Shown here: positions 1-64,000 of the stretch, piece by piece
Position numbering within the stretch: position 1 is the first letter of the stretch
How the letters are laid out: every line of letters begins with the position of its first letter
Assembly: GCF_003024685.1 (NCBI RefSeq)
Contig: NZ_PYLQ01000001.1
Coordinates: 124,001-188,000 of the forward strand
DNA from: Faecalibacillus intestinalis
GTDB taxonomy: Bacteria; Bacillota_I; Bacilli_A; Erysipelotrichales; Coprobacillaceae
Reading direction: 5' to 3'
Length of the DNA stretch: 64,000 nt
Translations under genes and position numbers: made by a program
The notes under the pieces: generated by a model
Databases searched by the model: none
Told to the model about the DNA's origin: nothing
Seen by the model: the letters and a program-made list of their open reading frames with translations, nothing else

Positions 1-2
1 AT

Positions 3-83
3 ATTTTAGATGGAAGATTAGAACATAGTTTACTTATTGAAATCTTTACTAAAAAAGGTGTTGGAACAATGATTAAAAAATAG
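3..83 (+). CDS. argB: Acetylglutamate kinase, C-terminal end only
   Basis: Only the last 26 codons are inside the window, open to the left edge, ending in TAG at 81-83. The visible tail reads ILDGRLEHSLLIEIF followed by KKGVGTMI, which matches the conserved C-terminus of acetylglutamate kinase (DGR, HSLLIEIFT, GVGTMI). The family phosphorylates N-acetylglutamate in arginine biosynthesis in the cytosol. The gene ends directly in an intrinsic terminator, so it is probably the last gene of an arginine operon lying to the left. The call rests on a short but very characteristic segment. Confidence 0.8.
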   Translation: MLDGRLEHSLLIEIFTKKGVGTMIKK

Positions 84-109
84 AACTCAAATATGAGTTC
101 TATTTTTTT
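82..109. terminator. Convergent intrinsic terminator (argB / metallophosphoesterase)
   Basis: Perfect 7-bp stem AGAACTC (82-88) / GAGTTCT (95-101), 6-nt loop, followed by a run of seven T on the + strand. The hairpin overlaps the stop codons of both converging genes (argB and the minus-strand gene ending at 100). Confidence 0.85.
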
Positions 110-906
110 AGCTTTATAATATTGATTTCATCATATGTCATAAAACGATGTTGATCATTTGATTCTTTATGAAAACCATTAGAAATGAGAAGGGTAGTTC
201 CATTATTAGTATGTTTACCACTTACATATTTTTTACCCATTTCTTTTGTTTCTAATCCGCCAATAAAAGGAATCTTATAGTATCCACCTAAAGTATGACC
301 AGATAATTGAAGTTGGACAGAACTTTCTTTAATTTGTGTAAAATAATCAGGTTGATGAACTAAAGCAATTTTATAATGATCCTTATTGTCTTCGCTGATT
401 AAACCTGAACAATCACCGGAATTTTCTAATCCTAATAAATCAATAATAGAACCTTTATAATAAATATAACGTAATTCATTATGCAAAACTTCAAATCCAG
501 CTTCAGTTAATAAATTTGTATTATTAGTAGAATCACCTTGATCTTTTTCTCCTAAAACAGCAAATTTACCATAACGAGAGTGTATATTTTTTAATATTTG
601 ACTTACTTGATCAGTTTCAAATGAATCATTACTATAAATATCTCCACCAAATAAAATTAAATCAACATCTTTTTTATTTAAATCTTTAACAGCTTCTTTT
701 AAGTGATTTAAATCTTCTTTAGAAGAAAGATTTAAATCAGAAAAATAACCAATCGTAAAACCATTAAATTCTTTTGGTAATGCTTTTTGAGTAAATGCGG
801 TTTCTTTAAAATGATATGTGTTTTGACTTTGAATATACCATTGATAAAGGCAAATAACTAAAAAACAAGAAAGAATAATTAAAATTATTTTTTTAATTTT
901 ATTCAT
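100..906 (-). CDS. Membrane-anchored metallophosphoesterase-like protein with degenerate active site
   Basis: 268 aa. Residues about 7-24 form a hydrophobic N-terminal membrane anchor; the rest has the calcineurin-like metallophosphoesterase layout of YkuE-type proteins. The motifs are recognisable but worn: SDLN where SDLH is expected (Asp then Asn in place of the metal-binding His), GGDIYSND (intact GD), GEKD where GNHD/GNHE is expected, VHQP, and GHTLGG where GHTHGG is expected. Several metal ligands are therefore missing and activity is doubtful. The start codon overlaps the RNase J stop (TAATG, one shared base), so the gene is the translationally coupled second gene of that operon. Either a pseudoenzyme or a diverged phosphodiesterase. 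Confidence 0.75.
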   Translation of the reverse strand: MNKIKKIILIILSCFLVICLYQWYIQSQNTYHFKETAFTQKALPKEFNGFTIGYFSDLNLSSKEDLNHLKEAVKDLNKKDVDLILFGGDIYSNDSFETDQVSQILKNIHSRYGKFAVLGEKDQGDSTNNTNLLTEAGFEVLHNELRYIYYKGSIIDLLGLENSGDCSGLISEDNKDHYKIALVHQPDYFTQIKESSVQLQLSGHTLGGYYKIPFIGGLETKEMGKKYVSGKHTNNGTTLLISNGFHKESNDQHRFMTYDEINIIKLKK

Positions 907-2678
907 TATTTTTTATTCATTATAACAGGAATTATCATTGGATTTCTTTTTGTTTTACGATAAAAATATTGAGAAAGAACATCTCTTGTTGTATTTTTGA
1001 TTTCACCAAAAGTTGTTTTTCCTGCAAGTAATTGACTTAAAGCTTGACCTACTAAATTTTCTGCTTCACGAATCATAGGGAAACTATCTTTCATATAAAC
1101 AAAACCACGGGAAATAATAACCGGTTTAGTTAATAATTTTCCTTCATGAGAATCCATAGAAATTAAAACAGAAACCATTCCATCTTCAGATAAAATTTGA
1201 CGATCCCTTAAAACAGCTGTAGATAAACCTGAAAGATCATTACCATCAACATAAATATCATCTACATGAATTCTTGGTCCTAAACGAGCAATCCCTTTAT
1301 TTAATAAAATAGTATCTCCATTACTTAAAACAAAAGAATTTTCTTTTGGAACACCTACTTCTTGAGAAAGTTCCGCATGAATTTTCAACATACGATATTC
1401 TCCATGCACTGGGAAGAAATATTTCGGTTTTGTAAGTAATAACATTAATTTTTGTTCTTCTTGACTAGCATGTCCCGAAGTATGCAAGTTATTGAATGCT
1501 GTATTGACTAAAACTTTGGCACCTGCTCTAAATAAGCGGTTAACAACAACATTGATACTTGATGCATTTCCTGGAATTGGACTTGATGAAAAGACAACAG
1601 TATCTCCAGGTTTGATTTTAACGAATTTATGTGTTCCATTAGCAATACGACTTAACGCAGCCAAAGCTTCTCCTTGACTTCCTGTACATAGAATTAAGAT
1701 TTCATTATCAGGTAATTTTTTTGCTTCATTATTACTGATAAAGAAAGAATCAGGTGCTTTAATATAACCCATTTGTCTTGATACTTGGATGTTATTTTCC
1801 ATTGAACGACCAAAAACAAGAATTTTACGATTAAATTTAACTGCTGCTTCTACGATTTGTTGGACACGGTGAACATTGGAAGCAAAGGTTGCTACAATTA
1901 AACGTCCTTCAGTTTTTCTAAATTCTTCTTGAACAGCATATGCTACTTGCTTTTCACTTTTAGAAAAAGTAGGAACTTCAGCATTGGTAGAATCGCTTAA
2001 TAATAAAGTAACACCAGTTTCACCTAAAAACGACATTTTTTGGAAATCAGCAGGATCTCCTACAGGTGTTAAATCAAACTTAAAGTCACCTGTTGAAACA
2101 ATTCGTCCGTTAGGAGAATTAATAATAATTCCTAAACTTTCAGGAATAGAATGATTGGTTTTAAAAAAACCAATATTAAAATATTTAGTTTTTATTTGAT
2201 ATTCATCATCGATACGAATCAAGTGCGTTGCATTTGTTAAACGCTTTTCCTCTAACTTTCTTGTAATCATCGCACAAGCAAGGGGAGAAGCATAAATGAA
2301 TGGTATTTTTACAACTTGTAGTAAAAAAGGAATTCCTCCAATATGATCTTCATGACCATGAGTAATCAATAATCCTCTAATTTTGTTTTCATTACGTTTT
2401 AAATAACTATAATCTGGAATGACATAATCAATACCAGGTAAACCTTCTTCAGCAAATTTTACCCCAGCATCAATAATGATAATTTCATTATCGTGTTCAA
2501 CACAATACATATTTTTTCCAATTTCATTTAAACCACCTAAAGCATAAACTTTAGTATCGATTGTTTTATTATGTTTTGTATTTTTATAGTTTTTATGTGT
2601 TGATCTATGATGATTAAAATTTTTATTTTTTGTATTTTTATTGCCATTATATTTATTATGGATTGGCTTTTCTTGCAT
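906..2678 (-). CDS. Ribonuclease J (metallo-beta-lactamase/beta-CASP RNase)
   Basis: 590 aa, the full length of RNase J plus an N-terminal extension. The metallo-beta-lactamase signature HGHEDHIGG lies near residues 107-115, followed by the beta-CASP region and a late PVHGEYRML motif, then the C-terminal domain. RNase J is a 5'-exo/endoribonuclease central to mRNA turnover and rRNA maturation in Firmicutes. Residues 1-42 are an unusual low-complexity Asn/Lys/His-rich tail before the usual start of the fold (KVYALGGLNEIGKN). A strong ribosome site (AAGGAGG) lies 7 bases before the ATG. Whether it is the RNase J1 or J2 paralog cannot be decided here. Confidence 0.93.
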   Translation of the reverse strand: MQEKPIHNKYNGNKNTKNKNFNHHRSTHKNYKNTKHNKTIDTKVYALGGLNEIGKNMYCVEHDNEIIIIDAGVKFAEEGLPGIDYVIPDYSYLKRNENKIRGLLITHGHEDHIGGIPFLLQVVKIPFIYASPLACAMITRKLEEKRLTNATHLIRIDDEYQIKTKYFNIGFFKTNHSIPESLGIIINSPNGRIVSTGDFKFDLTPVGDPADFQKMSFLGETGVTLLLSDSTNAEVPTFSKSEKQVAYAVQEEFRKTEGRLIVATFASNVHRVQQIVEAAVKFNRKILVFGRSMENNIQVSRQMGYIKAPDSFFISNNEAKKLPDNEILILCTGSQGEALAALSRIANGTHKFVKIKPGDTVVFSSSPIPGNASSINVVVNRLFRAGAKVLVNTAFNNLHTSGHASQEEQKLMLLLTKPKYFFPVHGEYRMLKIHAELSQEVGVPKENSFVLSNGDTILLNKGIARLGPRIHVDDIYVDGNDLSGLSTAVLRDRQILSEDGMVSVLISMDSHEGKLLTKPVIISRGFVYMKDSFPMIREAENLVGQALSQLLAGKTTFGEIKNTTRDVLSQYFYRKTKRNPMIIPVIMNKK

Positions 2679-2770
2679 AAATGACCTCCTTATATTTTTT
2701 TGTTTTATTATAGCATAAACTTAAAATGTATTATAGACTATCAAAATGAAAAAAGTCAAATTATTATACC

Positions 2771-2803
2771 CAAAAATAAAAAAGATTCTCAAACGAGAAT
2801 CTT
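2771..2803 (-). terminator. Intrinsic terminator of degV
   Basis: Perfect 9-bp stem AAGATTCTC (2782-2790) / GAGAATCTT (2795-2803) with a four-base loop; on the minus strand it is followed by a T-rich run (2771-2781). It overlaps the stop codon of the DegV-family gene. Confidence 0.85.
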
Positions 2804-3659
2804 AAATTTTTTTACATATAGCAATTGCTAGAGAATGAGGTCCAATATGACAAGAAACACTTAATGATAAAGGATCGCAAATAATATTTTCACCTGGATA
2901 AAGTTCTTCAAGTTCTTTTTTTAATTCTAAAGCGGGTGCTTCATCATAAGTGTAAGCGACACAAATATGCACGTTATGATAGTCATCATCAAAGCGTTCT
3001 TTAATATCTTTAGCGATTGCTTCTTTCATGATTTTAGTTCCTCTAGCCATTGTTCTAGTTTTAGCGAAAGAATCTAATTTTTCACCTTGTATTTGTAAAA
3101 TAGGTTTAATTTTTAACATCCCACCCAATAAAGCAGCAGCAGGGGTAATACGACCACCTTTTTTTAAATAATCAAGTGTATTAACAGTAATATAAATAGA
3201 AGCATTTAATTTATTTTCAGTTAAAATATCACAAATTTCTTGTCCTGATTTTCCTTGATCAGCTAATCTTTTAGCATCAATGACATCGTATTTTTGAGTA
3301 ACAGAAATACGTTGACTGTCTACGACAAAAACACGATTATCGTATTCTTGTGCTAGCATCATAGCTGTTTGGCACGAACCACTTAATCCACTAGACATTG
3401 GAATATGAACGATTTCATCATAATCTTTTAAAATTTGATCCCATAATTCTTTAACGTTTCCTACAACAGGTTGAGAAGTAAAGATTTCTGCACCATTTAA
3501 TTGTTTTTCAAAGAATTCTTCATGAGTTAAATTTATATCTTCATAGTATGTTTGATCATCAATAGTAAAAGGCATTGGCAAAACAAAAATACCAAGTTCT
3601 TTTGCTTCTTTTTGACGAATACCTGCATTACTATCAGTCACAACTGCGACCTTTTTCAT
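2802..3659 (-). CDS. DegV family fatty-acid-binding protein
   Basis: 285 aa, the usual size. Opens with VAVVTDSNAGI, the DegV N-terminal motif, and carries the conserved MSSGLSGSCQTA segment (around residue 90) and the KKGGRITPAAALLGG motif (around 165-180). Family members bind a single fatty acid; some act as FakB, presenting exogenous fatty acid to the kinase FakA, but which role applies here cannot be seen. Single-gene unit with GGAGTGG upstream of the ATG and its own terminator. Confidence 0.88.
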   Translation of the reverse strand: MKKVAVVTDSNAGIRQKEAKELGIFVLPMPFTIDDQTYYEDINLTHEEFFEKQLNGAEIFTSQPVVGNVKELWDQILKDYDEIVHIPMSSGLSGSCQTAMMLAQEYDNRVFVVDSQRISVTQKYDVIDAKRLADQGKSGQEICDILTENKLNASIYITVNTLDYLKKGGRITPAAALLGGMLKIKPILQIQGEKLDSFAKTRTMARGTKIMKEAIAKDIKERFDDDYHNVHICVAYTYDEAPALELKKELEELYPGENIICDPLSLSVSCHIGPHSLAIAICKKI

Positions 3660-3785
3660 AATACCACTCCATTTCTAGTATAATCACAAGCACATAATAA
3701 CAGTTATAGCGATAAAATTCAAATAATATAAGCATATCACTTGTAAAAAAAAAGAGTTTTGGCATAATATAATGGAGGTGAAATT

Positions 3786-4091
3786 ATGGAAATTATTACA
3801 AATGTACAATTTGATGAAGTTGTTTCTAAAGGTGTTGTTGTGATTGATTTCTTTGCTAATTGGTGTGGACCATGCAAAATGTTAGCTCCTGTTTTAGAAG
3901 AAGTTGCTCAAGAGTTACCAACAGTTACATTTGCAAAAGTAGATGTTGATCAAGATCCTTCATTAGCAGGAAGATATGGAATTCAATCTATTCCGCATTT
4001 AATTCTTTTTAAAGATGGTCAAGCCGTTGATCAAATTAGTGGTTTTGTTGGAAAAGATGTTATCTTAGAAAAACTTAATCCTTTATTATAA
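3786..4091 (+). CDS. trxA: Thioredoxin
   Basis: 101 aa, standard thioredoxin length. The redox-active motif WCGPC is at residues 26-30, and the cis-proline loop GIQSIPHLILF is present. Cytosolic disulfide reductase supplying electrons to ribonucleotide reductase, peroxiredoxins and others. A clear GGAGGTG ribosome site lies just before the ATG. It is followed at once by a small intrinsic terminator. An A/T-rich promoter must lie in 3660-3770 but several -10-like boxes compete, so none is assigned. Confidence 0.93.
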   Translation: MEIITNVQFDEVVSKGVVVIDFFANWCGPCKMLAPVLEEVAQELPTVTFAKVDVDQDPSLAGRYGIQSIPHLILFKDGQAVDQISGFVGKDVILEKLNPLL

Positions 4092-4112
4092 TAGGCAGTT
4101 TGCCTATTTTTT
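4090..4112 (+). terminator. Intrinsic terminator of trxA
   Basis: Stem AATAGGCA (4090-4097) / TGCCTATT (4101-4108), three-base loop, then a T-rich tail to 4112. It lies only 4 bases before the next start codon. Confidence 0.8.
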
Positions 4113-4116
4113 ACAT

Positions 4117-4716
4117 ATGATAAAAAATATTGTTTTAGATATGGGAAATGTCTGTTGTAAATGGGATGTTTCCTATATTGCAAGTCAGCTTGCATCTTCT
4201 TTAGAAGAAAAAGATTATATTATTAAACATTTATTCCAAACAAAACAATGGGCACAACTTGATCAAGGGGTTCTTTCTTTACAAGATGCCAAAAAACAAT
4301 TAATTGAACAAATTCCTGATGAAAAAAGAGATTTAATTGTGTATGCTTTTGAACATTGGTTTGATTATTTTGATCAGTTTGATGAAATGGAAGAATTTAT
4401 TAAAAGATATAAGGGTAAAGGATATCAATTTTATTTGTTGTCTAATTGCTCAATGCAATTTTATCAATATTATCAATCAAAATCTATTTTTCAACATTTT
4501 AAAGAGCTTTATACATCTGCAAAATATCAAAAAATAAAACCAAATTTAGATATTTATCAAGATTTTTTAAGTCGTTATCATCTAAAAGCTAATGAATGCC
4601 TTTTTGTTGATGATTTAAAAGAAAATATAGACGCAGCTATAAAAGTTGGTATGAAAGGCTTTGTTTATCATCAAAATATACAAGAGTTAGAAAAATATAT
4701 AGAAAATATCTTATAA
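4117..4716 (+). CDS. HAD-superfamily hydrolase (YihX/HAD-IA type phosphatase)
   Basis: 199 aa. HAD motif I is VLDMGNV at residues 6-12 (nucleophile Asp8), motif II LLSNCS near 109, motif III Lys in KIKPN near 146, and motif IV FVDDLKEN near 167: the order and spacing of subclass IA haloacid-dehalogenase phosphatases such as YihX (alpha-glucose-1-phosphate phosphatase). The substrate is unknown. The start is unusual: no Shine-Dalgarno is visible and the trxA terminator tail ends 4 bases upstream, so expression may rely on readthrough or leaderless-type initiation. An internal ATG at residue 9 would cut through motif I and is unlikely. Confidence 0.85.
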   Translation: MIKNIVLDMGNVCCKWDVSYIASQLASSLEEKDYIIKHLFQTKQWAQLDQGVLSLQDAKKQLIEQIPDEKRDLIVYAFEHWFDYFDQFDEMEEFIKRYKGKGYQFYLLSNCSMQFYQYYQSKSIFQHFKELYTSAKYQKIKPNLDIYQDFLSRYHLKANECLFVDDLKENIDAAIKVGMKGFVYHQNIQELEKYIENIL

Positions 4717-4760
4717 AAGTATGGATTATCATTTTTTATGATAAATACCATACTTTTTCT
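4716..4760 (+). terminator. Intrinsic terminator after HAD hydrolase
   Basis: Outer stem AAAGTATGG (4716-4724) / CCATACTTT (4748-4756), extended by an inner ATTATCA/TGATAAAT pairing, followed by T-rich sequence. Confidence 0.8.
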
Positions 4761-4787
4761 TTACCTATAAATATTTTGTGATAAAAT
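4760..4787 (+). promoter_or_regulatory. Promoter of the L,D-transpeptidase gene
   Basis: TTTACC (4760-4765) and TAAAAT (4782-4787) with a 16-bp spacer, about 30 bases before the AGGGAG ribosome site of the gene starting at 4820. Confidence 0.55.
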
Positions 4788-4819
4788 AGGTGCGGAAATG
4801 TAAGAGAGGGAGAATATTT

Positions 4820-6259
4820 ATGAAAAAAAAGAAGAATAATTGGTATTCGAATCATAAAAAGCCTGTTTTAATTTGCGGAATTGTTGTTTTGGTTCTTCTT
4901 GTTGTTTATTTAGCAGGAATGCTATATTACAATGATAAGTTTTTAAATGGAACAATGGTCAATGGGAGTGATGTTGGAGGAATGACATTACAAAAAGCAA
5001 ATGATCAATTATCTAAGAAAGTAAATGGACAATCATTAAAATTGATTTTTAATGATGGACAAAGTGAAGTATTACAATCAGCTCAATTAGGTGTATCTTA
5101 TAATAAAGATAATTCATTGAATCAATTAATGAAAAATCAAAATAAATGGGCTTGGTTTATAGGATTCTTTAAAAATGAAAAAAATACTTTAACTGATTTA
5201 ATACAAATCAGTGATGAAAACTTAACAAATGGTATAGCATCAATGGAACATGCTAAAGAAGAAAATCAAATTGCACCAACAGATGCCTATATTCAATATA
5301 AAGATGGAAGTTTTTCAATTATTGAAGAAACGTTAGGATCAAAATTTAATACTGAAGAATTAGTTAAAAATATCAAGGTAGCTTTAAGTGAAGGAAAACA
5401 ACAATTAGATGTTACAAAAGCTAATGGTTATGTTAAACCTCAAGTTTACAAAGATGATCAAGATTTGAATAACCAATTAAAGGCAGCAAATGAATATTGT
5501 TTATCAACAATTACATATACAACACCTAAAGGAAAAGAAATTGCTTTAGATGGAAGTACACTTATTACTTGGTTAAGTAAACAAGATGATGGAAGTTATA
5601 CAAAAGATGAAAGTGTTTTTAAAGAAAAATTAACTGCCTTTGTTAAAGAACTTGCAAGTCAATATAATTCCATTGGCGCAACAAGAACGTTTACTGGAAA
5701 AGATGGACAAAGTCACACAGTCAGTGGAGGAACTTATGGATTTAGAGTTTCTACTGATAGTGAAGTAAGTGCATTATTAAAAATGATCAATGAAAATAAA
5801 AGTGAAAATAATAGAACACCTGAACATACAGGACAACTTCCATCAGGAGAAAATGGTGGACTAGGAACGACATATTTAGAAATCAATATTACAAAACAAC
5901 ATTTATGGCTTGTTAAAGATGGAGCGGTTGCTTTAGAAAGTGATTTTGTAAGTGGTAAAGAAAGTGATCCTTCAAGACTTACACCAAATGGTACATATTA
6001 TATTTATAATAAGGAAAGAAATAGAGTTTTAAGAGGAACAAAACAACCAAATGGGAAATATGAATACGAATCACCAGTTTCATATTGGATGCCATTTAAT
6101 AAAGGTATTGGATTACATGATGCTTCATGGAGAAGTACATTTGGTGGAAATATTTATATTAATAGCGGTTCACATGGATGTATTAACTTACCAACAGGAT
6201 TTGCTGGAAGCTTATATTCACAAATTTATGTTAATTTACCAGTTGTTGTTTATCGATAA
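4820..6259 (+). CDS. L,D-transpeptidase with N-terminal peptidoglycan-binding domains (YkuD family)
   Basis: 479 aa from the ATG at 4820, chosen because AGGGAG lies 8 bases upstream; a GTG at 4790 in the same frame has no ribosome site. Order: short Lys-rich cytoplasmic tail, one TM helix (about residues 15-37), PG_binding_4-like region (VNGSDVGGMT onward), then a C-terminal YkuD catalytic domain from about residue 350 with the catalytic motif SHGCINLP. The family makes 3-3 meso-diaminopimelate crosslinks or anchors proteins in the cell wall, outside the membrane. Free-standing gene with its own promoter and terminator. Confidence 0.9.
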   Translation: MKKKKNNWYSNHKKPVLICGIVVLVLLVVYLAGMLYYNDKFLNGTMVNGSDVGGMTLQKANDQLSKKVNGQSLKLIFNDGQSEVLQSAQLGVSYNKDNSLNQLMKNQNKWAWFIGFFKNEKNTLTDLIQISDENLTNGIASMEHAKEENQIAPTDAYIQYKDGSFSIIEETLGSKFNTEELVKNIKVALSEGKQQLDVTKANGYVKPQVYKDDQDLNNQLKAANEYCLSTITYTTPKGKEIALDGSTLITWLSKQDDGSYTKDESVFKEKLTAFVKELASQYNSIGATRTFTGKDGQSHTVSGGTYGFRVSTDSEVSALLKMINENKSENNRTPEHTGQLPSGENGGLGTTYLEINITKQHLWLVKDGAVALESDFVSGKESDPSRLTPNGTYYIYNKERNRVLRGTKQPNGKYEYESPVSYWMPFNKGIGLHDASWRSTFGGNIYINSGSHGCINLPTGFAGSLYSQIYVNLPVVVYR

Positions 6260-6265
6260 AATAAA

Positions 6266-6300
6266 AAAGCTGAACGATTATTCGTATCAGCTTTCTTTTT
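6266..6300. terminator. Bidirectional terminator (L,D-transpeptidase / csp)
   Basis: Stem AAAGCTGA (6266-6273) / TCAGCTTT (6287-6294) with an inner ACGA/TCGT extension. A-run on one side and T-run on the other serve the converging genes. Confidence 0.85.
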
Positions 6301-6302
6301 TG

Positions 6303-6503
6303 TTATTTTACAACAACGTTTTGAGCTTGTGGACCACGATCAGTTTCTACTACATCATAGTCAACAGTTTGACCTTCTTCTAATGTTTTGTATCCATCAG
6401 CTTGAATTGCAGAGAAGTGAACGAAAATATCTTTTCCTTCTTCACTAGTGATGAATCCGAATCCTTTTTCGGCATTAAACCATTTTACTTTTCCGACAGC
6501 CAT
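6303..6503 (-). CDS. Cold-shock protein (CspA family)
   Basis: 66 aa, complete single cold-shock domain. RNP1 is KGFGFIT (residues 13-19) and RNP2 is DIFVHFSAI (residues 25-33); the start [17 protein letters not shown] is typical. An RNA chaperone that melts mRNA secondary structure in the cytosol. A strong AGGAGG ribosome site precedes the ATG and a long leader separates it from its promoter, as in autoregulated cold-shock mRNAs. Which paralog (CspA/B/C/D) cannot be told. Confidence 0.95.
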
Positions 6504-6674
6504 GTCTGGTACCTCCTATAAAAATTACAAATGGAAATACTCTATGTATAAAATCGCAAATATGAGATTGTGTACATAAAGTGAAATACAACTTCCTTCA
6601 TATTTGAGATATTTTAGAAAATTATATAAAACCTTTGCATGTCTATTATATCATTACAAAAAATATTTTGTAAA
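6504..6674 (-). promoter_or_regulatory. csp promoter and long 5' leader
   Basis: On the minus strand, TTTACA (complement of 6669-6674) and TATAAT (complement of 6645-6650) are 18 bp apart. Transcription would start near 6638, giving a leader of about 135 nt before the ATG at 6503. Long leaders are typical of cold-shock mRNAs, where they fold differently at low temperature. Confidence 0.7.
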
Positions 6675-6725
6675 CAGTTTCAATTTATTTTTTTAATGAT
6701 AAAATAATAGAAAGGAGGAATTATT

Positions 6726-7067
6726 ATGCCATATATATCATTGAAAACAAATCATAAATTAACATTACGACAAGAAAATATTATAAAATCTAAGACAGGT
6801 GAACTTATTTCATTAATTCCTGGAAAATTTGAAAAATCATTAATGATTCATATGGAAGATGATCAAATTATGTACTTTAAAGGGGAAGAATTAACTTGTA
6901 TGATGATTGAAATTAATCTTTATAAAAGTGCAGAGTTTGAGGATAAAAAAAGGCTTACAGAAGCAATGATTCAAATGATTCATGAAACAACGAAAATCGA
7001 AGCTGATAATATTTATGTTATTTTCCATGAATTTGATCATTGGGGACTTAATCAAACATTGATTTAA
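6726..7067 (+). CDS. MIF/phenylpyruvate tautomerase-like protein
   Basis: 113 aa, the length of the macrophage migration inhibitory factor (MIF) family. Begins MPYISLKTN, so after Met removal Pro is N-terminal, the catalytic base of this superfamily; a Lys in PGKFEKSLMIHM (around residue 33) matches the MIF active-site lysine region, and MYFKGEE matches the segment that follows. Expected to be a trimeric keto-enol tautomerase whose physiological substrate in bacteria is unknown. AGGAGG ribosome site; single-gene unit ending in a strong terminator. Confidence 0.8.
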   Translation: MPYISLKTNHKLTLRQENIIKSKTGELISLIPGKFEKSLMIHMEDDQIMYFKGEELTCMMIEINLYKSAEFEDKKRLTEAMIQMIHETTKIEADNIYVIFHEFDHWGLNQTLI

Positions 7068-7096
7068 AATAAGAGCAGGTTATCCTGCTCTTATTT
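7067..7096. terminator. Bidirectional terminator (tautomerase / esterase)
   Basis: 13-bp perfect stem, 7067-7079 (AAATAAGAGCAGG) pairing with 7084-7096, TTAT loop. Converging genes end on both sides. Confidence 0.85.
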
Positions 7097-7918
7097 GCTT
7101 ACGTGACCACTATTTAAACTTTCATCTTTTTTATTTAAAGGAAGCCAGTCTAAAATTTTTAAAATATAACGATCCCAAAAATCCCATTCATGATTTCCAG
7201 GTCCTTCTTCATAAGTTAAATCAACATTTTCCTGAAGTAAATAATCACGATATTTTCTATTTGTTTCAAGTAAAAAATCATCAGTTCCAATACACATATA
7301 CATGTGAGGTAATTGATCGTGTGGAATTTGTTTAATTAATGTATAGTAATCCTTATCACTACCTTTAAGTTTTGTTATATCACCAAATAAACTTTCATAA
7401 TATTTTTTAGCATCAACACCTTGTATGATAGGTGGTTTACAATCAAGCCAGTCTTCTAACATTAATGCACTTGAAAGTCCTGCGATATAGCCAAATGTTT
7501 GATAATACTTTAATCCATTAACAATTGCTCCATAGCCACCCATCGAAAGTCCAGCAATAAAAGTATCTTCTTTTTTATTAGAAAGAGAGAACATGGCTCT
7601 TGTCATTTCTACAAGTTCTCCACCTATGAATTGACTATAGTGGTTATGGGTGTTTGCTTGATCAACGTAGAACATATTTTCACCACTAGGCATAACAACA
7701 CATAATCCTCTTTCATTTGCGAATCTTTGAATACGAGTACCATAAAGCCAATCATTTTGATCACCAAAGATGCCATGGAGTAAATATAGTGTTTTATACT
7801 CTTTTCTTTTAGTATATGTCATATTTTCCATGTCAAGTGTATCGGTTGGTAAGATAACAGTGACATCAACTGTTCTAAGTAATGCTTTTGATAAATAATT
7901 TAATTGAATAATTGCCAT
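7091..7918 (-). CDS. Alpha/beta-hydrolase esterase (tributyrin/FrmB-type esterase)
   Basis: 275 aa from the ATG at 7918 (MAIIQLNY), chosen because AAGGAAGGTG lies just upstream; a longer frame reaching 7984 would run into the preceding gene. Fold markers: YLLHGIFGDQNDW oxyanion region, AGLSMGGYGA nucleophile elbow (Ser), an Asp in CIGTDDF, and a C-terminal NHEWDFWD carrying the catalytic His. Carboxylesterase with acyl-ester substrates; related to EstA/FrmB. Starts 2 bases after the methyltransferase stop, so the two form an operon. Cytosolic, no signal peptide. Confidence 0.85.
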   Translation of the reverse strand: MAIIQLNYLSKALLRTVDVTVILPTDTLDMENMTYTKRKEYKTLYLLHGIFGDQNDWLYGTRIQRFANERGLCVVMPSGENMFYVDQANTHNHYSQFIGGELVEMTRAMFSLSNKKEDTFIAGLSMGGYGAIVNGLKYYQTFGYIAGLSSALMLEDWLDCKPPIIQGVDAKKYYESLFGDITKLKGSDKDYYTLIKQIPHDQLPHMYMCIGTDDFLLETNRKYRDYLLQENVDLTYEEGPGNHEWDFWDRYILKILDWLPLNKKDESLNSGHVSK

Positions 7919-7920
7919 AA

Positions 7921-8688
7921 TTACACCTTCCTTAATATATCTAATGTATGTGAGCTTGCACCTATCATATCTTGTCTTTCGCAAGTAGATAAATGATATT
8001 GCATAAAAAGTTCAAAAGTTTCATCATCCATTTTATTTAAAATAGGACGCATATAGTCTGCTGGACCATCAGCCGCGATAATTTTTATTCTTTCTAAGTT
8101 CAAATCTTGATTTAATTGATCAATTAAATCAATTCTTACATAACTATATAAATCATCAATATTTGTTTGTGTTTGAAAGTTTTGATCAATTTTTCCGTTT
8201 TTTAGAGCTTCTTTAATGTGTCCATCTCTAAAGCCATGCACTAAAACACTATAATCATTCATGACATAGGCAACTAAAATAGTCCCACCTGTTTTAGTAA
8301 CACGTTTTGCTTCAGATAATGCTTTTAATTTATCTTCATAACTAAACAAATGGTACATAGGTCCAAATAATAAAGTTATATCAAAAGTTTCATCCTTGTA
8401 TCTAGATAAATCTAAAGCAGTACCTTGATAAGCTTTAACAGTACTTTTTTTAGCTTTTAACATGCCTAAATTATATTTAACAAGTTCAATAGCATCGACT
8501 TCATAACCTTCTTGATTTAAAGCAACAGAATATCTACCAGTACCAGCACCAATATCTAAAATATGATCACCTGGTTTTAAATAATCATGAATATATTTCA
8601 TAGAGGTACGATATTCTACTTGACCATGCTTCCTTAAAAGACGTTTATCTTCACAAAATTTTCCATAGTAATTTTCTAATTCGTTCAT
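7921..8688 (-). CDS. Class I SAM-dependent methyltransferase
   Basis: 255 aa. Motif I is ILDIGAGTGRYSVAL (around residues 43-57), followed by acidic VDAIEL, the LDLSRYKDETFD segment and LLFGPMYHLF post-motif; a typical Rossmann methyltransferase. Substrate unknown (small molecule more likely than RNA/DNA, because no recognition domain is present). Ribosome site AAGGA 6 bases before the ATG. First gene of a two-gene operon with the esterase downstream. Confidence 0.85.
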   Translation of the reverse strand: MNELENYYGKFCEDKRLLRKHGQVEYRTSMKYIHDYLKPGDHILDIGAGTGRYSVALNQEGYEVDAIELVKYNLGMLKAKKSTVKAYQGTALDLSRYKDETFDITLLFGPMYHLFSYEDKLKALSEAKRVTKTGGTILVAYVMNDYSVLVHGFRDGHIKEALKNGKIDQNFQTQTNIDDLYSYVRIDLIDQLNQDLNLERIKIIAADGPADYMRPILNKMDDETFELFMQYHLSTCERQDMIGASSHTLDILRKV

Positions 8689-8768
8689 ATACTTATCCTT
8701 TTCATTTATTTGTTTTTTTTATTGTATAATAATTATTGAAAATAATGTAGATATTTTTATAAAAAAGC

Positions 8769-8797
8769 TTTACAAAGTATACGAAATAGTGTAAATT
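8769..8797 (+). promoter_or_regulatory. Promoter of the tRNA-His pair
   Basis: TTTACA (8769-8774), 17-bp spacer, TAAATT (8792-8797), placing the start about 10 nt before the first tRNA. Confidence 0.65.
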
Positions 8798-8815
8798 AAT
8801 ACATGCAGTTGATAC

Positions 8816-8892
8816 GGCGGACGTGGCGAAGTGGTTAACGCACCGGATTGTGGCTCCGGCATTCGTGAGTTCGATTCTCATCGTCCGCCCCA
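8816..8892 (+). tRNA. tRNA-His (GTG), copy 1
   Basis: 77 nt including the extra 5' G at position -1 opposite C73 and an encoded CCA. Anticodon stem CCGGA/TCCGG with loop TTGTGGC (anticodon GTG = His), T-arm GTGAG TTCGATT CTCAT, acceptor GCGGACG/CGTCCGC. Confidence 0.95.
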
Positions 8893-8919
8893 TATTTTAA
8901 CTGTTTGATATAGATACTT

Positions 8920-8996
8920 GGCGGACGTGGCGAAGTGGTTAACGCACCGGATTGTGGCTCCGGCATTCGTGAGTTCGATTCTCATCGTCCGCCCCA
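8920..8996 (+). tRNA. tRNA-His (GTG), copy 2
   Basis: Identical in sequence to the copy at 8816-8892, repeated 104 nt downstream with a 27-nt spacer. Cotranscribed and closed by a terminator at 9008-9032. Confidence 0.95.
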
Positions 8997-9007
8997 TTAG
9001 TGAAGAT

Positions 9008-9032
9008 AAAGTCCTTAATAAAGGATTTTTTT
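9008..9032 (+). terminator. Terminator of the tRNA-His unit
   Basis: Stem AAAGTCCTT/AAGGATTTT (one G-U pair) with an AATA loop region and a T-run. Confidence 0.7.
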
Positions 9033-9048
9033 GTTTATGGAGAAGAAT

Positions 9049-9510
9049 ATGATTAAATTAGTACAACCACAAATAACAGATTTAAAATATAGAAAAAAAT
9101 TATTAAAAGATAAAAAGACAATGGCTTTTAATAAAATCAATGGGGGAACTGTTGATTTTAATGAAAAAATATGGAAGTCTTGGTATCAATTATGGATGAA
9201 TGATACTAAACATTATTATGCTTATGTTTATGATGATGAAATAAAAAAATATATTGGTGAAGTATCTTATTATTTTGAAGAAGAATATCGAGAATATGTT
9301 TTAAATATTATCATTGAATATCCTTATAGACATTTAGGAAAAGGAAAAGTTGCTTTAGAACTTTTATGTAAACAAGCTAAAGAAAGTGGTCTACGCTTTT
9401 TATGTGATGATATTGAAACAAATAATCCAGCTAAAAATCTTTTTCTTGATATAGGCTTTAAAGAAGTTTGGGCAAGAGAAAATATTACAATGTTGAAAAA
9501 ACGTCTTTAG
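9049..9510 (+). CDS. GNAT family N-acetyltransferase
   Basis: 153 aa from the ATG at 9049, chosen because GGAG lies 6 bases upstream; earlier TTG/ATG codons (9031, 9037) would overlap that site. GNAT signature: IIIEYPYRHLGKGKVALELL (beta4 and the acetyl-CoA pyrophosphate loop, R-x-x-G-x-G/K), then ETNNPAKNLFLDIGFKEV. Acceptor unknown. Closed by a terminator. Confidence 0.82.
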   Translation: MIKLVQPQITDLKYRKKLLKDKKTMAFNKINGGTVDFNEKIWKSWYQLWMNDTKHYYAYVYDDEIKKYIGEVSYYFEEEYREYVLNIIIEYPYRHLGKGKVALELLCKQAKESGLRFLCDDIETNNPAKNLFLDIGFKEVWARENITMLKKRL

Positions 9511-9530
9511 AACCATTTTGGTTCTTTTCT
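9509..9530 (+). terminator. Terminator after GNAT
   Basis: Stem AGAACC (9509-9514) / GGTTCT (9520-9525), 5-nt loop, followed by T-rich sequence. Confidence 0.75.
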
Positions 9531-9587
9531 TTTCACAAGATTTACACATCTATTTTATATACTTAAATAAAGGAAGGGTGAAGTCTT

Positions 9588-9980
9588 ATGAAAAAGAAGT
9601 TAGACATGTATTTGATTTATCTTATTTATATTTTTGAATTAATTTATACAATGAGTGCCATGTATTTTAATAATTCGATAGTAACACATAAAATAGAAAT
9701 CTTTGAAAATATCTATCAAATCGCTTATTGTATGATTTTTATTGTAGGAATTCTTTATATTTTGTTGCTTATTTATAAAGTAGGGCATCATGAAAGTATT
9801 GATTTAAAGAAAAATACAGGTTTATTATTTGGAATCGTTTTTATGGATCTTGTATTATATGGCTTTTTTATTATTCCTATGTTAGTAAGTTCACCTGCTA
9901 TGAAAATGGTTTGTATTTGTTTTTTAATACATTTACTTATTTGTATTAAAGAGAAACAATTATTTGTTTTAGAAAAATAA
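9588..9980 (+). CDS. Small four-TM membrane protein, function unknown
   Basis: 130 aa with four hydrophobic helices (about residues 7-27, 43-63, 76-98 and 103-119) and short polar loops; no catalytic motif is visible. AAGGAAGGGTG precedes the ATG. It stands alone between two terminators, just upstream of the two-component/ABC module, but is not in that operon. Not recognised. Confidence 0.7.
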   Translation: MKKKLDMYLIYLIYIFELIYTMSAMYFNNSIVTHKIEIFENIYQIAYCMIFIVGILYILLLIYKVGHHESIDLKKNTGLLFGIVFMDLVLYGFFIIPMLVSSPAMKMVCICFLIHLLICIKEKQLFVLEK

Positions 9981-9984
9981 TTTT

Positions 9985-10015
9985 AAGATGAAAGTGACTG
10001 CTTTCATCTTTTTTT
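9985..10015 (+). terminator. Terminator of the four-TM gene
   Basis: Perfect 10-bp stem AAGATGAAAG (9985-9994) / CTTTCATCTT (10001-10010), then T-run. Confidence 0.85.
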
Positions 10016-10050
10016 CATTTAAGCATGGTATGATAGAGATGGTGATAATT

Positions 10051-10716
10051 ATGAAAAAAATATTAATTGTAGAAGATGATGAAAGTATCGCAGATTCTTT
10101 AAAGGAAATGTTGGAGCATAAGGATTATATTGTGGAAGTTTCTTATTCTAAAAAAGAAACTTTAGAGAAATTAAATGAATATATTGATCTCATTCTTTTA
10201 GATATTCAATTACCTGATGGTAATGGAATTTCTTTATGTAAAGAAATTAAAGAAAAGTATGAGGTGCCTATTATTTTTTTAAGTTGTTTAAGTGATGAAG
10301 AAACTATTGTAAGGGGATTAAACGAAGGTGGCGATGATTATGTATGTAAGCCTTTTGGTATTAAAGAACTTTGTGCCAGAATTGAATGTAACCTTAGAAA
10401 AGTAACAAAGCAACAAGGGGTTTACTATATAGATGATTTAATTATTGATACGTTAAAACATAAAGTTTTTAAAGATAATAAGGAATTAGAATTGAGTACG
10501 ATTACTTTTGCTTTATTAGTGGCTTTGGTAGAAGGTCATGGAAGGGTGCTTACCAGAGATTATTTATTAATGTTGATTGAAGATATAACGGGGCATGTAG
10601 TGGAAGATAATACGTTAACAGCTCATTTAAAAAGATTAAGACAAACATTAGGAGAATATCAAAATCGAAAATATATTGAAACATTAAGGGGTGTAGGGTA
10701 TCGATGGAAAATATAA
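10051..10716 (+). CDS. OmpR-family response regulator
   Basis: 221 aa from the ATG at 10051 (MKKILIVEDD); the earlier in-frame codons lie inside the preceding terminator. Receiver: acidic pair DD at 9-10, phosphoacceptor Asp51 in LLLDIQLPDG, Lys in VCKPFG. C-terminal winged helix ends GVGYRWKI. Phosphorylated by the kinase encoded directly downstream (13-base overlap) and expected to control the permease/ATPase genes that follow, as in Bce-type antimicrobial-peptide resistance modules. GGTGAT ribosome site upstream. Confidence 0.93.
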   Translation: MKKILIVEDDESIADSLKEMLEHKDYIVEVSYSKKETLEKLNEYIDLILLDIQLPDGNGISLCKEIKEKYEVPIIFLSCLSDEETIVRGLNEGGDDYVCKPFGIKELCARIECNLRKVTKQQGVYYIDDLIIDTLKHKVFKDNKELELSTITFALLVALVEGHGRVLTRDYLLMLIEDITGHVVEDNTLTAHLKRLRQTLGEYQNRKYIETLRGVGYRWKI

Positions 10717-11657
10717 AAAAAGAAAAGAATAATCATGTTTGTCTGATTATTTCATTTGTATTAATGATTGTTGTAGAAATCTATTCTTTTTTGGTAAGTA
10801 ATATTTTTAATGTCTTTATTTTTACAAGTATTCTTTTTTATTTTTTGGAACAAAAAAATAAAAAGAAACAAATGAATTATTTAATACAGTGTTGTGATGC
10901 CATTATTGAACAAAAAGATTTTTCTATCATTGATGGTGAATCCAAAGAAAGTTTATTATCTAATAAATTATTTTTACTTAATAAAAGATATCATCAATCC
11001 TTAAAAGCTATCAAAAAAGAACAGCTAAAACTAAAGGATTATATCGAAGATATCTCTCATCAATTAAAAACACCAATTACTTCTATCCGTATACAAACAG
11101 AACTTTTACTTGAAGAAAATCAAAATAAAAAACTCTATGCAATAGAACATCAAATACAACGAATACAACTTTTAGTCAATGACTTACAAACCATCGCCTT
11201 ATTAGATTCTCATAATATCCAATATTGTTTTAAAGAATATGATTTACAAATGCTTATTGATGAAATAGAAGAAGATCTAGACTACCTAAATCCGCAAATT
11301 CATTTAAATAAAAATATAAAAGTATTATGTGATGAAAAATGGTTTATAGAAGCATTAGAAAATATTATTAAGAATTGTTTAGAAAAAAATTCTACATCCC
11401 TTTCTATTTTTGCTTATAAAAATGAAACAACTTTAAAAATGATGATTCAAGATCAAGGAAATGGTTTTAAGGAAAAAGATCTTCCTTTTTTATTTCAAAG
11501 ATTTTATCGTGGGGAAAATTCAAAAGGGACAGGATTAGGGCTTTATATAGCTAAAGAAATAATAGAGGCTCATCACGGTTTTATTAAAGCTTATAATCAA
11601 CAAGGTGCTTGCTTTGAAATTGTACTTCCTCAAATGAAAATGAAGAAAAAAATCTAA
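10704..11657 (+). CDS. Histidine kinase, intramembrane-sensing type
   Basis: 317 aa. Two TM helices (about 10-29 and 34-50) separated by only a few residues, so there is no real extracellular sensor; this is the architecture of BceS-like kinases that take their signal from a partner ABC transporter. HisKA: DISHQLKTPITSI (phosphoacceptor His around 119). ATPase: ENIIKNCLEK (N box), DQGNGFK (G1), FQRFYRG (F box), GTGLGLYIAK (G2). Overlaps the regulator gene by 13 bases. The downstream ABC genes support a cell-envelope stress or peptide-sensing role. Confidence 0.92.
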   Translation: MENIKKEKNNHVCLIISFVLMIVVEIYSFLVSNIFNVFIFTSILFYFLEQKNKKKQMNYLIQCCDAIIEQKDFSIIDGESKESLLSNKLFLLNKRYHQSLKAIKKEQLKLKDYIEDISHQLKTPITSIRIQTELLLEENQNKKLYAIEHQIQRIQLLVNDLQTIALLDSHNIQYCFKEYDLQMLIDEIEEDLDYLNPQIHLNKNIKVLCDEKWFIEALENIIKNCLEKNSTSLSIFAYKNETTLKMMIQDQGNGFKEKDLPFLFQRFYRGENSKGTGLGLYIAKEIIEAHHGFIKAYNQQGACFEIVLPQMKMKKKI

Positions 11658-11711
11658 TTTCACTTAGTTTTCACGATTGAACTATAAGATAAAGTTAGAG
11701 GAGGAAAGAAT

Positions 11712-14015
11712 ATGTCACATACGATCAATATGCTCGCAAAAAGAAATATTCAAAAGTATAAAAAGCATTATCTTATTGTTTTAATCGTTCTTTTAATTGT
11801 TTCTACTTTTATTTTTTCAAGTTCTTTTATTGTTGATAATCTGTATCAGATGAAAAAGAATTATCATATTTCAACCTATGGTTCTTGGTATACACGAATA
11901 GAAAATATTGATGAACAAACTCAAAAAGGAATTGAAATCTACAGCAAAGACTATTTTAAAGATATTATTAAATATGGTTATGTAGATTTTCAAGGAAAAT
12001 ATGATAATTACCAAGTAGGTCATATTGAAAAGAATATTTATTCATTGTGTCGAGTAAAAATTATTAAAGGAAGAAAAATACAAAATGATCAAGAAATTTT
12101 AATCAATCAAAAAGTTTCTAAAAAGTATAAACTTTATGATCAAATAGAAATAGAAGGAAAAAATTATACGATTGTTGGTATTTTACAAACCGCCAATAAA
12201 AACTTACCTGATATTTATACAAACTTAGAGACGTATCAAACAAAAGATTATTATTCGAATATGTCTGTTTTATCAGATAATCATTATATTCAATTTAATG
12301 ATGGAAATAACTATCAAGAAATAGAAATTCATTATGATTATAATCCTTATGGTTATGATCAAAATGAAATTCATAATCAAGTAGAAAAAGCAACCAATCA
12401 GCTCCAACAAATGTTTGAATTTATTATAATTACACTTTTTGTTTTATTCGCTTTAACTTCTACTTCCCTAAAGAAGAGAATGAAAGAAATGGCTCTTTAT
12501 CGAGGAATAGGAATGACAACGAATCAATTAATGATGATGGTCATGCAAGAAAACATGCTGATTTCTTTTCTTTCTATTTTAATAGGATTGTTAATAGGTG
12601 TATGTGTATCTTTAGGTTATCTCTATCTTCAAAGTAAAACCTATCATACATTTATTTATCAAATTTCATTTAAAGAAATATTATTTTTAGTATTGGTATT
12701 GATGAGTTGTATTTTTATAACGGTTCTCATTCCCATTTATTCAAGCTCTAAGAATGCTTTGGCAGGTACTTTTGATAGCAAAAAGTTTAATTATATTCAA
12801 GTAAGATATAAAAAATTAAAAAAACAAACACTTGCTTCCTTAAGTGCGAGAGAGTTATGGGCAAATAAAAGAATGAATATCTGTTTTTATGTATTTGTTT
12901 TAATACTTTCTTTATATGGACTTGTTTATTTCTATCAAGGACATCCCATTCAAACAAAAGATCAAAATGAACAAAGTCAGGTAGAACTTATGATGGCAAC
13001 TCAAAAAGAAGCAAATTTATTTTTAAAAGAATTTTCTCAAAATGACATTATTATTAATCATCATTATATTGATGAAGGAATAACTATGACTTATCGAGAA
13101 ATTCCTCAATCTGTTTATAAACTTTACCAACTTTATTATTATCAAAGTAATAAAGATGATTTAAAAGGAAGATTTCCTCAAAAAAGTCATGAAATTGTCG
13201 TAGGTAATCATTTTAATCATGTTATTCTTTCAAAAGAACGGTATCCAAATCTTAAAGTTGAAGCGAATCAAGTAACTTTTAAAGGGAAAAAATATCAAGT
13301 AGAAAATTCAACATCTTCTCATGGTGATCAAGGAAATTATTTAGGAGATGACAATTATGAGATTGCTCTTGATGAAGTAAAACTCAATGAAAAAGTGATA
13401 ATTGCAGGTGAAGAATATACCATTGTTGGAATCAATGAAAATGAATATTATAATGATTCAATGATTTATATGTTTGAAGATGATTTAAAACGATTCAATA
13501 CAAGTGATGAATATTATTCAGGATATCATTGGTATCCAATAAAAGATGTTATAAAAGTAGAAAAGTTCATGAAAAAACATTATAAAGCAAGAGTTTATGA
13601 AATGGTAACAAGTGATGAACTTTCAGTAAGTTTGTTTTCTACATTAAATATTCCTAAACATCTTTTAATACTTGCATTAGCTGTAGGTTTTATTTTAATG
13701 ATGTTTTTAAATTACAATCATATTGAAAATAATTATCAAGATTATTTTATGTATCATGTTATAGGTTTAAGTTATCGGGAAATTAAAATAAAACAAGTAT
13801 GGAAATCAATAAAAATGTTTTTATATACACTTATTCCTTGTGGTTTTTATGAGTTGATTTTATTAAGAGGAAGTATCGATCATTATTTCCCAATAGCGCA
13901 ATTAATACTTTTAGTAGGGATTATTTTTCTAGTTTATTTATGTGTTTATAATATTCCTTTATTAATTGTTTTAAAAGCACATCAAAATGAAGAAATAAGA
14001 AAGGAAGATGACTAA
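11712..14015 (+). CDS. ABC transporter permease, two FtsX domains
   Basis: 767 aa. One TM helix near 20-42, a large extracytoplasmic domain (about 45-235), three TM helices (about 236-346), then a second unit: TM near 391-409, extracytoplasmic domain to about 645, three TM helices (about 646-760). This 4+4 FtsX/MacB-type layout fits a mechanotransducing exporter or sensor rather than the 10-TM BceB shape. Paired with the ATPase that follows immediately. Ribosome site GAGGAGG. Likely a resistance or lipoprotein/peptide-handling transporter under the control of the upstream two-component system. Confidence 0.88.
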   Translation: MSHTINMLAKRNIQKYKKHYLIVLIVLLIVSTFIFSSSFIVDNLYQMKKNYHISTYGSWYTRIENIDEQTQKGIEIYSKDYFKDIIKYGYVDFQGKYDNYQVGHIEKNIYSLCRVKIIKGRKIQNDQEILINQKVSKKYKLYDQIEIEGKNYTIVGILQTANKNLPDIYTNLETYQTKDYYSNMSVLSDNHYIQFNDGNNYQEIEIHYDYNPYGYDQNEIHNQVEKATNQLQQMFEFIIITLFVLFALTSTSLKKRMKEMALYRGIGMTTNQLMMMVMQENMLISFLSILIGLLIGVCVSLGYLYLQSKTYHTFIYQISFKEILFLVLVLMSCIFITVLIPIYSSSKNALAGTFDSKKFNYIQVRYKKLKKQTLASLSARELWANKRMNICFYVFVLILSLYGLVYFYQGHPIQTKDQNEQSQVELMMATQKEANLFLKEFSQNDIIINHHYIDEGITMTYREIPQSVYKLYQLYYYQSNKDDLKGRFPQKSHEIVVGNHFNHVILSKERYPNLKVEANQVTFKGKKYQVENSTSSHGDQGNYLGDDNYEIALDEVKLNEKVIIAGEEYTIVGINENEYYNDSMIYMFEDDLKRFNTSDEYYSGYHWYPIKDVIKVEKFMKKHYKARVYEMVTSDELSVSLFSTLNIPKHLLILALAVGFILMMFLNYNHIENNYQDYFMYHVIGLSYREIKIKQVWKSIKMFLYTLIPCGFYELILLRGSIDHYFPIAQLILLVGIIFLVYLCVYNIPLLIVLKAHQNEEIRKEDD

Positions 14016-14016
14016 T

Positions 14017-14700
14017 ATGAATGTTATTTTAGAAGCAAAAGATATTGTTAAAACATATGGTTATGAAGATAATAAAATTTATGCAACTAATCATATTGAT
14101 TTACAAATAGAAGAAGGCTCTTTTATAGTTATTGTTGGAAGAAGTGGAAGTGGAAAAAGTACACTTCTTCATATCTTGGCAGGTTTAGTAAAACCAACAA
14201 AAGGAGAAGTTTATTTAGAAGGAAAGTCTCTTTATGAAATGAATGATCATACTTTAACGCGTTTTAGACGAAGAAGAATGGGTTTTGTCTTTCAATTCTT
14301 CAATCTTATTTCCACACAAAATGTTTTAGAGAATATAGTTTTACCAATTCATTTAGATGATGGCGAGATTGATGATGATTATTTAAATGAAATTATTAAT
14401 CTATTAGGTCTAGAAGAAAAGAAGAATTCTTTTATTTATGAACTTTCAGGAGGACAACAACAAAGAGTTGCCCTTGCAAGAGCGCTTGCAAGTAAACCAG
14501 CGATTATTTTCGCGGATGAACCTACGGGAAACCTCGATGCTAAAAGTTCTAAAGAAGTTGTTGATTTATTAAAAATCGCCCAAAGAAAATATCATGAAAC
14601 AGTTATTTTAGTAACTCATGATCAAGAAATTGCCTCTATTGCTGATCGCGTTATTACGATTGAAGACGGAAAAATTATTCAAGATACAAATCATATTTAA
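14017..14700 (+). CDS. ABC transporter ATPase (LolD/MacB/BceA class)
   Basis: 227 aa from the ATG at 14017, one base after the permease stop; AAGGAAG lies 9 bases upstream, while the in-frame ATG at 14008 abuts that site. Walker A GRSGSGKST (around 45-53), Q-loop FQFFN, signature LSGGQQQRV, Walker B AIIFADEP, H-loop VTHD. Energises the FtsX permease. Last gene of the four-gene module. Confidence 0.94.
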   Translation: MNVILEAKDIVKTYGYEDNKIYATNHIDLQIEEGSFIVIVGRSGSGKSTLLHILAGLVKPTKGEVYLEGKSLYEMNDHTLTRFRRRRMGFVFQFFNLISTQNVLENIVLPIHLDDGEIDDDYLNEIINLLGLEEKKNSFIYELSGGQQQRVALARALASKPAIIFADEPTGNLDAKSSKEVVDLLKIAQRKYHETVILVTHDQEIASIADRVITIEDGKIIQDTNHI

Positions 14701-14782
14701 ATACGTTTATTTGTGGTTTAACTAAAGATAAAAACATCTTTAATATTTTCTTTTTGTTAGAGTAGGGCTATGGAGGAAAGTT

Positions 14783-14860
14783 ATGGATGATTTAACGATT
14801 TATGAAACAGAAATAATTGTTGTAAAAATGGACGAAGAGTCCATTTTTTTGATAGAATAG
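14783..14860 (+). CDS. Possible 25-aa leader-like ORF running through a terminator
   Basis: ATG at 14783 is preceded by GGAGGAAAG at good spacing and the frame ends in TAG at 14858. The second half of the frame is the DNA of the terminator hairpin at 14824-14850. Either a chance frame ahead of the terminator or a translated leader whose ribosome would cover the hairpin. No homology claimed. Confidence 0.3.
   Translation: MDDLTIYETEIIVVKMDEESIFLIE
14824..14850 (+). terminator. Terminator/attenuator upstream of small-protein gene
   Basis: Perfect stem AAAAATGGAC (14824-14833) / GTCCATTTTT (14839-14848), GAAGA loop, T-run. Lies 124 nt after the ABC ATPase and 30 nt before the next gene, so it could end the ABC operon or attenuate the next one. 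Confidence 0.75.
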
Positions 14861-14879
14861 AGAAAAGGAGAGAATGATT

Positions 14880-15050
14880 ATGGAAGTAACAATTAATGGT
14901 GTAAAAAAAGAAGTTAGCAAAGAAGAAATGAAAGATCGTGTGATTGGATATTATGATGCAGTAGGGATCAAACATTTTTATTTAGAAGTTGATGAAATGG
15001 ATGATGAAGAATTAAAGGCTTTATATGTAAATTCATTTGCGAGAGAATAA
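14880..15050 (+). CDS. Small acidic protein, 56 aa, function unknown
   Basis: ATG at 14880 with AAAAGGAGAG upstream, TAA at 15048-15050. Charged, soluble, begins MEVTINGVKKEVSKEEMKD and contains an Asp/Glu run (EVDEMDDEE). No motif recognised. The downstream cupin gene starts 4 bases after its stop, so the two are cotranscribed and probably coupled. Confidence 0.7.
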   Translation: MEVTINGVKKEVSKEEMKDRVIGYYDAVGIKHFYLEVDEMDDEELKALYVNSFARE

Positions 15051-15054
15051 TTGT

Positions 15055-15435
15055 ATGAAATTAATTAGGAAAGATCAGGCGATTCATGTAGATAAAACAA
15101 ACGGCACAGAAGTGGACTATTATTTATTAGATGATGCCGAAATTCATTATAATAAAATCAATCCTCATACTTCACAAGAGTGGCATAGACATCGTCATAT
15201 TTCAGAAAACATTTTTGTTTTAAAAGGAGAACTTGTTTATCGTTATTTGGATAAAACAAATAAGGAACAATATTTAAAACTAAAACAGGGAAATTTACTT
15301 TTGGTTGAAAAAGATATACATACTTTTGAAAATCAAACAGATGAAGTTGTAGAATTTATTGTGTTTCGGTATCTTCCTTCTTATAAAAATCAAAGAGAAT
15401 TGATTCAAAACGATAAAGAAATGATTAAAAAATAA
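15055..15435 (+). CDS. Cupin-domain protein
   Basis: 126 aa from the ATG at 15055 (MKLIRKDQ); a TTG at 15037 lies inside the preceding gene and is less likely. Single cupin barrel: WHRHRHISENIFVLKGEL (cupin motif 1 with two or three His and Glu metal ligands), then GNLLLVEKDIHTFENQ (motif 2 with His). Small metal-binding cupins serve as isomerases, dioxygenases or sugar/polyketide enzymes; the substrate is unknown. Coupled to the 56-aa gene upstream. Confidence 0.78.
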   Translation: MKLIRKDQAIHVDKTNGTEVDYYLLDDAEIHYNKINPHTSQEWHRHRHISENIFVLKGELVYRYLDKTNKEQYLKLKQGNLLLVEKDIHTFENQTDEVVEFIVFRYLPSYKNQRELIQNDKEMIKK

Positions 15436-15472
15436 GATAAGTGATAGTTTTTGTAGATTGAAAATAAAAAAA

Positions 15473-15670
15473 ATAGCGTATAAAGGAACTGTTATTATAA
15501 AAATAGCAGTTTTTTTATTAATTTTAATAGTGTATAAATTATATTATATGATTTATACAGTGTATGAAATACTGTGATTTTATCATCAATAGTGTATAAT
15601 AAATGTATAAAACAATAAAACGAATCTATACAGTATATGAAAAACTGTTCTATAGTGTATAAAAATAAAG
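15473..15670. repeat. Interleaved repeat array (candidate operator array) upstream of the lac regulator
   Basis: Two repeat types alternate over about 200 bp. Type A, ATAGTGTATAA (15527, 15589, 15652, plus a variant ATAGCGTATAAAGG at 15473). Type B, about 23 bp, TATACAGTRTATGAAAWACTGT, at 15552-15575 and 15625-15648, each containing an ATACA-G-TRTAT dyad and an ACAGT/ACTGT inverted repeat spaced by 9. The order is A-A-B-A-B-A. It ends about 15 bp before a sigma-70-like promoter. This fills most of the 311-bp gap between genes and looks like a multi-site binding region for the adjacent regulator. Confidence 0.75.
15487..15516 (+). terminator. Terminator of the cupin unit
   Basis: Stem AACTGTTAT (15487-15495) / ATAGCAGTT (15503-15511) with one G-U pair, then T-run. 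Confidence 0.75.
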
Positions 15671-15674
15671 AATA

Positions 15675-15711
15675 TTAGGGATTTGTAAGCCCTAACAAAA
15701 TACTTTATAGT
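15675..15711 (+). promoter_or_regulatory. Promoter of the PRD regulator / lacFEG operon
   Basis: TTGTAA (15683-15688), 17-bp spacer, TATAGT (15706-15711). The -35 box sits in the centre of a perfect inverted repeat TTAGGG (15675-15680) / CCCTAA (15690-15695), a possible operator. No GG-N10-GC sigma-54 promoter was seen here. Confidence 0.6.
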
Positions 15712-15746
15712 TGTAAGCGGTTAGAACGGTTGTAACGGAGGACAAC

Positions 15747-18332
15747 ATGAAAACAAAAAAAGAAATACTTTTAGAATTTATTAAAGAATATTCAAACCAA
15801 TATCAAATGGAAGAATATCCCCAACTAACAACTTTGTTTCTATCCGAAAAATTGAATATGCAGCGAACAAATATTTCAACTCTTTTGAATCAATTAGTAA
15901 AAGAAGGAAAAGTAAAGAAGATTGATGGAAGACCTGTTTTATATCAACTGGTTTTTAATGAAAATGAAAAACGTGATTTTGAAAGTTTAATTGGTCATGA
16001 TCAATCTTTAAAAGAAGCTATTATGCTAGCAAAAGCTGCCATTTTATATCCTTCTGTTTTACCTAAGATTCTCTTAACTGCAGAAAGAGGAAGTGGTATT
16101 GATTGTTTTGTAAAGAGTATTTATGAATTTGCTGTAAAGTCAAAAGTATTAAAAAATAATGCACCTTATATTATTTTTGATTGTCAATCTTATAGTGAAA
16201 ATCAAAATAAAATAAAAGACATCTTTTTAGAAAATCAAGGTTTAATTCAAAAAGCAAATACAGGATTACTTTTTTTGAAAAATGCACATTTATTAGATGA
16301 TTACTTATTATCTGATTTCTTACAATCAATGCAACATCTTGCAACAAATGATAAGTATAAATGTATTTTCATTTGTCATATTGATTCACTTCAAAAAATA
16401 ACATCCTATACGCTTATGAATGAATTGGATTACACGATTTCTATTCCACCCTTAAAATCAAGAAGTTTAAAAGAAAGATTTGATTTAATAGAGATGTTTT
16501 TAAACCAAGAAGCAAAACAAATTCAATGTTCTATTCAACTCGCAAATACTGTTTTACATTCTTTAATGCTTTATGAATGTTCGGGACAAATTAAAGAATT
16601 AAAAAATGATATTCATAATGCTTGTGCTAACAGCTATGTACGTATTCAAAAAAATGAAAGACACATTGAATTACTTCTCTCTGATTTTCCAAATCATGTA
16701 AGAAAAGGGATGATTTATTACAAACACTATAAAGATGAAATTGATGAACTTGTTTCATCAAATAGTCAATATACATTTACAGGTGATCAAGTATTAAAAA
16801 GTACAGCTCTACAAAAAGAACATATTTATTCAACGATAGACGAAAAGAAAAAAGAATTAAAGAAACAACAATTAACACAAGAAGAAACGGATTCTTTAAT
16901 TCTTGTAGAATTAAAAAAAGATTTTCAAGAATATTTTTATCGTATTACTGAAAATATTTATTCAAAAGAACAATTAGAAAAAATAGTATCATTAAAATTA
17001 ATACAGGATGTAGAAGATTTTTTAAATCAAATGTCTAATCAATATAATATACTTTTTGAAACAAAAACTTTATATGGATTAGCCTTACATATTGATACAG
17101 CGATTATTCAGACTTCTAAAAAACAAAGACTATCACCTAAAGAAAAAAATGACTTTATTCAACAATTTCCAGAATATTATAAACAAACACAGCAATTTAT
17201 TAAAAAAATTAATGATGATTTTGGAATACACCTTCCTAATGATGAAGTTATTATGGTGATGTTGTTTCTTATTTGTGGGCAAGAAGAAATACATCATCAA
17301 GAAGTTGTCACACTTATTGCGATGCATGGAGAACATACGGCAACCTCTATTGTCGATGTTGTTAAAAAATTAAGTGGAAAGAAATCAATATATGGCTATG
17401 ATTTAAAATTAGATCAAACAATTAATGAATCTTATGAAGAATTGAAAGAATATATTTTACATATTCATCAAGGAAAAGGAATGATTCTTATTTATGATAT
17501 GGGTTCTATTCGTACAATGGCAGAATCAATAAAGATTGAGCTTAATATCGATATTGAATTTTTAGAAATACCATTAACACTTATTGCGATGACGAGTGTT
17601 AATAAAGCACATGAATTATTATCGCTTAATGAAACATATCAATATTTACAAGAACATTTTAAAGATCTTCAATATGTAAGAAACAATAGTCAAAAAGAAG
17701 CGCTTGTATTGATTTCTTCGCTAGAAAGTGAATTAGTACAGGCAAAGAATTATCTTTTAGAACATTTTGATTTGAAAGATATTGAAATTTTCTTGATTCA
17801 AGAAAGTCAAATTGAATCTATTTATAATCGTATTGATCAAATTGCTAGTCAATATAAAATTAAAGGACTTATTTCTAGACAAGAAATACACTTATCACAA
17901 TATACAATGATTCCACTTTCAAATGTTTATAAATTAAATGCCAAGAGTTTAGATGATTTATTTACTGATGAAGATGATTTAGAAAATTTATTTGATTATC
18001 TACAAGAACAATTTGAAGATATTCAAATAGAAGATTTAAAACAACCATTGATCCATTTTGCAAATAAACTTGAAATCATTTTAAATCAAAAAATAGATTA
18101 TGATACACTTATTGGATTGTTAATTCATATTATATGTTTAATTGATCGTTTGAAAAAACATCTTTCACCAGCTGTTCATTTTCAAGCAGCAAGTGATATT
18201 CTAACAAAAGATAGAAGTACTGTTGAAAAAGTGAAAGAAATTCTTTTACCAATAGAACAAATATGTCGTATTACTATTAGTGATGTAGAAGCTGCAACCA
18301 TTATTTCAATTATAAAGGGGAAAGAACAATGA
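15747..18332 (+). CDS. LevR-type PRD transcriptional regulator with degenerate AAA+ domain
   Basis: 861 aa. Order as in LevR: winged-helix N-terminus (1-70), AAA+ region (about 80-310), PRD1 (His448 in LHIDTAI), mannose-type EIIA-like domain (His527 and His530 in MHGEHTATS), an unassigned middle region, and C-terminal PRD2 (His794 in LIHIICL). PTS phosphorylation of these His residues normally tunes activity. The AAA+ part is worn: Walker A reads AERGSGID (no Lys-Ser/Thr), Walker B reads LLFLKNAH (no Asp-Glu), and the GAFTGA sigma-54 loop is absent. It therefore probably does not drive sigma-54 polymerase and may bind DNA as a classical regulator. Overlaps lacF (ATGA). Confidence 0.85.
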   Translation: MKTKKEILLEFIKEYSNQYQMEEYPQLTTLFLSEKLNMQRTNISTLLNQLVKEGKVKKIDGRPVLYQLVFNENEKRDFESLIGHDQSLKEAIMLAKAAILYPSVLPKILLTAERGSGIDCFVKSIYEFAVKSKVLKNNAPYIIFDCQSYSENQNKIKDIFLENQGLIQKANTGLLFLKNAHLLDDYLLSDFLQSMQHLATNDKYKCIFICHIDSLQKITSYTLMNELDYTISIPPLKSRSLKERFDLIEMFLNQEAKQIQCSIQLANTVLHSLMLYECSGQIKELKNDIHNACANSYVRIQKNERHIELLLSDFPNHVRKGMIYYKHYKDEIDELVSSNSQYTFTGDQVLKSTALQKEHIYSTIDEKKKELKKQQLTQEETDSLILVELKKDFQEYFYRITENIYSKEQLEKIVSLKLIQDVEDFLNQMSNQYNILFETKTLYGLALHIDTAIIQTSKKQRLSPKEKNDFIQQFPEYYKQTQQFIKKINDDFGIHLPNDEVIMVMLFLICGQEEIHHQEVVTLIAMHGEHTATSIVDVVKKLSGKKSIYGYDLKLDQTINESYEELKEYILHIHQGKGMILIYDMGSIRTMAESIKIELNIDIEFLEIPLTLIAMTSVNKAHELLSLNETYQYLQEHFKDLQYVRNNSQKEALVLISSLESELVQAKNYLLEHFDLKDIEIFLIQESQIESIYNRIDQIASQYKIKGLISRQEIHLSQYTMIPLSNVYKLNAKSLDDLFTDEDDLENLFDYLQEQFEDIQIEDLKQPLIHFANKLEIILNQKIDYDTLIGLLIHIICLIDRLKKHLSPAVHFQAASDILTKDRSTVEKVKEILLPIEQICRITISDVEAATIISIIKGKEQ

Positions 18333-18637
18333 CAAAAGAAGAAGCAAGTATGATTGGTTTTGAAATTGTAGCTTATTCAGGAGATGCAAGATCTAAATTA
18401 TTATTAGCAGTTGAAAATGCAAAAACAGGAAATTTTGATAAATGTGATCAATTAATTGAAGAAGCCAATGCGTGTTTAGTTGATGCACATAAATCACAAA
18501 CAGAATTATTACAACAAGAAGCACGTGGTAACCACGTAGAAGTTGGCTTTATTACGGTTCATGCACAAGACCATTTAATGACAACTTTATTATTAAAAGA
18601 TATTATTTCAACACTCATTGATGTTTATAAAAAATAA
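18329..18637 (+). CDS. lacF: PTS lactose/cellobiose-type EIIA component
   Basis: 102 aa all-helical EIIA of the lactose/chitobiose family. The phosphorylated His is His78 in FITVHAQDHLM, with the conserved trimer-centre Asp81. Takes phosphate from HPr and passes it to the EIIB domain of the next gene. ATGA overlap with the regulator stop; second gene of the operon. The lactose assignment comes from the downstream lacE/lacG. Confidence 0.9.
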   Translation: MTKEEASMIGFEIVAYSGDARSKLLLAVENAKTGNFDKCDQLIEEANACLVDAHKSQTELLQQEARGNHVEVGFITVHAQDHLMTTLLLKDIISTLIDVYKK

Positions 18638-18648
18638 GGAGAATGTGT

Positions 18649-20286
18649 ATGGATGCAATTATTAAGCCAATTGAAAAAATGAAACCATTTTTTGATAAAG
18701 TGGCAAGAAATAAGTATTTAAAAGCAATTAAAGATGGTTTTATTTCAAGTATGCCAATTATTTTATTTTCAAGTATCTTTCTTTTAATTGCTTATGTTCC
18801 AAATGTTTTTGGTTTTTATTGGTCAAAAGAAATAGAAACAATCATTATGAAACCTTACAACTATTCTATGGGAATCTTAGCGATTGCTGTAGCAGCAACA
18901 ACGACAAAGCATTTTACAGATACTTTAAACCGTGAAATGCCAGCGAATAACCAAATTAATAGTATTTCAACAATGATTTGTGCCATTTGTGGTTTTCTAA
19001 TTTTAAGTAGTGATGCTTTAGAAGGTGGCTTTGCAAGTGAATTTATGGGCTCAAAAGGGTTACTTACAGCCTTTATGACAGCTTTTGTTGTAGGGGGTAT
19101 TTATAAATTCTGTATTAAACGTAATATTACGATCAAAATGCCTGAACAAGTACCACCAAATTTATCTCAAACATTTAAAGATGTTATTCCATTTGCTTTT
19201 TCAATGATTATTATTTGGCTATTTGATTATCTTTTTAGAATGGCTACAGGTATTTGTTTTGCTAAAGGGGTTATTCAAGTATTCCAACCACTATTTTCAG
19301 CCGCAGATGGTTATGTCGGTTTAGCACTTATTTATGGAGCAATGTCTTTATTCTGGTTTATTGGCGTTCATGGACCATCAATTGTAGAGCCAGCAATTTC
19401 AGCAGCATTAGTTTTAAATATGTCTACCAATTTAGCTGCTGTTCAAGCAGGACAACATGCTGATAAAGTTTTAACTTTAGGAGCACAATATTTTGTTGTT
19501 TGTTTAGGGGGTACAGGAGCAACTCTTGTTATCTGTTTGATGTTTGCTTTCCTTGCTAAATCAAAAGAATTAAAAGCAATTGGAAAAGCAAGTTCGATTC
19601 CAGTACTATTTAATGTTAATGAACCTTTCTTGTTTGGGGCACCAATTGTTTTAAATCCAGTATTCTTTGTACCATTTATTTTTGCTCCAATCGCTAATGT
19701 TTGGTTATTTAAAATCTTTGTAGATGTTTTTAATATGGATGGTTTCATCTATACGCTTCCTTGGACAACACCAGGACCTCTTGGAATTATACTTGGATGT
19801 GGTATTAAATTATTACCTGTTATTTTCTTGGTGATCGTTTTAGTAATGGATTTTGTTATTTATTATCCATTCTTTAAAGTTTATGATAATCAAAAATTAG
19901 AAGAAGAAAAAAACAATCACTTTGAAGTAAAAGAAGATGACAGTGTTGAAGTTGATGGAAAAGTATTAGATTCTAAAAAAATTCTTGTATTATGTGCTGG
20001 TGGTGGAACAAGCGGTTTACTTGCCAATGCCCTTGCTAAAGGTGCTAAAGAAGAAGGAATTCCATTAGTTACAGCTGCCGGTTCTTATGGAGCACATTTA
20101 GATATTATGGGTGATTATGACCTTGTTATTTTAGCTCCACAAGTAGCTTCTTATTACGAAGATTTAAAGAAAGATGCAGATCGTATGGGTGTTAAATGTA
20201 TTGCTTGTGAAGGAAAACAATATATTGATTTAACACGTAATCCAAAAGGTGCTTTAGAATTTGTGTTTAAGATTATGGGGGAATAA
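18649..20286 (+). CDS. lacE: PTS lactose-type EIICB permease
   Basis: 545 aa from the ATG at 18649 (AAGGAG 7 bases upstream; the ATG at 18643 is too close). EIIC (about 1-425): multiple TM helices, VHGPSIVEPAIS and the NEPFLFGAPIVLNP signature of the lactose/cellobiose family. EIIB (about 440-545): KKILVLCAGGGTSG with the phosphorylated Cys. Imports and phosphorylates lactose (possibly other beta-glycosides) at the membrane. EIIC-EIIB fusion order and length match LacE. Overlaps lacG by one base. Confidence 0.9.
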   Translation: MDAIIKPIEKMKPFFDKVARNKYLKAIKDGFISSMPIILFSSIFLLIAYVPNVFGFYWSKEIETIIMKPYNYSMGILAIAVAATTTKHFTDTLNREMPANNQINSISTMICAICGFLILSSDALEGGFASEFMGSKGLLTAFMTAFVVGGIYKFCIKRNITIKMPEQVPPNLSQTFKDVIPFAFSMIIIWLFDYLFRMATGICFAKGVIQVFQPLFSAADGYVGLALIYGAMSLFWFIGVHGPSIVEPAISAALVLNMSTNLAAVQAGQHADKVLTLGAQYFVVCLGGTGATLVICLMFAFLAKSKELKAIGKASSIPVLFNVNEPFLFGAPIVLNPVFFVPFIFAPIANVWLFKIFVDVFNMDGFIYTLPWTTPGPLGIILGCGIKLLPVIFLVIVLVMDFVIYYPFFKVYDNQKLEEEKNNHFEVKEDDSVEVDGKVLDSKKILVLCAGGGTSGLLANALAKGAKEEGIPLVTAAGSYGAHLDIMGDYDLVILAPQVASYYEDLKKDADRMGVKCIACEGKQYIDLTRNPKGALEFVFKIMGE

Positions 20287-21692
20287 TGATGAGATTTGCA
20301 AATGATTTTATTTTTGGTGGGGCTACAGCAGCCTATCAATGTGAAGGAAGTACAAGAGAGTATGGGAAAGGAAAAGTTGCTTGGGATGACTTTTTGGCAG
20401 AAAAAGGTCGTTTTCAAGCAAATCCAGCAAGTGATTTTTATCACCAATATCCTGTTGATTTAAAATTATGTAAGATGTTTGGAATTAATGGTATACGTAT
20501 TTCTATTGCCTGGAGTCGTATTTTTCCTGATGGTACAGGAAAAATCAATCAACAAGGTGTTGATTTCTATCATCAATTATTTAAAGAATGTCATAAAAAA
20601 GGGGTAGAACCATTTGTTACATTACATCATTTTGATACACCAAATACTTTATTTCAAAAAGGTGATTTTTTAAATAAAGAAACAGTTGATGCTTTTGAAA
20701 AATATGCAAGTTATTGTTTTGAAGAATATAAAGATGAAGTAACCTATTGGTTTACTTTTAATGAAATTTGGGCAGTTTGTACAAATCAGTATATTGAAGG
20801 AACTTTTCCAAATGGAGAAAAGTATAATATGACAAAAGCATTTCAATCAATGCACTATATGATGCTTGCTCACAGTAAAGCAGTATTAGCTTATAAAAAA
20901 GGTGACTATAAAGGAAAGATAGGAATTGTTCAATCGTTAGAATATAAATATCCTTATAATGAAAATAAATTAGAAGATATTATTGCAGCGAAAAATGAAG
21001 ATGTTTTACAAAATCAATTCTTATTAGATGCCACTTTTTTAGGATATTACAGTGATGAAACTTTAAAAATTGCACAAAAATTATGTGCCCTTAATCAAGG
21101 AATGCTAGATATTGAAGAATCTGATTTAGAAATTATGAAAAAAGCCGCTAAAGAAAATGACTATTTAGGAATGAATTATTATCAAAGCCGTTTTATCCAA
21201 GCTTACGATGGTGAAAATGATATCTATCATAACGGTACAGGGGAAAAAGGAACTTCTCGTTTCCGCTTAAAAGGTGTAGGAGAAAGAATGAATAAAGAAG
21301 GTATTGATCGTACAGATTGGGATTGGTTGATTCATCCTGAAAGTATGTTTGATATGCTTGTGCGTATTAAACAACAATATCCACAATATAAAGCAATTTA
21401 TATTACTGAAAATGGAATGGGTTATAAAGATGATTTTGAAGATGGTATTATTGATGATACACCACGTATTGATTATGTAAGAAGACATCTTTATTACTTG
21501 TTAAAAGCGATTGAAGCGGGTGTTAATGTTAAAGGATATTTTATATGGTCATTGATGGATATGTTTTCTTGGACAAATGGTTATAATAAAAGATATGGAT
21601 TATTTTATATTGATTATAAAACGCAAAAAAGATATCCAAAAGCTTCAGCTTATTGGTATAAATACATTTCACAAACAAAGGAATTGTTTTAA
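20286..21692 (+). CDS. lacG: 6-phospho-beta-galactosidase (GH1)
   Basis: 468 aa, the classic LacG length. GGATAAYQ-EG N-terminus, WDDFL, ASDFYHQYPVDL, VTLHHFDTP, acid/base Glu160 in TFNE, nucleophile Glu in YITENGMGYKD (around 375), and GYFIWSLMDMFSWTNGY with the C-terminal KRYGLFYIDY. The agreement with staphylococcal and lactococcal LacG is strong. Splits lactose-6-phosphate into glucose and galactose-6-phosphate in the cytosol. Two adjacent ATG codons at the start (20286, 20289). No lacABCD genes for galactose-6-phosphate are found nearby. Confidence 0.9.
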   Translation: MMRFANDFIFGGATAAYQCEGSTREYGKGKVAWDDFLAEKGRFQANPASDFYHQYPVDLKLCKMFGINGIRISIAWSRIFPDGTGKINQQGVDFYHQLFKECHKKGVEPFVTLHHFDTPNTLFQKGDFLNKETVDAFEKYASYCFEEYKDEVTYWFTFNEIWAVCTNQYIEGTFPNGEKYNMTKAFQSMHYMMLAHSKAVLAYKKGDYKGKIGIVQSLEYKYPYNENKLEDIIAAKNEDVLQNQFLLDATFLGYYSDETLKIAQKLCALNQGMLDIEESDLEIMKKAAKENDYLGMNYYQSRFIQAYDGENDIYHNGTGEKGTSRFRLKGVGERMNKEGIDRTDWDWLIHPESMFDMLVRIKQQYPQYKAIYITENGMGYKDDFEDGIIDDTPRIDYVRRHLYYLLKAIEAGVNVKGYFIWSLMDMFSWTNGYNKRYGLFYIDYKTQKRYPKASAYWYKYISQTKELF

Positions 21693-22342
21693 TGATAAAA
21701 GGTGTTATCTTTGATTTTAACGGAACGTTGTTTTTTGATAACGATAAACATGTCAAAGCCTGGGGTGCGATATCAAGGCTATTAAGAAATAAAGATATTA
21801 CAGATGAGGAACTTCATAAACATTTTAATGGAGTTCCTAATCAAAAAATAATCCAATACATGAAAAATAACCAAGCAACAAAAGAAGATATTGACTATTA
21901 TTCAAAATTAAAAGAGAAATACTATCGACAATTTTGTAAAGAAGATCAAGCTACATTCCATCTAGTTGAAGGAAGCTATGATTATTTTAAACAACTTAAA
22001 GAACAAAAAATTCCTTTTACAATAGCTAGTGCATCTATTAAAGAAAATATTGATTTTTTTGTTGAATCATTTCATTTAGATAAGTGGATGAAAGTAGATG
22101 ATATTATTTATGATAATGGAACATATCAAAATAAAATAGCGATGTTTAAAGATGCCGCTTTAAAATTGAATGTTAATATTAAAGATTGTTTAATTGTTGA
22201 AGATTCTAAAAGTGGTATAGAAAATGCTTATCAAGCAGGATGTAGACAAATTATTGTTGTAAATTCTGCAAATAATAAAAAAGAATATGAAAAAATGCCT
22301 GGAGTTATAAAAGTAATCGATGATTTTAAAGAACTTTTATAA
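21692..22342 (+). CDS. HAD phosphatase/phosphomutase-like protein in the lac operon
   Basis: 216 aa, beta-phosphoglucomutase-like subclass with a helical cap. Motif I is FDFNGTL: nucleophile Asp kept but the second Asp (general acid/base in phosphomutases and most phosphatases) is Asn. Motif II ASASIKEN, motif IV VEDSKSGIENAYQAG. Overlaps lacG by one base (TAATGA), so it is translated with the operon. A role on a sugar phosphate is likely; galactose-6-phosphate is an attractive but unproven substrate. It could alternatively be a weak or non-catalytic HAD. Confidence 0.8.
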   Translation: MIKGVIFDFNGTLFFDNDKHVKAWGAISRLLRNKDITDEELHKHFNGVPNQKIIQYMKNNQATKEDIDYYSKLKEKYYRQFCKEDQATFHLVEGSYDYFKQLKEQKIPFTIASASIKENIDFFVESFHLDKWMKVDDIIYDNGTYQNKIAMFKDAALKLNVNIKDCLIVEDSKSGIENAYQAGCRQIIVVNSANNKKEYEKMPGVIKVIDDFKELL

Positions 22343-22360
22343 TACCTCCGGGTATTTTAA
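22341..22360 (+). terminator. Weak terminator of the lac operon
   Basis: Stem AATACC (22341-22346) / GGTATT (22351-22356), 4-nt loop, short T-run. The remaining gap to 22514 holds no gene I can support, only a 23-codon frame at 22378-22449. Confidence 0.5.
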
Positions 22361-22514
22361 TTAAAAGGAAAATGAGGATGTTATACAGTCTTGGTTTTCC
22401 TTATTTTGTTTGTGTCACTTGTGTTGGTCTTGCTTATTTTGATACTTGATTCATGCACGTTATAAATGGATTGAAAAGTACCTATTCTATTTTAAATTCT
22501 TTAGTATATTTCAA

Positions 22515-22547
22515 AATAAAAACCTCCAAAGTTACTAACTTGGAGGT
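22515..22547 (-). terminator. Terminator of galE
   Basis: Strong stem with ACCTCCAA on one arm (22522-22529) and TTGGAGGT on the other (22540-22547), loop closed further by GTTA/CTAA; A-run 22515-22521 gives the T-run on the minus strand. Confidence 0.85.
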
Positions 22548-22557
22548 ATAGTTCATT

Positions 22558-23535
22558 TTATTTACTGTTTTTTAAATGGAAATTCCATGCTGTTTGAATA
22601 ATTTGTTTAATATCAGTGTATTGAGGATGCCAACCTAAAATTTCTTTAGCCTTAGAATTATCAGCAACTAATTTAGCGGGATCACCAGCTCGACGAGGTG
22701 CCATTGTGACATGGATTGGAAGTTGAGTCACTTCTTTGGCAGCGTTGATAATTTCTAAAACAGAATAGCCTTCACCATTTCCTAAATTAAATGTTTGACT
22801 TGGATTTCCTTGATATAAATAATTTAAAGCTCTAATATGTGCATCTGCTAGGTCATTTACATGAATATAATCACGAATACATGTTCCATCTTTTGTATCA
22901 TAATCATTTCCAAAAACATAAATTGTTTCACGTTTTTTTAATGGTACTTGTAAAATTAATGGGATTAAATGGGTTTCAGGGTTATGTAATTCACCAATTA
23001 GACAATTTTCATGAGCACCACAAGCGTTAAAATAACGTAAAGCAACATATTTCATGCCATAAGCTTGATCGCACCACTTCATCATCTTTTCCATTGCTAA
23101 TTTTGTTTCCCCGTAGGTATTTGTAGGATTTGTTTTATCACTTTCTGTGATTGGAATCTGTTTAGGTTCACCATAAGTGGCCGCAGTAGATGAAAAAACA
23201 ATATATTTAACACCATGTTCTTTCATAACTTCTAATAAACAAATCATGCCATAAACATTGTTGTTGTAATATTCAAGTGGTTCTTTCATGCTTACTCCAA
23301 CTAAAGAATTTGCTGCAAAATGAATAACACCTTTAATGTCTTCTTTTTCAAAGACATTATTTAAAAATTCCTTATCACGTAGATCTCCTTGATAAAATTT
23401 TGCTTTAGGATGAATCAATTGTTTAAAACCTGTTTGCAGATTATCAACGATAACAACATCTTCTCCTTTTTCGATTAATGCATAAACTGTATGAGAGCCT
23501 ATATAACCAGCTCCTCCTAATACTAAAACACTCAT
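22558..23535 (-). CDS. galE: UDP-glucose 4-epimerase
   Basis: 325 aa extended SDR enzyme. NAD-binding GGAGYIGSHT at residues 7-16, DNLQTG, catalytic STAATYGE / YGETKLAMEK (Tyr-x-x-x-Lys), and a GalE-typical C-terminus (GDPAKLVADNSKAKEILGW). Interconverts UDP-galactose and UDP-glucose in the Leloir pathway and supplies UDP-galactose for surface sugars. Transcribed divergently from galTKM from a shared, operator-rich region. Confidence 0.95.
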   Translation of the reverse strand: MSVLVLGGAGYIGSHTVYALIEKGEDVVIVDNLQTGFKQLIHPKAKFYQGDLRDKEFLNNVFEKEDIKGVIHFAANSLVGVSMKEPLEYYNNNVYGMICLLEVMKEHGVKYIVFSSTAATYGEPKQIPITESDKTNPTNTYGETKLAMEKMMKWCDQAYGMKYVALRYFNACGAHENCLIGELHNPETHLIPLILQVPLKKRETIYVFGNDYDTKDGTCIRDYIHVNDLADAHIRALNYLYQGNPSQTFNLGNGEGYSVLEIINAAKEVTQLPIHVTMAPRRAGDPAKLVADNSKAKEILGWHPQYTDIKQIIQTAWNFHLKNSK

Positions 23536-23558
23536 TTTTAGTCCTCCTTGATGACTTT

Positions 23559-23653
23559 ATTCTATACTTTTAGTAAAACATAGTCAATAAATTAGTAAAA
23601 CATTTACTAAAATTAGTAAAATTATTTGACATTATTTACTAAAATGATACAAT
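23559..23653. promoter_or_regulatory. Divergent galE / galTKM promoters with LacI-type operators
   Basis: Rightward: TTGACA (23626-23631), 16-bp spacer, TACAAT (23648-23653). Leftward: TTGACT (complement of 23582-23587), 17-bp spacer, TAGAAT (complement of 23559-23564). Repeated TTAGTAAA/TTTACTAA half-sites: one in the galE spacer (23568-23578), a full dyad at 23592-23610 (TTAGTAAA-ACA-TTTACTAA), one at 23613, one in the galT spacer (23634-23643). The same half-sites precede the LacI-family gene at 28466, making it the likely repressor. Confidence 0.8.
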
Positions 23654-23685
23654 AAGTATAGAAAGAAAGCGGAGGAAAGAATAAA

Positions 23686-25176
23686 ATGAATCATCAAATT
23701 AATCGACTTATTCATTTTGGTTTACAACATCATTTAATTAGTGAAGATGATGAAATTTATGCAGTGAACTTATTATTAGATTTATTTCATTTAGATCATT
23801 TTACTAAAGAAGAAATTAATGAAAAATTAGAAGTGGCGACAGATATTTTAGAAGAAATGTTAGATTATGCTTGTCAAGAAGGCCTCATTGAAAATAATAT
23901 TACAGAACGAGATCTTTTTGATACACGCATTATGAATTGTTTAATGCCTCGTCCAAGTGAAGTGATTCAAACATTTAAAGAGTATTATAAAGAAGATTCT
24001 AAAAAAGCAACAAAGTATTTCTATGATTTATCTATTGCATCGAATTATATTCGAAAAACAAGAACAGATAAAAATATTCGTTTCAAACAATTTTATAAAT
24101 ATGGTGATATTGAAATTACCATTAATTTATCTAAACCAGAAAAAGATCCAAAAGAAATTATGAAGGCAAAGACAATCAAAGCTAGTGGTTATCCAAAATG
24201 TCTTTTATGTAAAGAAAATGTGGGCTTTGCAGGAAATTTTAATCATCCCGCAAGACAAAATCATCGTATTATTCCGTTAACGTTAAATGGACATCGCTAT
24301 TACATGCAATATTCACCTTATGTTTATTATAATGAACATTGCATTATTTTTAATGAAAACCATCAACCAATGGTCATTAATGAAAATACGTTTAGATCAT
24401 TATTTTCATTTGTTAAACAATTTCCACATTATATGTTAGGTTCAAATGCAGATTTACCAATTGTAGGAGGATCTATTTTAACACATGACCACTATCAAGG
24501 AGGACATTATAACTTCCCAATAGAAGAAGCAACAGTTGTTAAAGATATTTCTTTAGATAAATATCCTGATTTACAAATCAGTGTTTTAAATTGGCCTTTA
24601 TCAACCATTCGTGTACGTTCAACAAATGATGAACAAATGATTCGATTTGCCTTAGATACTTTAAATAAATGGATCAATTATTCTCATGAAAAATTGGATA
24701 TTATCGCTTATAGCCATGAAACAAGACATAATACCATTACTCCAATTGTAAGAAAGAAAAATGGATTGTATGAAATGGATCTTGTTTTAAGAAACAATCG
24801 AACAAGTGAAAAATATCCTGATGGTATTTTCCATCCTCATCAAAATTTACATCATATTAAAAAAGAAAATATTGGTTTAATTGAAGTCATGGGACTTGCG
24901 GTTTTACCAGCAAGATTAAAAGAAGAATTAGAAATTTTAAAAGAATGTTTATTAGGAAAAAAGAATATTTTAGAAATTTCAAATATGCAAAAACATGTGG
25001 CGTGGTATAATGAATTAAAGAGTCATGATTTTAATGAAGATACAGTGGATCAATTACTTAAAGAAGAATTAACACATAAATTCGTTAATGTATTAGAAGA
25101 TGCAGGTGTCTTTAAAATGAATGAAGAAGGAAAAGAAGCTTTTATTAAATTTGTAGAAATGGTAGGAGAAAAATAA
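23686..25176 (+). CDS. galT: UTP-hexose-1-phosphate / galactose-1-phosphate uridylyltransferase (GalT, Firmicutes type)
   Basis: 496 aa, the long GalT form of lactobacilli and related Firmicutes rather than the ~350-aa E. coli form. Recognisable segments: KASGYPKCLLCKENVGFAG, NFNHPARQNHR, and the active-site region GSILTHDHYQGGHY containing the catalytic His. Transfers UMP between UDP-glucose and galactose-1-phosphate. GGAGGA ribosome site; first gene of galT-galK-galM; overlaps galK by one base. Confidence 0.93.
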   Translation: MNHQINRLIHFGLQHHLISEDDEIYAVNLLLDLFHLDHFTKEEINEKLEVATDILEEMLDYACQEGLIENNITERDLFDTRIMNCLMPRPSEVIQTFKEYYKEDSKKATKYFYDLSIASNYIRKTRTDKNIRFKQFYKYGDIEITINLSKPEKDPKEIMKAKTIKASGYPKCLLCKENVGFAGNFNHPARQNHRIIPLTLNGHRYYMQYSPYVYYNEHCIIFNENHQPMVINENTFRSLFSFVKQFPHYMLGSNADLPIVGGSILTHDHYQGGHYNFPIEEATVVKDISLDKYPDLQISVLNWPLSTIRVRSTNDEQMIRFALDTLNKWINYSHEKLDIIAYSHETRHNTITPIVRKKNGLYEMDLVLRNNRTSEKYPDGIFHPHQNLHHIKKENIGLIEVMGLAVLPARLKEELEILKECLLGKKNILEISNMQKHVAWYNELKSHDFNEDTVDQLLKEELTHKFVNVLEDAGVFKMNEEGKEAFIKFVEMVGEK

Positions 25177-26450
25177 TGAAAAAAGCAAGTTTAGTGATTA
25201 AAGAAATTCAAGAAGGAAGTTATAATGATATTTTAAAAGTAGTCTATATTGATGAAAATCGTATTGAAAAACAACCTCAAAGATATGTAGAAGCCATTGA
25301 AAAATTTATTTCACTTTATGGAGATCAGGAAATTGAAATCTATAGTACACCAGGAAGAAGTGAAGTGAGCGGAAATCATACGGATCATCAAAATGGTGAA
25401 GTTTTAGCGGCAGCCATCAATTTAGATATTATTGCGGTTGTTTCTAAAAATGATGTGGTGAAAGTTTTATCAGATGATTATGATTTAAAACCTATTTCTT
25501 TAGATGATTTATCGAAAAATGAAAATGAAGTAGGAACATCTGAAGGATTAATGAGAGGCGTTCTTGCTCGTTTTAAAGAATTAGGTTATGACATTGGTGG
25601 ATTTAACGGCTATATGACAAGTGATGTTTTACAAGGTTCAGGGTTATCTTCATCAGCAGCCTTTGAAGTCATGATTGGAACTATTCTTTCAGGTCTTTAT
25701 AATGAAATGAAAGTCGATCCTGTCGTGATTGGACAAGTGGGACAATATAGTGAAAATGTATATTTTGGAAAACCATGTGGTTTAATGGATCAAAGTGCTT
25801 GTTCAGTAGGAAGTTTGATTCATATTGATTTTAAGGATAATAGTAAACCTGTTGTCGAAAAAGTAGATGTTGAGTTTTCTTCATTTAAACATAGTTTATG
25901 TATCGTAGATGTCCATGCCTCTCATGCAGATTTAACAGATGATTATGCAGCTGTTCCTTATGAAATGAAAAAAGTAGCTCAATTCTTTGGCAAAGAAGTT
26001 TTAAGAGAAGTAGATGAAAAAGATTTTTATAATCAATTAGTAGAAGTAAGAAAAGAAGTGGGAGATCGTGCGATTTTAAGAGCAATTCATTTATTTAATG
26101 AAAATAAACGTGTGGAAAAAGCAGTATCTTCTTTAAAAAATAATGATTTTGATACGTTTAGACAAGTTATTAAAAATTCAGGAGATTCTTCATATAAATA
26201 CTTACAAAACGTTTATTCAAATAAATATCCAGATAATCAAGCTGTTTCTTTAGCCCTTGCTTTATCAGAAGGTATTTTAGAAAACCATGGTGTATGTCGT
26301 GTTCATGGGGGAGGATTTGCGGGAACAATCCAAGCCTTTGTAGAAGATGAATACGTTGATCATTATAAAGAAGAAATTGAAAAGTATTTTGGTGAAGGTT
26401 CTTGTCATGTTTTAAAAGTAAGAAAATTTGGTGGAATGAAGGTACTTTAA
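25176..26450 (+). CDS. galK: Galactokinase
   Basis: 424 aa GHMP kinase, somewhat longer than the ~390 aa common form. Sugar motif PGRSEVSGNHTDHQNG (around 65-80; canonical GRTEhxGEHTDY), ATP motif LQGSGLSSSAAFE (around 152-164), C-terminal GGGFAGTIQAFV. Phosphorylates galactose at C1, the entry step of the Leloir pathway. One-base overlap with galT and a 1-base gap to galM show tight coupling. A related GHMP sugar kinase is less likely given the gal context. Confidence 0.93.
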   Translation: MKKASLVIKEIQEGSYNDILKVVYIDENRIEKQPQRYVEAIEKFISLYGDQEIEIYSTPGRSEVSGNHTDHQNGEVLAAAINLDIIAVVSKNDVVKVLSDDYDLKPISLDDLSKNENEVGTSEGLMRGVLARFKELGYDIGGFNGYMTSDVLQGSGLSSSAAFEVMIGTILSGLYNEMKVDPVVIGQVGQYSENVYFGKPCGLMDQSACSVGSLIHIDFKDNSKPVVEKVDVEFSSFKHSLCIVDVHASHADLTDDYAAVPYEMKKVAQFFGKEVLREVDEKDFYNQLVEVRKEVGDRAILRAIHLFNENKRVEKAVSSLKNNDFDTFRQVIKNSGDSSYKYLQNVYSNKYPDNQAVSLALALSEGILENHGVCRVHGGGFAGTIQAFVEDEYVDHYKEEIEKYFGEGSCHVLKVRKFGGMKVL

Positions 26451-26451
26451 G

Positions 26452-27468
26452 ATGATTAAAATTGAGAAAGTAGAAAATAATATTGATTTAATTACAATCA
26501 AAAATGATGAATTAGAAGTTGTTGTTTCTAATTATGGATGTACGCTTGTTAAAGTGTTGATGAAAGATCAAGCAGGAAATGTTGATGATGTGGTTTTAGG
26601 ATATGATGATTTTAAATCTTATCAAACATTAGATGCCTATATTGGGGCGCTTGTTGGAAGAGTAGCTAATCGTATTAAAAAAGGAACTTTTGAATTAAAC
26701 GGTCAAACTTATCATTTACCAATTAATAATGGACCTAACTCCTTACATGGAGGAATCAAAGGCTTTTCTTATCAAGTATTTGATTATCAAGTGCTTGATG
26801 AAACAAGTGTTGAATTCCATTATGTTTCTAAAGATGGGGAAGAAGGATATCCTGGTGAGTTAGATTTTAAAGCAATTTATTCACTTGAAGGAGATACACT
26901 TACCATGCATTATCATGCAACTACTTCGAAAGATACGCTTATTAATATTACGAATCATTCGTATTTTAACTTATCTGGCAAAAAAGAAAATGTGTATCAA
27001 CATTTATTAAAAGTTCACGCTGATCGTTTTGCTTGCATTGATCCTGATGGACTTCCTACAGGTGAAATAAAAGATGTCAAGGGAACATCCTTTGATTTCA
27101 ATGAATTTGCTTATATTGGAGATCGTGTCGATAATGATGATGAACAATTACAACTTGGTAAAGGATTTGATCATCCAATGATCTTTAATACAAAAGAAAA
27201 CCAAGTTGAATTAGTTCATGAAAAAACAGGAAGAAAATTAACCGTTTCAACGACTTTACCACAAGCACAAATCTATACAGCAAATTATTTAGATGGACGT
27301 CTTGGTAAATATGGACAACATTACAATGCCCGTGATGCCATTTGTATTGAAACACAAAATATGCCGGATGCGATTCATCTAGAAGAAAACCCAAGTACGA
27401 TTTTAAAAGCAGGCGACACTTATGACGAAAAAACATCTTATAAATTTGAAGTGATAAAAAATCTCTAG
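26452..27468 (+). CDS. galM: Aldose 1-epimerase (galactose mutarotase)
   Basis: 338 aa beta-sandwich epimerase. Typical elements: NYGCTLVKV, VGRVANRI, NNGPNSLHGG (around 96-105), ITNHSYFNLSG with the catalytic His (around 170-178), GFDHP and a C-terminal ICIETQNMPDAIH with the catalytic Glu. Converts beta- to alpha-galactose, the form used by GalK. Ends in a bidirectional terminator. Confidence 0.94.
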   Translation: MIKIEKVENNIDLITIKNDELEVVVSNYGCTLVKVLMKDQAGNVDDVVLGYDDFKSYQTLDAYIGALVGRVANRIKKGTFELNGQTYHLPINNGPNSLHGGIKGFSYQVFDYQVLDETSVEFHYVSKDGEEGYPGELDFKAIYSLEGDTLTMHYHATTSKDTLINITNHSYFNLSGKKENVYQHLLKVHADRFACIDPDGLPTGEIKDVKGTSFDFNEFAYIGDRVDNDDEQLQLGKGFDHPMIFNTKENQVELVHEKTGRKLTVSTTLPQAQIYTANYLDGRLGKYGQHYNARDAICIETQNMPDAIHLEENPSTILKAGDTYDEKTSYKFEVIKNL

Positions 27469-27485
27469 AGAAAATCTAGAGATTT

Positions 27486-27487
<2 letters not shown>
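27457..27487. terminator. Bidirectional terminator (galM / LacI-type regulator)
   Basis: 13-bp perfect stem: AAAAATCTCTAGA (27457-27469) with its reverse complement at 27475-27487, GAAAA loop. Stop codons of both convergent genes lie inside or beside it. Confidence 0.88.
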
Positions 27488-28568
<1,081 letters not shown>

Positions 28569-28594
28569 AAGGTGTAAAGAAATGAGGTAGTACA

Positions 28595-31462
28595 ATGAAA
28601 ATAAATGAATCAAAACATGGCTTTGTCGTTAAAAAAAGGGTAGAAGTCAGTGAACTTAATGCAACAATGTATGAAATGGAACATATAAAAACCCATTTAA
28701 AACTTGCTTGGTTAAAACGTGATGAAGAAAATAAAACATTTGGTATTGCGTTTAAAACCTTACCAAGTGATGATAGTGGGGTTTTTCATATTTTAGAACA
28801 TTCGGTCTTATGTGGTTCTAAAAAATACCCTGTTAAAGAACCTTTTGTAGAATTAATGAAAAGTTCAATGAGCACTTTTTTAAATGCCTTGACCTTTGAA
28901 GATAAAACCTTTTATCCTATTTCATCTAGAAATAATCAAGATTTTATGAATCTAACAAAAGTTTATTTAGATGCAGTTTTCAATCCTTTGATTTTAAATA
29001 AAAAAGAAATATTTTTACAAGAAGGCTGGCATATTGAAGCTACAGAAAGCCCAACTTATAAAGGGGTTGTTTTAAATGAAATGAAAGGGGCTTTTTCAAG
29101 TCCTCGTGAAATTATGATGAATGCGTTGAATCGAGCTTTATTTAAAGACAACTGTTATCAATATGTTTCAGGAGGTGATCCTGAAGCTATTACCGGTTTA
29201 ACCTATGAACAATTTATCCAAACTTATCAAAAATATTATCATCCTTCGAATGCCTTTGTCTTTTTAGATGGAGATGTCCCACTTGATGATGTTTTAGAAC
29301 TTTTAAATCAAGAATATCTTTCATCAATGGAAGCTAATTTACCAATAGAAGGACCAATTTATCAACAACCTGTTCAAGTTTCTAGACGAGTGGTAGATTA
29401 TGAAATAGGGGAAGAAGAAAACGCTGAAAATAAATATCGCATGGCATGGGGAAATGTGATTGGAAGTTATCAAGACTATGAAAAAGTTATTGCAATGCAA
29501 GTATTAAGTGATGTTTTATGTGGTGATAACCAGGCAGTTTTAAATAAAGTGCTTTTAGAAAAAGGACTTGCTGAAAATGTTTATTTAGCAATTAATGATG
29601 GTGAATTACAAAATTGGTGTCAATTAGAAGTTGATCATATAAAAGAAGAAAACTTAGATCAAGTTAAAGAAATTGTTTTTGATACGCTTCAAACATTGAT
29701 TAAGAAAGGTATTGATCGTCAACAACTTGATGCAACACTTGCTTATTTAGAATTAAATTTAAAAGAAAGAAATTTTGGTGGTTATCCTCAAGGAATTATT
29801 TTCGGATTTCAAGTGTTAGAAAGCTGGCTTTATGGAGGAAAACCAGAAGCCCATTTAGAATATGGAAAGATCTTTGATGATTTGAAAAAGAAAGTAAATG
29901 AAGGGTATTTTGAAAATCTTATCAAAGAAGTTCTTTTAGAAAATAATCATAGTTGTGAAATTGTTTTAAAACCTTCAAAAGAGTTAGGAAAGATTCGTCG
30001 TGAAAAAAAAGAAAAGACATTAACAAATGTTTTAAATTCTATGACAGATGTTCAAAAACAACAATTACAAATAGAACAAAAACAATTAGATGCTTTCCAA
30101 CAAGCACCAGACACTTTAGAAAACTTAAATACTTTACCAAAATTAAATCTTGAAGATATTGAAGCAAAAGTACAAAAGATTCCTTCAAAGTTGATAGATT
30201 TAGAAGGATGCAAAGTTTTAAAACATCCAACAGAAACCAATGGTATTTATTATTATGCTCTTTATTTTAATATAGATCATTTAGATTTAGATCAAATTAG
30301 TACCTTATCTTTTATATGTTCCTTATTAGGAAATGTCGCTACAACAAAACATAGTGCTAAAGATCTTTCTACAAAGATTCGACTTCTTTGTGGAACAATG
30401 AATTATTCTATTAATACATATGAAACAACTAATAAAGAAAATCAAGTTTACTTCAAAGCTTCATTTTCTACTTTAGAAGAAAATGAAAAAGGAGCTTTAC
30501 AACTTCTTGTTGAAATCTTACAAGAATCTGTTTTTGATCAAGAAAAAATGATTCGTGATATTTTAAAACAACGTATTATTTCATTAAAACAAGCGATTAC
30601 TATGTCAGGACATAGTTTATCTATGAAAAGAGTTTTAGCGATGGTAAGTTCTTCGGGTGTTATTGATGAATATAGTAGTGGAATTGCTTATTATAAATGG
30701 TTAAAAGAATTAGATGATCATTTTGATTTTGTTGCTTTAAAACAAAAATTAGAAAGTGTTTATCAAAATGTTTGTTTCTATAATCGTTTAACTTTATCTT
30801 TTACTGGAAATGATGATACAAACTTAGAAAAACAAGTTCTTTATTTAAAAGAAACATTAAAAATCTCTGATGCTTTAGAAAAAGCAATCATCAAACCTTT
30901 TTCTATTAAAAAAGAAGGAATTATAATTCCTTCAGATATTGCTTATGCCTCTAAAGGAGGTTATCTATTAGAGACTTCTAAAATAACACCACTTGCTTCA
31001 AACATTATTTCTTTAGCGTATTTATGGAATGTAGTAAGAGTACAAGGAGGTGCTTATGGTACAGGTTTAGTATCGCGTGCTTCAGGATTTACATGTTGTT
31101 ATTCTTATCGTGATCCTAGTGGTCAGGAATCTTTAAAGAAATATGAAAAATGTGGAATATTTTTAAAAGACTATTTAAAGGAAAATCATGATTTAACGGG
31201 ATTTATCATTGGCACACTTTCAGGATTAATGCCACTTATGATGCCTTATAATATTGGTAAATATGGTGATTTGTATTATTTTAATCAAAAAGATGAAAAA
31301 GCAAGACAAGAACAATTGGAAGCTATTTTAAATGTAGATAAGGATGAGCTATTAGAAATTGCGAAAGCAATCGATGAAACTTTAGAAAAAGGTGGAATAT
31401 GTATTATTGGTGGTAAAAATCAAATAGATCAATGTGATCTTGATGAAGTTATTTCATTATAA
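28595..31462 (+). CDS. M16C-type zinc metalloprotease (presequence-protease-like insulinase)
   Basis: 955 aa, the length of single-chain M16C peptidases (PreP/Cym1-like). Inverted zinc motif HILEH at residues 65-69, with the distal Glu supplied by a downstream helix; four M16 repeats enclosing a chamber are expected. The C-terminal half has the Arg/Tyr region VVRVQGGAYGTGLVSR. Cytosolic degradation of small unfolded peptides. Ribosome site GAGGTAG, own promoter. Followed 14 bases later by an esterase gene. Confidence 0.9.
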   Translation: MKINESKHGFVVKKRVEVSELNATMYEMEHIKTHLKLAWLKRDEENKTFGIAFKTLPSDDSGVFHILEHSVLCGSKKYPVKEPFVELMKSSMSTFLNALTFEDKTFYPISSRNNQDFMNLTKVYLDAVFNPLILNKKEIFLQEGWHIEATESPTYKGVVLNEMKGAFSSPREIMMNALNRALFKDNCYQYVSGGDPEAITGLTYEQFIQTYQKYYHPSNAFVFLDGDVPLDDVLELLNQEYLSSMEANLPIEGPIYQQPVQVSRRVVDYEIGEEENAENKYRMAWGNVIGSYQDYEKVIAMQVLSDVLCGDNQAVLNKVLLEKGLAENVYLAINDGELQNWCQLEVDHIKEENLDQVKEIVFDTLQTLIKKGIDRQQLDATLAYLELNLKERNFGGYPQGIIFGFQVLESWLYGGKPEAHLEYGKIFDDLKKKVNEGYFENLIKEVLLENNHSCEIVLKPSKELGKIRREKKEKTLTNVLNSMTDVQKQQLQIEQKQLDAFQQAPDTLENLNTLPKLNLEDIEAKVQKIPSKLIDLEGCKVLKHPTETNGIYYYALYFNIDHLDLDQISTLSFICSLLGNVATTKHSAKDLSTKIRLLCGTMNYSINTYETTNKENQVYFKASFSTLEENEKGALQLLVEILQESVFDQEKMIRDILKQRIISLKQAITMSGHSLSMKRVLAMVSSSGVIDEYSSGIAYYKWLKELDDHFDFVALKQKLESVYQNVCFYNRLTLSFTGNDDTNLEKQVLYLKETLKISDALEKAIIKPFSIKKEGIIIPSDIAYASKGGYLLETSKITPLASNIISLAYLWNVVRVQGGAYGTGLVSRASGFTCCYSYRDPSGQESLKKYEKCGIFLKDYLKENHDLTGFIIGTLSGLMPLMMPYNIGKYGDLYYFNQKDEKARQEQLEAILNVDKDELLEIAKAIDETLEKGGICIIGGKNQIDQCDLDEVISL

Positions 31463-31476
31463 AAGAGGTGTTTTCA

Positions 31477-32220
31477 ATGTTAGAGAAATATGATGTTTAT
31501 TTAAGACCATTTAACTGTCAAAGAACATTGCATATTTATTTACCTAATGATTATTATCAAAGTGATGAAAGATATCCGGTTGTTTATATGTTTGATGGAC
31601 ATAATTTGTTTTTAGATAGTGATGCTACTTATGGTAAATCATGGGGCTTAGCTGAATTTTTAAATCATTATGATAAGAAATTGATTATTGTAGGGATTGA
31701 ATGTAATCATGAAGGAAATGAAAGATTAAGTGAGTATTGTCCTTATAGCTTAAATAGTTGTTATTTTGGACGTGTTCAAGGAAAAGGTATTCAAACATTA
31801 GATTGGCTTGTTTATGAATTAAAACCTATGATTGATCAAAAATATAGAACATATCCTTTTAGAGAATGTACAGCCATTGCAGGAAGTTCTATGGGTGGTT
31901 TGATGGCATTTTATGGAGTTATCAAATACAACCAATATATTTCTAAAGCTGCTTGTTTGTCACCAGCCTTTGGCTTATGTAAAAAACGTTTAGAAAGAGA
32001 TCTTCCTCAAAATTTAAATCCTGATACACGTATTTATATGTCTTTAGGAACGGAAGAATTTAAAAGACCACAACGCTTTATTAAAAATATTCAAGAGTTT
32101 AATGATTATATTGTATCTCAAGGTGCAACAAGCTATATCAATATAATTCCTGGAGGTCATCATAATGAAACTGAGTGGGAAAAACAAAATGAGTTGTATA
32201 TGAATGCGATGTGGAAATAA
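31477..32220 (+). CDS. Alpha/beta-hydrolase putative esterase
   Basis: 247 aa from the ATG at 31477 (AAAGAGGTG 6 bases upstream). VVYMFDGHNLFLD oxyanion region, nucleophile elbow AGSSMGGLMAF, SLGTEE, and a C-terminal PGGHHNETEWE with the catalytic His: the Fes/IroE/esterase-D-like putative esterase family. Substrate unknown. Lies between the M16 protease and the S66 peptidase in one direction. Its 3' end is partly repeated after the next gene (see 33321). Confidence 0.82.
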   Translation: MLEKYDVYLRPFNCQRTLHIYLPNDYYQSDERYPVVYMFDGHNLFLDSDATYGKSWGLAEFLNHYDKKLIIVGIECNHEGNERLSEYCPYSLNSCYFGRVQGKGIQTLDWLVYELKPMIDQKYRTYPFRECTAIAGSSMGGLMAFYGVIKYNQYISKAACLSPAFGLCKKRLERDLPQNLNPDTRIYMSLGTEEFKRPQRFIKNIQEFNDYIVSQGATSYINIIPGGHHNETEWEKQNELYMNAMWK

Positions 32221-32231
32221 GGAGATAAAAA

Positions 32232-33278
32232 ATGATTAAACCTCAACGTTTAAAAAAAGGAGATAAAGTAGCTATTGTAAGTTTATCGGCAGGAACTTTA
32301 GGAGAAAAATGGGCTATTCATCGTTATTATATCGCGAAAGAAAGATTAGAAAATGATTTTGGTTTAAAAGTGGTTGTTATGGAAAATACGTTGAAGGGTA
32401 TTAAATATCTTGATGAACATCCAGAAGCAAGAGCAAAAGATTTAATGGATGCTTTTAAAGATGATTCTATAAAAGCTGTTTTTAATGCGATTGGTGGAGA
32501 TGATACGATTCGTTTACTTCCATATATTGATTTTGAAGTTATAAGAAATCATCCTAAAGTATTTACAGGATATTCTGATACAACAATTAATCATTTAATG
32601 ATGTATAAAGCAGGGTTGGTTTCTTATTATGGATTAGCGGTGCTAACAACTTTATCTGAATATGTCAAAATGGATGATTATTCATTGGAAATGATGAGAA
32701 AAACATTATTCGAACCAGTACAACAATTGGAAATATACAAAGCACCTTATTACTACGATGACGATGATGAAATGATTCGATGGGATGAAAACAATATAAA
32801 TGTTTTACGACAATATCATAAAGATGAAAATGGATATGAGGTCATTCAAGGAAATGGTGTTGTTGAAGGTGAATTGTTAGGTGGCTGTTTGGATACTTTT
32901 ATAGAGGTTTTAGGAACAGAGTTATGGCCGGATAAAGAAAAATGGAAAGGTAAAATTATGTTTTTAGAAACAAGTGAAGTAGATATGTCAGAATATCAAT
33001 TAGCTTGGATATTAAGAAATTTCATGGCACAAGGTCTTTTTGATGTGATAAATGGTATTGTTGTTGGTAAACCATCACGAAGAAAAAAATATGAAATTTA
33101 TAAAAAAGTTTATCAAAGGATTATTGGGATAGAAGCGCATCATCCAGAGCTACCAATTTTATATAATGCTAATATAGGGCATGCACTTCCTATAGCTGTC
33201 ATCCCTTACGGAGTGCGTTGCCGTTTAGATTTAGATAAAAAGACATTTACACTATTAGAACCTGCATGTAATCTTTAA
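32232..33278 (+). CDS. S66-family serine peptidase (LD-carboxypeptidase / MccF-like)
   Basis: 348 aa. KGDKVAIVSLSAG N-terminus, AIGGDDTIRLLPYID, and the nucleophile motif FTGYSDTT (Ser about residue 117), later the Glu/His of the Ser-Glu-His triad in LETSEVDMSEYQ and NIGHALPIAVIPYG. MccF-like members cleave peptide nucleotides; LdcA-like ones trim murein tetrapeptides. The length and the SEVD region look nearer MccF. Cytosolic. AAGGAGAT ribosome site. Confidence 0.85.
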   Translation: MIKPQRLKKGDKVAIVSLSAGTLGEKWAIHRYYIAKERLENDFGLKVVVMENTLKGIKYLDEHPEARAKDLMDAFKDDSIKAVFNAIGGDDTIRLLPYIDFEVIRNHPKVFTGYSDTTINHLMMYKAGLVSYYGLAVLTTLSEYVKMDDYSLEMMRKTLFEPVQQLEIYKAPYYYDDDDEMIRWDENNINVLRQYHKDENGYEVIQGNGVVEGELLGGCLDTFIEVLGTELWPDKEKWKGKIMFLETSEVDMSEYQLAWILRNFMAQGLFDVINGIVVGKPSRRKKYEIYKKVYQRIIGIEAHHPELPILYNANIGHALPIAVIPYGVRCRLDLDKKTFTLLEPACNL

Positions 33279-33320
33279 AAGATAGAGAAAGTGAATCGTT
33301 TTACGATGATAAATATAAAA

Positions 33321-33355
33321 TGAATGTGATGTGGAAATAAGGAGATAAAAAATGA
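33321..33355 (+). repeat. Duplicated esterase 3' end plus ribosome site
   Basis: The ~34-bp stretch spanning the esterase 3' end and the next gene's ribosome site (starting at 32201) recurs here with one mismatch: TGAATGYGATGTGGAAATAA followed by the same AGGAGAT site and ATGA. It encodes a ghost MNVMWK-stop ahead of the methyltransferase. The rest of the 33279-33351 gap carries no gene. Confidence 0.85.
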
Positions 33356-33954
33356 AACCATTTTGGGAAGATGAATATTTAAATAAAGAAAAATCAACAT
33401 TTGGAAATCCAAGTAAAGAGGTTAAAGAATTTGTTCCGTATTTAAAGAAAGATGCAAAGATACTTGATGTGGGTTGTGGCGATGGAAGACATGCTTTATA
33501 CCTTGCAAGCTTGGGTTTTCAAGTAGATGCATTTGATTTATCAAAAAATGCGATTGAAAAAATAGATTATTTAAAACAAAAGAATAATTTAAATATTCAT
33601 ACATGGGTATGTGATGTGTTAGATTATCCCTTTAGATATTCCTATGATTTAATAATTGTTCATGGTGTTTTACAATTTATTGATAAAACAAAACAACCAC
33701 AAGTAATAGAGTTGTTAAAGAAATGGACAAATGTAAATGGATATCATGTTATTGCTTTATTTACAGATGAAGAACCTATTCCAGATGATTTAAAAGATGT
33801 TATGGTAGGTGTCTTTAAAAATGAAGAAATTAAAGATTATTATATAAACTGGAAAACCCTAATGTTTGAAAATAAAAAATTTCATGATGAACATGAAAAT
33901 GGTATTAAGCATCTTCATGCTATGAATAAATTAGTGGTAAAGAAAATAGGGTAA
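33352..33954 (+). CDS. Class I SAM-dependent methyltransferase (TehB-like)
   Basis: 200 aa. Motif I ILDVGCGDGRHALYLASLG (around residues 38-56), motif II VDAFDLS, and LIIVHGVLQFI: the pattern of TehB/small-molecule methyltransferases. Substrate unknown. Preceded by the duplicated AAGGAGAT site and followed 6 bases later by a GNAT gene, so it heads a three-gene group (methyltransferase, GNAT, HD hydrolase). Confidence 0.85.
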   Translation: MKPFWEDEYLNKEKSTFGNPSKEVKEFVPYLKKDAKILDVGCGDGRHALYLASLGFQVDAFDLSKNAIEKIDYLKQKNNLNIHTWVCDVLDYPFRYSYDLIIVHGVLQFIDKTKQPQVIELLKKWTNVNGYHVIALFTDEEPIPDDLKDVMVGVFKNEEIKDYYINWKTLMFENKKFHDEHENGIKHLHAMNKLVVKKIG

Positions 33955-33960
33955 GCAAAT

Positions 33961-34386
33961 ATGAAAATAAGATTATTTGAAGAAAATGATATAAAACCTA
34001 TTTATGAATTATTAAAAAATGAATTAGGGTATGAAGTTGATTATAGTTTGTTTGTTTTAAGAGTAGAAGAAATGATTAAAAATAATTATTTGATTAATGT
34101 TGCTTGTATAGAAAATAAAGTTGTTGGTTTTATTGGAATAGAAGTAAGTTATGTCTTTGAACTTCCAAAACAAATAATGAGGGTAAATGCTCTTGCTGTT
34201 GATAAAAATTATCAAAACAAAGGGATTGGAAAACATCTTATACAAGAGGTTGAAAAATATGCCAAAACAAATAATATGGCTGCGATTACTTTGAATAGTG
34301 GGATTTCTAGAAAAACAGCGCATATTTTTTATGAAAAACAAGGATATTCTAAAAAAGGTTATAGCTTTATTAAATATCTAAAATAG
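33961..34386 (+). CDS. GNAT family N-acetyltransferase
   Basis: 141 aa. VNALAVDKNYQNKGIGKHLIQEVEKYA is the beta4-alpha3 acetyl-CoA site (Q-N-K-G-I-G), then AAITLNSGISRKTAHIFYEKQGY, the classic GNAT C-terminal block. Acceptor unknown. No strong Shine-Dalgarno (GGGTAAGCAA before the ATG); probably coupled to the methyltransferase stop 7 bases upstream. Confidence 0.86.
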   Translation: MKIRLFEENDIKPIYELLKNELGYEVDYSLFVLRVEEMIKNNYLINVACIENKVVGFIGIEVSYVFELPKQIMRVNALAVDKNYQNKGIGKHLIQEVEKYAKTNNMAAITLNSGISRKTAHIFYEKQGYSKKGYSFIKYLK

Positions 34387-34395
34387 GAGTATAAA

Positions 34396-34977
34396 ATGAA
34401 TATTGGATTATGCGATAAAATCAAAAATCTTTATTTAAAATATCATAAAGAAAAAACATGGAATCATGTAGAGGATGTAGCCAAAGAAGCAAAAAAGCTT
34501 GCAATTCAATATCATCTAGATATTGAAAAATGTATGATAGCTGCTTTGTTACATGATATCAGTGCAATCCTTTCACCAGATGATATTTATAAATATGCTA
34601 AAGAATTAGGGTATCAAATAGATCCAAGTGAAGAAAAATATCATTTCCTATTGCATCAAAGAATTTCTAAAGAAATTGCATATGGCTATTTTCATATTGA
34701 AGATGAAGATATTTTATCAGCAATTGAATGTCATACAACTTTGAAAAAAGAAATAAATGATTATAATAAAATTATTTTCTTGGCAGATAAACTTGCTTGG
34801 GATCAAGGAGGAATACCGCCTTATTATCAGCAATTAAAAAATGCAGTCAATATTTCTTTAGATAAAGGATGCTATTGGTTTATAAGTTATCAATTTGAAA
34901 CACATCAACTTCTTATGCCTCATACTTGGTTATTAGAAGCTTATGAAAAATTAAAACAGACAAATGAAGGCAAATAG
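34396..34977 (+). CDS. HD-domain hydrolase, YqeK-like
   Basis: 193 aa. HD-domain ligands in order: His in TWNHVEDV, HD in ALLHDISA (around residue 53), His in AIECHTT and Asp in ADKLAWDQGG. The size and the terminal ADKLA segment match YqeK, the symmetrical Ap4A hydrolase of Firmicutes, though the usual nadD neighbour is absent, so another nucleotide phosphohydrolase is possible. Third gene of its group, starting 9 bases after the GNAT stop. Confidence 0.8.
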   Translation: MNIGLCDKIKNLYLKYHKEKTWNHVEDVAKEAKKLAIQYHLDIEKCMIAALLHDISAILSPDDIYKYAKELGYQIDPSEEKYHFLLHQRISKEIAYGYFHIEDEDILSAIECHTTLKKEINDYNKIIFLADKLAWDQGGIPPYYQQLKNAVNISLDKGCYWFISYQFETHQLLMPHTWLLEAYEKLKQTNEGK

Positions 34978-35040
34978 TGTCGGGAGAAAATCTTTTTTCT
35001 TAACTATAATACAAGTACAGTAGAGAAAAGGAGAAAAGAT

Positions 35041-35895
35041 ATGGATTGGGTAAATGCAATTGAAAAAGCAATTCAATATATTGAAAACCACTTAGTAGAA
35101 GATATAACAGTGAAAGATGTTGCAAGATATGTTCATATTTCTGAATATTATTTTCAAAAAGGATTTGCTATGTTATGTGGATTTACTATTAGTGAATATA
35201 TTCGTAAAAGAAGATTATCGCTTGCGGGTAATGAAATTGCAGGAAGTGACATAAAAATTATTGATATTGCCATAAAATATGGATATGATTCGCCAGATAG
35301 TTTTACCAAAGCTTTTACACGTTTTCATGGTGTAACACCAACAGTTGCTCGTAAGAAGCATACAACTTTGAAATCCTTTGCTCCACTGAAATTAACAATA
35401 GCTTTAGAAGGAGGATATCTTATGGATTACAAGATTGAAAGAAAAAAAGCGTTTAAAGTTATCGCAAATGAAAAAACGTTTGCTTATGAAAATGCTAAAA
35501 AAGTCATTCCTGATTTTTGGAAAGAGCATTATCAAACAGGCAAAGGAAAAGTTGTTAGAGGAGTTTATGGAATTAACATTGATAAACAAATGGGGCAAGA
35601 AAACTTTGATTATTTAATTGCAGATCCTTATCAAGAACAAGTTATTCCAGAAGGCTTTGTGTTAGAAACTATTCCTGAATTTGAATGGGCAATTTTTCCA
35701 TGTGTTGGCGCAATGCCTAAAGCCTTGCAAGATGTAAATATTAAAATATTTACAGAGTGGTTACCGGCATTAAAAGATTATGAATTTGCTGCTGGATATT
35801 GTGTAGAATATTATGATGATCCAACAAAATATCTTAAAGGTACATTGGATGAAAATTATTATTGTGAAATATGGATTCCAATTAAAAAAAGATAA
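35041..35895 (+). CDS. AraC-family regulator with GyrI-like effector domain
   Basis: 284 aa. N-terminal AraC double HTH (1-105: VKDVARYVHISEYYFQKGF and IIDIAIKYGYDSPDSFTKAFTRFHGVTP), C-terminal GyrI-like/bacterial transcription-activator effector-binding domain (about 125-284). This Rob/SoxS-BmrR style fusion senses small hydrophobic drugs or metabolites. AAAGGAG ribosome site; single-gene unit, TATAAT at 35005-35010 but no clear -35. Target genes unknown. Confidence 0.9.
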   Translation: MDWVNAIEKAIQYIENHLVEDITVKDVARYVHISEYYFQKGFAMLCGFTISEYIRKRRLSLAGNEIAGSDIKIIDIAIKYGYDSPDSFTKAFTRFHGVTPTVARKKHTTLKSFAPLKLTIALEGGYLMDYKIERKKAFKVIANEKTFAYENAKKVIPDFWKEHYQTGKGKVVRGVYGINIDKQMGQENFDYLIADPYQEQVIPEGFVLETIPEFEWAIFPCVGAMPKALQDVNIKIFTEWLPALKDYEFAAGYCVEYYDDPTKYLKGTLDENYYCEIWIPIKKR

Positions 35896-35898
35896 AAG

Positions 35899-35935
35899 AA
35901 ATCTCTAATAGAGTTATTTTCTATTAGAGATTTTT
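35899..35935. terminator. Bidirectional terminator (AraC / Nudix)
   Basis: 13-bp stem AAATCTCTAATAG (35899-35911) / reverse complement at 35921-35933, with T-runs on both strands. The Nudix stop codon lies inside it. Confidence 0.87.
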
Positions 35936-36355
35936 ATTAGATAAGATATCAATTAAAAATGGAACAACTTTTTCATTAGACATTTCATCTAAAGAAGAAA
36001 TAAGACGGTATTCACTGTGTTCTTCTGGATCTAATTGAATTACATAATCATTTGTATTTTTTAAAGTACAAATATAAACAAGACGAGTAAACATCGTATT
36101 TTTACCTTTATCAAAATTACTGTCTTCATGAATGATTTGTTTTACTTCAACATCTAAATTAACTTCTTCTTTGGCTTCTCTAATTAAAGCTTCTACAGGT
36201 GTTTCAAAGTCTTCTACAGAACCTCCAGGGATATCCCAATATTCAGGATATACATTTGGTTTTCCTCTTTTGATAATACTTCTTTTAATGATAAGGTATT
36301 TATCATTGATTTTCATTAAACCATGGACAATAAGTTTGTTTCGAAATTCTTTCAT
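35924..36355 (-). CDS. Nudix hydrolase
   Basis: 143 aa. Nudix box GGSVEDFETPVEALIREAKEEV fits G-x5-E-x7-REUxEExG with Val in place of the last Gly position region. N-terminal strand LIVHGLMKINDKYLIIKR. Hydrolyses a nucleoside diphosphate linked to another moiety; the substrate is not predictable. AGGAGG ribosome site before the ATG. Convergent with the AraC gene and divergent from the next Nudix gene. Confidence 0.87.
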   Translation of the reverse strand: MKEFRNKLIVHGLMKINDKYLIIKRSIIKRGKPNVYPEYWDIPGGSVEDFETPVEALIREAKEEVNLDVEVKQIIHEDSNFDKGKNTMFTRLVYICTLKNTNDYVIQLDPEEHSEYRLISSLDEMSNEKVVPFLIDILSNKNL

Positions 36356-36462
36356 CTGATTTTCCTCCTTATGGGTAAGTTTTATTATAAATCTGTTTTC
36401 AATAAAAATACAATGAGAAAAATATGATATAATAAAATCAATAAAGATTAGAGGAAATGTGT

Positions 36463-37086
36463 ATGGATAAAAATAAAAAATGGATTGATTATATTATTGA
36501 ATTACAAAGTTTAGCACAAGCCGGACTTACTTATGGAAAAGATGTTTATGATCAAGAACGCTATGAACGTATTCGCCAACTTTCCGCTATGATGATGGCA
36601 GATATTTCAAATAAACCAGTAGAACAAGTAGAAGGGCTTTTTTGTAATGAAGTAGGGTATCAAACACCCAAAATTGATACACGTGCTGCTATTTTTAAAG
36701 AAGATAAAATCTTACTTGTACAAGAGAAAAATGGAACATGGTCATTACCTGGTGGTTGGTGTGATGTCAATGTCTCAGTTATGGAAAATACGATAAAGGA
36801 AGTAAAAGAAGAAGCAGGACTTGATGTTGTTGTTAAAAATGTCATTGCAATTCAAGATAGAGAAAAACATAATCAACCAATCTATGCTTATAAAGTATGT
36901 AAAATATTTATGCTTTGTGAAGTAGAAGGTGGTGTTTTTAAAGAAAATAGTGAAACAATAGGTTTTGATTATTTTACAAAAGACAATCTTTCATTACTTG
37001 CTACAAAAAAGAATAATGAAGAACAAATTCAAATGTGTTTTGATGCTTATAAGGCAGGAGAAAAATGGAAAACATATTTTGATTAA
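36463..37086 (+). CDS. Nudix hydrolase with N-terminal helical domain (ADP-ribose pyrophosphatase-like)
   Basis: 207 aa from the ATG at 36463 (GAGGAA 6 bases upstream; the ATG at 36457 abuts it). An N-terminal helical region of about 65 aa (IELQSLAQAGLTYGKDVYDQERYERI) is the NUDIX_N_2 type found in ADP-ribose/X-linked nucleoside diphosphate hydrolases; the Nudix box is LPGGWCDVNVSVMENTIKEVKEEAG. Probable ADP-ribose or related hydrolase. Followed 12 bases later by the DUF2185 gene. Confidence 0.87.
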   Translation: MDKNKKWIDYIIELQSLAQAGLTYGKDVYDQERYERIRQLSAMMMADISNKPVEQVEGLFCNEVGYQTPKIDTRAAIFKEDKILLVQEKNGTWSLPGGWCDVNVSVMENTIKEVKEEAGLDVVVKNVIAIQDREKHNQPIYAYKVCKIFMLCEVEGGVFKENSETIGFDYFTKDNLSLLATKKNNEEQIQMCFDAYKAGEKWKTYFD

Positions 37087-37098
37087 GGAGGCATATTT

Positions 37099-37401
37099 AT
37101 GGGATTTTTTACGAAGAAAAAACAAACACTATCATTTCCTTTTGATGATCAACAAAATACAGCATGCATTGTATGTTGTCATATTTTAGAAGGACATCCT
37201 ATTTTATATGTAAGTCATGATGAAGATGACGGTATGTGGCAATTTTTATGTGGAAGCAATCATAATATAGAAGATGCAAGTATTGTTTCTTTATTTGAAG
37301 TTTATAACATTGATTATTCTATTTGCTTATTAAAAGACATGCCACGAGGTTATTATGCAATAAGAGAAAATGTAGAAAGTGATTGGATTGTTAAGAAATA
37401 A
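37099..37401 (+). CDS. DUF2185-like protein
   Basis: 100 aa. ACIVCCHILEGHPILYVSHDEDDGMWQFLCG matches the core of DUF2185 (conserved eDgxWqFlcG), with the usual tail ...PRGYYAIRENVESDWIVKK. Function unknown; related proteins include immunity-type proteins of polymorphic toxin loci. Good AAGGAGG ribosome site. Lies between a Nudix gene and a membrane zincin. Confidence 0.75.
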   Translation: MGFFTKKKQTLSFPFDDQQNTACIVCCHILEGHPILYVSHDEDDGMWQFLCGSNHNIEDASIVSLFEVYNIDYSICLLKDMPRGYYAIRENVESDWIVKK

Positions 37402-37421
37402 TAATGCTGGAGGTGTTATCT

Positions 37422-38000
37422 ATGACAATAAAGTTTAGAGGTTATTTAAAAAATAATAATCAGTTAAAAAGTGTTGATGAATCACGATTGGAGAAAATGG
37501 CTATTGGATGGATTGACTATCTATTTGTTTTTTTGATTATTTTATATCCTTTAACAAAAAGCTTAAAATTATTAATTTCTAAATATAATGGAAAAATTTT
37601 AAATGTATTTTTAATAGATATATTGGGTTTTATTATTGTAATTTTATTAATGATTGTCCATGAATACTTTCATGCAATAACTTTTTCTAAAAAAGAAGAT
37701 ATTTATATTTGGTTTCAGGGGTTTGGAATGATAACACATTGCACAGAAATAAAGAATGTAAAAGAGTATCTTTATACTTTATTGTTACCTAATTTATGTA
37801 TTACATTGCCATTATCGATTTTTGTAATATTTGTAAAACTATCAAATCCATTGATTTTAAAAATGATAGGATTAGTTTCAAGTATTATAATTTTAGGAGC
37901 AATTAATGATCTTGCTACTATAGTTTATATAATTAGAAATAGGAAGCAGATAGAGTATTTACAATTAAGTGGTAAATACATGTATTATAAGAAGAAATAG
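37422..38000 (+). CDS. DUF3267-type membrane zincin
   Basis: 192 aa from the ATG at 37422 (GGAGGTG 6 bases upstream). Four hydrophobic segments; HEYFH (the zinc-binding HExxH motif) lies at the end of the second and the rest of the family pattern (small integral-membrane putative zincin peptidase) fits. Substrate unknown. Next to a gene for a short exported protein broken by a frameshift. Confidence 0.75.
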   Translation: MTIKFRGYLKNNNQLKSVDESRLEKMAIGWIDYLFVFLIILYPLTKSLKLLISKYNGKILNVFLIDILGFIIVILLMIVHEYFHAITFSKKEDIYIWFQGFGMITHCTEIKNVKEYLYTLLLPNLCITLPLSIFVIFVKLSNPLILKMIGLVSSIIILGAINDLATIVYIIRNRKQIEYLQLSGKYMYYKKK

Positions 38001-38022
38001 CATATAGAGGAAAGGTAGAAAA

Positions 38023-38413
38023 ATGAAAAAAAGATATTATTTTAGTTATTTTGATTCCTATTTTGATCGTTACATCTTTAATAAAAGATTCTAATCAAAA
38101 ACCAGCTATTAAAATTAAAGATAATGAAATCATTACATCTGTACCTAATTGTAGTGAACCAACAATTAAAATAGATAAAATACGAAATATTAAATTATTG
38201 GATAATGTTGAAATTGGAAATAAACAAGTAGGTTATAAAGAAGATAAGTGCTATGCAGGTTATTTTGATACACAATTTGGAACATGTTTTATTTATATAA
38301 ATCCAAATATTCATTCATATATTTATTTTGAAACCAAGGACGACAAATGCTTGATTAATTATGAAAGTGAAGAAAAAACAAAAGAGTTGTATGAAACTAT
38401 AAAAAATATTTAA
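38023..38413 (+). pseudogene. Exported/anchored small protein gene, frameshifted in a 7-A tract
   Basis: The ATG at 38023 follows GAGGAAAGG but reads out of frame after seven A (38026-38032), stopping within 24 codons. With six A the frame would read MKKDIILVILIPILIVTS and join the open frame that continues to 38413, giving about 129 aa: a hydrophobic N-terminal signal/anchor followed by a polar domain with three or four Cys. The intact part in the track starts only at a TTG inside the hydrophobic stretch. Either a pseudogene, polymerase slippage/phase variation, or a sequencing error. Domain not recognised. Confidence 0.75.
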
Positions 38414-38436
38414 CCTTAAAGGAGAATTAAAATATT

Positions 38437-39126
38437 ATGGAAAATAAAGATGTTCAAAAAATAGCAAAAATGACAATACAATATGCAAAAGAAATTATTA
38501 AACCTGGTATGTCCCTTATTGATTTGAGAAATGATTTAGAGAAGAAAATGCTTGAGTTGGGCGCAGATTCTTTTTGGTATTGGGATGTAGGAGCATTTAT
38601 TTTTTCAGGAGATGAAACAAATGTTTCAATATCAGGTAAACATTATGTAACTGCAAATAAAACTATACAAAATAATGATATTATTACGATTGATTTATCA
38701 CCTCAAAATAATAATGTTTGGGGAGACTATGCAAGAACAATTATTATTGAAAATGGGATAGTTGTTGATTGTGTAGGAAATATTGAAAATGAAGAATGGA
38801 AAAAAGGATTACAAATGGAAGATAGACTTCATCAAGAATTATTGAAATATGTTACTGTTGAAACAACTTTTGAAGATCTTTATTTTCATATGAATCATTT
38901 GATAAAGGAATATGGATTTATAAATTTAGACTTTTTAGGAAATTTAGGACATTCTATTGTAAATAGAAGTGAAGATAGGATTTATATTGAAAAGGGAAAT
39001 AAAACAAAATTAATAGATGTAAATTATTTTACGTTTGAACCACATATAAGTGTTTTAAATTCTAAATATGGTTATAAAAAAGAAAATATTTATTATTTTG
39101 TTGAAGAAAAATTAGTTGAATTATAA
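38437..39126 (+). CDS. M24-family metallopeptidase homolog (pita-bread fold)
   Basis: 229 aa. AKEIIKPGMSLIDLRNDLEKK is the typical M24 N-helix; metal ligands appear as Asp in TIDLSPQ, Asp in WGDYART, His in LGHSI, Glu in FTFEPHI and a C-terminal Glu in YYFVEEKL. Aminopeptidase P/creatinase superfamily, catalytic domain only, so small Xaa-Pro dipeptidase or a related hydrolase. AAAGGAGAA ribosome site. A decayed copy of its 5' end is found at 42762-42842. Confidence 0.85.
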   Translation: MENKDVQKIAKMTIQYAKEIIKPGMSLIDLRNDLEKKMLELGADSFWYWDVGAFIFSGDETNVSISGKHYVTANKTIQNNDIITIDLSPQNNNVWGDYARTIIIENGIVVDCVGNIENEEWKKGLQMEDRLHQELLKYVTVETTFEDLYFHMNHLIKEYGFINLDFLGNLGHSIVNRSEDRIYIEKGNKTKLIDVNYFTFEPHISVLNSKYGYKKENIYYFVEEKLVEL

Positions 39127-39150
39127 CTTATATTTAATGGGGAGTCGTCA

Positions 39151-39726
39151 ATGAAAAAAGATTTTGAAAATTTAAAAAAAATATTTGAACAAGCAAATGA
39201 ACAACTATTAAATCTTGATATTGATTTATTTGAATCACAAGTATCTGAACAAACAATTTGTGGAGCACTGGCTATAAGATTACATGATATATTAAAAGAT
39301 ACCCAATATTCCAAGTATTATGTTGATATTGAATATAATCGCAATAGAGGTGGAAAATTTAAAAAAATGTCTAAAAGTATACAGGGTCCAGGCGAAGAAA
39401 TAATAAGAATTAAAACAGATTTAATTGTACATAGTAGAGGCGAATGTGTAGAACGAGATAATTTACTTGCACTTGAAATGAAGAAAAGTTATCGACCTAA
39501 AAAGGAGAAGGATGCAGATAGGAGCCGATTAAAATGTTTAACTAAAGATAGCTTTAATCACGAGTGGTCTTTTGATGGAACAGAATCTCCTGAACATGTT
39601 TGTCGATATGCTATAGGTATATATTATGAGATTGATTTTGATAAAAATACTATCTCAATAGAATATTATCGTAAAGGAAAGTATCATACGAAAGATAAGA
39701 AACTCATTAAAAAAGGAACAGATTAA
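39151..39726 (+). CDS. Unknown protein with PD-(D/E)XK-like core
   Basis: 191 aa. A central segment IRIKTDLIVHSRG followed by NLLALEMKKS gives Asp90 and Glu109-x-Lys111 with strand-like hydrophobics around them, the spacing of the PD-(D/E)XK nuclease fold; a helical N-terminus precedes it. No DNA-binding domain or modification partner is adjacent. Ribosome site GGGGAG. A restriction-like or repair nuclease is an inference from the motif only. Closed by a terminator. Confidence 0.55.
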   Translation: MKKDFENLKKIFEQANEQLLNLDIDLFESQVSEQTICGALAIRLHDILKDTQYSKYYVDIEYNRNRGGKFKKMSKSIQGPGEEIIRIKTDLIVHSRGECVERDNLLALEMKKSYRPKKEKDADRSRLKCLTKDSFNHEWSFDGTESPEHVCRYAIGIYYEIDFDKNTISIEYYRKGKYHTKDKKLIKKGTD

Positions 39727-39746
39727 TTAAACAAATGTTCCTTTTT
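39710..39746. terminator. Bidirectional terminator (39.7 kb)
   Basis: Stem AAAAAGGAACA (39710-39720) / TGTTCCTTTTT (39736-39746), 15-nt loop; genes converge on it. Confidence 0.82.
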
Positions 39747-39750
39747 TACT

Positions 39751-40611
39751 TTATTTCATAATGTGATATGCAAAGTTAGCAAAACCATTTTTATCATAAG
39801 AAGTAGAAATGTAGTTTACAATTTTCTTTACATCATCTACTGCGTTATTAACAGCACCACTATAATTTACTTTTTTTAACATTTCTAAATCATTTAAATG
39901 ATCTCCAATTGCATACGTATTTTCTAAATTAATATTAAAATGTTTGCATAAAATATCAATAGCATTTGCTTTTGTTACCGATAAAGAAGATATCTCGGTG
40001 TTTAGTTGACCTGAAGAAGTGATTTTGAAATCTTTGTCATATTTTTTATTTATACTTTCTATAAATTTAAAATCATGAGTAATGATTTCTAATTTAAATA
40101 AATCTTTATCTTTTGTTTTAAAGTCGTTGATAATTTGCTTAGTAAGAGGGACACTTGAAAATATAATATCATAGTAAACTTGCATACCATAAAGAGCATA
40201 ATCAATATCAGTAGTTTTAGTCATTGCTAATTGATAAAGTCTTTTTATTAATTGTTTAGATTTATGATAATAAAAGTGACATTGATCGTAAAGAATATAA
40301 TAGTAATCTAATTTATTACATTGATCGATAATATCAAAAATCTTGTTTTCTTTAATAGGCATATTTGCAAGTAAGAAACCATCTTGTAAATAGATTTGAG
40401 CACCATTTAAAGCAATAACAGGTATTTGTAGATGATATTTTTCTAATAGATTTATTTTAATATCATTATAACTACGCCCAGATGCAAAGACGACAATAAA
40501 ACCTTTATTTTGTAATTGATATAAAGCTTTTAAATTTTCTTCACTAATTTCATGTTGAGCAGTTAAAAGAGTTTTATCTAAATCAGTAAATATAATCTTT
40601 TCTTTATTCAT
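39751..40611 (-). CDS. Cof-type HAD phosphatase
   Basis: 286 aa. Motif I FTDLDKTLL (residues 8-16), motif II FASGRSYNDI, Lys in KANAIDILCK, motif IV YAIGDHLNDLEML: the HAD-IIB (Cof/YidA) pattern with a C2 cap. Sugar-phosphate or flavin/pyridoxal-phosphate phosphatase activity is typical. AAGGAGG ribosome site. Single-gene unit; the 134-bp gap on its right contains no gene. Confidence 0.9.
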   Translation of the reverse strand: MNKEKIIFTDLDKTLLTAQHEISEENLKALYQLQNKGFIVVFASGRSYNDIKINLLEKYHLQIPVIALNGAQIYLQDGFLLANMPIKENKIFDIIDQCNKLDYYYILYDQCHFYYHKSKQLIKRLYQLAMTKTTDIDYALYGMQVYYDIIFSSVPLTKQIINDFKTKDKDLFKLEIITHDFKFIESINKKYDKDFKITSSGQLNTEISSLSVTKANAIDILCKHFNINLENTYAIGDHLNDLEMLKKVNYSGAVNNAVDDVKKIVNYISTSYDKNGFANFAYHIMK

Positions 40612-40745
40612 AAAAACCTCCTTAATCGTTTGACAATGTTTAAAAATTAAGATAGGATTTTTTTAACTTTAAATTAATATATTTTCTTTAAAACATCATG
40701 TTTATAGGTGAGAGTGTAAATAAAATGTCTTAGAATTTATATGAT

Positions 40746-41954
40746 TTAAAGTTTTTCTTTTTCTAACCATTGTACTTTTTTGTTAATGATAAAGTGATCG
40801 ATAAGCCATAATGTTCCATTAAAAATAATAAGAAAACGATAAGCATTATTTAATGAAAATAATGAGCAGGTAATAAGTGAAATTGAAAGACCAATAATTC
40901 TTCCTAGGGCAATTGGAAATTCAGATGCAACAATATATTCGTATTGGTTATAATCGTTGTTTGCTATTTTGGCTAATTGGAATTTAACGGATTGAAAGAT
41001 TGTTTGATTCCAACAGTAGACAACACCAAGTAAGATATAAGTGATTAATAATATTTTAGGCGATTGAAAAATTCCTAATAAGGACATTATTCCAAAATAA
41101 ATCATAGAAGCAATTAAATGATAATTCTTTTGATTGGTTCTATTAAATTTACTAGCAATTAAACTTGAACTGAAAATACCAATACAAGCCATAATTGAAT
41201 TAAATTGACCGATAATTTGTTCGTTAGAAATAATTGTATAAGCAAAAACAGTAAATATCTGATTAAATATTGAATCTCTAATACCGTTACTAAAATTATA
41301 ATATTTATTAGCATTCCAATATTTGTTACCTTTAAGTTTTAAAACTTCTAATAATCTAATATTTTGATTTAAAGTAAGTCCTTTTATAAAAATAGACATA
41401 TAAATACCAATAATAAGTAACAAAGCGGATATAAAAAATAAAATATAATAACCTGTTAGTTTAGTATAAATGGAAATAATATAACCTGAAAGTGAAGGCA
41501 TAATAATTCCAAAAAGATAACTGAATGTTTGTTGATATGAAAAGAAGCGACCTTGTTCACTTTCTTTTACGAGTTGTCCAGTAAGTAGGTTAAACGAAAA
41601 ATAGTAAAAACCTTGACCAATTCCATTAAAGATACCTAATGGAATTAAAAATAATTGAGCTTGTTCTTTTAATGATAAAATAAGCAAATAATAAGCAATC
41701 ATTGAAAAGATGCCAGTTTTAAGAAAAGTAACAAGATTTATTTTTGATATAAATTTTGTTCCAATAATAAAAGCAATAAGCAAAGAAACATAGTTAAGAA
41801 TATTTTGAAATAAGATAATAAATATACTATTTGTTAGTCTTACTAAATAAACATTCAAAAAAACTGAGGCAATATTTGAACCAGCAAGGAATAACATTCC
41901 TACAATAAGTAAATATTTTGTTTCCTTTGTTAAAGTATTTTTAATTTTTAGCAT
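40746..41954 (-). CDS. MFS transporter (efflux-type)
   Basis: 402 aa, about 12 hydrophobic helices in two groups of six separated by a loop rich in Lys/Arg (about residues 195-210). No substrate-specific motif recognised. Its first 14 bases overlap the end of the TetR-family gene, a regulator-transporter pair typical of drug or metabolite efflux. Single promoter upstream of the TetR gene. Confidence 0.86.
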   Translation of the reverse strand: MLKIKNTLTKETKYLLIVGMLFLAGSNIASVFLNVYLVRLTNSIFIILFQNILNYVSLLIAFIIGTKFISKINLVTFLKTGIFSMIAYYLLILSLKEQAQLFLIPLGIFNGIGQGFYYFSFNLLTGQLVKESEQGRFFSYQQTFSYLFGIIMPSLSGYIISIYTKLTGYYILFFISALLLIIGIYMSIFIKGLTLNQNIRLLEVLKLKGNKYWNANKYYNFSNGIRDSIFNQIFTVFAYTIISNEQIIGQFNSIMACIGIFSSSLIASKFNRTNQKNYHLIASMIYFGIMSLLGIFQSPKILLITYILLGVVYCWNQTIFQSVKFQLAKIANNDYNQYEYIVASEFPIALGRIIGLSISLITCSLFSLNNAYRFLIIFNGTLWLIDHFIINKKVQWLEKEKL

Positions 41955-42498
41955 TTCTAAAATTTTTAATTGCTATTTTTAATAATTCTGAAACTTCTTC
42001 TTGCGAAAGTGAAATGCTATCAACAAGAACATAAGTTGCAATACCATGCGTATAAAATCGAATATTTTGAAAAAGTTGGCAAGCTTCATCAAATGAAATT
42101 TGATACTGTTTTTCAATCTTTTTAATAATATTTTGATTGTACGATGATTGAATTATTTGTGATAGCGTTCTTTGACCACCAATATCTGAAATATAAACAG
42201 CTTTGAACAGATTTTTTTCTTTTCTTGCAAATTCGATATAGGCATAGCTAACGCGATACAATTCATCATTTTCATCAACATAAATATCTGTAAATTCTCG
42301 ATAGTATTTATATATTTCTTCAATAAGTTCTTCTTTTAATTCATCCATATTTTTGTAAACCCTAAAAATAGGATTTGTAGAACAATTCATTTCTTTTGCA
42401 ATACTTCTTGCATTAACTTCCTCAAAACCACTTTTTCTTATTATTTCAAGAGATGAAGTTAAAATATCTTGCTTATTAATTTTTGATTTTGGTGGCAT
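41941..42498 (-). CDS. TetR-family repressor
   Basis: 185 aa. N-terminal HTH: KINKQDILTSSLEIIRKSGFEEVNARSIAKEMNCSTNPIFRVYKNMDEL, the TetR fold; helical ligand-binding C-terminus. Encoded upstream of and overlapping the MFS gene. A 42-bp palindrome lies across its promoter, so it very probably represses its own operon. AAAGGAG ribosome site. Confidence 0.9.
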   Translation of the reverse strand: MPPKSKINKQDILTSSLEIIRKSGFEEVNARSIAKEMNCSTNPIFRVYKNMDELKEELIEEIYKYYREFTDIYVDENDELYRVSYAYIEFARKEKNLFKAVYISDIGGQRTLSQIIQSSYNQNIIKKIEKQYQISFDEACQLFQNIRFYTHGIATYVLVDSISLSQEEVSELLKIAIKNFRNAKN

Positions 42499-42513
42499 AA
42501 CAAAACTCCTTTC

Positions 42514-42575
42514 TTATAAAATAACATTTGTTACGTAACATATGTTATTTTATAATTAAAAATTAAATTTGTCAA
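42514..42575 (-). promoter_or_regulatory. tetR-MFS promoter with a 42-bp palindromic operator
   Basis: Minus-strand -35 TTGACA (complement of 42570-42575), 17-bp spacer, -10 TAAAAT (complement of 42547-42552). The palindrome runs 42514-42555 around the centre GTTAC/GTAAC at 42534/42535, with one mismatched pair (42528/42541). It covers the -10 box and the start point. Confidence 0.9.
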
Positions 42576-42645
42576 TGGAACACATCATAGAAGATATTTT
42601 AATTCCTCTTTTTTATTATTTGTGTAATATTATAATTCTATTTAG

Positions 42646-42740
42646 TTAAAGATGTTGATTTATACGGAAATATTAGCTTTTACAGGAGTAGGAATATCAA
42701 AATAAAGTAATATGCCGATATCTATAGAAAAGCAGAAGTA
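42646..42740 (+). pseudogene. Decayed copy of the sirtuin gene 5' end
   Basis: About 90 bp aligns without gaps to the start of the sirtuin gene at 43741: upstream TTAGTTAA and TTGATTTATA, then AATATTAGCTTTTACAGGAG and GGAATATCAAAA. The ATG has become ACG and a CAA codon has become TAA; similarity fades after the codons for NIPTFME. Upstream, 42556-42645 holds nothing I can identify. Confidence 0.88.
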
Positions 42741-42761
42741 GGGTTTAATGATAAAAAAGAG

Positions 42762-42842
42762 ATATTACAGAAAATAGGAATGTTCAAAAAAAGAAAAATG
42801 ACAATTCGATGTATAAAAGGAATTATTAAATTTGGTTGTTGA
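42762..42842 (+). pseudogene. Decayed copy of the M24 homolog 5' end
   Basis: About 78 bp aligns to 38431-38510, the start of the M24 gene: ATATTA, GAAAATA, TGTTCAAAAAA, AAAAATGACAAT and AATTATTAAA are shared, with one 2-base deletion and mostly transitions. The start ATG is now CAG. Fused about 20 bp after the sirtuin fragment. Confidence 0.82.
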
Positions 42843-42847
42843 TATAT

Positions 42848-42874
42848 AAAAAGTTTCCCATTATGAGAAACTTT
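42848..42874 (-). terminator. Terminator of the 181-aa gene
   Basis: Stem AAAGTTTC (42850-42857) / GAAACTTT (42867-42874), with T-run on the minus strand left of 42850. Confidence 0.75.
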
Positions 42875-42885
42875 GATTTTAAAAC

Positions 42886-43431
42886 TTAATGTTTTTTAAT
42901 TTTCTTTTTAGCTAACCTTACCATGCTATCATCTAATGTAGTACGTGGGTTTTCTAAATTATAAGTTTTTGCCAAATCTTTGTAATGTTTATCCATGTAA
43001 TCTTTTATTTCATTAGTTGATTTTGTTTGGAATAGGGTAATTAAGTTTACATCATCTTCTATTTTAAAAATATCATTTAATTTCAAAATAAATTTAGATG
43101 TATTTTCTTCGATGTCTGAACTTTCAAAAAAGTAATTTCCTGTGTTTGTATAGATGTTTAAATCTACAAAATAATTAAAGTAAATACTAAATTTTCCAGA
43201 ATTACGGTGTGACATAAAACCTTTGAAACCATCTTTTAAAAGACCTACAGATGGATTGTAGATTCTATTAACAGGTAAAATTTTGATATTATTAATACTA
43301 CTAAACGGAATGGTAATATCTACGTTGGATTCATTTTTAATTACTAAAGCATCTTCGTTTAAAATAAGTTGTTGTACATCATCAGAAATACTTGTTACTG
43401 AAAATTGTGCTTTTATTCTTTTTTCTTCCAT
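42886..43431 (-). CDS. Hypothetical protein, 181 aa
   Basis: From the ATG at 43431 (MEEKRIKAQF), chosen because AAAAAGGAGG lies 8 bases upstream; the longer frame to 43512 has no ribosome site. Strand-rich N-terminal part (ALVIKNESNVDITIPFSSINNI resembles the first strands of a PH-like fold, a weak impression), helical C-terminus ending KKKIKKH. No TM segment or signal. Not recognised. Isolated between decayed DNA and the sirtuin gene; the 43513-43740 gap holds only a TATAAT box near 43708. Confidence 0.65.
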   Translation of the reverse strand: MEEKRIKAQFSVTSISDDVQQLILNEDALVIKNESNVDITIPFSSINNIKILPVNRIYNPSVGLLKDGFKGFMSHRNSGKFSIYFNYFVDLNIYTNTGNYFFESSDIEENTSKFILKLNDIFKIEDDVNLITLFQTKSTNEIKDYMDKHYKDLAKTYNLENPRTTLDDSMVRLAKKKIKKH

Positions 43432-43740
43432 TGCAAAAACCTCCTTTTTAAAAAATAAATTTATTACATCAAAGAACTTTAAATTATGAATAGTCATTTT
43501 ATCTTTATTCAATTATACCATATAACATGTAGAAATATTGTGATTTAATCAGCTTTTTTATTTGTTGAAATGTTTTTAATGGGTTATAATAAGCACTAAT
43601 ATCATCTATAACAGTATATATCGATTCTTTAAGTTAGATACATTCAAATATATAGAGAGATTGGTTTTAATCATTGCACTTTATAGATAACCAATAGAAA
43701 TATGTGATATAATTTCATGTAGTTAAGGGAGTTGATTTAT

Positions 43741-44295
43741 ATGAAAATATTAGCTTTTACAGGAGCAGGAATATCAAAACAAAGTAATATTCCAACATTT
43801 ATGGAAAGACCAGATGTAAGGGAAAAACTATTTAGAAGTTATGCCAATACACATCATGAAGAATATAATGAGGTTATTAAACAGCTTAAAGCCAATATGA
43901 ACGGTGCTAAACCGAATGATGCTCATATTGCTTTAGCTGAGTATCATATACCAATTATTACCATGAATATTGATGGATTGCATAAATTAGCTGGAAGTGA
44001 TGCTTTAGAATTACATGGTGGTTTACCAGAAGATGATGAAATGGATATTGCGTATTCTTTATATAATAAACCGGTACTTTATGGTGATCCAGCACCAAAT
44101 TATCAAAAGGCTTATGAAATGGTTTATAAATTACAACCAGGAGATATCTTTTTGGTAGTAGGATGTTCATTTCATACAGGAATATCTGTTGATTTAAGAG
44201 AAGTTGCAAAAGCTAGAGGAGCAAGAATTATCGAAATACAGGAAGATGCTGCTCATAATGTAAGAAAAGTATTAGAAGAATTAAAGAAAGGATGA
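43741..44295 (+). CDS. Minimal sirtuin (Sir2 family) lacking zinc cysteines
   Basis: 184 aa from the ATG at 43741 with GGGAG upstream (a TTG at 43732 is less likely). Sirtuin motifs: AFTGAGIS at residues 5-12, SNIPTF, TMNIDGLH (75-81; usual TQNIDGLH), catalytic His92 in LHGG, and VVGCSFHTG near 140. Canonical sirtuins have about 240 aa and a Cys4 zinc ribbon after the catalytic His; here the chain goes straight to LYNKPVLYGDP and the only Cys is residue 142. It could be an NAD-consuming deacylase, an ADP-ribosyl-handling enzyme or an NADase; which one is unknown. Confidence 0.85.
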   Translation: MKILAFTGAGISKQSNIPTFMERPDVREKLFRSYANTHHEEYNEVIKQLKANMNGAKPNDAHIALAEYHIPIITMNIDGLHKLAGSDALELHGGLPEDDEMDIAYSLYNKPVLYGDPAPNYQKAYEMVYKLQPGDIFLVVGCSFHTGISVDLREVAKARGARIIEIQEDAAHNVRKVLEELKKG

Positions 44296-44300
44296 TTTAA

Positions 44301-44396
44301 ATAGAATTATTTCAAGGTGATAATACAATTATAAATCAACCTAAAATTATTACGGATGGTTATTATAAAGATTTTGGCAATTTGTTTACTGATTAG
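44301..44396 (+). pseudogene. DUF3990 N-terminal remnant
   Basis: 31 codons then TAG: IELFQGDNTIINQPKI...DGYYKDFGNLF. This follows the DUF3990 N-terminus (LYHGSN-x3-EKPKI...DFG-GFY), with HG now QG and the frame closed before the GFYTT motif. The rest of the gap to 44612 has only a 46-codon frame (44471-44611) without a ribosome site. DUF3990 proteins belong with ADP-ribosyltransferase-like domains. Confidence 0.65.
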
Positions 44397-44612
44397 CTAT
44401 ATTGTATTTTATATTGGAGAAATCATATATATTTAGATACTATATAAAATAGTTTACATATATCAAACAAATGTTGGAAAGAAATGTTAATAAATATCTT
44501 ATAATTATCACAGGTATTAATGAAAAACCAAGTGGTTTTCTCAATCGTATTGTAAAAATACAAAAATTAATTTATTTTTATATGGAGTGTAAAAAGGTAA
44601 AAGGAGAGTAAT

Positions 44613-45596
44613 ATGTCAGTTGAGAGAATAGGCGTTTCATCGGTAGAAAAAATTATAAATCAAATGGGAATGATTTTTAGAGAGCAGCCTGTGGATGATT
44701 ATGGAATTGATGCGCAAATTGAAATTGTTGAAAATAAATGTGCTACCGGAAAATTAATTGCTGTTCAGATTAAATCGGGTAACAGTTATTTTAAGGAATT
44801 AACACCAAATAGTATAATATATAGAGGAAAACGAAAACATTATGATTATTGGTTGAATCATTCTTTACCGGTGATAATCGTTTTGTATGATCCAGAAAAA
44901 GATAAATGTTATTGGAATATAGTTAACAAAGAAACAGCAATTTTATCTGAACAAAATTGGAAGATTGAAATTTCTTTTTCTAATCTTTTAGAAAACTCTA
45001 AATCATCTTTGATTAAAATTGCAGACAGATTAACAGAGTATGAAAAAAAGTTCAATACTTTTTTATTTGCAAAGCCATGGATGAAACAAATTATTTATGG
45101 AAATAGAATTGTTTTAAATGTTGAAGAATGGATAAATAAATCATCCGGTAGAGGTACTTTTAAGCTGAAAATAATTGATAAAAATGGTAATGATAGGCAG
45201 GTTGTTAATAGTACATTTATTGGGTTTGGAACAAAGCCGTATAATCAAATTTTTCAAGAATTATTTCCATGGGCATTTATTACTATAGATTACAATTATT
45301 ATAAAGATTATGATAGCATAGCAATGCGTGATAATGATTATGAAGCAGCTGAATATACTTATTTTGATTCTGTTGGTGCGGTATTTGATATGAGTGAATT
45401 TAAATATATTGTTCCCAAAGACGCACTACCAATAAAAAAATGGATGTGTGATCCTTGTAATATAAGACCGTACAGCATAGGTGGAGGGGAAGTAGCGTTC
45501 TATCAATTAATATTAGAATTAAATGATGTTGCAAAAGCATTTTTAATTTTAGATGATTTCATTAATGAGACAAATTTTTATACATTATTAAGTTAG
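44613..45596 (+). CDS. DUF4365 protein (PD-(D/E)XK nuclease-like)
   Basis: 327 aa. The N-terminal 150 residues match DUF4365: REQPVDDYGIDAQIEIVE, TGKLIAVQIKSGNSYF, YWLNHSLPVIIVLYDP and CYWNIVN. Asp33, Glu37 and Gln52-x-Lys54 form the nuclease-like site of this family. The C-terminal 170 aa is not recognised. DUF4365 proteins occur in defence islands and in restriction-like contexts. AAAGGAGAG ribosome site. Alone in its unit; the gap that follows (45597-45881) is AT-rich and empty. Confidence 0.82.
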   Translation: MSVERIGVSSVEKIINQMGMIFREQPVDDYGIDAQIEIVENKCATGKLIAVQIKSGNSYFKELTPNSIIYRGKRKHYDYWLNHSLPVIIVLYDPEKDKCYWNIVNKETAILSEQNWKIEISFSNLLENSKSSLIKIADRLTEYEKKFNTFLFAKPWMKQIIYGNRIVLNVEEWINKSSGRGTFKLKIIDKNGNDRQVVNSTFIGFGTKPYNQIFQELFPWAFITIDYNYYKDYDSIAMRDNDYEAAEYTYFDSVGAVFDMSEFKYIVPKDALPIKKWMCDPCNIRPYSIGGGEVAFYQLILELNDVAKAFLILDDFINETNFYTLLS

Positions 45597-45881
45597 ATAA
45601 AAAATATTATAGTGAAGAATTTTTTGAAATTATAATAAATATTTAACATGATTAATAATGTAACATATTCTTAAAAAGTATGAGATAAATAAAATAACAT
45701 TGATAAAGTATTAAGTGATTAACCGAAGAATAAACAATTGTTTATAAATTTTTTTTGATTTAAAAAATTACTAAATCTAAATAAGTAGGAATTGTAAAAT
45801 GTATAAATGAAGTATTTATATTGTGAAAAATTGGATGATATAAATATTTTTTAATTAAATGAGAAGAGGAGATTAAAGCAA

Positions 45882-46670
45882 ATGGAGACACATATTCATA
45901 ATCCGTATAAAGTAAATTGGAAAATGTACGGGCTTATAGGTGTGATATCAATTTTAGTAATGATTTTTGCTTCTTTTTGTTGCCCTAATGCACAAAATGT
46001 ACAAAGTATTATTTTTGATATAATTAGAAATTTATCTTACGGAGGTGTTGCATCTGTTTTTATTGCTTTATTAATTGAAATAGGAAATGTCAAAGAGAAA
46101 AATAATAAAGCTAATAATTTGTATGAAATGATTTATAGTGATTTAAAAATTAATATTTTGTGGTATTTGAATGGTTGGGCACAATTTTGTAATATAGTAT
46201 ACAAAGATAAAGAATACAAAGATGAAAAACATACTTGGACTGAATGGTATGGCATTGTTAAAAATCGTTTTATAGAATTAGATGACAAAAGACAAGAACA
46301 AGCACTAGAATTCTTTAAAGATGAATTAATATATAATTTAGATGTAATAGAAAAATCTATAGATTATATAAATAAACAACAATTTATTTTGAGTATTAAT
46401 GAATTATACGATGAAAATTTAAAATCAATTATTGAGAATTTTAAATTTGAATGTTATGGTGCAAAGTCATTTTTAAAAATAAATTTTAATAGTGAAAAAT
46501 TTTGGAAATCATTTGATGCAATAAATGAGGATTTAAAAAAATATATATGTAGTTGGACGGATATACAATATTATAATTATTATAAATTTAAACCTTTTGA
46601 TATTTTAACTAATAAAAGTGATATTAGAACCGCAATTATCGAGAGTAAAAAACATAATAAATTAAAGTAA
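45882..46670 (+). CDS. Two-TM membrane protein with cytoplasmic domain, unknown
   Basis: 262 aa. TM helices at about 14-34 and 49-68 with a short outside loop, then about 190 aa of charged, helix-rich cytoplasmic sequence (RQEQALEFFKDELIYNLDVIEKSIDYI). No enzyme motif. GAGGAG ribosome site. Two-TM proteins of this shape are common as membrane effectors or sensors in defence loci, but nothing here proves it. Downstream gene 40 bp away. Confidence 0.65.
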   Translation: METHIHNPYKVNWKMYGLIGVISILVMIFASFCCPNAQNVQSIIFDIIRNLSYGGVASVFIALLIEIGNVKEKNNKANNLYEMIYSDLKINILWYLNGWAQFCNIVYKDKEYKDEKHTWTEWYGIVKNRFIELDDKRQEQALEFFKDELIYNLDVIEKSIDYINKQQFILSINELYDENLKSIIENFKFECYGAKSFLKINFNSEKFWKSFDAINEDLKKYICSWTDIQYYNYYKFKPFDILTNKSDIRTAIIESKKHNKLK

Positions 46671-46709
46671 TTTTATTACACGAATTGTTTTAGAAAGGAA
46701 GATTAATTA

Positions 46710-47165
46710 ATGAACTCAATTTTAATTAAACCACATCATTTTATTGATATTATTAAATTATATGGATCTGGGATAGATAGATTTGTTCCTGATGAAAAAA
46801 TGGGACATGATTTTTATAAGGTTGCTAATGAAATTATTGATAATCCATCTGTTGATTTAAAATTAACAATTGATGGAGATGATATTTGTAAACCTTGTAA
46901 AAAGTATCACGAACAATGTATAGATCCATTAACACATATACAAGGATATACGAGTAAAGATGTTTATAATAAAACTTTAGATAAAAGAATTATAAAATTA
47001 TATAACTTAAATGATGAATATTATACGGCAAAACAATTATGCTCTATAATTCAAAATAATAAAGAATATATCTTTGAAGTCTGGGATGAAGAAGATAATG
47101 AGGTAACACAAAAAAGATATGAATTATTTTTACAAGGGGCTCATAAATTTTTAGATAACATTTAA
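46710..47165 (+). CDS. DUF1284-like cysteine-motif protein
   Basis: 151 aa. Begins ILIKPHHFIDIIKLYGSGID (DUF1284 has a similar RxHH-LxC start) and carries DDICKPCKKYHEQCID, the C-x2-C-x6-C motif of that family, probably a metal or Fe-S site. Function unknown. AAAGGAAGA ribosome site. Followed 16 bases later by another Cys-motif protein, probably cotranscribed. Confidence 0.7.
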   Translation: MNSILIKPHHFIDIIKLYGSGIDRFVPDEKMGHDFYKVANEIIDNPSVDLKLTIDGDDICKPCKKYHEQCIDPLTHIQGYTSKDVYNKTLDKRIIKLYNLNDEYYTAKQLCSIIQNNKEYIFEVWDEEDNEVTQKRYELFLQGAHKFLDNI

Positions 47166-47181
47166 AGAAGAGGTGATAGAA

Positions 47182-48081
47182 TTGTCAAAAAAGGAAAAAG
47201 CGTATTTTCATTTACCAGGATTATTTGAATTTTATGAATTATATAAAGTCTTTTTACCATTATTCTATCATCATCGTGAATATTTTTATGATTGGTGTGA
47301 AATAGGTTCTATTTATGGAAGTCCTGAAGATTGCTTATGGGGTGGAGGACGTCTTGGTGAAGGAAATCAAAATCCTTATGAAGTTCTTTCACTTATGGAT
47401 CAATATCATATTTCTTCGCGACTTACTTTCAGTAATTCATTACTTCAAGAAAAGCATCTTCAAGATAAAAGATGTAATGATCTTTGTGCTTTATTTGAAA
47501 AAAGTGAGGTTCAAAGTGGGATTATCATTCATTCTGATTTGTTACTAGAATATTTAAAAAAACAATATCCACGTTTTTATTTTGTTTCTTCAACAACGAA
47601 AGTTCTTACAAAATTTGAACAATTAGTAGATGAATTAAAGAGAGATGACTTTTTATATGTTGTTCCTGATTTTCGTTTAAATAAAGCTCAACAATTAGAA
47701 AGTCTTTTACAAAAAGATAAGGATAAAGTTGAATTTTTATGTAATGAGTGTTGTTTTATAGGCTGCCTTGAACGAAAGAAATGTTATGAAACGGTTAGCC
47801 GTCAAAATCTAGGAGAAGATTGTTTAGATCATGTATGCAAAGCTATGAATTCTCATGAAGGGTATCGTTTTTCTAAAGCTATGCAAAATTCGAGTTTTAT
47901 CAGTGTTGAAGATATTCAAAATAATTATCTACCAAAAGGCTTTTCTCAATTTAAAATAGAAGGTAGAAGTTTAGGGAGTGCTTTAGTGTTAGAATTTTTA
48001 CTTTATTATATGGTAAAACCTGAATATCAAATACATGTAAGAGAAGCTATTTATTTAGATAATATGTTAGATTTGTTTTAA
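47182..48081 (+). CDS. Unknown protein with U32-like cysteine cluster
   Basis: 299 aa from TTG at 47182; GAGGTGAT lies directly upstream and a GTG at 47173 would fall inside it. A segment FLCNECCFIGCLERKKCYE (residues about 190-208) has a Cys cluster like the N-x2-C-x3-C of peptidase-U32/TIM-barrel proteins; SSTTKVLTKFEQLVDEL and VVPDFRLNK resemble a barrel strand-loop series. Not assignable to a reaction. Downstream of the DUF1284-like gene. Confidence 0.6.
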   Translation: MSKKEKAYFHLPGLFEFYELYKVFLPLFYHHREYFYDWCEIGSIYGSPEDCLWGGGRLGEGNQNPYEVLSLMDQYHISSRLTFSNSLLQEKHLQDKRCNDLCALFEKSEVQSGIIIHSDLLLEYLKKQYPRFYFVSSTTKVLTKFEQLVDELKRDDFLYVVPDFRLNKAQQLESLLQKDKDKVEFLCNECCFIGCLERKKCYETVSRQNLGEDCLDHVCKAMNSHEGYRFSKAMQNSSFISVEDIQNNYLPKGFSQFKIEGRSLGSALVLEFLLYYMVKPEYQIHVREAIYLDNMLDLF

Positions 48082-48145
48082 AAAATAAGAAGGATAAAAC
48101 ATGTAAAGTGTATAAATTATTAAAGAAATAAAAAGGAGAACATAT

Positions 48146-48418
48146 ATGAAAATAGAATATAAAGAAGGTCTTATTGTTTTAAAAGATCAGGATGAAGAAG
48201 TCGGTTATATTAAATATGTTAGAAAAGAAGAAAATGTGATTGATGTTATTTCAACAGTTGTTCATGAAAAATATCAAGGTCAAGGGATGGCAGGAAAGCT
48301 TTTTGATGCTTTGATGGGCTATGTAAAAGACAATTCTTTGAAAATAATTCCATCTTGTAGTTATATTGAAAAGAAGTTGATAAAACTACCAAATTCTAGT
48401 GATTTTTTGCATAAATAG
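48146..48418 (+). CDS. YidJ/GCN5-related small acetyltransferase-like protein
   Basis: 90 aa. Short GNAT-fold family (Gcn5-related N-acetyltransferase, N-acetyltransferase-CG type): EVGYIKYVRKEENVIDVISTVVHEKYQGQGMAGKLFDAL contains the Q-G-Q-G-M-A acetyl-CoA loop and ends IIPSCSYIEKKL, typical of the family including the Cys-Ser-Tyr. AAAAGGAGAA ribosome site. Substrate unknown. Confidence 0.85.
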   Translation: MKIEYKEGLIVLKDQDEEVGYIKYVRKEENVIDVISTVVHEKYQGQGMAGKLFDALMGYVKDNSLKIIPSCSYIEKKLIKLPNSSDFLHK

Positions 48419-48479
48419 GGCAAAAAAGGATATTATACGCAAAAAATTAATATTTATACTTAAAAATAACAATATTTTC

Positions 48480-48508
48480 TTGCAATTAGGAAAGATTATC
48501 TATATAAT
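48480..48508 (+). promoter_or_regulatory. rpsU promoter
   Basis: TTGCAA (48480-48485), 17-bp spacer, TATAAT (48503-48508), 36 bases before the ATG. Confidence 0.8.
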
Positions 48509-48544
48509 ACTTTTGTAAATTAAGAGTCAAAGGGGGGAATCATC

Positions 48545-48724
48545 ATGGCAAAAACTGTAGTAAGAGAAAACGAATCTTTAGATGACGCTTTACGTCGTTT
48601 TAAAAGACAAGTATCTAGAACAGGTACCCTTGCTGAAGCTCGTAAAAGAGAATTCTATGTTAAACCAGGATTAAAAAGAAAATTAAAATCTGAAGCAGCA
48701 AGAAAAAATAATAAAAAAAGATAA
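48545..48724 (+). CDS. rpsU: 30S ribosomal protein S21
   Basis: 59 aa, normal S21 length. [39 protein letters not shown] is the S21 signature, followed by a basic tail ([16 protein letters not shown]). A very strong AAAGGGGGG ribosome site. Small-subunit protein near the mRNA exit/anti-SD helix. Single-gene unit with a clear promoter and terminator. Confidence 0.97.
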
Positions 48725-48731
48725 TAAAAAT

Positions 48732-48754
48732 ACAGCCTTCTTGGCTGTTTTTTT
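48732..48754 (+). terminator. rpsU terminator
   Basis: Stem ACAGCC (48732-48737) / GGCTGT (48743-48748), five-base loop, T-run. Confidence 0.85.
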
Positions 48755-48768
48755 ATGCCGTTTTTTCA

Positions 48769-48797
48769 TTGAAAAAATAAGTATCATTTAGTATACT
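48769..48797 (+). promoter_or_regulatory. Promoter of pyrC-pyrK-pyrD
   Basis: TTGAAA (48769-48774), 17-bp spacer, TATACT (48792-48797). The ~40-nt leader has no terminator or PyrR-type structure that I can see. Confidence 0.7.
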
Positions 48798-48844
48798 TTA
48801 TATGATAAAAATAAAGATGTTTTTAATCGAAAAAGGGAGAAACT

Positions 48845-50107
48845 ATGAAAACTGTATTAAAAAATGGAAATGTTTTTTACCAAAATAAAATTCAAAAATT
48901 AGATGTAGAAATTGATGGTGAAACAATTAGTCAAATAGGTCATGATTTAGATGGTGAGAATATAATTGATTGTACAGATCTTTTAGTAACACCAGGTTTT
49001 GTTGATCTTCATGTTCATTTACGTGAACCAGGATTTGAACATAAAGGAACTATTAAAACAGAAACTTTATCTGCTAAATATGGAGGATATACGCATATTG
49101 TAGCGATGGCTAATACAAATCCATGTATGGATGATAAAGAAACTATTGAAGATTTTATTCAAAGAGTTCAAAAAGATAGCTCTATTCACACATATACTTA
49201 TAGTGCTATTACGAAAGATTTAAAAGGACAAGAGCTTGTTGATTTTAAAGAAAATAATGCTTTTGATATTGTACAGGGATTTTCTGATGATGGAAAAGGT
49301 GTTCAAAGTAAAGAAATGATGGCAAAAGCCATGAAAGAAGCAAAAGCAATCAATAGTATTATTGTTGCTCATTGTGAAGATGAAGGAGAACTTGAAAAAG
49401 GAGCATGTATTAACTTAGGACGTGTTTCTAAAGAAAATGGTCTTGTAGGAATCAATAATGCTTCAGAATATAATCATGCTTTACGTGATTTACAATTATC
49501 TAAAGAAATTGGTAATCGTTATCATATTTGTCATATTTCTACTAAAGAAACTGTGGCAGGATTAAGAGAATATCGAAAACAAGGACTTCCTGTTTCAGGA
49601 GAAGCTTGTCCACATCATTTGATTTTAACAGATGAAAATATTAAAAACTTAAATCCAAATTATAAAATGAATCCACCACTTCGAAGTAAAGAAGATTTAG
49701 ATGCTTTAATTGAAGGGCTTAAAGATGGAACAGTGACATGTATCTCAACAGATCATGCACCTCATAGTGATGAAGAAAAATTAAAACCAATTGATCAAGC
49801 ACCATTTGGTATTATAGGTAATCAACATGCTTTTAGTCTTATTTATACATATTTAGTTAAGAAGAATTTGTTAGATTTAGAAACTGTTTTAAAATGTATG
49901 ACAGTCAATCCAAGTCAAGTAATTGGATTGGATCATGATATGGCTGTTGGTAAAAAAGCTAATATTGCTATCATTGATTTAAATGAAGAATATACGATTA
50001 CGAGAGATAATATTTATTCAAAAGCAAAAAACACACCATTTTTAGATACAAAATGTTTTGGTTTAGTGAAGTATCATATTTTAGATGGAAAAATAGAAAA
50101 ATTATAG
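48845..50107 (+). CDS. pyrC: Dihydroorotase
   Basis: 420 aa, class I type. Zinc ligands: DLHVHLREPG (around 58-67), His in VAHCEDEGE (around 176), His in YHICHISTKET (around 229), Asp in CISTDHAPHSDEEK (around 302). Reversibly closes carbamoyl-aspartate to dihydroorotate in pyrimidine synthesis. First gene of pyrC-pyrK-pyrD; GGGAG ribosome site. Amidohydrolase start MKTVLKNG. Confidence 0.95.
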   Translation: MKTVLKNGNVFYQNKIQKLDVEIDGETISQIGHDLDGENIIDCTDLLVTPGFVDLHVHLREPGFEHKGTIKTETLSAKYGGYTHIVAMANTNPCMDDKETIEDFIQRVQKDSSIHTYTYSAITKDLKGQELVDFKENNAFDIVQGFSDDGKGVQSKEMMAKAMKEAKAINSIIVAHCEDEGELEKGACINLGRVSKENGLVGINNASEYNHALRDLQLSKEIGNRYHICHISTKETVAGLREYRKQGLPVSGEACPHHLILTDENIKNLNPNYKMNPPLRSKEDLDALIEGLKDGTVTCISTDHAPHSDEEKLKPIDQAPFGIIGNQHAFSLIYTYLVKKNLLDLETVLKCMTVNPSQVIGLDHDMAVGKKANIAIIDLNEEYTITRDNIYSKAKNTPFLDTKCFGLVKYHILDGKIEKL

Positions 50108-50116
50108 GAGGAATTT

Positions 50117-50869
50117 ATGAACTATCAAGGGTTAATGGAAATTACAAAAATTGAAAACATTGCAGATGATGTTTATGAAATGACTTTAAAGGGAGAAGGG
50201 GCTAAATATATTAGCCAACCAGGTCAATTCATTAATATTAAGATCAATGAAAGTTTACAACCTTATCTTAGAAGACCAATGTCTATTTCAGATTACGATG
50301 AAAATACAATTGTGATTGTTTTTAAAGTTGTTGGTCAAGGAACAGAAATTTTAAAGAATAAACAAATTGGAGATCAATTGGATTGTTTAATTGGTTTAGG
50401 AAATGGTTTTACTGTTCAAGAAGGAAAAGCTTTACTTATTGGTGGAGGACTTGGAACACCACCTCTTTATAACTTAGGTAAAAAATTAAAAGAAAAAGGT
50501 GTAGAAGTGACAACTGTTTTAGGATTTTCTTCTAAAAAAGATGTTTTCTATATTGATAAATTCCAAGAATTTGGAGATGTATTAATTGCGACAATGGATG
50601 GTTCTTTAGGTGTTAAAGGAACAGTTATTGATGTTATTAAAAAAGCTAATTTAACATTTGATCATTATTATACATGTGGACCTGAACCAATGTTAGATGC
50701 GCTTGCTTTAAATTATCCAGAAAACGGACAACTTTCTTTTGAAGCGAGAATGGGATGTGGTTTTGGAGCTTGTATGGGATGTTCATGTAAAGTGAAAACA
50801 AAACCTTATAAACGTATTTGTGTAGAAGGACCAATTTTATTAAGTGAGGAGGTTATTGTAAATGGTTAA
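50117..50869 (+). CDS. pyrK: Dihydroorotate dehydrogenase electron-transfer subunit
   Basis: 250 aa. FAD-binding [13 protein letters not shown]-binding [13 protein letters not shown] and [11 protein letters not shown], and a C-terminal 2Fe-2S cluster with Cys in [13 protein letters not shown] plus a later ICVEG Cys. Passes electrons from PyrD to NAD. GGAGGA ribosome site; overlaps pyrD by 8 bases. Confidence 0.95.
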
Positions 50870-51776
50870 TTTAAAAGTTAAACTTCCAGGTTTGGAAATG
50901 AAAAATCCAGTGATTCCAGCATCAGGAACTTTTGGATTTGGATATGAATTTACAAGATTCTATGATATTAATGTTTTAGGAAGTATCATGATTAAAGGAA
51001 CAACGCTTGAACCACGTTATGGAAATCCTTTACCACGTATTGCGGAAGGGCCAAGTGGAATGCTTAATGCAATTGGACTCCAAAATCCTGGTGTTGATGC
51101 GGTCATGTCTCATGAGCTAGAAGAACTTCGTAAATGTTATAATGATAAAGTCATTGCGAATATCGGTGGAAGCTGTGTTGATGATTATGTTGAAACTGCA
51201 AAACGTATTTCAACACATGATATGGTAGGAGCGTTAGAACTTAATATTTCTTGTCCAAATGTTCATAGTGGAGGTATTCAATTTGGTACAAATCCACAAA
51301 TGGCTGCGGATGTTACACGTAAAGTAAAAGCCGTTTCCCAAAAACCGGTTTATGTTAAACTTTCTCCTAATGTAACAGATATCGTTGAAATGGCAAAGGC
51401 TGTAGAAGAAGCTGGAGCTGATGGAATTACAATGATCAATACTTTAGTAGGTATGCGTTTTAATATCAAAACTGGAAAACCGATTATCGCTAATGGAACA
51501 GGTGGTTATTCAGGACCAGCTATTTTCCCAGTAGCTTTACGTATGGTTCATCAAGTAAGTAAAGCTGTTAAGATTCCAGTAATTGGTATGGGTGGTATTT
51601 CAAGTGCCCATGATGTTATTGAAATGATGGTTGCAGGCGCAAGCGCTGTGGCGATTGGTTGTCAAAACCTTGTTGATCCATATGCTTGTTATAAAATTAT
51701 TCAAGATTTACCAAAGGAACTTGAAAAGCTTGGTGTTGAAGATATTAATGATATTGTTGGATTATCACATCAATAA
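50862..51776 (+). CDS. pyrD: Dihydroorotate dehydrogenase, class 1B catalytic subunit
   Basis: 304 aa TIM-barrel flavoprotein. [13 protein letters not shown]-terminal loop, [14 protein letters not shown] with the catalytic Cys, and FMN phosphate-binding [10 protein letters not shown] / [10 protein letters not shown]. The presence of pyrK assigns class 1B. Oxidises dihydroorotate to orotate. Last gene; strong terminator follows. Confidence 0.95.
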
Positions 51777-51803
51777 AAAGAGAAATGAAAGATTTCTCTT
51801 TTT
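51775..51803 (+). terminator. Terminator of the pyr operon
   Basis: 12-bp perfect stem AAAAAGAGAAAT (51775-51786) / ATTTCTCTTTTT (51792-51803), loop GAAAG. Confidence 0.87.
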
Positions 51804-51849
51804 CTATCATTATCCATGTAATATAATAAGATAAATAGGGGTGAAATAA

Positions 51850-54000
51850 ATGGATTTAGATACATTGTTAAATAAAAATCAAAAAGAAGCAGCAACGTAT
51901 TTAGATAGTCACTTAAGAATTATTGCGGGGGCAGGTTCTGGAAAAACAAGAGTTGTGACTTATCGTATTGCACATTTAATACAGGATGTAGGAATTGATC
52001 CTCGTTCTATTTTGGCAATTACTTTTACCAATAAAGCTGCTAACGAGATGAAAGAAAGAGTGAATGAAGTTGTAGGTATTCATGGAAGTGGAACACTTAT
52101 TTGTACGATTCATTCTTTATGTGTGAGATTTTTAAGACAACATATTAATGTTTTAAATTATCCAAGTAATTTTACAATTATGGATGAAGAAGATCAAAAA
52201 GCACTTATTAAAAAGCTTTATACACAATTAGAAATAGATGCAAAAGTTATTTCTATTAAAAGTATGATCAATACAATTTCTTCATATAAAACAGCAAGAG
52301 TTTCTCCACAAAGAGCTATTGAATTAGCTGGACAATTTTCAGGAGAACTCAAAAAAGCAAAAGTCTATGAAGCCTATGAAAACTATAAAGAAGATCATTT
52401 CTTATTAGATTTTGATGATTTATTATTAAAAGCAGTTTATATTTTGGATAATTATCCAGATATATTAGAAAAATGGCAAAGAAAATTCCAATATATTCAT
52501 GTAGATGAATTCCAAGATGTAGGTGAAATTGAATATCATTTAGTTCAATTATTATCAAAATATGCCATTGTTTGTGTCGTTGGAGATCCTGATCAAACAA
52601 TTTATAGCTTTAGAGGAGCAGATGTTCATTTTATTTTAGATTTTGATAAAGATTTCAAACCTAATAAAACAATTATTCTTGATCAAAACTATCGTTCAAC
52701 TGGAAATATATTAAAAGTATCAAATAATTTAATTCGTAAAAATAGTCAACGTTTAGAAAAGAATCTTTTTACAAAGCAAACAGGTGGAGAAGATGTGATT
52801 CACCATGTTGCTAAAAGTGAAGAAGAGGAAGCTAATTGGATTGCTAATAAAATCGAAGATATTGTAAATAATCAAGATGGGGTTAATTATCGTGATATTG
52901 CAATTTTATATCGTGCAAACTATTTATCACGTACGATTGAACAAGTATTGATTCGTAAAGGAATTGATTATCGTATTTTTGGGGGGTTAAAATTCTTTAA
53001 TCGTAAAGAAGTTAAAGATGCTTTAAGCTATTTAAGACTTGTTTGTAATCAAGAAGATTTAGCGTTTGAAAGAATTATTAATACACCAGCTAGAGGTATT
53101 GGTAAAAAAACATTAGAAAATATTCAATTAGTAGCACTTAATCATCAAATTTCACTTTATGATGCTTTAACGCTTCATAGTGATGAAATTAGACTATCTA
53201 ATAAATCTAAAAAAGAAGTGCGAATTTTAGTTGAAGCAATTGAAAAAGCAAGACGTTCAACTTTACCATTACATGAAATGTTTGAACAATTAATGATTGA
53301 TGTAGGCTACATCGATATGTTAAAAAATGATTTAGAAGATAATCGAATTGATAATATTCATGAATTACAACGTTCTATTTATGATTTTCAAGTTTCTCAT
53401 GAGGATGCACCAACTTTAGAAAATTATTTACAAGATATTTCTTTATATACAGATAATGATTCTATTGATCAAGGGCAATATGTTTCTTTAATGTCTATTC
53501 ATATGGCTAAAGGTCTAGAATTTGATTATGTCTTTGTTTTAGGCTTATCTGAAGGAATTTTCCCAAGCTTTAGAAGTTTAGCTGAAGATGGAGATGATGG
53601 TCTTGAAGAAGAAAGAAGACTCGCATATGTAGCCTTTACAAGAGCGAGAAAACAGCTTTTCTTAACAGATAGTGAAGGATTTAGTTTTGTAACAGATTCA
53701 CCTAAAATTTCTAGTCGTTTCATTGATGAAGTAGGAAATGAAGGAATTATTCATAGCGGAAGTAAGCCTCGTTTTAAAACAACAGATTATGTACCTAAAC
53801 AAACAGTGTCTAAAGCAGAATTAATTGGAGATAATAAAGTTGATGATTGGAAAGTAGGAGACCTTGTAAATCATGATATTTTTGGTAAGGGTGTTGTTGT
53901 TAAGGTCAATAAGAATATTTTAGATATTGCTTTTGAGCTTCCAGCAGGACTGAAGTCTTTAATGGCCAATCATAAAGCATTAAAAAAACTTACAAATTAG
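51850..54000 (+). CDS. pcrA: UvrD/PcrA-type DNA helicase
   Basis: 716 aa SF1A helicase. Q motif LNKNQKEAA, Walker A AGAGSGKTRV (around 27-36), motif Ia, motif II VDEFQDVGEIEY, motif III GDPDQTIYSFRGAD, motif IV QNYRS, motif V HMAKGLEFDYVF, motif VI RRLAYVAFTRARK. C-terminal tail ends with the RNA-polymerase-binding Tudor-like segment (VNHDIFGKGVVVKV). 3'-5' helicase in repair and replication-restart. Heads the pcrA-ligA-camS cluster typical of Firmicutes. Confidence 0.95.
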   Translation: MDLDTLLNKNQKEAATYLDSHLRIIAGAGSGKTRVVTYRIAHLIQDVGIDPRSILAITFTNKAANEMKERVNEVVGIHGSGTLICTIHSLCVRFLRQHINVLNYPSNFTIMDEEDQKALIKKLYTQLEIDAKVISIKSMINTISSYKTARVSPQRAIELAGQFSGELKKAKVYEAYENYKEDHFLLDFDDLLLKAVYILDNYPDILEKWQRKFQYIHVDEFQDVGEIEYHLVQLLSKYAIVCVVGDPDQTIYSFRGADVHFILDFDKDFKPNKTIILDQNYRSTGNILKVSNNLIRKNSQRLEKNLFTKQTGGEDVIHHVAKSEEEEANWIANKIEDIVNNQDGVNYRDIAILYRANYLSRTIEQVLIRKGIDYRIFGGLKFFNRKEVKDALSYLRLVCNQEDLAFERIINTPARGIGKKTLENIQLVALNHQISLYDALTLHSDEIRLSNKSKKEVRILVEAIEKARRSTLPLHEMFEQLMIDVGYIDMLKNDLEDNRIDNIHELQRSIYDFQVSHEDAPTLENYLQDISLYTDNDSIDQGQYVSLMSIHMAKGLEFDYVFVLGLSEGIFPSFRSLAEDGDDGLEEERRLAYVAFTRARKQLFLTDSEGFSFVTDSPKISSRFIDEVGNEGIIHSGSKPRFKTTDYVPKQTVSKAELIGDNKVDDWKVGDLVNHDIFGKGVVVKVNKNILDIAFELPAGLKSLMANHKALKKLTN

Positions 54001-54023
54001 AGAATTCTTAGAATTCTCTTTTT
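53999..54023 (+). terminator. Terminator between pcrA and ligA
   Basis: Stem AGAGAATTC (53999-54007) / GAATTCTCT (54011-54019), then T-run. Confidence 0.8.
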
Positions 54024-54025
54024 AG

Positions 54026-56065
<2,040 letters not shown>

Positions 56066-56101
56066 TTTTATGCTATAATGTGCCAAAAAAGGAGGGTGCT
56101 C

Positions 56102-57148
56102 ATGAAAAAACTATTTACAGTTATATTATGTTTACTTCTTTGTACAGGATGTACGTCAAAAACAAGTAAAAAAGAAACAAAAAGTAGCCAAGATACATCA
56201 TCTACTGATTCTTTAGATGATTCATTTTATCCTATTGTTAATTTAGGAACGAATCTTGTAAGAGAAACTTTTTATCAAGATTTTTCTTCCTCTGAAGATT
56301 TTCAAACAATAGGAAGAGAATTACAAGCTTTATCGACAGATTATTTCTCTACTTCAGATTATTATATGTCTGAGGGTCTACAACTTGTTCAAAATGATAA
56401 AAATCAACTTTTAAAGAAAGAAAAATATTCTTTACAACCATTAAATGGAGAATTAGTTGATGGTCAAGAAATTAATAAGATGGTAGAAAATATTAGTGAA
56501 CAAGATTATTATGAAAAAAGTGGAGATAAGTATACTTTAAAAGGAATGTCTATAGCGATTATTCTAGATCCAAAAGGTGGAACGAATGCAACTTTATCTG
56601 AAGGAAGTATAGACAGTTACGCAAAAGAAACGATTTCTAGATTGTATAAGTACTTACAAACAAAAAAATCTGTGAAAGATATTCCTACTTTTATTGCTGT
56701 TTATCGTCAAAATGACAGTGAAGAAAATAGTTATAATGGACGCTTTATTTATAGTAGTTATTGTCAAAATGGAAAAGTTGGAAATATTAAATCTTTAGAT
56801 TATGCTACTTATATTTTTACAAGTGATGAAGCAAATAAAGCAGATGAAGCTCTATATTCACAATTTTCGGTTTTTAAAAACAATGTAAAAAATGCTTCAA
56901 CTGAAGCTGTTGGTGTTGTAGGTTATGGGAAATATAAAGATGGTTCAATTCAAAGTTTAAAAATTCAAATTACTGCGAGTGTAAAAAGTTATACAGAACT
57001 TATTTATGTAGTAGAAACAGTTGCAGACCAAATGGATAATCATTTTTCTGGATTTGATAGTTATGCAGTGATTAATGATCAAGATGGATTGAAAGCTGTT
57101 GTGATTAAAAATGCTGGAAAGGATGCACAAAGTACATTGTTGTATTAA
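56102..57148 (+). CDS. CamS-family lipoprotein
   Basis: 348 aa from the ATG at 56102 (AGGAGGGTG upstream). Lipoprotein signal peptide with lipobox LCTGC (Cys about residue 18), then a Lys/Ser/Thr spacer and a CamS-like domain (IGRELQALSTDYFSTSDYYMSEG). Membrane-anchored on the outside; the signal peptide of staphylococcal CamS is the source of a sex pheromone. Gene order pcrA-ligA-camS supports the call. TATAAT with an upstream TG (extended -10) lies near 56070. Confidence 0.8.
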   Translation: MKKLFTVILCLLLCTGCTSKTSKKETKSSQDTSSTDSLDDSFYPIVNLGTNLVRETFYQDFSSSEDFQTIGRELQALSTDYFSTSDYYMSEGLQLVQNDKNQLLKKEKYSLQPLNGELVDGQEINKMVENISEQDYYEKSGDKYTLKGMSIAIILDPKGGTNATLSEGSIDSYAKETISRLYKYLQTKKSVKDIPTFIAVYRQNDSEENSYNGRFIYSSYCQNGKVGNIKSLDYATYIFTSDEANKADEALYSQFSVFKNNVKNASTEAVGVVGYGKYKDGSIQSLKIQITASVKSYTELIYVVETVADQMDNHFSGFDSYAVINDQDGLKAVVIKNAGKDAQSTLLY

Positions 57149-57189
57149 TGATAGACATTTGATACAATGATAGAAGAGAAGGTGAAAGA

Positions 57190-57918
57190 ATGGCAAGAGA
57201 AAGATTTTCTTTTGATGATACAATCGAATTTGATAAAGATGAATTAAAACCAAATAATGATATTCATGCAAATCATACAGGGAAATTTACATTTGATGAT
57301 GAAGTAAAGGAGAAAAAGGTGGCTAAACCAAAAAAGAAAAAGAGAAAGCTTAAAATATGGCATGTTGTTTTAACTTTATTTGTTGTTGCAGTAGTTGCTT
57401 TTTTCCTTTATATTTTTGTTTTTTCAGGAAATAATAATGGACCTGTTTATGGAGAAAGATGTGTGAAATTATTATCTGTTGATAAAAATGCAATTACTCA
57501 AGTTGAATCACAAATAGAACAAGATGAAAATATTCAAGATGTTGCAATTAAAGTTAGTTGTCGTACAATTAAGCTTACTTATCAATTATCAGATAATATT
57601 CAAGTTGATACTGCTAAATCTTTAGTTGAAAATTCTTTGCATACTTTTGATGACGCAATGGGACAAAGTAAAGAAGATGGTGCTGCATGGTCACAACTTT
57701 TAAATAAAGCAAATGGACGTTTACAATATGATTTAGAAATTATTGTAAAATCTAATGGTGAAAGTGATTTCCCATTATTTGGAACAAAACATGCAGGTGT
57801 TGATGCAATTACCTATACAGGTCAAAATGTTAAAGATCAAGCATCAGCAGATAAAGCAATTCAAAGACAAGCAGAAGTCGATGCAGCAAATAAAGCTGCC
57901 GCAAATAATAATCAATAA
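57190..57918 (+). CDS. Single-TM membrane protein, function unknown
   Basis: 242 aa. Acidic N-terminus with two FxFDD repeats (RFSFDDTIEFD, KFTFDDEVKEK), a Lys-rich patch (KPKKKKRKLK), one TM helix (about 57-77), then an extracytoplasmic domain of about 165 aa ending in an Ala/Asn/Gln-rich tail. Topology suggests an anchored external protein. GAGAAGGTG ribosome site. No family recognised. Closed by a strong terminator before rlmD. Confidence 0.7.
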   Translation: MARERFSFDDTIEFDKDELKPNNDIHANHTGKFTFDDEVKEKKVAKPKKKKRKLKIWHVVLTLFVVAVVAFFLYIFVFSGNNNGPVYGERCVKLLSVDKNAITQVESQIEQDENIQDVAIKVSCRTIKLTYQLSDNIQVDTAKSLVENSLHTFDDAMGQSKEDGAAWSQLLNKANGRLQYDLEIIVKSNGESDFPLFGTKHAGVDAITYTGQNVKDQASADKAIQRQAEVDAANKAAANNNQ

Positions 57919-57939
57919 ACGAGCTCAGCTCGTTTTTTT
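57919..57939 (+). terminator. Terminator before rlmD
   Basis: Stem ACGAGC (57919-57924) / GCTCGT (57928-57933), TCA loop, T-run to 57939; the rlmD ribosome site begins in the next bases. Confidence 0.82.
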
Positions 57940-57949
57940 GGAGGAAAAA

Positions 57950-59302
57950 ATGAAGAAAAATGATTATTTTATAGGAGAATGTGTTGATCAGTCTCATGAT
58001 GGAAAAGGAATCGTTAAATATGAAGGATTTACTTATTTTGTAAATGGCATGATTACAGGGGAAGTTGGACAAATTAAATGTATTAAAATGTTAAAAAATT
58101 ATGGAGTAGGAAGATTAATTGAATTACAAAAGCCTTCACCTGAAAGAGTGAATCCTAAATGTCATATTTATCAAGGCTGTGGTGGTTGTCATTTAATGCA
58201 TTTATCAAGTAAAGGACAACAAGAATTTAAAACAAAAAGAGTAAAGGATTGTATGGAAAGAATTGGACATTTAGAAGTTGATGTTCAACCTTGTTTAATG
58301 CAAGAAAATCCATGGTATTATCGTAATAAAGTACAAATGCCTTTAGGCTATGATAAAAATGGACAACTTGTTACAGGTTTTTATAAACAAAAAACCAATG
58401 ATATTATTGCTTGTAATGAATGTTTGATTCAAAATGAAGAATCTAATGCAGTGATTCAAAGAGTGAAAGAACTCTTTGTAGAGTACAATATTAAACCTTA
58501 TGATAAAGTAACACATCGAGGAAATATTAAACATATTCTTACAAAAAAAGGCTATCATAGTGAAGAATTTATGCTTTGTTTTATTACCTATCAAAAAACA
58601 ATCAAGCATATTGATCAAATTGTAGAAATACTTATTCAAGAATTTCCACATATTAAAACCATTATTCAAAATATTAATGAAAGACATGATAATGTCATTT
58701 TAGGTGATGAAGAAAAGATACTGTATGGAAAAGGTTATATTTATGATACATTATTAGACAATCAATATAAAATTTCCTTAAAATCATTCTATCAAATCAA
58801 TCCTATTCAAGTAGAAAAACTTTATCAAACAGCGATTGATTTAGCTCATATAAATCAAGATTCTGTTGTTTTAGATGCGTATTGTGGAATTGGAACCATT
58901 ACCCTTTCACTTGCAAAGCATGTAAAGAAAGTCTATGGAGTCGAAGTTGTTCCTCAAGCTATAGAGGATGCTAAAAATAATGCTTTACTTAATAAAATAG
59001 ATAATGCAGAATTTGTCTGTGATGATGCTGGAAAATATATGGTTGAGCTTGTTAAGAAAAATACCCATTTAGATGTTGTTTTTGTTGATCCACCAAGAAA
59101 AGGATGTTCAGAAGAATTCTTAGAACATCTCATACAGGCAAGTCCAAAGGAAATTATTTATATTTCTTGTGATGTGGCTACACAAGCAAGAGATGCTAAA
59201 TATTTAAATGAACATGGTTATACAATTACTCATTGCCAACCAGTAGATATGTTCCCGCATACTTTCCATGTGGAGACTGTATGTTTGCTGTCAAGAAAAT
59301 AA
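57950..59302 (+). CDS. 23S rRNA (uracil-C5)-methyltransferase, RlmD/TrmA family
   Basis: 450 aa from the ATG at 57950 (GGAGGAAAAA upstream). N-terminal TRAM-like domain; Fe-S cluster Cys in CHIYQGCGGCHLMHL; SAM motif LDAYCGIGTITLSLAK; VDPPRKGCSEEF; catalytic Cys in IYISCDVATQARD; C-terminus HVETVCLLSRK. Methylates uracil in rRNA (RlmD/RlmCD) or tRNA. The last codons use CTG/GAG/GTG unlike the rest of this AT-rich gene, consistent with an integration event at the 3' end. Confidence 0.9.
   Translation: MKKNDYFIGECVDQSHDGKGIVKYEGFTYFVNGMITGEVGQIKCIKMLKNYGVGRLIELQKPSPERVNPKCHIYQGCGGCHLMHLSSKGQQEFKTKRVKDCMERIGHLEVDVQPCLMQENPWYYRNKVQMPLGYDKNGQLVTGFYKQKTNDIIACNECLIQNEESNAVIQRVKELFVEYNIKPYDKVTHRGNIKHILTKKGYHSEEFMLCFITYQKTIKHIDQIVEILIQEFPHIKTIIQNINERHDNVILGDEEKILYGKGYIYDTLLDNQYKISLKSFYQINPIQVEKLYQTAIDLAHINQDSVVLDAYCGIGTITLSLAKHVKKVYGVEVVPQAIEDAKNNALLNKIDNAEFVCDDAGKYMVELVKKNTHLDVVFVDPPRKGCSEEFLEHLIQASPKEIIYISCDVATQARDAKYLNEHGYTITHCQPVDMFPHTFHVETVCLLSRK
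59265..59302. other. Candidate attachment site at the rlmD 3' end
   Basis: The last dozen codons (HVETVCLLSRK) switch to GTG GAG ACT GTA TGT TTG CTG TCA, unlike the TTA/GAA codon habit of the gene, and DNA to the right is compositionally different. 3' ends of rlmD/rumA-type genes are recurrent integration sites for conjugative elements. The second att copy and the integrase would lie outside the window. Confidence 0.5.
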
Positions 59303-59583
59303 AATTAAGTGCTGAAAAGTAGCGCATTTCCGGGCTTTTTGTAAGGTTGGTATCATCGTAAGAAGACTTGCGGAAAGCTCGGTTTTCTTATATGGAAACA
59401 TATCTACTTTTCTGCCTGGCTGGAGAAAAATTGAGTAGTTGGAGAATAGCGGTAGGGTTTAGGCTGTGGATTAGATATCAGAGGTTGTGGCACTAGGATT
59501 GTTGCCAGAGTCGACCGCAGTTCAAGCCACTTGATACTAAGTGGCATACTTGGCAGTGGAATAGATGACAGGAGGGTTTTGAT
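59303..59583. other. Element-edge non-coding region
   Basis: 281 bp with higher GC than the left flank and no gene found. Contains an inverted repeat GCCACTT (59526-59532) / AAGTGGC (59539-59545) not followed by a T-run, and a GTCGAC site. Ends in AGGAGGG, the ribosome site of the broken gene at 59584. Probably the terminal segment of the integrated element. Confidence 0.5.
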
Positions 59584-60213
59584 ATGGCAGAAAAACATAC
59601 AGACGAGAATCTTTATAGAGTAGTTCGTAAAGATGGCAGTCACTTAAATACAATGGCAGTCACTTAAATACAAAGGTGAATCCGGATGGTACGAAATCTG
59701 CATTGCAATTCACCGATGATAATAATGATTTAAATGGTCCCGTTGATTTGCTGGAAGTCGATGAAGAAGAATTAATAAGAACCGAATACATTTCTGTCCC
59801 ACAAGCGGAGCGTTCTCTTGGAGAACGACTTATTGATGAAGTTGTTGTTCCCGTGATTAGAGATGCAACCACTCAGCTACTTGAGTATGGAACTGAAAAA
59901 GCGGAGATATGGATAGAAGAGAAAGTAGTTCCAATGGCAAAATCAAAAGTGAAGGCTGGGTGGGAAAATCTCAAATTGTTCATATCTGCAATAAAGGATT
60001 TTGATAAACCCATAAAAGCCACTCAAATCGTCACTGAACGGAAAAACACCTTTAAGGCAAGTGAGATTGAAGTTGTTAACAGAGAAAATGCGGAATTGAG
60101 GTTGGAAAGAATTATAATTACCTAAAAATGAAGATAGCAGGCAACCGCAGTGTCCAGAAGATAAAGAGAGTGCAATTGTGGAGGCATTGAAGCATTTTAA
60201 GATGAATAATTAA
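59584..60213 (+). pseudogene. Unknown ~174-200 aa protein gene broken by a 20-bp tandem duplication
   Basis: ATG at 59584 after AGGAGGG. The frame runs 23 codons (MAEKHTDENLYRVVRK...), then a 20-bp direct duplication (59633-59652 = 59653-59672) shifts it into an early TAA. Removing one copy restores a single frame through 60125 (KVNPDGTKSALQFTDDNN...). After that stop, a second possible frameshift would add a helical tail (CPEDKESAIVEALKHFK) ending at 60213. The protein is acidic, helical and soluble (GTEKAEIWIEEKVVPMAKSKV). Not recognised. Confidence 0.75.
59633..59672 (+). repeat. 20-bp tandem duplication inside the broken gene
   Basis: Two exact adjacent copies of ATGGCAGTCACTTAAATACA (59633-59652, 59653-59672). 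Deleting one returns the frame of the gene around it. Confidence 0.95.
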
Positions 60214-60233
60214 TAAAGGGAGGTGCAGATGCT

Positions 60234-60923
60234 ATGCCAGGTATACTCGTGGTTGAAGATGATGAAAATTTAAATCGTGGAATTACATTCTCACTGAAAA
60301 AATCCGGATATGAGGTTTTTTCAGCAGAATCAATGAAAAAAGCGAAAAGAATTGCAAGTGATCATAATGTGGATGTTACCATTTGTGATGTGAATCTTCC
60401 GGATGGGAATGGACTGGAATTTGTAAGGTGGATGAGATGCAATTATAATACATACATTATTTGTCTTACAGCACTAGATCAGGAGATGGATCAGGTCATG
60501 GGATATGAAGCAGGGGCAGATGATTATATTACAAAGCCGTTTAGTCTTTCGGTACTTCTTTTGAAAATAGAAGCATATTTCCGCCGCAGACAGGAGAAAA
60601 CGGAAGCCGAAAAGATGATTTCGGGAGATATCGTATTTATCGCAGGAGAAATGAAAGTCCTGATAAAGAGTCGTGAAATCAGTCTGACAAAAACGGAGTT
60701 GAAAATGCTGACTTTTTTTCTTCAGAATCCGAAACAGATTCTTTCAAAAACACAAATATTGGAAAATGTGTTTGATCTGGAAGGGGATTTTGTAGATGAA
60801 AATACAATCGCTGTCAATATCAGAAGACTCCGTAAGAAAATTGAAGACAATCCGGCTGCACCGGTCTATATAAAGAATATCAGGGGTCTTGGGTATATAT
60901 GGAATCAGGAGGTAAGGCAGTGA
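60234..60923 (+). CDS. OmpR-family response regulator (element-borne)
   Basis: 229 aa. Receiver with EDDEN, phosphoacceptor Asp52 in TICDVNLPDG and Lys in YITKPFS; C-terminal winged helix (IRRLRKKIEDN, IRGLGYIW). Related in design to the 10-kb regulator but with different residues and codon usage (CTG, CCG, GTA). GGGAGGTG ribosome site. Overlaps the kinase gene (GTGA). Confidence 0.93.
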   Translation: MPGILVVEDDENLNRGITFSLKKSGYEVFSAESMKKAKRIASDHNVDVTICDVNLPDGNGLEFVRWMRCNYNTYIICLTALDQEMDQVMGYEAGADDYITKPFSLSVLLLKIEAYFRRRQEKTEAEKMISGDIVFIAGEMKVLIKSREISLTKTELKMLTFFLQNPKQILSKTQILENVFDLEGDFVDENTIAVNIRRLRKKIEDNPAAPVYIKNIRGLGYIWNQEVRQ

Positions 60924-62164
60924 CAAAGAGATATCGCAAGAAGATCACAGTAGTGCTCTCTGTGGTATTGCCTGTCATAATATTGTTTGCAATATTAAAT
61001 TGCTTTACCACGTATGTGTTTTATGAAGATTATAAATATAAAATGAATCTTATGACAGAGATTGTTGCAAAGGAAGAATTTTCCGGGCTGGATGCTGTTT
61101 CGGAATTGCTTAAGGATAAGGATATTGAAACTAGCGAACAGGGAAGGCAATTATTGGAGCAATATGGATACTGGGGAAATAAAGGGAATGCATTTTATTC
61201 GCAATTCCAGCATCAGGTTATGGTGACCGGTGCTGTAAGCACTGTGATATGCGTGCTTCTTTTTACTTTTTTACTTTATTGGAAGAAAAAAGAAGATGCG
61301 TGTCATCAGAAAATTTTAGACCAGTTGGAAGAAATTCTGATCAGATTCCGTGAAAATAAATTTGATGATTTACTGAAAACGGAAAATCACACAGAACTGG
61401 AAAATTTGAATGATCAACTTGAAGCAATCGGACATCATATTCAGTTGCTAAAGGAAGAAGCACAGGAAGAAAAAGAGAGCACGAAGGAAATGGTTTCTGA
61501 TATTTCTCACCAGTTAAAGACACCGGTTGCAGCTTTAGATATATGCTTTAGTGTGCTGATGCAGAATGACTTAAGTGCCACAGAACAGGAGGAGTTTCGT
61601 GTCCGTTGTCGGAGTGCTCTGGATGGCCTGGAGACATTATTGCAGTCGCTTCTTGAAATATCCAAGATGGAAACTGGACTGATTCAGATGAATAAGAAAA
61701 AATTTCCGCTTATGGATACTGTCATATCTGCTGTGAACCGTACTTATCCCAAAGCGGATGAGAAAGAGATAGAATTTGTTTTTGACTATGAAAAAGAGCT
61801 GGAAACATGCACGATTATGCAGGATAAAAGGTGGCTTGGTGAAGCTGTGATCAACGTTCTGGATAATGCAGTCAAGTACAGTCCGTGTGGTTCAAAAATT
61901 TTTATTCGGTTGCAAAAAAGAAACAATCTTGTAAGAATGGAAATTGAGGATCAGGGAATTGGTATTCCGCAGAATGAGTATCACAAAATTTTTCAACGAT
62001 TTTATAGAGGAAGTTCCAGGGAGGTCATGGAAAAGAGTGGTACAGGAATCGGACTTTTTCTATCGAGAGAAATTATCGAAAAACACGCAGGTACGATCAC
62101 GGTAACCTCCGGCAAAAAGAAAAAAGGAAGCACGTTTGTAATTCAATTACCATATGTTGGTTAA
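60920..62164 (+). CDS. Sensor histidine kinase (element-borne)
   Basis: 414 aa from GTG at 60920, which overlaps the regulator stop and has AGGAGG 7 bases upstream; an ATG at 60899 lies inside the regulator gene. Two TM helices (about 12-34 and 98-120) enclosing a ~65-aa extracytoplasmic loop, unlike the intramembrane-sensing kinase at 10.7 kb. HisKA DISHQLKTPVAAL, then N, G1 (DQGIGIP), F (FQRFYRG) and G2 (GTGIGLFLSRE) boxes. Feeds the response regulator controlling the downstream ABC genes. Confidence 0.92.
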   Translation: MTKRYRKKITVVLSVVLPVIILFAILNCFTTYVFYEDYKYKMNLMTEIVAKEEFSGLDAVSELLKDKDIETSEQGRQLLEQYGYWGNKGNAFYSQFQHQVMVTGAVSTVICVLLFTFLLYWKKKEDACHQKILDQLEEILIRFRENKFDDLLKTENHTELENLNDQLEAIGHHIQLLKEEAQEEKESTKEMVSDISHQLKTPVAALDICFSVLMQNDLSATEQEEFRVRCRSALDGLETLLQSLLEISKMETGLIQMNKKKFPLMDTVISAVNRTYPKADEKEIEFVFDYEKELETCTIMQDKRWLGEAVINVLDNAVKYSPCGSKIFIRLQKRNNLVRMEIEDQGIGIPQNEYHKIFQRFYRGSSREVMEKSGTGIGLFLSREIIEKHAGTITVTSGKKKKGSTFVIQLPYVG

Positions 62165-62173
62165 ATTTTAAGT

Positions 62174-62216
62174 GAGCAGAAATCTTACAATTCTGTAAGA
62201 CTTCTGCTCGTTTTTT
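62174..62216 (+). terminator. Terminator between kinase and ABC genes
   Basis: Long stem GAGCAGAA..TCTTACA / TGTAAGA..TTCTGCTC (62174-62209) with one mismatch, loop ATTC, T-run. Confidence 0.87.
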
Positions 62217-62279
62217 GAAAGTGAAATGAAAGATTGTCCTGATACAATTTGAATGTAGGATGAAAAGGAGGCAAAACAC

Positions 62280-62954
62280 ATGAGTGTGATATTAGAAACT
62301 AAGCAGCTTTGTAAGTTTTATGGCGCAGGTGAGAATCAGGTCAAAGCGGTCAATCAGGTGGATATTCAGATTGAGCGGGGAGAATTTGTTGCAATTGTTG
62401 GAAAGTCAGGTTCCGGTAAAAGCACATTACTTCATATGCTTGGAGGGCTAGACACCCCGACAAAAGGCAATGTTACTTTAGCAAGGAAAGATTTATACAG
62501 GATGAAGGAAGATGCCCTTGCTGTTTTCCGTAGAAGAAAAATCGGATTTGTTTTTCAGGCATTTAATCTGGTTTCATCTGTTAATGTCTGGGAAAATATT
62601 GTACTGCCACTGGGGCTGGATGGAAGAAAAGTGGATGAAGCGTATATAAATGATATTATTGCAACTCTGGGGATTGAAAATCGGATTTATAATCTGCCAA
62701 ATCAGTTATCCGGAGGACAGCAGCAGAGAGTAGCAATTGCAAGAGCACTGGTGAATCGTCCGGAAATTATATTTGCGGATGAGCCGACCGGAAATCTTGA
62801 TTCTAAGACCAGTGATGAGGTAATCGCTCTGCTTAAGATGACAGCAAAAAAATATGGACAGACAATTGTAATGATTACCCATGATGACGAAATTGCACAG
62901 GTCGCTGACCGTATTCTGGTGATTGAGGACGGACAGGTGGTGGATTTCAGATGA
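62280..62954 (+). CDS. ABC transporter ATPase (element-borne)
   Basis: 224 aa, MacB/LolD/BceA class. Walker A GKSGSGKST, Q-loop FQAFNLVSS, signature LSGGQQQRVAIARAL, Walker B EIIFADEP, H-loop ITHDD. AAGGAGG ribosome site; a possible promoter TTGTCC-N16-TAGGAT overlaps 62234-62261. ATGA overlap with the permease gene. Gene order ATPase then permease, opposite to the module at 11.7-14.7 kb. Confidence 0.94.
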   Translation: MSVILETKQLCKFYGAGENQVKAVNQVDIQIERGEFVAIVGKSGSGKSTLLHMLGGLDTPTKGNVTLARKDLYRMKEDALAVFRRRKIGFVFQAFNLVSSVNVWENIVLPLGLDGRKVDEAYINDIIATLGIENRIYNLPNQLSGGQQQRVAIARALVNRPEIIFADEPTGNLDSKTSDEVIALLKMTAKKYGQTIVMITHDDEIAQVADRILVIEDGQVVDFR

Positions 62955-64000
62955 AGACAATAAGCAGGATTGCATATAGAAATGACAAAAAGAACAGGAC
63001 AAGAAGTATACTGATCATGATGGCAATCTGTCTGACTACGATGCTGCTTGTGATTATCAGTACTGTGGGAAATGGAATGATCCGTTTGCAGAAAAGTCAG
63101 GCGGCAGGATCATATGGAAGCAATTATGGTCTGTTTGTTTCCGCAGACGGATCGCAGTTAAAAGAAGTAAACCGCCGTGCGGAAATAGATGCTACAGGCA
63201 CTATGTGCACCGAAGGTATCATAAAAGGCAATGAAAAAGGCGGGTTTGTCTGCATGGATGAGACTGCAAGAAAAATGCTTCCTTATAATAAAGAATATGA
63301 GTTGAAGGAAGGAAAGTATCCGGGGGGAACGCAGGAAATTGCCGCAGGAAGAGCATTCTTTCGTGCAATGGGATATGATGATGTAAAAATCGGAGATACG
63401 GTTACACTGGATTACCGCGCAGGGATGCAGTCAGAATATAAGCCGGAAGAATTTGTTGTCAGCGGAATCCTATATGATCGGGATGAGTATACCATCGAGG
63501 CATCTTATGTTGCTTTCGGGTCACAGGAGTTTTATGATGAGCACGTCGCAGAGAATGACAGACAGTATAATATTTATTTTACTTTAAATGATTCGGCAAA
63601 TGTATCTATGAATAATATTGATTCGGTTATAAAGCAGATTGCAGCAGCTTGTGGGATCGAAGAAAAAAACGTTACAGTCAATGATCTCTATTTGCAATGG
63701 GTCTTGCAGCCGAGTTATGAAATGATTGCGGTATGTGGAATTCTGATTCTTGCAATTGTACTTTTCTCTGTTGTGGTCATTTATAATATTTTTCAGGTCG
63801 GTATTGCCAACAAGATACAGGAGTATGGAAAAATTAAGGCTCTGGGAGCGACAAAAAAGCAGATGAAACAACTGATCTTCAGAGAGGGCATTTTTTTGAC
63901 AATTTTTTCAATACCAGTTGGATTGCTTTTTGGCTTTCTGATTGCAAAATGCGGTTTTAACTGGCTGGTAGAACAGGGAAACTTTGTATCAACCGGAATT
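62951..64000 (+). CDS. ABC transporter permease, FtsX-type, cut by the window edge
   Basis: 350 codons are visible, open to the right edge. Begins MKTISRIAYRNDKKN, TM helix about 20-42, extracytoplasmic domain to about residue 258, then further TM helices (VCGILILAIVLFSVVVIYN and IFLTIFSIPVGLLFGFLIA) with the FtsX segment EYGKIKALGATKKQMKQLI. ATGA overlap with the ATPase. Partner of the ATPase and probable output of the two-component system. The rest lies outside the window. Confidence 0.9.
   Translation, partial: MKTISRIAYRNDKKNRTRSILIMMAICLTTMLLVIISTVGNGMIRLQKSQAAGSYGSNYGLFVSADGSQLKEVNRRAEIDATGTMCTEGIIKGNEKGGFVCMDETARKMLPYNKEYELKEGKYPGGTQEIAAGRAFFRAMGYDDVKIGDTVTLDYRAGMQSEYKPEEFVVSGILYDRDEYTIEASYVAFGSQEFYDEHVAENDRQYNIYFTLNDSANVSMNNIDSVIKQIAAACGIEEKNVTVNDLYLQWVLQPSYEMIAVCGILILAIVLFSVVVIYNIFQVGIANKIQEYGKIKALGATKKQMKQLIFREGIFLTIFSIPVGLLFGFLIAKCGFNWLVEQGNFVSTGI

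What the first reader, a model, noticed from the sequence alone, without database searches (positions are those of the whole stretch)
42646..42842. Two decayed gene starts fused head to tail, copied from genes 1 kb and 4 kb away
Within 200 bp, a ~90-bp copy of the sirtuin gene start (43741) with ATG mutated to ACG and a CAA turned into TAA is followed by a ~78-bp copy of the M24 homolog start (38437). Both copies are diverged mostly by transitions and carry no intact frame. They record an earlier arrangement in which a sirtuin and an M24 gene were neighbours, followed by duplication and decay, and suggest the 36-48 kb region turns over genes.
Basis: seen in the sequence. Interest (0 to 1): 0.72.

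Follow-up and report, generated by a model that had tools for sequence, protein, structure and literature searches.

The report
Fused decayed sirtuin and M24 starts
A 200-bp stretch holds the broken, long-decayed first codons of a sirtuin gene joined to those of a peptidase-like gene; it is a real scar of past gene shuffling beside a conserved sirtuin gene, but of an ordinary kind.

Summary
42631-42743 is an 83% copy of the sirtuin (SIR2) start, including about 33 bp upstream of its ATG. 42762-42836 is an 81% copy of the M24 start. Neither match is reached by any of 2,000 dinucleotide shuffles or by other segments of the window. Both copies have lost their start codons (ACG, ACA) and carry a stop or frameshifts. 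Nine of the 13 SIR2-part changes hit bases invariant in 15 other SIR2 starts, so the copy is a relic.

Congeners supply the context. In G004 gene G is followed directly by SIR2; the window has 5.3 kb extra there (M24, an ORF, HAD, MFS, TetR, relic, another ORF). G003 differs again. G004 also keeps a displaced 33-nt SIR2 3' end before the next gene, so both flanks of SIR2 vary.

'SIR2 and M24 were once neighbours' is possible but not required. A duplication or insertion joint (SIR2 codon ~27 fused to the M24 segment's left edge), then deletion, explains the head-to-tail fusion at least as well. In another genus (G057) M24 lies 6.4 kb upstream of SIR2, so the two genes are linked elsewhere too. 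Ordinary gene remnants in a variable locus; low interest.

The parts
42589..42630 (+). Degraded upstream region of the SIR2 relic; resembles the SIR2 upstream region of congener G004, not that of the window's intact SIR2
   Evidence: score reached by 5 of 2000 shuffles vs G004, by 106 of 2000 vs G003, by 795 of 2000 vs own; G004 (L044) 12087-12236 aligns to 42589-42743 at 78%
42631..42743 (+). SIR2 relic: ~33 bp upstream plus codons 1 to ~27; ATG to ACG at 42664, CAA to TAA at codon 14
42762..42836 (+). M24 relic: start region and ~24 codons; ATG to ACA, two 1-nt deletions
43741..44295 (+). Intact SIR2 (Pfam PF02146), parent of the first half; 99% aa identical to G004
38437..39126 (+). Intact M24-family gene (PF00557), parent of the second half; found in 3 of the first 40 genomes compared, one of them a weak match, and later in G057
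38409..43700 (.). 5.3 kb present here and absent from G004, between gene G (bPH-like) and SIR2; contains the relic near its right end
42514..42555 (.). 42-bp palindrome next to the TetR-type gene (probable operator); left neighbour of the relic
42886..43512 (-). ORF between the relic and intact SIR2 (likely ATG at 43434); no Pfam match; 73% DNA identity to a stretch of G019

Best explanation
The stretch is a non-functional scar of a duplication or insertion joint in a gene-turnover locus around a conserved sirtuin gene. At some time DNA whose left edge was the M24 segment became joined to codon ~27 of a SIR2 copy, either by tandem duplication of the M24-to-SIR2-start segment or by recombination of incoming DNA at the SIR2 5' end. 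Selection kept the complete SIR2 on the right; the truncated SIR2 on the left and most of the second M24 were deleted or decayed. Shown: the two copies, their decay, and the insertion context. Inferred: which joint-forming event took place and in what order.
For: Two significant copies, same strand, 18 bp apart. SIR2-part changes fall on codon positions 2/6/5 and 9 of 13 hit family-invariant bases, i.e. no coding constraint. G004 has the uninterrupted G-SIR2 order and G003 a third arrangement. Relic upstream resembles the G004 SIR2 upstream while the intact SIR2 keeps only ~40 bp of it, as expected if the relic marks the original left side of the locus. The two halves are about equally diverged (13 substitutions in 72 nt each). 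G004 shows a comparable scar at the SIR2 3' end, 30/33 nt, score 51 vs shuffle maximum 35.
Against: No trace of the rest of a duplicated unit between 42837 and 43741, so tandem duplication needs a later deletion plus arrival of the 42886-43512 ORF. The insertion version needs M24 to have arrived twice. SIR2-part divergence (18%) exceeds the 4-fold-site divergence of SIR2 between the window genome and G004 (6.6%), so the event looks older than the shared SIR2 ancestry although G004 lacks the relic; loss or allele replacement in G004 must be assumed.
Confidence: 0.6

Rival explanations
1. One reading: duplicate SIR2 and M24 genes were adjacent, and internal deletion fused their starts before both decayed.
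For: M24 and SIR2 lie in the same orientation within 16 kb in G057 as well.
Against: G057 order is M24 then SIR2, 6.4 kb apart; no intact SIR2-M24 pair was found in the family genomes searched nor a SIR2 near M24 in 80 named M24 loci. Needs a deletion that ends just upstream of the M24 start.
Confidence: 0.25
2. The relic is a divergent SIR2 start imported from another genus with the island, not a copy of the local gene.
For: Island genes (M24, HAD, MFS, TetR) have relatives near SIR2 in G057; divergence is larger than between congeners.
Against: The relic is closest to this genus's SIR2 (13 differences in 72 nt; 18-27 to G008, G018, G023, G010, G007, G011) and differs at bases invariant in the family.
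Confidence: 0.1
3. The stretch is a functional short RNA or regulatory element.
For: Transitions dominate (23 of 26).
Against: No Rfam match; not present as a separate element in G003 or G004; transition share is not far above that of coding differences in the genus (67-70%, Fisher p 0.03-0.06).
Confidence: 0.03

Closest known systems
Bacterial gene remnants (truncated pseudogenes) in horizontal-transfer hotspots (hotspots with rapid gene turnover: PMC5635113 abstract)
   Same: Fragments of gene ends left beside a conserved gene whose flanking cargo differs between species
   Different: Starts of two different genes fused head to tail within 200 bp, which records one joint
Tandem-duplication joint remaining after loss of one copy (general knowledge)
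   Same: End of one unit fused to the start of the next, same strand
   Different: The remainder of the second unit is gone, so the duplication is inferred

Membership tests
Pseudogene / gene remnant | Significant similarity to an intact gene | tested here: met
Pseudogene / gene remnant | Open frame disrupted | tested here: met
   Start codons lost, in-frame TAA, frameshifts
Pseudogene / gene remnant | Changes not constrained by coding | tested here: met
   Codon positions 2/6/5; 9 of 13 SIR2-part changes at family-invariant bases
Tandem-duplication joint | Remains of the rest of the second unit | tested here: not met
   No similarity of 42837-43741 to 38508-42590 beyond shuffles; so filed only as a possible route, not as an established member
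Tandem-duplication joint | Related strain with both units intact | not testable with these tools
   One genome per species held; congeners G003 and G004 lack M24
Mobile element insertion | Integrase/transposase gene in the 5.3-kb segment | tested here: not met
   None among the ORFs scanned; no plasmid match

The most novel reading that the evidence does not exclude
The two ends of this family's small SIR2 gene act as preferred entry points for foreign segments through short homology, each entry leaving a copied gene end behind (5' scar here, 3' scar in G004), so SIR2 would be a natural recombination anchor without an integrase.
Probability: 0.12. Interest if true: 0.4.

Novelty: new member of a known kind. 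Interest (0 to 1): 0.17.

Why it matters
It is a readable record of how cargo comes and goes beside a strongly conserved gene, and it warns against annotating these fragments as genes. It does not point to a new system.

Tried and rejected
Chance similarity: rejected by shuffles and other window segments. Import from another genus: disfavoured by relic distances and family-invariant sites (in one search the rows for G019, G016, G021, G012 and G014 were taken from the wrong strand and are ignored). Structured RNA: no Rfam match. Plasmid-borne island: no plasmid match. A phage search with the SIR2 protein gave only distant sirtuins below 60% identity. Two exact patterns, one from the G003/G004 SIR2 upstream region and one from the relic, found nothing in viral contigs. 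An unusual mutational process behind the transition bias: only weakly supported. M24-SIR2 pairing across 80 distant M24 loci: not found. A displaced SIR2 3' end before gene Q in the window itself: not significant (175 of 2000 shuffles as good), unlike in G004.

Full report
Observation. BLASTN of 42500-42900 against the window finds 42631-42743 matching 43708-43821 (83%, E 2e-28) and 42762-42836 matching 38432-38508 (81%, E 1e-12), both on the same strand; a search of the whole genome finds the same places and no further copy. Scores of 129 and 71 stand against maxima of 35 and 37 in 2,000 dinucleotide shuffles each and of 27 and 31 in 487 other window segments. The parents are a SIR2-family gene and an M24-family gene by Pfam. 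The copied SIR2 start reads ACG, its codon 14 is TAA, and its 13 changes in 72 nt fall on codon positions 2/6/5. Nine of these 13 sites are invariant in 15 other SIR2 starts from the fetched relatives, so the changes arose in the copy. The M24 copy reads ACA for ATG and has two 1-nt deletions. No ORF longer than 26 aa touches the stretch.

Surroundings. Gene letters are mine: E = 37099-37401, F = 37404-38000, G = 38051-38413, Q = 46710-47165, R = 47173-48081. In congener G004 the order is E-F-G-SIR2-(small ORF)-Q, with 35879-38408 98% identical to the window. The window has 5.29 kb (38409-43700) between G and SIR2 that G004 lacks, with M24, a 191-aa ORF, HAD, MFS, a TetR-type gene, the relic and a 208-aa ORF. 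In G003 gene E is followed directly by SIR2. The relic's upstream sequence resembles the G004 SIR2 upstream (5 of 2,000 shuffles as good; weaker for G003), while the intact SIR2 of the window resembles it only to about -40. G004 carries a displaced copy of the SIR2 3' end, 30 of 33 nt, just before gene Q, and in G019 SIR2 is followed directly by the homologue of R. Both flanks of SIR2 are therefore variable.

Linkage elsewhere. In G057, another genus of the family, one 16-kb contig holds TetR, MFS, HAD, M24 and SIR2 homologues, all on one strand, with M24 6.4 kb upstream of SIR2. M24 homologues were detected in only G000, G019 and G057 in the family, so the shared neighbourhood is unlikely to be chance, but none of 80 named M24 loci elsewhere has a similar SIR2 nearby.

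Mechanism. The relic reads SIR2 start, then M24 start from close to its left edge (a weak similarity may run back to the stop codon of gene G). That is what a tandem-duplication joint, or an insertion of M24-bearing DNA at SIR2 codon ~27, would leave. Each needs a further step: loss of the rest of the second unit, or a second arrival of M24. Adjacent intact genes followed by an internal deletion remain possible.

Age. The relic's 18% change exceeds the 6.6% 4-fold-site divergence of SIR2 between the window genome and G004. Nearby genes range from 0 to 27% at such sites, which points to recombination among these species. The relic is thus probably older than the shared SIR2 allele, and its absence in G004 reflects loss or replacement. 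This step is inferred.

Transitions. 23 of 26 substitutions are transitions, against 67-70% in coding differences and 48% in noncoding differences between the window and G004/G003. The excess over coding is modest and no special cause is needed.

Verdict.

Noticed in passing
L044 (G004) 13061-13093: Displaced 33-nt copy of the SIR2 3' end just before gene Q, after an inserted small ORF; a 3' counterpart of the window's 5' relic.
   Followed up: yes
window 36457-38000 vs L044: Genes at 36457-38000 have no 4-fold-site differences to G004 while the dihydroorotase-like gene at 48845 has 27%, suggesting recent exchange of this stretch between species.
   Followed up: no
L158 (G057 contig C63) 686-15643: SIR2, M24, HAD, MFS and TetR homologues on one 16-kb contig in another genus, in different order and orientation.
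   Followed up: partly
window 8811-8997: 85-bp direct repeat, 97.6% identical, copies about 20 bp apart.
   Followed up: no
window 32200-32235 and 33320-33355: 36-bp direct repeat, 97% identical.
   Followed up: no

Follow-up and report, generated by a model that had tools for sequence, protein, structure and literature searches.

The window, a stretch of 64,000 nucleotides from Faecalibacillus intestinalis, encodes on its plus strand (43741..44295) a short sirtuin of 184 aa that family matches, alignments, tree and model characterize as zinc-free. The gene runs from an ATG at 43741 to a stop codon ending at 44295; the start in the ORF list lies one TTG upstream, at 43732. A probable promoter and ribosome-binding site (GGGAG) occupy 43684..43740 of the same strand, with a -10-like TATAAT ending at 43713; the promoter scan is weak (18 promoter-like sites vs 17.2 expected). 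The protein matches the Pfam SIR2 profile (PF02146) with 37.1 bits against a curated cut-off of 24 (E 4.1e-9), the alignment covering only profile positions 1-105 of 180. It further matches the NCBIfam subfamily PRK00481 (E 8.7e-23) and, in a phmmer search of the PDB, an archaeal Sir2 (E 3.8e-14), and falls far below the cut-off of the NCBIfam deacylase models (best 80.6 bits vs 243). These SIR2 matches are far above chance, and the 184-aa sirtuin proposed here by a sequence-only reading is real. The genome of the window has no second PF02146 match, the Pfam matches of the protein at E<=0.1 do not include SIR2_2, and no PADLOC family matches it at E<=0.01. Its nearest relative is a Faecalibacillus faecis protein with 99% identity over 181 residues.

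The motifs that can be read directly in the protein are: GAGIS (residues 8-12); TMNIDGLH (residues 74-81; 43960..43983, plus strand), in which TMN replaces the usual TQN, as is also evident in the alignment; and the catalytic His92 (codon 44014..44016, plus strand). Hence, the retention of GAGIS, NIDGLH and the catalytic histidine claimed by the sequence-only reading stands. At the position of the zinc ribbon of its relatives the alignment places an 18-residue linker, GLPEDDEMDIAYSLYNKP (residues 94-111; 44020..44073, plus strand). The 184 residues include no CxxC pair, and the single cysteine, Cys142, lies within the sequence GCS.

A search of GTDB genomes with the window sirtuin recovered 51 loci (in the labels of this analysis L-numbers denote loci, G-numbers genomes, g-numbers genera and f14 a family). 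A first alignment held the window and 37 loci as zinc-free rows and 12 loci (L040-L051) with two CxxC pairs, with no row for L031. The alignment used below, A1, has 61 rows: 50 zinc-free ones (the window, 30 of the 38 zinc-free GTDB loci, L144, L145 and 17 copies from the order's second family) and 11 zinc-bearing ones, the order's second family and family f14 having been added to the GTDB loci. It omits L003, L010, L016, L017, L031, L033, L038 and L039 as near-copies or partial, L129, L137, L140 and L141 as near-copies, and, among the 12 zinc-bearing loci, L051 for an ambiguous residue; L052 is a fragment. The distance from the catalytic His-Gly to the VLYG strand is 18 residues in all 50 zinc-free rows and 36 residues, with the Cys4, in all 11 zinc-bearing ones. 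The Cys4 is absent throughout the zinc-free rows, 12 of which have no cysteine whatever. This agrees with the earlier claim that the ribbon is absent: there is no CxxC, and the 18-residue linker stands in place of the 36-residue Cys4 stretch. The accompanying claim of a single cysteine holds for the window protein and fails for the clade, whose members have 0 to 4. A substitute zinc site was also considered. No cysteine is conserved, and the only invariant histidines in A1 (62, 81 and 92) are all common to the zinc-bearing relatives; hence, there is no conserved substitute Cys/His site, and the possibility that other residues preserve one can be set aside.

The conserved core of these proteins is otherwise that of a sirtuin: His92 is invariant in 61/61 rows, and Asp78, Phe20 and the GAGIS loop are likewise unchanged, and Asn76 almost unchanged, even in rows of only 43% identity. 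Arg27 is invariant in 61/61 rows, and every row has both the acceptor-side VLYG strand and His92. The canonical DFR motif has become TFM, its Arg being missing in the zinc-free and the zinc-bearing compact groups alike, and the cofactor loop is shortened relative to canonical sirtuins. The nearest zinc-bearing relatives are the compact sirtuins of about 200 aa from Lutispora, Caloramator and other Clostridia (L040-L051; approximately 43-48% identity), which share TMNIDGLHK, the missing DFR Arg, Arg27 and the short cofactor loop and differ in keeping the Cys4 ribbon with its 36-residue linker. As TMN, the loss of the DFR Arg and the short cofactor loop are common to both compact groups, they arose before the loss of zinc. 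The replacement of TQN by TMN pointed out in the sequence-only reading is thus present, and is clade-wide and older than the zinc loss.

Two trees were computed: the first from the A1 rows and 8 canonical sirtuins of the window's family; the second with 11 further zinc-free rows removed as near-copies and two phage rows added, its bootstrap being unsettled. The 50 zinc-free rows are monophyletic (100/100), a grouping that held in the second tree, and in the first tree the zinc-free and zinc-bearing compact sirtuins are united against the canonical ones (100/100). The exact place of the zinc-free clade among the compact sirtuins is less firm (80/83 with L042). Within the close family the dN/dS against the window gene is 0.03-0.12; judging from these ratios, strong purifying selection acts on the clade. 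A pseudogene or deletion artefact is excluded by these dN/dS values, by the monophyly of the 50 rows and by their fixed 18-residue linker: this is a real, derived, zinc-free minimal sirtuin lineage of single origin. Some genomes of genus g42 have two zinc-free sirtuins (L086, L128, L129; L126 and L127 in G120), the second copy being a divergent paralogue with 47-51% identity to that of the window and in tandem in L086, L128 and L129. The search for plasmid carriage of the short sirtuin returned one distant match only. We found no paper describing this clade in the PMC open library, a search that subscription journals mostly lie outside.

The AlphaFold2 model built from A1 (pLDDT 91.0, pTM 0.86) predicts a short helix (98-106) where the relatives have the ribbon; in the zinc-bearing Lutispora relative, modelled in the same way (pLDDT 93.8), this position is occupied by strands 93-100, 106-108 and 124-129. 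The Rossmann fold with the GAG NAD motif and the catalytic histidine is present in both alignment and model. Structure prediction and fold search had been proposed as a check on the sequence-only reading, and canonical deacylases came out on top: they are first in Foldseek, with 4bv2 best by E, and the closest match by Z in VIA-align is E. coli CobB (1s5p; Z 21.1, 1.9 A, 178/184 residues), a fold likeness that is in itself no proof of function. All of the best 50 structural entries listed belong to the canonical sirtuin type. The best 50 VIA-align rows listed include no chain of ThsA or FAM118, though absence from this list excludes nothing. In a search of PDB sequences with the A1 profile, archaeal Sir2, Sir2Tm, CobB and SIRT5 rank high. 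The short form shares with E. coli CobB and the canonical deacylases (PF02146, PRK00481) the Rossmann NAD site, GAGIS, NID, the catalytic histidine and the VLYG strand. It differs from the CobB type, which has the Cys4 ribbon, DFR and TQN, in lacking the Cys4, in having TFM and TMN and in its shorter cofactor loop. The open frames of the canonical sirtuins of the window's family are 246-277 aa, as against 184 aa for the short form.

The short form occurs instead of, and never beside, the canonical full-length sirtuin. The window's family is represented by 43 genomes: the short form is present in 30, a full-length sirtuin (E<1e-50) in 10 and both together in none. The three without either are G006 (69% complete), G009 and G032, the last with other SIR2 proteins only. 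In the order (294 genomes) the short form is present in 48 genomes at E<=1e-20, and a full-length SIR2 at E<1e-30 is missing from all 48. Of the remaining 246 genomes, 188 have a full-length SIR2 (below 1e-35), a count obtained from the 239 genomes with a match by subtracting the 48 and also G032, G224 and G292, in which the best match is weaker. Outside the order, 12 genomes have the zinc-free form: four Psittacicella (Pseudomonadota), Anaerofustis, Anaeromassilibacillus, an Oscillospiraceae, family f14 and others. None of these has a full-length sirtuin either, which makes 0/60 overall, counts that are inflated by shared ancestry since species are non-independent samples. The genera g1, g44 and g58 are each mixed, with species that have the short form, species that have the canonical one and none that has both. 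For the compact zinc-bearing form the exclusivity is weaker, with 3/11 genomes also having a canonical sirtuin. Three genomes (G012, G027, G035) contain an additional tandem of SIR2 proteins resembling SirTM and G636 an additional weak 291-aa SIR2-like protein; the exclusivity therefore holds against the full-length CobB type only. Such mutually exclusive occurrence would be expected if a functional equivalent had displaced CobB. It indicates that the short form does the same job as CobB, whose genomic role it apparently has. The identity to the window sirtuin reaches 85% in G222 and 78% in G121, vs 47-63% for the other rows of their family, 86% in L018 and 65-75% in Psittacicella. These identities together with the tree point to several horizontal gains of the short sirtuin, independent acquisitions being judged from taxonomy and tree.

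There is no conserved operon partner, as no neighbour family recurs in more than 9 of the 51 loci. At five loci the sirtuin adjoins a Septu PtuA/PtuB pair (in L014 with PADLOC E-values of 2.9e-127 and 1.1e-70). In G027 the host sirtuin gene is interrupted near codon 19-20 by an integrative element whose recombinase is of the large serine type. At the left junction (L083 ~3043, within ~2983-3060) the host codons are followed by GTGGATACACAATAAGGC; at the right junctions (L021 8469 and 10837) GCCTTATTNTGTATCCAC is followed by the remainder of the sirtuin gene. The 17-mer CCTTATTGTGTATCCAC occurs at all three junctions, in inverted orientation at the left one and in direct orientation at the two on the right; the copies at the left and at 8469 are perfect, whereas that at 10837 has one mismatch. 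A scan for it that allowed up to 4 mismatches with TATCCAC obligatory, and left aside the near-duplicate loci L053-L082, otherwise matched a similar right junction in L014/L084 (4 mismatches) and three unrelated sites (3 or 4). Between the G027 junctions lie: a relaxase-like gene (identified by eye); the large serine recombinase; a complete sirtuin; and defence genes (Septu, PDC-M38). The G027 recombinase copy is broken by 3 stops, and its intact L012 homologue has the Pfam domains Resolvase, Recombinase and DUF4368. In L014 an intact sirtuin precedes PtuA, PtuB and a GNAT-like gene, behind which lies the former 3' part of the sirtuin gene. This 3' part shares 96% identity with the intact L007 gene, and the upstream flanks match. 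From these two arrangements we conclude that gene-breaking elements bring another copy of the sirtuin, and that the interrupting element should bring a complete copy suggests that the sirtuin's function is important to the host. Close homologues of the recombinase (E<1e-100) are present in only 4/43 genomes of the family, so that one element type does not account for all remnants. Partial sirtuin copies were rejected as proof of an integration hot spot: they occur at 6/39 loci vs 22/285 for the other genes of the same loci, no clear excess, many matches among the 285 being ordinary paralogues. The case for integration is thus made by the G027 junction sequences and not by the partial-copy count.

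The window has its own remnant (42589..42743, plus strand), in which the sirtuin promoter and the first ~27 codons recur in decayed form, with internal stops. The stretch 42631-42743 is 83% identical to 43708-43821 and 78% identical to the corresponding stretch of F. faecis. This remnant is separated from the intact gene, which begins about 1 kb downstream, by a minus-strand ORF (42886-43437) with no Pfam match. As a left junction of a G027-type element the fragment was considered and rejected: the match reaches approximately codon 27, past the attachment core at codon 19-20, and this reading is therefore unsupported. The upstream flank of the window sirtuin has 98% DNA identity to F. faecis, and 44298-46673 is an insert relative to that species. 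In F. faecis (L002 6906-6938) a remnant of about 33 bases of the 3' end of a second sirtuin adjoins a DUF1284-like gene. The junction sequence of the element is absent from the remnants in both the window and F. faecis; these remnants testify to repeated rearrangement. Two candidate defence genes lie on either side of the window sirtuin: a DUF4365 protein at 44613-45596, with PADLOC matches to PDC-M02A and to an Aga_REase fusion model, and a protein at 39151-39726 with a PD-Lambda-3_A match.

We consider it probable, well short of certainty, that the window gene encodes a zinc-free, CobB-derived NAD-dependent protein lysine deacylase, which is the cell's only CobB-type sirtuin and took over from the canonical enzyme, in part through horizontal transfer. 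A CobB-type ancestor would have lost its zinc ribbon, the 36-residue Cys4 hairpin giving way to the 18-residue linker with a short helix that may have assumed the structural role of the ribbon, while the Rossmann NAD site and the catalytic histidine would have been retained. With NAD bound at GAGIS/NID, His92 would drive the oxygen of the acyl-lysine to attack the nicotinamide ribose, and the acyl moiety would be released as O-acyl-ADP-ribose; we infer both this chemistry and its substrates. On the wider proposition, that true zinc-free deacylases of about 180 residues have repeatedly replaced CobB in two phyla, that the ribbon is dispensable and that gene-breaking elements bring the intact replacement, our judgement is evenly divided. 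Two changed canonical active-site positions (DFR to TFM, TQN to TMN) count against a deacylase, as do the low scores with the NCBIfam deacylase models. The strongest argument against it comes from PMC12700824, which states that canonical sirtuins require the zinc module for deacetylation and that the zinc-free SIR2_2 proteins do not have it. There the module is connected with the change from NADase to deacetylase activity, and it is taken to set deacylases apart from the NAD-processing SIR2_2 proteins. The present clade shed the module from within the canonical lineage, retained the catalytic residues and stands in the place of CobB, and so offers a direct test of this requirement: either deacylation needs no zinc, or a deacylase went back to NAD chemistry. 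With only 184 aa the protein could also serve as a compact scaffold in studies of structure and function.

The sequence-only reading had raised NAD hydrolysis and ADP-ribosyl chemistry as possible changed activities. Either activity appears less likely in view of the CobB-like modelled fold, the catalytic histidine in 50/50 zinc-free rows, the CobB-exclusive occurrence and the lack of a PADLOC match or a widespread neighbour. An NAD hydrolase or NAD-cleaving signalling enzyme would be one in which, with the ribbon that helps to hold the peptide gone, water becomes the main acceptor, as in SIR2_2/ThsA/FAM118. The lost module and the altered TQN and DFR positions would fit this, and zinc-free proteins of the SIR2_2/ThsA/FAM118 type, which lack the module as the short form does, are characterized in PMC12700824 as likely ancestral, multimeric and NAD-processing. 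In the short form, however, the zinc loss is derived and the modelled fold is nearest to CobB, SIR2_2 and PADLOC matches are missing at the thresholds given above, and the acceptor-side VLYG motif is kept with His92 in every row. Moreover, it stands in the place of CobB, and a constantly present free NADase would presumably cost the cell, so that we regard this activity as unlikely. Catalytic death, leaving an NAD-binding sensor or scaffold, would also accommodate the active-site changes and the loss of the module; it is highly improbable given that, down to 43% identity, no row alters His92, Asp78, Phe20 or the GAGIS loop and Asn76 hardly varies.

A role within an anti-phage defence operon (sirtuin-PtuA-PtuB) is suggested by the five loci with a Septu pair, by further copies adjoining a PDC-M38 pair in L021 and by the DUF4365 defence-type gene downstream in the window. 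At the remaining loci, however, the sirtuin is solitary or has unrelated neighbours, it is widespread in the close family (30/43 genomes), and integration into the gene accounts for the cargo; we hold such a role to be quite improbable. An ADP-ribosyltransferase acting with a partner protein in the manner of SirTM is very improbable. SirTM, like the short form, is bacterial and has the SIR2 fold, but it has Gln at the catalytic histidine position and a macrodomain partner. The short form keeps His92 (50/50 zinc-free rows) and shows no recurrent partner: in the count of neighbour families none exceeds 9/51 loci, so that no fixed partner or reversing hydrolase is evident next to it. Genus g8 has separate tandem SIR2 genes (L120, L121, L097, L099, L100) with Gln or Glu at the catalytic histidine position, which, by this motif, we take to resemble SirTM. 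In favour of such a transferase are the changed active-site positions and the chemistry being within reach of the SIR2 class, SirTM itself being described as ADP-ribosylating in PMC4518038.

PMC11820453 reports claims, based on AlphaFold3, that zinc sites are missing from some sirtuins of acetic acid bacteria (about 351 aa). On two phage-classified IMG/VR contigs (L188 1239-1829; L189 4998-5588) a zinc-free sirtuin of 196 aa with a 7-residue linker adjoins a coaD-like gene, and L189 is sister to the bacterial zinc-free clade (100/98) in the second tree, the bootstrap of which is unsettled. The sirtuins of the vequintavirus rV5 (L190 1495-2256) and of LR756500, a 462-kb uncultured phage (L191 ~1500-2013), are distant (31-33% identity; approximately 230-254 aa): they also have no Cys4 ribbon, the zinc cysteines being absent, and their ribbon region keeps some of its length.
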